A stretch of DNA of 22,248 nucleotides from NCBI GenBank assembly GCA_029834535.1, contig JAQMWT010000661.1, forward strand, positions 1 through 22,248, in the 5' to 3' direction. The translations under genes were made by a program, and so were the position numbers. Every line of letters starts with the position of its first letter. Within the stretch, counting starts at the first letter, position 1. This document shows, piece after piece, positions 1-22,248 of this stretch. The notes beneath the pieces were generated by a model. That model had not been told where the DNA came from. It saw nothing but the letters and a program-made list of their open reading frames with translations, and did no database searches. This stretch comes from Chrysophaeum taylorii (taxonomy: Eukaryota > Sar > Pelagophyceae > Pelagomonadales > Pelagomonadaceae).

Positions 1-1745
1 CACTTGAAAGCGTTGTCCAGAGGGTACTCATAGCTTTTCATTTGCCTCCTGACCTTTATAGTTCTGTGTAGAAAGAGGGATGGGATGCGCTTCCTACAAT
101 TTCCAACAGGGGGAAGAGACGAGAGCAACTTGATAAGTAGCCCGGTCCCGAAAGACAGATTAGGAGCGTGCATACGGTTAAGGAGAGAGTAGACCGACTA
201 TCGCGCGGATACCTTTGCATTATAATTTGAAGGGGACGATATTGACATACGTGTCACGGGGAAGAATAGTCGATGCGTTAGCTTGTTGCATTTACGAAGC
301 TTACGAGCATTGAACGCCAGACTTTCCAGCTCAGTACGAACCGATAGGATCGTTGTTTAGAGAAACGTGGGATGTGATGAATAGTCCATCAAAGACCTGA
401 GGTGCTTGGTAGCGGTAACTACTGAGGGATGTGGAGCCAAGAAAGCGGTTTTCCAAGCGTCGGTTAGAAGACACAACGTTTGTTGTCCATTAGAAGATCT
501 TTACAGATTCCATAGGACGAACCGTCGCTATGGGGATCACCTAGCGGTAAAACATTCGGGATCGTGCGACTCTAGTTATATACAGGAATGAGCGTGTCTC
601 GTAAAGGTTACACCATTCCAAGAAAATTGAAATGGGGAGAGCGCTGTGATCCGAGGTATCTCGATATAACGATAGATCTCCACGTGAGCGTTAAGATGAG
701 TATAAGAGTTTTAAATTTGATTGAAGACAGCTTCATCAGTGTGTAACTTGCGTTGCCCTAATTGAAAGCAGGGGGGGGGAATTTTCGGACAATCATGGGC
801 AAAAACCAATAACAGTTTAGAGACATATTCGCTTAAAACGTAGATTTAAACTCAGGTACATCGATACAAATGAAACCGGACAAAACCAAACCACAAAGGA
901 CACTGTCTCATAGTAAGTAGAGGCCAAAGCATACAGCAAGTAATTTTATTGGTTGTGCAGGGATTGCATAATTTTCTCTAGTTTAGAAACACGACATAGC
1001 GAGAGCGGGCCTTTCCTGGACTCGCGGAGTTCCAAGATATGTATAAACAAAAACCCCAGCATAATTTCGCAGTGTTTGATACCATCGACATAGACAAGGA
1101 CCTGTACCCCTTGCATTTAGCAACTAAACAGGTATCGCTAAGAAAGTAAGGGACATGTGGGGACAGCCTCAATTTAATTCAGGACGTCACAAGGGTGTAC
1201 GAAAGACCTTTGGTATAAAGTCGTATCCAGTCTTACTGGCACAACCGTTTTGAGAGGGAAAAAAAAAGAGCTCTCAAAAAGAAAACCAAAAAGAAAAGAA
1301 CAAAGTTGACGTGCCAAGAAGTCTGTAAATGTTAGGCAGGATCGTCATCAGGTATTTAAAATCGTTACCTTGTTACAGCTTCCAGTGAGCGAAAGATAGA
1401 GAGCAACTTCGCTGTGCAAAGGATTGGATTATATGCCGAGCATTTCGCTGGGAACTTCAGATGAACAAAGCAACATACGCCCCGCATATGGGGCTTGTCA
1501 TGGATGCCTGCGCCGCGTTGGCAATTGCAGCCACCTAGTTGAATTATCTGGAAAAACGCAACCTGCAGAATCTTATCAACGATCTTTGTTCTTGTTTAGA
1601 TATATCGGTGGAATATTGTTTTGTATTTTTGACTGAGTGGCCCTATTAGGATAGTTAGAGCAACGGAAATAAAGATGATCGCAGCATTCGCACACTAAGA
1701 GAGGGGTTTCTAAGTGCGGGTTCTATGTCATTACGCGATTGTTTC
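1..1745. other. Gene-free AT-richer DNA, probable decayed repeats
   Basis: No gene can be supported here. Open stretches are short and stop-riddled in all frames. One open stretch at 588-746 (+) reads RKLKWGERC then YLDITIDLHV, faintly like the segment of DIRS-type or related reverse transcriptases with a [FY]LG..ID pattern. It is too short to call. A second stop-interrupted stretch around 1415-1640 reads like protein (for example MNKATYAPHMGLVMDACAAL) but I do not recognise it. The base composition is clearly lower in GC than the gene-bearing DNA to the right. Confidence 0.5.
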
Positions 1746-1769
1746 AAAAAAAAAAAAAAAAAAAAAAAA
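1746..1769 (+). repeat. A24 homopolymer tract
   Basis: An uninterrupted run of 24 adenines. An AATAAA hexamer lies at 1668-1673, about 70 bases upstream, so the tract could be the 3' tail of a retroposed transcript or non-LTR element. The spacing is longer than usual for cleavage and polyadenylation, and no target-site duplication was found by eye, so simple homopolymer slippage is equally possible. Confidence 0.8.
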
Positions 1770-2280
1770 CCGTAGGCTTATTGAACAAGACCAACAAACA
1801 AATCAACATGCATTTAAAACAGTACGTGAGACAGAGAATGGAATTAGTTCTCGAGCAGTCAGTCTCTTTGTTGGGGGGAGGGAAGAAAAGACACCCTACA
1901 AGTTCCGCGGCTTGTAGAAGGAACAAATTTTGTAATTTATTAGTTAGTGAGTGCATGTGACCGTGACCGACCCAACTCGGTCACAAACCAATTCACTGGT
2001 GGAGCCCATACCGTCACACACAATATGTACGAGCCACGCCACACACAAGTTGTCGCATTGTCTCGTGAGCCTGCGTACAGTGACCATTCGATTTATACTA
2101 ACAACCCAGTTGGGCTGGTGGGACACAACTACGCATAAAACTCGGCCGCATACCCTGGAGGGATGTAGATTGACCCTCGCCTGGAATGGTGAGTAACTGC
2201 GTGCAGTCTTGCAATTAGAGTAAGAGAGGTCGTGCGTGTAGAGAACCATGCAGCTTGTCAACAAAAATATCACTACACAC
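1770..2280. other. Gene-free stretch with one perfect hairpin
   Basis: No recognisable gene. The one clear structure is a perfect 8-base inverted repeat, GTGACCGA at 1963-1970 and TCGGTCAC at 1977-1984, with a 6-base loop. Opposing open frames cover 1944-2273 but neither resembles a known protein. Confidence 0.4.
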
Positions 2281-2960
2281 AGGGTAGGGAGAAAAGGAAA
2301 AAGGAAAAGTAGCTAAGAAAGCTTAATAAAAGGCACCTCTCTTAAGTGACATTTCGATGTCCCAATCACAATAAAAAACGTTTCCACGAAGGAGAAACGG
2401 GAGGAAAAGGGACACACGGAATCTCTGGTATAATAAACAGCGGGACAGAGACGCACGCTGACCCGCGGTACGCACCTGGGAGGAGGGAGCCTCGACTACA
2501 CGCGCGAGTATTGAAAAAGAGCTTCAGAGAGACTCGGTTCGGCAGAGTCGATAGATCTATCATAAAAAAGGAGGGCGACTGGGAAGCTATGTAAGGAAAA
2601 GGAAGAAAGCAGAGAGGGAACCTATAGACGGAGAGAATCATTAAAGATAGCAGGGAGGAAAACTCTCAGAGTGAAAGCGACGAAGAAAAGAGCAAAAAAG
2701 AAAGAAGCTCGAGAGGCTGGTGCATAAAAAGAGAAAGTAGGGAAGGGGCAGAGGGGTGGAATAGCCTCGGGCGCACGACAGTGTAGGTGGGACCGCGGAG
2801 CTCGGGGAACAGGGTGGCGCCGCAGTCTTGACCACGCGCGTGTCCGGGGAGAAGCAGGGGAGGACGTACGGTACCGGTCTGAGGGTGGGCCAAGGCGGCA
2901 CTACGGCGCACAACGGCCAGCAACACCAACGACAGGAAAAAAAAAAAAAATGGGACAGTG
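2281..2960 (+). other. Purine-rich strand, no gene recognised
   Basis: The plus strand is strongly purine-biased over roughly 700 bases, with many runs such as GGAAAAGGAAGAAAG and an A-rich tract near 2938-2950. Small open frames exist on both strands (2346-2594 + and 2641-2974 -), but their translations are compositionally driven (Lys/Arg/Glu or Phe/Leu/Ser/Pro) and match no family I know. It may be an untranslated or repeat-derived segment. Confidence 0.4.
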
Positions 2961-4082
2961 CGACCAAGACCCACAGCAGGACACGGGCGCGAAGAAGCTA
3001 CCCGGCGAAATTGCCCACCAGCGCCGGAGCAGAAGCCACCCCTTAGACCCCCGCAGATAAGCTACGACATATGCTGCCATCCTTACACCAATTAAAGAAA
3101 GATTCAGTCCTTATCCCTGCGGCGCACCTAACACCGAAACACAATGATGGCACGCGAAACTCAACTAGCGCGTGCTCTAACGTCTCTCACTCCCACCACG
3201 ACTAATTGCAAGCAACCCGGACAACGAGCCCTTATCGCAATGACAGAACCATTAAAACGCAGTTATCTTTACTAGATAACATTCGCAGGTCGTCAAAATG
3301 CATCAGACACCATAATAAAACCGACGGACATCGCTGTATTTTTGTCATATAGCACTTTCCGTCGCTAGCGCGTCAATTGATGAGGGAAAAAGGGAATGGG
3401 ACGGAAAGGGAAATACAAGCTCCCGCCAAATAGTATAATGAAGCACAGCGAGTGTCAATCGATGCAGGCAGCTCATCACCTCCACACAGCTTGTCTGATT
3501 GCACAATGAACGTGTGTTTCTTCATTGGAGCTACACACGCTCCTTACACCAGACGCTGCCGATGTCCTTCCTTTCGTCTGTCATATCACCCTTTGGCACC
3601 TTGAGTGATGCAATGACTACGCTACACACCAACACTGCTAAACAACCTATCCGCCAATGATCATACATTCTCCTTCTCCAGAGGTTATGAAAACAAAAAA
3701 AAAAAAGAACGTGGACGATAAACGAGATGGTGAAATGGGAGACCCACCGCGGATGTTGAAGACCGAACGGCGTCGGCGCAACACAAACCACGCTCGACGC
3801 TCACAAGGAAGGGGTCCCTGTTCGGGGATTGGTTGGTGTTGCCACTGGAGTCCGGGTCGCGTAGGAGGAGTGACCCGGGCCGCGTCAAGAACGGCGGAAT
3901 GCACGAACCATCTGGGCAGAGAGACGGTTCTGAGAAGGGTTCCCGAAAGAAGAGCACACTTGAGGTTTGCGGACACGGGAACTTTCACGAAGATCAAATG
4001 TAACCTATCTACAAGAGGGTTTTCTCTCGTAATACGGCTTCCCTCCTTCCTTCCTCCCCTCCGCATTATAATATTCAGGACT
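2961..4082. other. Gene-free stretch, unresolved
   Basis: Opposing open frames overlap almost completely at 3647-4130 (157 and 158 codons). Neither contains a recognisable domain, and both include low-complexity segments arising from the same A/T-rich tracts. Composition is intermediate between the AT-richer left flank and the GC-rich right side. I see no RNA gene or mobile-element ORF. Confidence 0.35.
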
Positions 4083-4351
4083 ATATGGACGAGAAACCCA
4101 TATCCGAGGCTCTTTTCCAACATGGAGTAGGCCTCCAGGTGCGTACCGTCAGGTACGGGGTTTTCTGTTTAATTAACAGAGGCTTCGTTCCTCGTTGTCA
4201 GTGTAAACGCTTCTATGGGACCTAATGTCCTTAAGGAGTTAGGGCTTAAATCCCTACCTTGTGTAGGAGCATGTGGCGAGCGGAATGGTCTGTACACGCC
4301 TAAGACTGCACGCAGTCTCTACCATGTACCCGGAGAGGATCAAATCTCTCC
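4083..4351 (+). other. Hairpin cluster, candidate structured RNA or regulatory DNA
   Basis: Five perfect 6-base-pair hairpins occur within 269 bases: ATATGG/CCATAT (4083-4088 and 4098-4103), CGTACC/GGTACG (4142-4147 and 4152-4157), TCTGTT/AACAGA (4164-4169 and 4175-4180), AGACTG/CAGTCT with loop CACG (4303-4308 and 4313-4318) and GGAGAG/CTCTCC (4332-4337 and 4346-4351). The fourth is enclosed by an outer stem ATGGT/ACCAT (4285-4289 and 4321-4325). CCCTA at 4252-4256 can pair upstream with TAGGG (4240-4244), or overlapping CCTAC can pair downstream with GTAGG (4263-4267), so the two are mutually exclusive. No known RNA family is recognised. The cluster lies about 500 bases upstream of the symporter start. 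The strand is assumed. Confidence 0.3.
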
Positions 4352-4857
4352 AGTTGGGGCAGAGGCTAGGGACGAGGACGGACTTGTTGATGGTGGACCG
4401 CCACTGCGGACCGCGGTCTTGTGCTGCGAGGTCGTGCAAAAGCGTCGCAGGCCGCGGACGTGTTGGTCCACGAACAATCGACCTGTCCGTTGCGTTCTGC
4501 CCAACCGAGCGAACCCCCTCCCAGCGCGGACTTTCCGGGTGCTAACCGGCCAGCCCGGGAGACGAGCAGGCACCGTCTCACTCCGGGACGGCCGGGGCCG
4601 CCGCAGGGAGCACGCGTGATAGGCGCCGTCCTCCATCGCAACCAACGGTTAACGATCGCAGGGTTAGGAGGGGGGAAACGGCGCGAGGACATCATAAACA
4701 CCAGGTCGACGCCGTGCGCGTTTCATACGCGAGTAGAGAGAGGCAGACGTGTGCACACTTCGTGTCGAAAGAAAAGAAAAGAAAAGAAAGAAAAAAGGAG
4801 GGCCTGCCACGTCAGTCAGTCAGCTTCCCGGCGTCAGAAGGTCAGGAAACGGACACG
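4352..4857 (+). other. Upstream region of the symporter gene
   Basis: GC-rich DNA with overlapping open frames on both strands but no recognisable protein. The last 120 bases contain a purine-rich AAAGAAAAG repeat (about 4769-4800). The symporter frame is open upstream to 4714, but the translated extension (Arg/Lys/Glu-rich) is unlike the family N-terminus, so this is taken as promoter and 5' untranslated DNA. Confidence 0.35.
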
Positions 4858-6069
4858 ATGGCGTCGTCGAAAGACGAAGAGGTAGGCGTCGCGGCGAGGT
4901 TTTGTTCAAAGGCGATCGCGACGTACGACGCAAACTCATTCCTCGTAAATGTCGTGGTGGTCATCGGACTCGCGTACGCGGCGCCGGGCGTGGGTCTCGC
5001 GCTCGCCCCATCGATCAGCGCGTCGCGCGTCGCCGTGGGGATTATCTTCCTGATGACGGGGCTGTCCCTCCGCACCGGCGAGCTCGCCAAGGCTTTCGCT
5101 AACGTCAAGTTCAACGCGTTCGTGCAGATTTTCAACCTCGGTCTGATGCCAGTGGTGACGCGAGGGATTGGCCAGGGCCTGCGAGCGGCGCGAGCTCTAG
5201 ACCGCGACCTCGCGATCGGCGTGTTCATCTGTGGCGCTCTGCCGATGACGGTCAACATGGTCATCGTGTTGACAAAGTCGGCGAACGGCGACGAGGCCGC
5301 CGCCGTCTTTAACTCAGCGTTGGGCAACTGCCTGGGGATCGTCGTCACGCCGTTTTGGGTTCTCGTCATGCTCGGAAGGACGGCGAGCTTCAGTTTCGCG
5401 GAATTCGCGTCGAGGATCGCCCAGCGCGTCCTCGGTCCGCTGCTTGTCGGCCAGCTTCTCCAGTTCTACGCGCCAAGCGTCAAGGCCGCGGCCAAGCGAT
5501 ATAGGAAATACCTCAAGAAGCTCCAGGAGACGTGCCTCGTCTTCATCGTGTATTGCGCGTTTTGCGCCGTCGCAAGGGAGCGCCGTCGCAGCGATGGCAC
5601 CGCGCGACAGGGACCCGCCAAAATTATTGTCATGCTCGTCGTGCAGGGCGGTATTTTGTTCGCGTCGATGGCCCTCGCTTGGGTCCTCTTAGGGGCACTC
5701 TTCCCCGACGCGCCGCGGCTCCGAGTCATGGGCCTCTTCGGTTGCACGCACAAGACGGTCGCCATGGGGATCCCGCTGATCGACGCCATTTTCAGCGACG
5801 TCCAGCAGAGCCGCGTCGGCATTTTCCTGCTCCCCCTGTTGATCTACCATCCGGCCGAGCTTGTCGTGGGCTCGGCGCTCTCCTCGAGACTCGCTGCGTG
5901 GGTTGAAGCCCAAGAAGCGCACGGCGGTGGTGGTGGTGGCAAGGAGAACCCGGTGCCGCTGCAGACCGAAGCAGAGGGAGACGAGGAAGCGCAGGCTGAG
6001 AGCGTCGAGCTCGTTGTCCTCGGCGAGGACGCCAAAGAAGGGAGCCACGGGACGACCTCCGGCCCCTGA
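4858..6069 (+). CDS. SLC10A7/BASS4-like membrane transporter
   Basis: A 403-residue polytopic membrane protein of the bile acid:sodium symporter superfamily, SBF-like subgroup (relatives: animal SLC10A7, plant BASS4). Hydrophobic segments run from about residue 28 to 345. Two family signatures are visible: the block NMVIVLTKSANGDEAAAVFN (about 133-152) followed by GNCLGIVVTPFWVLV, and CTHKTVAMGIPLI (about 296-308), the counterpart of the SHKT..LG.P motif. The tail from 350 is Gly- then Glu/Ala-rich and probably cytosolic. ATG 4858 was chosen because the hydrophobic core starts soon after it; an open extension to 4714 is basic low-complexity. The symporter fold implies Na+-coupled organic anion or metabolite transport, but the substrate cannot be read from sequence, and animal SLC10A7 acts in calcium and Golgi glycosylation homeostasis. 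Membrane location (plasma, Golgi or plastid) is undetermined. No intron is needed. Confidence 0.88.
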   Translation: MASSKDEEVGVAARFCSKAIATYDANSFLVNVVVVIGLAYAAPGVGLALAPSISASRVAVGIIFLMTGLSLRTGELAKAFANVKFNAFVQIFNLGLMPVVTRGIGQGLRAARALDRDLAIGVFICGALPMTVNMVIVLTKSANGDEAAAVFNSALGNCLGIVVTPFWVLVMLGRTASFSFAEFASRIAQRVLGPLLVGQLLQFYAPSVKAAAKRYRKYLKKLQETCLVFIVYCAFCAVARERRRSDGTARQGPAKIIVMLVVQGGILFASMALAWVLLGALFPDAPRLRVMGLFGCTHKTVAMGIPLIDAIFSDVQQSRVGIFLLPLLIYHPAELVVGSALSSRLAAWVEAQEAHGGGGGGKENPVPLQTEAEGDEEAQAESVELVVLGEDAKEGSHGTTSGP

Positions 6070-6325
6070 GGGAGGAGGTCCGGTCGAGGCGGGTCTCCGT
6101 AGTTTTTTTTTGGTTGTGTCAGCGAAGCAGGCTATTAGAGTAAGCATCTATGATGACCGGCAGGGGTAGATAGATAATCATATTGTGGATCCGCCGCCGC
6201 CCAAAACACCTCCTCAAGAGATGATGTTTTTGCCGTAGTTAAAAAATAGTTCACTCAGAAGTAGTAGAAAAAGGAGGCTGATCAGTCAAATCAACCTCAG
6301 AGGTCATCCATTTCCAACTATCATC

Positions 6326-8770
6326 ATGCCGCGGTGGTACAACAGGTCGACGGGGCAGGCGTCGCCCTTTCCCGTGGAGGCGCCGCCGTCGTCGTCGATC
6401 ACGGCGTTCGACCGGAAGAAGAACGCCGTCTTCGAGCAGCTCGAGGTGCCCGAGGTTGTTGGCGGCGGCGTGGTGACGAGGAGCGCGGCGGTGAGCGGAT
6501 CGAGGAGCGAGTTTGAAGTGAGCGTGAAGAACGAAGACGAGCTGCTCAAGTCGCTCTCCGGGACGGAGCTGACGCGATCGATTTTGGGCCATCAAAACGC
6601 GGCGAACGCCGTTCACGCGCGAGAGCTCGCTGCGCTGCAGCTCAAGTACGCGACGAAGAAGGACGAGCTGGTGGCGGCGCACGAGACGCACGAGCGGCTT
6701 CTGCGGCGGGACGCCGCCGCTCTGAGGGTCGAGGAGTTCGAGGAGCCGGTCCGGAGCATGTCTGATCTGCGCGTCCAGTACAACGCCCTGGTGCAGAAGG
6801 TGGCGACGTGGAGGAAAACGCACGAGCTGAGACTGCGGGAGGTGGTGGAAGCTCAGGAGACCGAGGCGGAGGGGCTGCGCCGCGAGCGGGACGCCCTGGT
6901 GACATCGTTGGGGGAAGTCGAGGCGACGTTCGAGGCGTCGGTGAAGACGCTCGAGACGCAGCTCCTGCTGCTGTTGCGGTCCAAGTTGGAGGTCGAGTTC
7001 CGAGGCCGCGTCGACAAGCAGCGGATCGAGATCGATCAGCTCACGTTGCGCCGCGACGAGCAGCACGACGCTTTGGCCAAGCTGCGCGCCGAGTACGGGG
7101 CCTTGGTCCGGCAGCTCGAGGACCAGCAGACGCAGCACGCCGCACACGTGGCGGCGGCGGCGCGCGAGGCGCTCGCGCGGCAGCGTGCGGATGCCGAGGG
7201 CGCGTTGGCGCGGCTCGCGGCCGACCAGGAAGAGGAGCGCGCCGCGCTCGAGGCCGATCTGGGGGAGTTGCGCGCGCAGGCCGAGAAGCTCGAACTCGAT
7301 CACGCGCAGTTTTTGGAACAGATGCGCAGGGCGCACGAGGCCGAGATGGACGAGGCTCGGAGGAAGCAGGACGCGGCGCTCGCGACGGAAAAGTCGCGGC
7401 GCGGCGCCGAGTCGGCCGACCAGATCGCCGCGCTCCGGCGGTCGCAGGAAGCCGAGCTCGCCGAGCTCCAGCGGCAGCTCGACGCGATCGACGCGCGGTG
7501 CGCCGCGGCCGCCGAAGCGATCGATCGCGCGCGCGCCGATTTGGACGGCGTCCTGAACCGGGCGCCGCGCGCGCGGGCCGAGCTCGAGGCGCGGCACCGC
7601 GCCGACATGGCCCAGCTCGCGGACGATCGCGACGCGGCCGCCAGGGCCCGCAAGGCCCGCGAGCAAGGGGACCTCGACGCCGCCGTCGAGGCTGCCGTCG
7701 CCGACGAGAAAGCGAGGGCCGCGGCCGAGTTAGAGCGCGACCGCCGCGAAGATCCCCAACTCCTGGCCCTCCGCGCCGAGATCGACCAGCTCAAGGCTGA
7801 TATTCTGGCCGCCGGAAACCGCAAGGACGCCGCCCTCGCCCAAAAAGAGGACGAGCTCAAAGCGCTCGCCGACTCGCACGAGGCGGAGATGGTCGCCCTC
7901 GTGCGCGAGGCCGAGGACGCCGACTCTCGGCTCCGCGCTTCGGCGCCCGACGACCGCGACGCCATATCCGAGGCGCAGGCGATGGCCCGGGACTTCACGC
8001 GCGAGCTCCTCGATGCCGACAAGGCGGCCACGGCCGACCAGCTCCGCGCCGACTGCGCCGCCTACGCCGACGCGCTCGCCGCCCTCCAGCGCGCCCTCGC
8101 CGCCGAGCGCAACGCCCACGGCGCACAAGTTCGAAGGCTCCAGGCCGAGCTCGACGCCAACGAGTCCGAGCTCGCGCTCTTGAGGTCGGAAGGGGCCCAC
8201 GACGACAAGACCGAGATATCCGAAGCCTTCTCCTCCGCGACGACGATCGTCGGCGCGACCCCGCGCGCGGTCGAACTTTCGATCGCCGGCTACCACCTCC
8301 TCGACGCGGACCACGTCGACGGCGACGACCCCGTTGCGGCCGAATGGCGTCGCCTCGTCGCCCAGGAAAAATCCAGGCTCTTGGGCTCTCCGGGCTCGGA
8401 TAACCTCGCGTCTGCGGAACGACGCCGCGAATTTTCTTCTTCTTCTTCTCCCAAACTAAAGGAATTCTGGAGCGGCGATGCCTCTCCAATTACTGCCTCG
8501 CCAAAGTCCCCGCCACCCGAACCCAAAAAAAAAACCAACAAGCCAACAACAACAACAAAGATGCAGCAGCGCCGGGGGGAGCACAAAACGCCCGAATCTG
8601 ATGCGGCGCGGGCGAATCACGACATGCTCCGCCGGATCAAGGCGCTGACCGACCAAGTCGCTACCATCGACAAACAGCTCGCGCAGCCGGGCCTCGACAA
8701 CGGTCTCCGCAAAAAGCTTTGCAAACGCAAGGCCGACGTCGAGGCTGACCTCGGCGAATTCTATGGGTAA
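6326..8770 (+). CDS. Long coiled-coil protein, unknown function
   Basis: An 814-residue single-exon protein. After a short N-terminal segment with basic, Pro and Ser residues (1-50), residues from about 85 to 620 are almost continuous Ala/Glu/Arg/Leu/Gln heptad-like helix with hardly any Pro or Gly, typical of a dimeric coiled-coil rod. It is followed by a low-complexity Ser/Pro/Lys/Thr linker (about 700-755, including SSSSS and PPPEPKKKTNK) and a short helical C-terminal module (about 760-814) ending FYG. I recognise no enzymatic domain. Such architecture is common in cytoskeletal, centrosomal or flagellar proteins, but that is inference from shape only. High GC codon use keeps long antisense frames open; those are shadows. 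It converges tail-to-tail with the H-NOX gene across about 1 kb. Confidence 0.85.
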   Translation: MPRWYNRSTGQASPFPVEAPPSSSITAFDRKKNAVFEQLEVPEVVGGGVVTRSAAVSGSRSEFEVSVKNEDELLKSLSGTELTRSILGHQNAANAVHARELAALQLKYATKKDELVAAHETHERLLRRDAAALRVEEFEEPVRSMSDLRVQYNALVQKVATWRKTHELRLREVVEAQETEAEGLRRERDALVTSLGEVEATFEASVKTLETQLLLLLRSKLEVEFRGRVDKQRIEIDQLTLRRDEQHDALAKLRAEYGALVRQLEDQQTQHAAHVAAAAREALARQRADAEGALARLAADQEEERAALEADLGELRAQAEKLELDHAQFLEQMRRAHEAEMDEARRKQDAALATEKSRRGAESADQIAALRRSQEAELAELQRQLDAIDARCAAAAEAIDRARADLDGVLNRAPRARAELEARHRADMAQLADDRDAAARARKAREQGDLDAAVEAAVADEKARAAAELERDRREDPQLLALRAEIDQLKADILAAGNRKDAALAQKEDELKALADSHEAEMVALVREAEDADSRLRASAPDDRDAISEAQAMARDFTRELLDADKAATADQLRADCAAYADALAALQRALAAERNAHGAQVRRLQAELDANESELALLRSEGAHDDKTEISEAFSSATTIVGATPRAVELSIAGYHLLDADHVDGDDPVAAEWRRLVAQEKSRLLGSPGSDNLASAERRREFSSSSSPKLKEFWSGDASPITASPKSPPPEPKKKTNKPTTTTKMQQRRGEHKTPESDAARANHDMLRRIKALTDQVATIDKQLAQPGLDNGLRKKLCKRKADVEADLGEFYG

Positions 8771-8982
8771 AAATACAGAGCCGGCCGCATCCTGCGTACG
8801 CGCCGACCGACCGGCCGACACTTAATATAACACTCTCGATGACTAGTTTTTCGAAACAAACAACCCCGCGCGATATCTCGGCGCCTAAAGCACGAGCACA
8901 ATACCAACTCGCCCATTCATATATTTACTAGCGACCTGTCGGTGTCGCCTCGAGTCGTCCATCCCATGATTTACCTCATCCA

Positions 8983-9013
<31 letters not shown>
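8983..9013. repeat. (GGC)n microsatellite
   Basis: About ten uninterrupted GGC triplets in the convergent intergenic region. Confidence 0.95.
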
Positions 9014-9687
9014 TTCTTGGGATTACTTACTTCTTGCCTACGCTGCGTGCACATGTTTGGCCCTTTTTGAGTTTTACGACTAGACTACCTGCCTACCTCC
9101 CGCGGTTAATTATAATTAATTAATCAAGCTCGAAGTGCATGCACATTTTTTTCAGTTGATTCCATGCTGCCTCTCCGGCGGAGTACAGCCTTTTATCAGT
9201 CGTTGTCTGACGAGCTCAAGTCGTCGTCGGCAGGGGGGTCCTCGCCGTGCGCTGGTAGGCAGCGACGACGCCCGCCAGCTCCAAGTCACAACCCTCTAAA
9301 CATACCCCGTAGGACATCCGGCCTCGCTGGTGGTGCTTCTCGTGACCTTCCCCTTCTTCGAATGACACCCACCCCGTCTCGGTCGTCTCTGCTTTGCCGC
9401 TTCGTCCCGGGAGAGGCCGCTCTCATTCGAATGGCTCAAAATTAAAAACTCGCCCCAAGAAAAACCGGCAGGGGCGCGACATTTTTTGGTCGCGGCAACG
9501 TCCTCTTCGGGTCTTGGGCTTGTTCCTACGTGTGGGTGCGGCTGTCGAGGCTTTGTCGCTGGCTCGGCGGCGCCCGGGGTCGACTTCTAGCGTGGTTTCG
9601 CAGGGTCGCGCGTCATCGCAAAAATAAAAAAGTGAGACTTCTTGAGATGATGGTCCTGGTGGCTCGTTGATTACGACGGCCACGCCA

Positions 9688-9722
<35 letters not shown>
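9688..9722. repeat. (CGT)n microsatellite
   Basis: About eleven to twelve CGT triplets just beyond the 3' end of the H-NOX/TIR-like gene. Confidence 0.95.
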
Positions 9723-9723
<1 letters not shown>

Positions 9724-9760
9724 AGGCCGCGGTCACACGCGCTTGCGGCAGAGACTAGAC

Positions 9761-11911
9761 TTAGTGTTTTTTGACATCGAGGAGGTTTGGGCGGCTCAGC
9801 GAGTGCGCAATGGCGCTGCCCTTTTGTGCCTCGAGGATGGGGCACACGTGGACTTCGAACCACGCGTCGACTCGTTCGTTGAAGGCGACCTGCCACCCGT
9901 GATTCCCTTGAGTCGCCGCCGATGTTGTTGCGTCGAGGGCAGTCGTCCTCCATGCCGCAGGCTGCGCGGCGTCGAGCGCGCTTGCGAGGGCACAAAAATT
10001 GAGCCGTCGCGCGAGGTCGACCCACGGTTGGAACTCGTGGCTGTACGAGCCGCGGGACGCTTTGCGCGCGGCCGACTTGGCTATGATGGAGATGGCGGTA
10101 ATCTTGACGAAATTCTCGAACTCGTGGACGGACTTGTAGTAGGATTCGATCTTTGTTCGCAAGATCTCGCGGTCGGTTTCGTATTGGCACTGCGTTTTCT
10201 CGACGGAGAGAAACTCGATCGACGAGATGTAGAGCGCGAGCGTCGCCGGGTTCAAAAACGCTTCAACGCACATGTGCACTGTCCTCGGGTGGTGCGAGAC
10301 CAGAAACTCGGCCCACTCGTAGACGCACCACGTCCGGTTAAAGTAATTCCAGGACAGCAGGACGACCATGCCGTCGCATCGTCTCAGGAAGAGCTCGAGA
10401 TTGTCGACGCAGTCAATCATGAGCGGATGGTTTTGCGGAATACAACACTTGTCGATCCAGAAGGTGCAGTCCTTCTTCCAGCATGGATTCTTCGTCGTCG
10501 TCTTCGGTAAGCTTGCCGCCGCCGTGATATCCTGCGCCGCGATCGCTAGCTCGCTCGCCTTGATGTCGGAATACGCCGACGACATGAACATATCCCAGTC
10601 TTCCGGCGGGCTCCACGAGTGTGAGACAAACCGGGTTGCTCTCTTGGCGGGATGCGACATTTTGTAGTCCGTCGTATGCCCACGGTTCTTCGTCCAAAAT
10701 ACCGACGTTCGACCCATGGCGTCCGCGTCGAACCAATCGGCCGCGACGCGCTCTGCGGCGACGGCGCGCATCAGGAGGTCCGTCGGGTCGTCGGCCTCGC
10801 GTACCGCTGCAGCGAGTTTGTCGAGCGCCGACTTTGTTCGGGGCGTAATGGCTTCTACACAAACGAGCTCGGTCAACTTTGAAGAAGAAGAAGAAGAAGA
10901 AGAAGTTTTCGGCGTCGACGTCTCGATCATTCTAGTGCGGGAGCCTTCGTCCTGATCAGCTTGTGATATTCGTTGCTTCGCAGGCGCCTGCACCATGACA
11001 GCGTCCGAGGAGGAACAACACAGCCATCCAGACACGCGGCGACACCGCAATTTGTGGTGGCGCTGGTGCTGCTGCTTGGACGTCGAGGAGTCTTCGTCAA
11101 CGTCTGAATCTTCGTTTTCGTAAGAGCCTTCGTCGTTGTCTGCGTCTTCGTCCTCACAAGAGATTTCGTCTTTATCTGGGGACATATCGTTCTCAGCTTC
11201 GTTTGACAATCGCTGCCCCGTAGGTATTTGCGACGCGACGACGTTCGAAGAACAACACGACCACCCCGAAACGCGGCGGCGACGTGGCAGCTGGTGGTGA
11301 CGATGGCGGTGGTTATCAATCAGGGTCTGGAGGCCAGCGACCGTTCTTTTTTCGACTCGAATTGTCCAGGTCGCATGAAATCCGCCTTTTTTGGGGGTCT
11401 CCCAGCGTTCCATGCGGACCAACGATTGATCGTAGAGGGCGCGGCCGAGAGTCGGAAGTAGCCCCTCGACCAGCGGCGCGAGCAACACTCCGCGCGAACT
11501 TTGGTATGACAAGACAAAGTCGCGGTTGTTGGTGCCGGCGACCTCGAAGACCGGGAATGTCGACTCGCGGAAGGATCGCTCCAGGTTGTAGTGCAAGTGG
11601 TTGATGTTCTGGAGCAACGCGACGAGGTCGCCGCCCATTGCCCGGAGTATTCGGGCGTAGCCTTGTCTCAGGAGGTAACCACCAAAAAAAATGCCAAACA
11701 CGCGCAACGCGTCGCCAACCGACACCTCGAGGACGTTCGCTGTTGCCTGTACGACCGCGATGGTCGCTTCTTCATCCGGATATTGCTTGCTCCGGTCGAG
11801 GATCGTCGCGTCGTCTTCGATACCAACGTCCCTCAAAATTTTCTCCCACTTGTCCGCGCCGAACTTGGTCACAACGAGCTCCTTGAGAGCAACGTGGATC
11901 AGCCCGTGCAT
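9761..11911 (-). CDS. H-NOX sensor fused to TIR-like domain
   Basis: A 716-residue protein in one uninterrupted frame. Residues 1-190 are an H-NOX (heme NO/O2-binding, HNOB) domain: it starts MHGLIHVALKELVV, has the proximal-ligand helix INHLHYNL with H107 matching His105 of soluble guanylate cyclase beta1, P120, and the propionate-binding YxSxR motif as Y136-S138-R140. No Tyr occupies the distal stretch 141-152, which suggests an NO rather than O2 ligand. Residues 195-345 are a Cys/Arg patch, an acidic Ser/Asp/Glu region and poly-Ser, with a duplicated RRVSGWxCCSS element. Residues 425-600 are TIR-like: FVSHSW (428-433), WIDKCCIPQ (485-493), MVVLLSWNYFNRTWCVYEW (515-533), where E532 sits where NAD-cleaving TIRs keep their catalytic Glu. 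The rest to 716 is unassigned. There is no cyclase, kinase or membrane segment. It is probably a cytosolic gas-responsive signalling protein. The start is fixed by the H-NOX N-terminus, which normally begins at or next to the initiator Met. Confidence 0.85.
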   Translation of the reverse strand: MHGLIHVALKELVVTKFGADKWEKILRDVGIEDDATILDRSKQYPDEEATIAVVQATANVLEVSVGDALRVFGIFFGGYLLRQGYARILRAMGGDLVALLQNINHLHYNLERSFRESTFPVFEVAGTNNRDFVLSYQSSRGVLLAPLVEGLLPTLGRALYDQSLVRMERWETPKKGGFHATWTIRVEKRTVAGLQTLIDNHRHRHHQLPRRRRVSGWSCCSSNVVASQIPTGQRLSNEAENDMSPDKDEISCEDEDADNDEGSYENEDSDVDEDSSTSKQQHQRHHKLRCRRVSGWLCCSSSDAVMVQAPAKQRISQADQDEGSRTRMIETSTPKTSSSSSSSSKLTELVCVEAITPRTKSALDKLAAAVREADDPTDLLMRAVAAERVAADWFDADAMGRTSVFWTKNRGHTTDYKMSHPAKRATRFVSHSWSPPEDWDMFMSSAYSDIKASELAIAAQDITAAASLPKTTTKNPCWKKDCTFWIDKCCIPQNHPLMIDCVDNLELFLRRCDGMVVLLSWNYFNRTWCVYEWAEFLVSHHPRTVHMCVEAFLNPATLALYISSIEFLSVEKTQCQYETDREILRTKIESYYKSVHEFENFVKITAISIIAKSAARKASRGSYSHEFQPWVDLARRLNFCALASALDAAQPAAWRTTALDATTSAATQGNHGWQVAFNERVDAWFEVHVCPILEAQKGSAIAHSLSRPNLLDVKKH

Positions 11912-12088
11912 GTTGTCCCTATGATGATGATGATGCTAATGATGATGATAGTGATGATGATTATATTTTGGTGCCGACCGACCGGTTTTTTATTGTCTGA
12001 CCCAGAAAGAGAAGAAATACGATCCGTTAGAAAAAACGAACCAAGCGAGGGTTTCATCATCAGATAATCCTAACTACTAATCGACAGA

Positions 12089-12132
12089 TGTTTGTCTGTC
12101 TGTCTGTCTGTCTGTTTGTTTGTTTGTTTGTC
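12089..12132. repeat. TGTC/TGTT tetranucleotide microsatellite
   Basis: A run of TGTC units changing into TGTT units upstream of the H-NOX gene. Confidence 0.9.
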
Positions 12133-12144
12133 CCTCGATTTAGG

Positions 12145-12190
12145 GTAAGGATCAGGTAGGTGCGAGAGTAAGGATCAGTTAGGCGCGAGA
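12145..12190. repeat. 23-base tandem duplication
   Basis: Two adjacent copies (12145-12167 and 12168-12190) beginning GTAAGGATCAG and ending GCGAGA, differing at two positions. This looks like a recent local duplication at the edge of the helicase relic. Confidence 0.85.
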
Positions 12191-12198
12191 GCCAGACA

Positions 12199-12800
12199 GT
12201 GATCCTCCAAGCCGTCTACGGCGACCTCGCAGACTATTTCCACGACCCGCGGCGGCTCTTTTAGCCAGCGCGCCATTCTCACGCCCCGTCGAAACGATGT
12301 TGTCGATGCTGACAACGCGCGCATGAATGACCGCGGCCTTTTTTTCCCGGAGACGAGGCGTCGGAGTTCTTTTCGGCCGACTAGGTTGGGTCGGAAGCCG
12401 ACGCCTCGCTCTTTACAGTCGAGTTTTCAATTCCCTGACAACCAACGACATGCTCACTTTGATCGCGAGCTTAATGTCTTCGCAACCTCGACCCGTCGCA
12501 CGGCCACTGCAACGGTACCAGATACATGATCGATCGTGTCGTTGTCACCGAGGCTCCTCCAACCTGTATCCCTTAAGGCCGGCCTACGCCAAACGATCAA
12601 CAAGAGCCAGGGCCAGACGCCCCGCGAGGTCGGCGTCCTCTTTCCCAAGCCCGTCTTCTGCCACGTCCAGCTCTACGTGGCTCTCTGTCGATCGGCATCC
12701 CCGAGGATATACTCATCTGGGTCGACGACTCCACCTTACCCCACACGTGCTGCGCAATACCGATAAGCCCCCTCCCGGCGTCTACACGCGCACTGTAGGT
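12199..12800 (+). mobile_element. Helitron-type PIF1 helicase relic (C-terminal part)
   Basis: A decayed copy of the C-terminal third of the PIF1-like helicase encoded by Helitron rolling-circle transposons. Fragments appear in the correct order but in shifting frames: AVYGDLADYFHDP (about 12211-12250), RAILTPRRNDVVDADNARM (about 12268-12326), FNSLTTNDMLTL (about 12425-12462), NLDPSHGHCNGTRYMI (about 12490-12530), INKSQGQT (about 12595-12620), FPKPVFCHVQLYVALCR (about 12641-12691) and WVDDSTLP (about 12718-12742). Frameshifts and a stop after the first block make it non-functional. No Rep/HUH domain or Helitron termini were seen. The final part is closely similar to the relic at 16240-16545 on the opposite strand, so both derive from one family. 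Confidence 0.8.
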
Positions 12801-13114
12801 GAACTTACTGGGACCACGTGAACTTACAGGGGTTGGAGACTGGGACTAGGTGAACTGAGTGACCAGGTGAAACTGGGACCAGGTGAACATACTGGGGTTT
12901 TTAGAGTAAAGGGTTTTTAGAGTAAACTCAAAGGTTGGCGGCGCGTGCGGATCAAAGCAGCTTAGATTGGCGGAGGCGAGAGCGACGAGCTCAAGGGAGT
13001 TGGTGTGAGCTAGGTGAACTTACTGACCAGGTAACTAACTAAACTTATACGAAACTTACTGGGACCAGGTGAACTCTCTGGGGTTAGAGATTGGGACTAG
13101 GTGAACTTACTGGC
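12797..13114 (+). repeat. Degenerate AGGTGAAC tandem repeat
   Basis: Repeated variants of a unit close to AGGTGAACTTACTGGGACC are scattered over about 320 bases, interrupted by variants such as GGGGTTTTTAGAGTAAA and by about 80 bases of unrelated GC-rich sequence (about 12930-13010). The array begins directly at the end of the helicase relic. The unit contains a good splice-donor-like string (CAGGTGA). Its function is unknown; it could be a minisatellite within or beside the transposon. Confidence 0.75.
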
Positions 13115-13140
13115 CTGCACTTGTAATAACTCAATCATCG

Positions 13141-13374
13141 ATGGCGGCGACAGCATTGTTGGGTTTGCGTCGGGTGTGGTGCGCGCAGTTCCTGGCGACG
13201 GTCGGCGCACTCGCGCACGTCGGGGGTGGTGGCGACCAGAGTGCGTCGTTGTGGCTGATGAACCGGAACGCGCGCAAACCGAAGAAGGCGAACCACGGCG
13301 CGCGACCTTGCTCGAACGTGGGCCGGCGGGCCAAGCGGGCTCGCAAAGGCAAGATCATGAAGTTGCGGCCTTGA
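13141..13374 (+). CDS. Small basic protein, probable organellar ribosome-associated
   Basis: A 77-residue protein in two parts. The N-terminal 35 residues (MAATALLGLRRVWCAQF and following) are hydrophobic with Arg and no acidic residue until D32, like a mitochondrial presequence. The C-terminal half, from about residue 37, is highly basic and contains LWLMNRNARKPKKANHGARP followed by CSNVGRRAKRARKGK. The KPKKANHGARP-type segment looks to me like a conserved motif of small basic mitochondrial proteins, and small size, basicity and presequence suggest a mitoribosomal or RNA-binding subunit. I cannot name the family with certainty. The gene lies 183 bases upstream of the WW-domain gene on the same strand and directly after the tandem repeat. 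An antisense frame across it is a shadow. Confidence 0.6.
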   Translation: MAATALLGLRRVWCAQFLATVGALAHVGGGGDQSASLWLMNRNARKPKKANHGARPCSNVGRRAKRARKGKIMKLRP

Positions 13375-13399
13375 AGCAACAGACCTTCTGCTTCTCTCT

Positions 13400-13400
<1 letters not shown>

Positions 13401-13439
<39 letters not shown>

Positions 13440-13448
13440 TCGGCGGCG
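13401..13448. repeat. Two 24-base GCG/TCG repeat units
   Basis: Two perfect tandem copies (13401-13424 and 13425-13448) of a 24-base unit made of GCG and TCG triplets, between the small basic protein gene and the WW-domain gene. Confidence 0.9.
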
Positions 13449-13557
13449 GTCCTCTTTTTGTATGTAATATAGGATGCAATCGAGGGCTTGAGTTTGTTTC
13501 CCCCCCCTGGTCTTATTATTAAGGGAACGGACGTGCGAGCCGAGAGACGCGATTGTT

Positions 13558-15468
13558 ATGAGCGGCGCGAGAAGCGAGTTGCCCGAGGGGTGGGTGAGGT
13601 ACGTGGACCCGAAGAGCGGGGATCCGTATTACCACAACGCCGCGTTGAACGAGACGACGTGGGACCACCCCGGTCGATGGCGGGTCGGGTTGTTCTTCGA
13701 GAGCCTGCGCGAAAAAGGCGAGAAGGTGATGCAGAAGCAGAAGAAGGAGGACTATAGCTGGAGCGCGGCGCAGGGCGAGGACGATCTCGCTTTGCGGCGG
13801 CGGCTGACCGAGAGGATCGAAGCGTTGCGGAAGGAGTTCGCGAAGAGCGACGACAAGGCTAAAGTCGGGGAGCTTCGGGACGAGCTGACGCGACGGAGGC
13901 AACGACTGGAACGGCTGCGCGACGCCTTGGATGCCGAAAAACGAAAGGCGGCCGAGCTCGTGGTCGCCGCTGGCGGCGAAGTCGTGGTCAGAGAGGACGA
14001 TTCGGATTCGTTCGGCCGCGACGAGGAAGTGAGATCGCTTCGGCTGCAAATCGCGGACCTCGAGAAGCGAGTCTCGGCGCGGACGCCCGACGAGGAGGAC
14101 GACCTCCAGGCCCTCGACGAGACGATGCTGGATGTGGACGCGGCGATCGAGGACGCCGCGGTGCTGGCGGAGGCCGGGGTGAGCCCGAGCATGGCGCAGT
14201 TGCTGCGGACGAGGCCGTGGGACGACTCGGTTCTCGAGGCGGCCGTCGCCGAGGACTTCGCCCTCGAGTGGCAAGCGAGAATCCTAAAAACCGAGGACGA
14301 TCTGCTGGACTCGGACTCGGACGAGAACGGTAACGTCATCGAGACTTCTTGCGGCGGCGATGTCGGCGAGCGAGAACGGCGTCCTTCCTCCGCCGCCGCG
14401 TGGACGTGTCCGCTCGACGCGCCCGGTTTCGTCTTCTCCGAGGACGACGACCTCGTTTCGGTACCCGCCGCCCTTCGAAAGAAGAAGAAGAACAACGGAG
14501 CTCTCAAGTTCCCCAAGACGAAGAAGTTTCTCACGGGAAAAAAGAACGAGTCCCTCTTCACAGACGCGACCGCCTCGAGCAGCTTCGACGACCTCGACGC
14601 CTCGGCGTCGCTCCCCGGCTCGTGCTGGCAGTGGCTCTCCGGGTGGCGCGTCGAGGGCGGCGGCGAGGGATGGATCTACGGCGACGCCCACTCCCTTGCC
14701 CTCGCGGCCTGCGGGAACGAACCCTTCATCGCTGAAGATTCGCGCGCCGCGCGCCGAGCGCCGCTCCGCTGCCGCCGCTGGCGCCGAACCAGAGCCCTCG
14801 TCCGACCGCCCCCCGACCCCGCGCTCGCCCCCGACAACAACGTCTGCGTCGTTGCACGAAAGCTCCTCGAGCTCCGCGCTCACGCCGCCAGCCTCGAAGT
14901 CCTCGCGTCAAAACTCTCGGATCAACTCGTCTCGACTCGATCGGCGCTCGACGCCTCGGAGCGCAAGGCCGCGCGCCTCCCCGCCCTCGAGGCCGCCTTG
15001 GTCGAGACCAGCAGCATGCTCCGCGACACCGAACTTCGCCGCGACGCCCTCCAGCGACAGCTCGTCGCCACGACCGGCGTCCAGCAGCGCCACGATAGCC
15101 AGCTCTTTTCTTCGGACGGACGAACGAACGCCTTTCCCGACCGCGTCCCGCAGAAGAACAACCCTTTCGTCGACGACCTTTCGCCCCCACCGCGCGCACA
15201 ACCCCCCTCCCAACAGGAGGACCCACCACCTCGAGAAGACCTTAAACACGACGCGCCTCCCGACGACGATGTTGAAAATATACGCGCTGAGCCAACCGAC
15301 GAGCCGCCGCCTTCCAAAAAAGACGACGACCAGCCTCCCGCCTCTGACGAACAACAACCTCCTGCGCCGCCGCGAGACGTGGACAAAAAAGAAGACCAAC
15401 AGCGCGACGAGGACCTCGTTGAGAAGGAGGAGGAGGAGGAGGAGGAGGAGGACACCGTCGAACTCTGA
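13558..15468 (+). CDS. WW, coiled-coil and DysF-like domain protein
   Basis: A 636-residue single-frame protein. A canonical WW domain occupies about residues 8-38 (LPEGWVRYVDPKSGDPYYHN to TTWDHP), with W12, Y24/Y25, W35 and P38 present, predicting binding to Pro-rich peptides. Residues about 75-200 form a charged coiled coil. Residues about 357-412 read WQWLSGW, then GWIYG, then RCRRWRRTRAL, the spaced W.W..W / GW.Y / RRRRW.R pattern of dysferlin-type (DysF) domains, known from ferlins, TECPR proteins and yeast peroxins Pex23/30. A second coiled coil covers about 430-505. The tail (about 520-636) is Pro/Asp/Glu-rich with an NPF tripeptide (535-537), a possible EH-domain ligand, and ends in an acidic run. 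Together this suggests an adaptor at membranes, but that is inference. Long frames open in other registers (for example 14360-15673) are GC-driven shadows. Confidence 0.82.
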   Translation: MSGARSELPEGWVRYVDPKSGDPYYHNAALNETTWDHPGRWRVGLFFESLREKGEKVMQKQKKEDYSWSAAQGEDDLALRRRLTERIEALRKEFAKSDDKAKVGELRDELTRRRQRLERLRDALDAEKRKAAELVVAAGGEVVVREDDSDSFGRDEEVRSLRLQIADLEKRVSARTPDEEDDLQALDETMLDVDAAIEDAAVLAEAGVSPSMAQLLRTRPWDDSVLEAAVAEDFALEWQARILKTEDDLLDSDSDENGNVIETSCGGDVGERERRPSSAAAWTCPLDAPGFVFSEDDDLVSVPAALRKKKKNNGALKFPKTKKFLTGKKNESLFTDATASSSFDDLDASASLPGSCWQWLSGWRVEGGGEGWIYGDAHSLALAACGNEPFIAEDSRAARRAPLRCRRWRRTRALVRPPPDPALAPDNNVCVVARKLLELRAHAASLEVLASKLSDQLVSTRSALDASERKAARLPALEAALVETSSMLRDTELRRDALQRQLVATTGVQQRHDSQLFSSDGRTNAFPDRVPQKNNPFVDDLSPPPRAQPPSQQEDPPPREDLKHDAPPDDDVENIRAEPTDEPPPSKKDDDQPPASDEQQPPAPPRDVDKKEDQQRDEDLVEKEEEEEEEEDTVEL

Positions 15469-15857
15469 CGACGACGACGACGTCCGTCCGTCCGTCCGTC
15501 CGTTCGTCCGTAGTAGTAGTCCATTGCCCCATCAGGCTCTCGTTGGTCTCCCACTCTCGGACCCATGCTTTCTCCCCTCGAGCAGCAAATATCCTGCGGT
15601 CAGGGGTGGCCGGCTCTCGCGCGGGCCTGGAACCCTCGGAAGGAAAGAACAACAAGCTCGTCTCGCGCGTTAAAGCCCCTAGTCGACGCTACTAGGAGGG
15701 TGGGTGCGCTCGCTTTTCGTGACATCGTACTGCGTGCCTTGCGGATCTCGTTTTTGCACCCCCAAGTCAACTACTATGGTCGTCGACTTCCAGCGTTATT
15801 ATACTACACCGTGCCATTAAACTAAAAAAAATCGTGCGCGCGGTCGTCGTCTCGCGC

Positions 15858-15902
<45 letters not shown>

Positions 15903-16239
15903 CGTGCCGTGCGCCGTGCCGTGCCGCAATTAACTTTTTAGGGTTATTACAAGCCAAAGTCGACGACGACGACGACAAGTACAGGCCAGCACGTTCACTT
16001 TGTCTGTCCAAAATCTCAAATCCCACGAAATAAGTAAGTTTTTTTTTCCCGTGCAACGCTCACTCCGATCCCTCGCAAACACTTGTCCTTGTTGTACAAG
16101 TGCTCCATCTCTTCGTTCTCTGTTCCTCGGGGATAAACAATGTTTTGCCATTTTGAGAGGGTTAATCGGAAATTGGAAACACGCATGATGAGTCGGTGCT
16201 GATGCGCTCGACTTGACTGTGCTGCGGGAGATTTGGCGG
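15469..16239. other. Intergenic region, microsatellites and hairpin
   Basis: This downstream region of the WW gene holds a GTCC repeat (about 15480-15510), a long TAA repeat (15859-15902) and a short CGA run (about 15960-15976). A perfect 7-base-pair hairpin, CACTTGT/ACAAGTG (16080-16086 and 16096-16102, 9-base loop), lies just beyond the 3' end of the second helicase relic. No gene is recognisable. Confidence 0.5.
15859..15902. repeat. (TAA)n microsatellite
   Basis: About fourteen TAA triplets, an AT-rich island in GC-rich surroundings. Confidence 0.95.
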
Positions 16240-16545
16240 CTACCCGAGGACCTCGTGGTAGACGACGACATTGCGCGTGTAGACGCCGTTGTCGGTATTG
16301 CGCAACGTAGGGTAGGGTGGAGTCTTCGACCCAGAAGACGATATTATCCTCGGGCTTGCCGACTCGGCAGAAAGCAGCCATGTAAAGAAAGCTGTGGCTG
16401 AAGACGGGCTTGGGCAAGAGGACGCCAACCCTGCGGAGCGTCTGGCTCTAGTTGATCGTCATGGCGAAGGCGGGCCGCAAGGGAAACTGGCGTCGGCGCA
16501 GCTCGAAGGGAGGGAAGCTCGCCCTGCTTGGGGTTTTCTTGATTC
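16240..16545 (-). mobile_element. Second Helitron PIF1 helicase relic, inverted
   Basis: Read on the minus strand this gives FELRRRQFPLRPAFAMTIN, then a stop codon and a small deletion where KSQGQT is expected, then SQTLRRVGVLLPKPVFSHSF, LYMAAFCRVGKPEDNIVFW, VEDSTLPY and, in another frame, GVYTRNVVVYHEVLG before TAG. This is the C-terminal end of a Helitron PIF1-like helicase, disabled by the in-frame stop, the lost Gln/Gly of the KSQGQT motif and a frameshift. It is the same family as the relic at 12199-12800 but in opposite orientation, so the pair brackets the small basic gene and the WW-domain gene. Its upstream edge lies within 100 bases of the CRAL-TRIO start codon. Confidence 0.82.
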
Positions 16546-16641
16546 CGCGCTCAGCCATCCACGTTCACGATCCGTGGCTGAACACACAAGGGCCCTATCT
16601 GCCCGTGACGTCATTTTATGACGTCAACAGGGAGCGAAACG

Positions 16642-17585
16642 ATGGTGGCTCAGGAGGCCCGGTCCGAGGCTCACGAGGCTTACGACGGTCCCGAAGCATC
16701 CAAGGTGCGTCGGTGAAGGATCCCTTGAGACGTGGGCCGCAGGTGCGCGCCGTGTGGACGTTGGTGCGCGACGAGGCGCAGCGCCTCGAACGGCGCGATG
16801 GGTCATCATTTCTTCTCCTGACTGAGCCGCTCATGCTGCTCCGGTTCCTGCGGGCGCGCGACCTCGACGTCGAGGCAGCGGCGGCAATGTGGCACGACTC
16901 GGCGGCGTTCCGATGCGCGAAAGTGCCGCGCGCGCTGCACGAGATGGGCGCGTTCGAGGATGGGAACGGATGGAGTTGGCGCTTTCACGACCAGGCGCCG
17001 ACGGTGCGCGGAACGTTGGGATGTCGCCACGGCCACGCGCGGCGCGCCCCCTTCCTCAGCAAAGACGGCGAACCCGTTCTGATTTGGCGGCTGGGTCGCC
17101 TCGACGTCTCTGGAATTGTGAGAGAAGGTATAGCCGACGTCGTCGCGATGGCCCAGGTCGCGCACCTCGAAGACGCGCTGCAAGCGTGCCGCCGCGACGA
17201 CGCCTATGTCCGTGCGCGCTGCGTCGCCGACTTGACTGGTCTTCGGATTTCGGCAGTCGTCCCGAACATAAAACACGTCAAACGCATGTTGTCCCTCACG
17301 AAATATTACGCGGAAGTCACAAAGTCGGTGACCTTCGTGAATGCTCCTTTCGGCTTTCAGACGGTCTGGGACCTCGTCAGCCTCCTCCTGAACGACCACA
17401 TGCGCTCCAAAGTTAAGATTCTTGGGACTGATTTCCGCGCGGCTCTCGCACAACACGCCTGCATTGACCCCGAAAAACTCCCCAAGTCCCTCGGCGGCCA
17501 AGCCTCCGACTCCATTATGGCGCCGTGTTTGCCCGTTCCCAAAAATATTACCCTACCCACGGACGCGCCCTTCCTCGATGACTAG
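16642..17585 (+). CDS. CRAL-TRIO (Sec14-like) lipid-transfer protein
   Basis: A 301-residue protein in two exons, 16642-16704 and 16743-17585. The CRAL-TRIO N-terminal helical motif is LLRFLRARDLDVEAAAAMW (about 53-71). The lipid-binding domain includes LSKDGEPVLIWRLGRLD (about 126-142), VTFVNAPFGFQTVWDLVSLL (about 217-236), KVKILGTDF and IDPEKLPKSLGG (about 262-273), all classic Sec14 elements. The family binds and exchanges phosphoinositides, other phospholipids or tocopherol-like lipids between membranes; the ligand is unknown here. Start choice: ATG 16642 in a good context (GAAACGATGG) opens 21 codons ending at GTGCGT, and splicing 38 bases (phase 0) restores the domain frame. The alternative unspliced frame extends to 16461, but its N-terminus is antisense to the Helitron helicase relic and therefore implausible. 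Confidence 0.85.
16705..16742 (+). other. 38-base intron in the CRAL-TRIO gene
   Basis: GTGCGTCGG to GGGCCGCAG, GT-AG ends, phase 0. Exon 1 frame would hit TGA four codons into the intron. The exon 2 frame is the one encoding the domain. A GTGCG string begins both the intron and the following exon. Confidence 0.7.
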
Positions 17586-18390
17586 ATTGTTTCTTAAGTC
17601 GCCGTCTCCGCGTCATCTTCGCGCGTGCACGGATGCGACACCTTTAATTTCTCCTCTATGACGACGACGACGACGACGACGGGCTGTGATGCTCGGTTCT
17701 TTCTCTACTGGCGCCTGGCAATGGCGGTCACCCCCAACACGAATTCACTCACTCCGATGCCTGGCTGCAGCACGAATAAAGATGCATGCAAGGGTGAGAT
17801 TCAAAATACAAAAGCGTCAGGGGAGGAAGGGAGTGAGTGCCCGGGACGAAGAAGCAAAATTCTGCGTGATGATGATGATGATGATGATGATGACCGGCCC
17901 CGCGGGTTAATTATGAAACCTACCTTAATATGGTGGGTCGAGTTTTACATCAGCAGCAGCAACAGCAGCAGCAGACTGTAGTTTCCAAATATCGGGAGGG
18001 AGGGGATGCGGCTCATAGCTTACGAGGTCGCATGCATGCATTGCACGCACTCGAGGCGGCGTATGAGGAAGTGAGTACCGGAGGGCGGCGTATTATCGTT
18101 GCGCGGGGGGCTCGCGGCGGGAGCCCCGAGAGGAGAGAGTAGAGACGAGAGGAGAGGACCGGACCCAAACGGGATTGCAGCCGAGCAGAGAAACGGGCGA
18201 TGCGACGTGAGGGGGTGAGGCGGGCGTACGTGTCCTACCGCCGGACTTGACTTCGACAGCTGGGCGCGGGCGGGCAATTATGGCATCCCGCGGCGGCGAC
18301 GTGATTGAGAGTGGTGAGGGCGAAGCGAGCCAGGCGATTCAGAGTAGCTGCGAGGCCCAATCAAAGCAGTGTTGTTTGGCCGCTTAGAAC
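17586..18390. other. Intergenic region with trinucleotide repeats
   Basis: This lies between the converging 3' ends of the CRAL-TRIO gene and the unresolved minus-strand gene. It contains a CGA repeat (about 17658-17681), a TGA repeat (17867-17893) and a CAG-rich stretch (about 17950-17974). No gene is recognisable on either strand. Confidence 0.45.
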
Positions 18391-18738
18391 TCAGCGAAAT
18401 TTGCGCAGCCGCTGTCGACGCACATCCGCCCAGTGATCCGGGTCGCGCAAGTACGCGCGCGCGTTGGCATCACGGAACGGGTTCTAAAAAGTCGAGGCGA
18501 TCGACGGTGCCGTTGCTAAGCATGCGTTTCTCAAAGTGGTGAGACCGGGTGGCGGCGGGCTCTCCGCCGCCCGCGCGAGGACACGATGTCGATGGTGCCG
18601 TCACGGATAATTTGGTCACCACCGCACCGCGCCGGTCGATTCTTAACGTCGGTCTCGCAGTTTCTCGCGGGCTAGCGCGATTAGAACGTCGGGCGCAAGG
18701 TGGAGCTCGGCGATGTTGCGGCGGTACCGGTCGTAGAG
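18391..18738 (-). CDS. 3' exons of an unresolved intron-rich gene
   Basis: Three minus-strand blocks join in phase 0. The block 18738-18688 reads LYDRYRRNIAELHLAPD. A 46-base GT-AG intron (18687-18642) follows. The block 18641-18546 contains GGDQIIRDGTIDIVSSRG. A 62-base GT-AG intron (18545-18484, ending in a TTTTTAG tract) follows. The block 18483-18391 reads NPFRDANARAYLRDPDHWAD then VRRQRLRKFR and TGA. Without splicing, each block soon meets a stop. Further 5' sequence to about 19331 also looks coding, for example LVEGVWFGYPPPACEGLTGV in one frame and FAHNFLLVNWRDSAWTVWHD in another, but I could not find a consistent exon chain. The family is not recognised. It could be an intact gene with several small introns or a decaying one. 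Confidence 0.35.
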
Positions 18739-19504
18739 CTGCGAGCGGACAGCACGACGAGACGTCGGGAAAGTCTCCGAAGACCTCGTAACTCGTCGCG
18801 GATGCTGGCCTCACGGAATCCGGTGGAGTACGTCATCGTGCCAGACGGTCCACGCCGAATCGCGCCAATTGACGAGAAGAAAGTTGTGGGCGAAGAGGCG
18901 GCGTCGAGAGGAACGCCGGTGAGACCCTCGCACGCCGGAGGTGGATATCCGAACCACACACCTTCAACGAGCTTGCGACGCGAGCGAGCAAAGACGGGAT
19001 ATCCAGGCGATATGGCAATAGGCTTGCGTGTGCAACCCATGGCGACAGGAATATCTCGCTCGCGTGACGTCGTGGGTGACATCGGCGTTGGCCCGCGATG
19101 TTGAAGCACAGCGGTCATCCATCTGGCGCAAGAAGCCGGACGAGAAGCGCGGCCTTGATTTGCGATAGCGAGGTACATGTACAAGTCGCGCGCATGCGCG
19201 GCGTGAAGACGACGCAAGAAGAAGAAGAAGATGAGGCTTCCCTTCCTCCCGCTGCGAAAGAAATAATCGAGAGAGTAGAGGGTTTGAAGGAAGCTGGAAG
19301 CCGAACATCGCGAAGCGGAAAAATCGCTCAACGGTCTCTTAATTTATTGCAGAAATTTGGAATTTTGATACCGACGTACCACTCCTTAACTTCTACGTAT
19401 CCTAGGTTTTGAATTATACTTCGTTCTCCGTATGTTCTTCCTCCCAAGAATCAATTGTACTACCACGCGGCGCCACACATTCCCCACAAAAAGCCGCGTT
19501 CACG
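18739..19504 (-). other. Probable 5' part of the unresolved gene plus spacer
   Basis: On the minus strand a frame stays open from 19331 to 18681 without a stop, with protein-like segments in two different frames, consistent with more tiny introns or with frameshift decay. No domain was identified. The remainder (19332-19504) is the upstream region of the glycosyltransferase-like gene. Confidence 0.3.
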
Positions 19505-20863
19505 ATGGTGTTGGTGTGGTTTGTCGTCGCGTTGGCGTCGGCAACTGCGAACGTCGTCCGGGTTAATCGAACGTCGTTCCTCGAAAAGCGGAACTCGTTT
19601 TTCTTGAAGAGGCATAGGGCCCAATTGTTGCAGCAAGCCACTCGTCCAGGACAGCAGGGAGGAGATCGCAGCGGGAGTCGGGTCGTGGTGCGGCGGAATC
19701 CAGTGGAGAGACTGATTGGGAAGAAGCACAACACGAACCGGACGGCAATCGTGGCGCGGCTCGCGGCGCGCGCCAAAAAGCCAATCTGGCGCGACTTTTA
19801 CCCGGGAGGCGCGTGCAACAACGCGTCGAACGCGACGTCGGCGGCGCTCACGTTATTGACGACGGTACCGTTCGTGCCGTATATGGAGCACCACGTCCAC
19901 CCCCACTTCAACGAGACGCTGCTGGCGATGGGCGAGAACGTCCGGTCGAGCGCCGTCGTCGAGATTCGCGTGCTCGTCGACGAGTTTCCCGGCCACGACG
20001 ACGCGCGAGCGACGACGGCGTTGCGGAACAACGTGCGGTGGGAGCAATACCAGTATCGGCGATGGCGCGGCGAGTGGGGCCGCCGATCCTCGAAACCGTG
20101 GATGCCAGCGACGGCGAAAGAGCTCGAGAAGATAACCGTTCACGTCTTTGGGAGGCAGCCGACGTACGCCGATTTGTTTCGCTACGCGGGCGCGGCGCTG
20201 CCGAATCGCGTCGTGGGCATTACGAACGCTGACATCGTGCTGCGCAATCCCGAAATGCTCGACCACGAGCATTTCTTTGGAGAAGAGCAAGCGTCGCCCC
20301 CGTTCGCGCTCTGCGTCGGCGTCCGTCAACCTTCCAATCCGTTCTCCAAGTTGTGCCGGGTGACGCACACGAGCATCAAGGATCGGTGCGTCGACGAGCG
20401 CGGCCGCGGTCGCGGCGGCGGTTCGTGGGATGTGACGATCTTTCGATCGCCACTCGTCGACGCCAACTACTCGTACCTCGACGAACTTCAGCCCGCGCCC
20501 GTCTACATGAACCAGATGGCTGGCGAGGAGCGTGCTGGTTATTTCCTCGCCATGTCGGGCTATCGCCTCTACAACCCGTGCATCAGCATCATCGCCGAGC
20601 ACTGGCATTGCGCCAAGCAAAAAACCCATCACGCCCACTTTGACCTCGCCCGGATCGTCAACGATACCGGAGCCTTCGAGTACAACATTCGCCCGCTCGC
20701 TGGAGGCATGGTGCTCGCGAGGGCCAATACACCCGGTATCAAATGCGTCGCGACTCGAACCCCGAGTCCGCCCTCGAATCCAAGGCAGCCGCGCAAATCT
20801 CGGCGACCAACCGCCAATTTTGTTCCGGCTCTCGCAGCCGCGGACTTGCGCCATTCGAGGTAA
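19505..20863 (+). CDS. Secretory glycosyltransferase-like protein
   Basis: A 452-residue protein. The N-terminus MVLVWFVVALASATANVVRV is a signal peptide or signal anchor, followed by a basic stem and several N-glycosylation sequons (NRT at 21, NNAS, NATS, NETL, NYS, NDT), so it enters the secretory pathway. The core carries VVGITNADIVLRNPEML (about 236-252), SWDVTIFRSPL (307-317), GYRLYNPCISIIAEHWHC (352-369). This NADI / DxxxFR / GYxLxNPxxxIxxxHxH pattern resembles a large group of algal proteins with GT-A-like glycosyltransferase character, where the Asp of NADI may serve in nucleotide-sugar or metal binding. The donor and acceptor are unknown. The open frame extends upstream to 19409, but ATG 19505 begins exactly at the signal peptide. 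The last 50 residues are low-complexity and may be mis-framed (see findings). Confidence 0.7.
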   Translation: MVLVWFVVALASATANVVRVNRTSFLEKRNSFFLKRHRAQLLQQATRPGQQGGDRSGSRVVVRRNPVERLIGKKHNTNRTAIVARLAARAKKPIWRDFYPGGACNNASNATSAALTLLTTVPFVPYMEHHVHPHFNETLLAMGENVRSSAVVEIRVLVDEFPGHDDARATTALRNNVRWEQYQYRRWRGEWGRRSSKPWMPATAKELEKITVHVFGRQPTYADLFRYAGAALPNRVVGITNADIVLRNPEMLDHEHFFGEEQASPPFALCVGVRQPSNPFSKLCRVTHTSIKDRCVDERGRGRGGGSWDVTIFRSPLVDANYSYLDELQPAPVYMNQMAGEERAGYFLAMSGYRLYNPCISIIAEHWHCAKQKTHHAHFDLARIVNDTGAFEYNIRPLAGGMVLARANTPGIKCVATRTPSPPSNPRQPRKSRRPTANFVPALAAADLRHSR

Positions 20864-21026
20864 TGGTTGATGCTCTTGGCCTCACCACGTCCTCTGATGT
20901 GGTGGATCAAGACGACGTGGTACTACGTCTCTGGTTCGTGGTGGTCGGCGGTGGGGAGTGTCCAGACAGAACCCCCCCCTCCCCTTAGGGTAATTTTATT
21001 TGCAGACAGCAACATCGTCGTCAATA
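20864..21026 (+). other. Short spacer before the J-domain gene
   Basis: Only 163 bases separate the annotated stop of the glycosyltransferase-like gene from the J-domain start codon. A second frame stays open across 20743-20985 and could be a spliced continuation of the upstream gene. There is a C8 tract near 20971-20978. Confidence 0.35.
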
Positions 21027-22163
21027 ATGCTTCGCGGGCTACTCGCGCCTCGGGTGGTGGGCCGCACGATGCTGTCGTTGAATCGGCCGTCGTGCGCCTC
21101 AGCGCGGCGCTGGTCTCGCCACGACCCTCTGTTGGGGACGTGCACTTCTTCTTCTTGGAAGAGGCTTTCGTGCGCGAGATTTCTGTCATCGTCGGCGTCG
21201 TCGTCGTCCGATGATCCCTATGCGCTCCTTGGCGTGCCACGCGGCCGATCCGATCGCGAGTACCGGGCGAGTACGTCGTGGTGGTGCCGCGCAATATAGT
21301 GACAGGTCGCGTACCTCAAGCTGGCCAAGGAGTGCCATCCGGACTTGCACCCAAACAATCCCGGCGCCACCGCCCGATTTCAGCGCTTGTCCGTGGCTTA
21401 TGAGAGCGTCAAGTCTGCCGCGGCGCGCGCGGACTACGACCGCCGCCGCACGCAGCAGCAGTGGTCGGACTTTGGCCAGCAGCGGCACACCCAGGTGCGG
21501 TGGCGTGGCCTCCGCGGGGGAAGCTCATCGTTCGGTTTCAGGCTCAAGCGGCGGCGACTTGGGCCGAAGCGTTCCAGGATGTGCGAAAGCGTACGAGCTG
21601 GCCTTGACCCTCGACGTAGGCCGAAGCGATGTTCGAGGCGCTGCAGACGTGGTGGACAGACGAAACAGCGGTGCGTTTCGTCGTCCCTTGCCTACGCGTC
21701 GATCCACCATCCAGGCCCTCGAGGCCGACATCGCCGACTTTTCGACGGCGATGCGTACCCGTCGATGGGGTGACGCGTACGTCCTCCTCCAAAAGCGATC
21801 CGGTCTCATCATCGGCGTTGCCCTGCCTCTCATCGTCGTGAGTTTGCTGGCTTCGGTGCTTTGATTGGCAATTCGATTCCCCTTCGTAGCTGCTCCGATG
21901 GCCGAGCGCGGCGTTCGCCGTGCTCCGCGGCCTGACCCCTATCATCACCTTCCTCATTGGTGCCGTTTCCCGCACACTGGCCTCCAACCCGCGCCTCTTG
22001 CCCCTGGTCGCCGGTCTTATCCATCGCATAGCGGCAACGACGTGGCGTCGAATGGCAGTGCGTTCTCCCTTCGCGTCGTCGTCGTCTACGCGACGAAATT
22101 TCCTCCGCGTCTCAGGCGAGGGCCCGCGAGCGCAACTCATCATCGCGAGGGGAAAAGAAGTGA
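21027..22163 (+). CDS. Membrane-anchored J-domain (DnaJ-like) co-chaperone
   Basis: A 285-residue protein in seven exons: 21027-21266, 21306-21494, 21542-21580, 21620-21670, 21715-21837, 21890-22057 and 22116-22163. Every exon is a whole number of codons. Residues 1-60 are Arg/Ser-rich with almost no acidic residues, a mitochondrial-type presequence. The J domain (about 62-127) reads DDPYALLGVPRGRSDREYR, VAYLKLAKECHPDLHPN and FQRLSVAYESVK, with the HPD triad at 91-93 that stimulates Hsp70 ATPase. A linker (TWAEAFQD, ALQTWWTDETA) leads to two hydrophobic segments (about 200-250: LIIGVALPLIVVLL and LTPIITFLIGAV) and a basic tail ending RGEKK. It is probably an organelle-membrane J-protein recruiting Hsp70. 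Introns 1-6 are 39, 47, 39, 44, 52 and 58 bases long; intron 1 has a GC donor. The splice model is inferred from frame and domain continuity. Confidence 0.8.
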
Positions 22164-22248
22164 ACGCGTTTACCCCCTCGAGCCTCGGGTGTTCAACCAG
22201 AAGCACAACGTTCCCTAGTAGCTCTAGAAAGATACGATTATCAGACGC

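Follow-up and report, generated by a model that had tools for sequence, protein, structure and literature searches.

An H-NOX domain joined to a TIR-like domain in a pelagophyte gene and in its algal relatives

The H-NOX–TIR gene and its domains

We analysed a 22,248-nucleotide window from the pelagophyte Chrysophaeum taylorii (contig JAQMWT010000661.1, positions 1 to 22,248). A gene at 9761..11911 of the minus strand consists of an uninterrupted 716-codon frame plus a stop, and relatives of its product (hereafter the query) span both halves of it. The first-pass annotation had reported this unbroken frame with exact coordinates and without its strand; the opposite (plus) strand of the interval contains 9 stops when read in frame. 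The start MHGLIH is common to 11/18 aligned relatives and to 35/67 relatives overall, and relative P0003 covers 98% of the query at about 41–45% identity (protein search; alignment), which is more than chance. The residues from which the annotation had recognised the two halves, H107, P120, Y136, S138 and R140 on one side and FVSHSW (428–433), WIDKCCIPQ (485–493) and NRTWCVYEW (525–533) on the other, are all present at those positions, and the H-NOX–TIR frame is confirmed. The neighbours in the window are ordinary eukaryotic genes, encoding an SBF-like transporter, a WW protein and a CRAL-TRIO protein (Pfam), and three other long frames of the window have no Pfam match. Upstream of the gene, positions 12807–13117 hold five 28-base repeats (ACTGGGACCAGGTGAACTTAC-like), 64–100% identical to the reference copy.

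The N-terminal half, residues 1–187 (11351..11911, minus strand), is an H-NOX (HNOB) domain. Specifically, Pfam HNOB (PF07700) matches residues 2–163 (E 1e-29, 104 bits against a cut-off of 25.5), and curated cut-off, fold, proximal histidine and YxSxR motif all identify the domain as H-NOX. When PDB sequences were searched with the A3 profile, H-NOX chains were the only ones returned. His107 (11591..11593, minus strand), the predicted proximal heme ligand, aligns with the NLH histidine of Alr2278, which we take to be the heme ligand of that protein, and is histidine in 55/55 proteins. Y136-x-S138-x-R140 (11492..11506, minus strand) is the predicted heme propionate motif (Y 54/55, S 49/55, R 55/55), in line with the role of YxSxR at the heme propionates in the H-NOX literature. 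Position 147 is never Y: all 55 of 55 proteins have L, V, I, F or A there. It is presumably the counterpart of the O2-stabilising tyrosine of Thermoanaerobacter H-NOX.

Soluble guanylate cyclase was considered as an identity for the query and rejected, since the query contains no HNOBA or cyclase domain (Pfam, E up to 1) and none accompanies the genomic HNOB locus. Symbiodiniaceae records P0050 and P0062 carry the names 'Soluble guanylate cyclase gcy-36' or 'gcy-36', but a Pfam scan of P0050 at E up to 0.1 shows neither HNOBA nor a cyclase domain. The database name is misleading for the H-NOX–TIR family.

The C-terminal half is a conserved module, residues 376–699 (9815..10786, minus strand), composed of a pre-TIR segment, a TIR core (residues 421–621, 10049..10651) and a helical tail (residues 622–700, 9812..10048), core and tail likewise on the minus strand. 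The tail is modelled as helices at 623–700 and is part of the conserved family alignment. The module scores 433 bits with the family profile from A1, of which the query is itself one row, and its structure model has a pLDDT of 89.8 and a pTM of 0.90. Profile and structure searches support a TIR fold for this half, more distantly than they support the H-NOX fold of the other, and so bear out the joining of the two domains that the first-pass annotation had described. It had also proposed a Pfam comparison; HNOB lies above its cut-off, whereas TIR_2 (residues 500–568, E 0.0016, 19.4 bits against 28) and TIR (residues 503–537, E 0.035, 14.3 bits against 21.3) lie below their curated cut-offs. We therefore class the query as an H-NOX protein whose output domain is TIR-like, and do not count it as a Pfam TIR member.

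In the TIR core, WIDKCCIPQ (10433..10459, minus strand), a HET/TIR-like strand B motif, keeps its D in 64/64 proteins and its K, C490 and Q493 each in 65/65. Glu532 (10316..10318, minus strand), in W528-C-V-Y-E532, stands where TIR NADases have their catalytic glutamate and is E in 63/63 proteins, with W528 kept in 65/65 and C529 in 63/63. The register of this WCxxE glutamate comes via relative P0068, whose WCCYEL is matched to plant SNC1 (WCLNEL) and to Cat1 (WCWDEL) in alignments with weak E-values. P0068 is above the Pfam TIR cut-off; a PDB search with it placed an unrelated ParS antitoxin on top (E 0.061, on another stretch), followed by three TIR chains at E 0.29–0.63. When 20 members were scanned with Pfam at E up to 0.1, TIR_2 was found in 11, HET in 7 and TIR in 6. 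The best HET (PF06985) E-value among those seven, which do not include the query, is 0.0011, and in P0063 the match covers residues 729–777, including its WVDKACIPQ stretch. An NCBIfam match to FxsC TIR-like (E 0.00058, 19.9 bits where the cut-off is 130) is a further hint only. In the viral structure library nothing scored below E 0.001, the top entry being a TIR/WD40 protein of Tetraselmis virus 1 (E 0.72), and PADLOC gave no match for the query or P0003. The TIR-like half may nonetheless well work like a TIR enzyme.

The two halves are joined by a linker, residues 188–344 (10880..11350, minus strand), which is disordered in the structure model, with low confidence (pLDDT < 50 for residues 203–344), and has an internal duplication. 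Copy 1 (residues 203–244, 11180..11305, minus strand; ..RVSGWSCCSS..; DNA repeat D5) and copy 2 (residues 283–324, 10940..11065, minus strand; ..RVSGWLCCSSS..) are diverged repeats of ~42 residues with 51% identity (BLASTP E 7e-11, two-sequence comparison). Across 53 proteins, the HNOB and C-terminal profile matches lie 65–353 residues apart, with a gap of 187 in the query. The linkers of relatives show a short H-x-A-L followed by clustered cysteines in 29/54 rows, the query not being one of the 29, for a motif picked post hoc; this stretch is possibly a lipid-anchor or redox site.

Relatives and genomic setting

Three protein searches gave relatives P0002–P0069, of which P0002, a shortened copy of the window's own protein, was dropped to leave 67. 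Two of the searches scored only the candidates with the most common words (7994 and 7997), so the counts of relatives are lower bounds. Taking at least 100 bits with the H-NOX profile and at least 50 bits with the C-terminal profile as the call, 52/67 relatives have both halves (53 including the query), and H-NOX comes first in 53/53. The first-pass annotation had suggested looking for the same architecture in other algae, and there it recurs. Thirteen of the 67 contain the C-terminal module but lack a complete H-NOX domain, namely P0022, P0063, P0068, P0069 and nine fragment-like proteins, one of which, P0065, clusters with channel proteins in the tree of C-terminal modules. Only the H-NOX threshold is passed by P0066, which stops just inside the C-terminal module, and P0067.

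Transcript-type names (MMETSP, Trinity, CAMPEP) are borne by 14 two-half proteins (P0005, P0007, P0014, P0018, P0019, P0020, P0023, P0032, P0034, P0038, P0039, P0042, P0047 and P0053). The named organisms with two-half proteins, Prorocentrum cordatum, Effrenium voratum, Polarella glacialis, Durusdinium trenchii, Cladocopium goreaui and Symbiodinium natans, are all Dinophyceae. Symbiodinium pilosum has a partial family member, and the haptophyte Haptolina ericina has a C-terminal piece only, beginning within the module; no named haptophyte with both halves is among the 67 relatives.

In a FastTree phylogeny of 60 C-terminal modules (omitting, of 69, P0002, P0006, P0055, P0059, P0064 and P0066–P0069), the query is a lone branch within a group of 28 (support 0.84). 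The distances of the two halves correlate across 46 proteins (r 0.83, with 0/2000 permutations as high), so that the H-NOX and TIR-like halves appear to share one line of descent. Scans with A1 of GTDB contigs for a prokaryotic origin (2 pattern matches) and of IMG/VR for a viral one (26 pattern matches) yielded no confirmed relative; both rest on two short motifs and leave remote kin possible. The fusion makes up a family conserved among algae.

In P0022 (1095 aa) and P0063 (1066 aa) the same C-terminal module instead follows an ion-channel domain (PF00520) together with EF hands, and with these fusions algae seem to use the TIR-like module with a calcium-linked input besides H-NOX. In P0068 and P0069, long hydrophobic stretches, seen by eye, separate the SHSW/SHDW-like motif from DKxCIxQ, and the TIR-like domain looks as though it had taken up a membrane hairpin.

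The genome (70.8 Mb, 697 contigs) was searched exon-wise, and absences from it are therefore soft. The one HNOB place and the one, sub-threshold, TIR_2 place are both the H-NOX–TIR gene, and a second copy of the C-terminal module was not found beyond a noise-level match (E 1.4). HNOBA was not found at E up to 1, in a search that lacks a positive control as 0/14 control genomes passed the cut-off; NO synthase was not found either, and two bacterial controls matched. Cyclase domains occur at three places (L005, L006 and L007) on contigs C309, C229 and C154, apart from the HNOB contig, so cyclic-nucleotide signalling may exist, but not via a recognisable H-NOX cyclase. The sole H-NOX gene is thus, as far as the assembly shows, coupled to a TIR domain and not to cGMP. 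The genome also has 84 light-harvesting matches, which mark it as that of an alga, clustered on contigs C88, C539, C390 and others; the many identically scoring matches in these clusters suggest recent amplification. Of two light-harvesting proteins compared with known chains, L009 is most similar to those named FCP and L008 to those named LHCI, with FCP names lower down, which makes a chlorophyll a/c-type alga likely.

A candidate NO-gated TIR switch and its rivals

These features could make up a one-protein switch, in which an NO-sensing H-NOX domain controls NAD+ cleavage by a TIR domain and thereby a stress, defence or death response; we see the case for and against this reading as evenly balanced. 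In H-NOX proteins, NO binding weakens the His–iron bond and reshapes the domain. By analogy, the H-NOX half would hold heme via His107 and YxSxR and bind NO, which would loosen the His–iron bond and reshape the domain. Through the flexible linker, the change of shape could free or cluster the TIR domain, whose assembly would form an active site around Glu532 that cleaves or cyclises NAD+, and the resulting nucleotide signal or NAD+ depletion would lead to a stress, defence or death response. We infer every step past domain identity, NO switching and NADase activity included. The supports in hand are the single frame, the H-NOX fold, the TIR-like fold, the one fusion order across many algal sequences, the strict conservation of heme ligand and TIR glutamate, and a genome with no H-NOX–cyclase match.

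The strongest rival is a non-enzymatic, HET-like scaffold, because overexpressed HET domains are reported to be sufficient for cell death (PMC12881547) and HET and TIR are proposed relatives, with HET homologs reported in Haptophyceae and Stramenopiles (PMC4986451). The TIR/HET-like half would then be free of catalysis, with NO altering its self-assembly or its binding to other TIR or HET proteins, in the style of adaptor TIRs and of a proposal made for fungal HET domains. The HET matches found in the 20-member scan next to those of TIR_2 and TIR count in its favour. The invariance of the glutamate at the catalytic position, together with that of W528 and C529, speaks against this, and we judge it unlikely. 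Many adaptor TIRs are without the catalytic glutamate.

It is more improbable still that the sensor answers O2, CO, heme redox state or heme supply instead of NO and switches the TIR domain accordingly. The fold alone does not reveal the ligand choice of an H-NOX domain, and the exon-wise search gave no NO synthase match; against this, the lack of tyrosine at position 147, if it is indeed the distal-tyrosine counterpart, fits NO-type pockets. Nitrate reductase or bacteria are reported as other sources of NO (PMC6461841, PMC10356946). An error of gene modelling or assembly that merged two separate genes into one frame is scarcely credible: the genome holds the fusion on one contig only, but a single uninterrupted frame requires no splicing, and the two-half relatives are of varied source and partly transcript-named.

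An NO-gated TIR switch would bear on algal death. NO has been reported to trigger or accompany the death of a bloom-forming alga (PMC10356946, PMC6461841). It has also been described as apparently needed for optimal virus production and read as possibly cyto-protective (PMC6461841), which does not speak for NO as a simple death signal. Term searches of the two main texts found 'guanylate' in neither, neither 'NO receptor' nor 'NO sens' in PMC10356946, and no 'receptor' in PMC6461841. Elsewhere, modules of the TIR kind destroy NAD+ in immunity and cell death, and the recurrence of this fusion across many algal sequences suggests that gas sensing is connected directly to a switch for death or defence. 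Tentatively, and with some doubt, we extend this to chlorophyll-c algae (dinoflagellates, probably haptophytes and kin), which would possess ancient NO-gated TIR NAD+ hydrolases or cyclases: NO from infected neighbours or bacteria would bind the heme and turn on NAD+ destruction or a cyclic-ADP-ribose-type signal. If true, this would supply the missing receptor linking NO to phytoplankton programmed death, and TIR enzymes would gain a new class of input. The conserved protein, which unites sensor and TIR domain in a single chain, is a directly testable candidate and joins two large signalling fields.

Comparison with known systems

The first-pass annotation knew of no described H-NOX–TIR protein, and our search of the literature on H-NOX with a TIR domain agrees, with subscription journals mostly outside its scope and absence from print accordingly unproven. 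Within the same open literature, no report combining TIR domain, microalga and NADase was found, and the papers retrieved for H-NOX and dinoflagellate are, by their titles and the opening of their abstracts, not about algal H-NOX proteins. H-NOX–TIR is a real, conserved domain architecture that is apparently undescribed. Its TIR-like half resembles, as a divergent eukaryotic TIR, clades 3 and 9–13 of a 2026 TIR atlas preprint, which are uncharacterised according to that source (PMC13142454); its main text has no mention of heme, HNOB or H-NOX. The same preprint reports that a TirC protein mutated at the glutamate stayed active with PEG as crowding agent. With the fungal HET domain the family shares weak profile matches in 7/20 members, but it keeps the TIR WCxxE block, while the likeness of HET to TIR is described as fading past helix C (PMC4986451).

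The query resembles H-NOX/HNOB proteins such as Nostoc Alr2278 and the soluble guanylate cyclase beta subunit in whole fold, proximal histidine and YxSxR, and shares with the latter the N-terminal position of H-NOX; unlike these sensors, it has no HNOBA or cyclase domain and its output half is TIR-like. Bacterial H-NOX domains partner with kinases, cyclic-di-GMP enzymes and chemoreceptors. TIR NADases (SARM1, plant RUN1 and RPP1, SPARTA and CRISPR Cat1) have the same fold as the C-terminal half and the same W-C-x-x-E glutamate position, whereas the query falls below the Pfam cut-off in sequence and adds a pre-TIR segment and a helical tail. The input of the known TIR NADases comes from leucine-rich, armadillo or Argonaute parts, and that of the query from a gas sensor.
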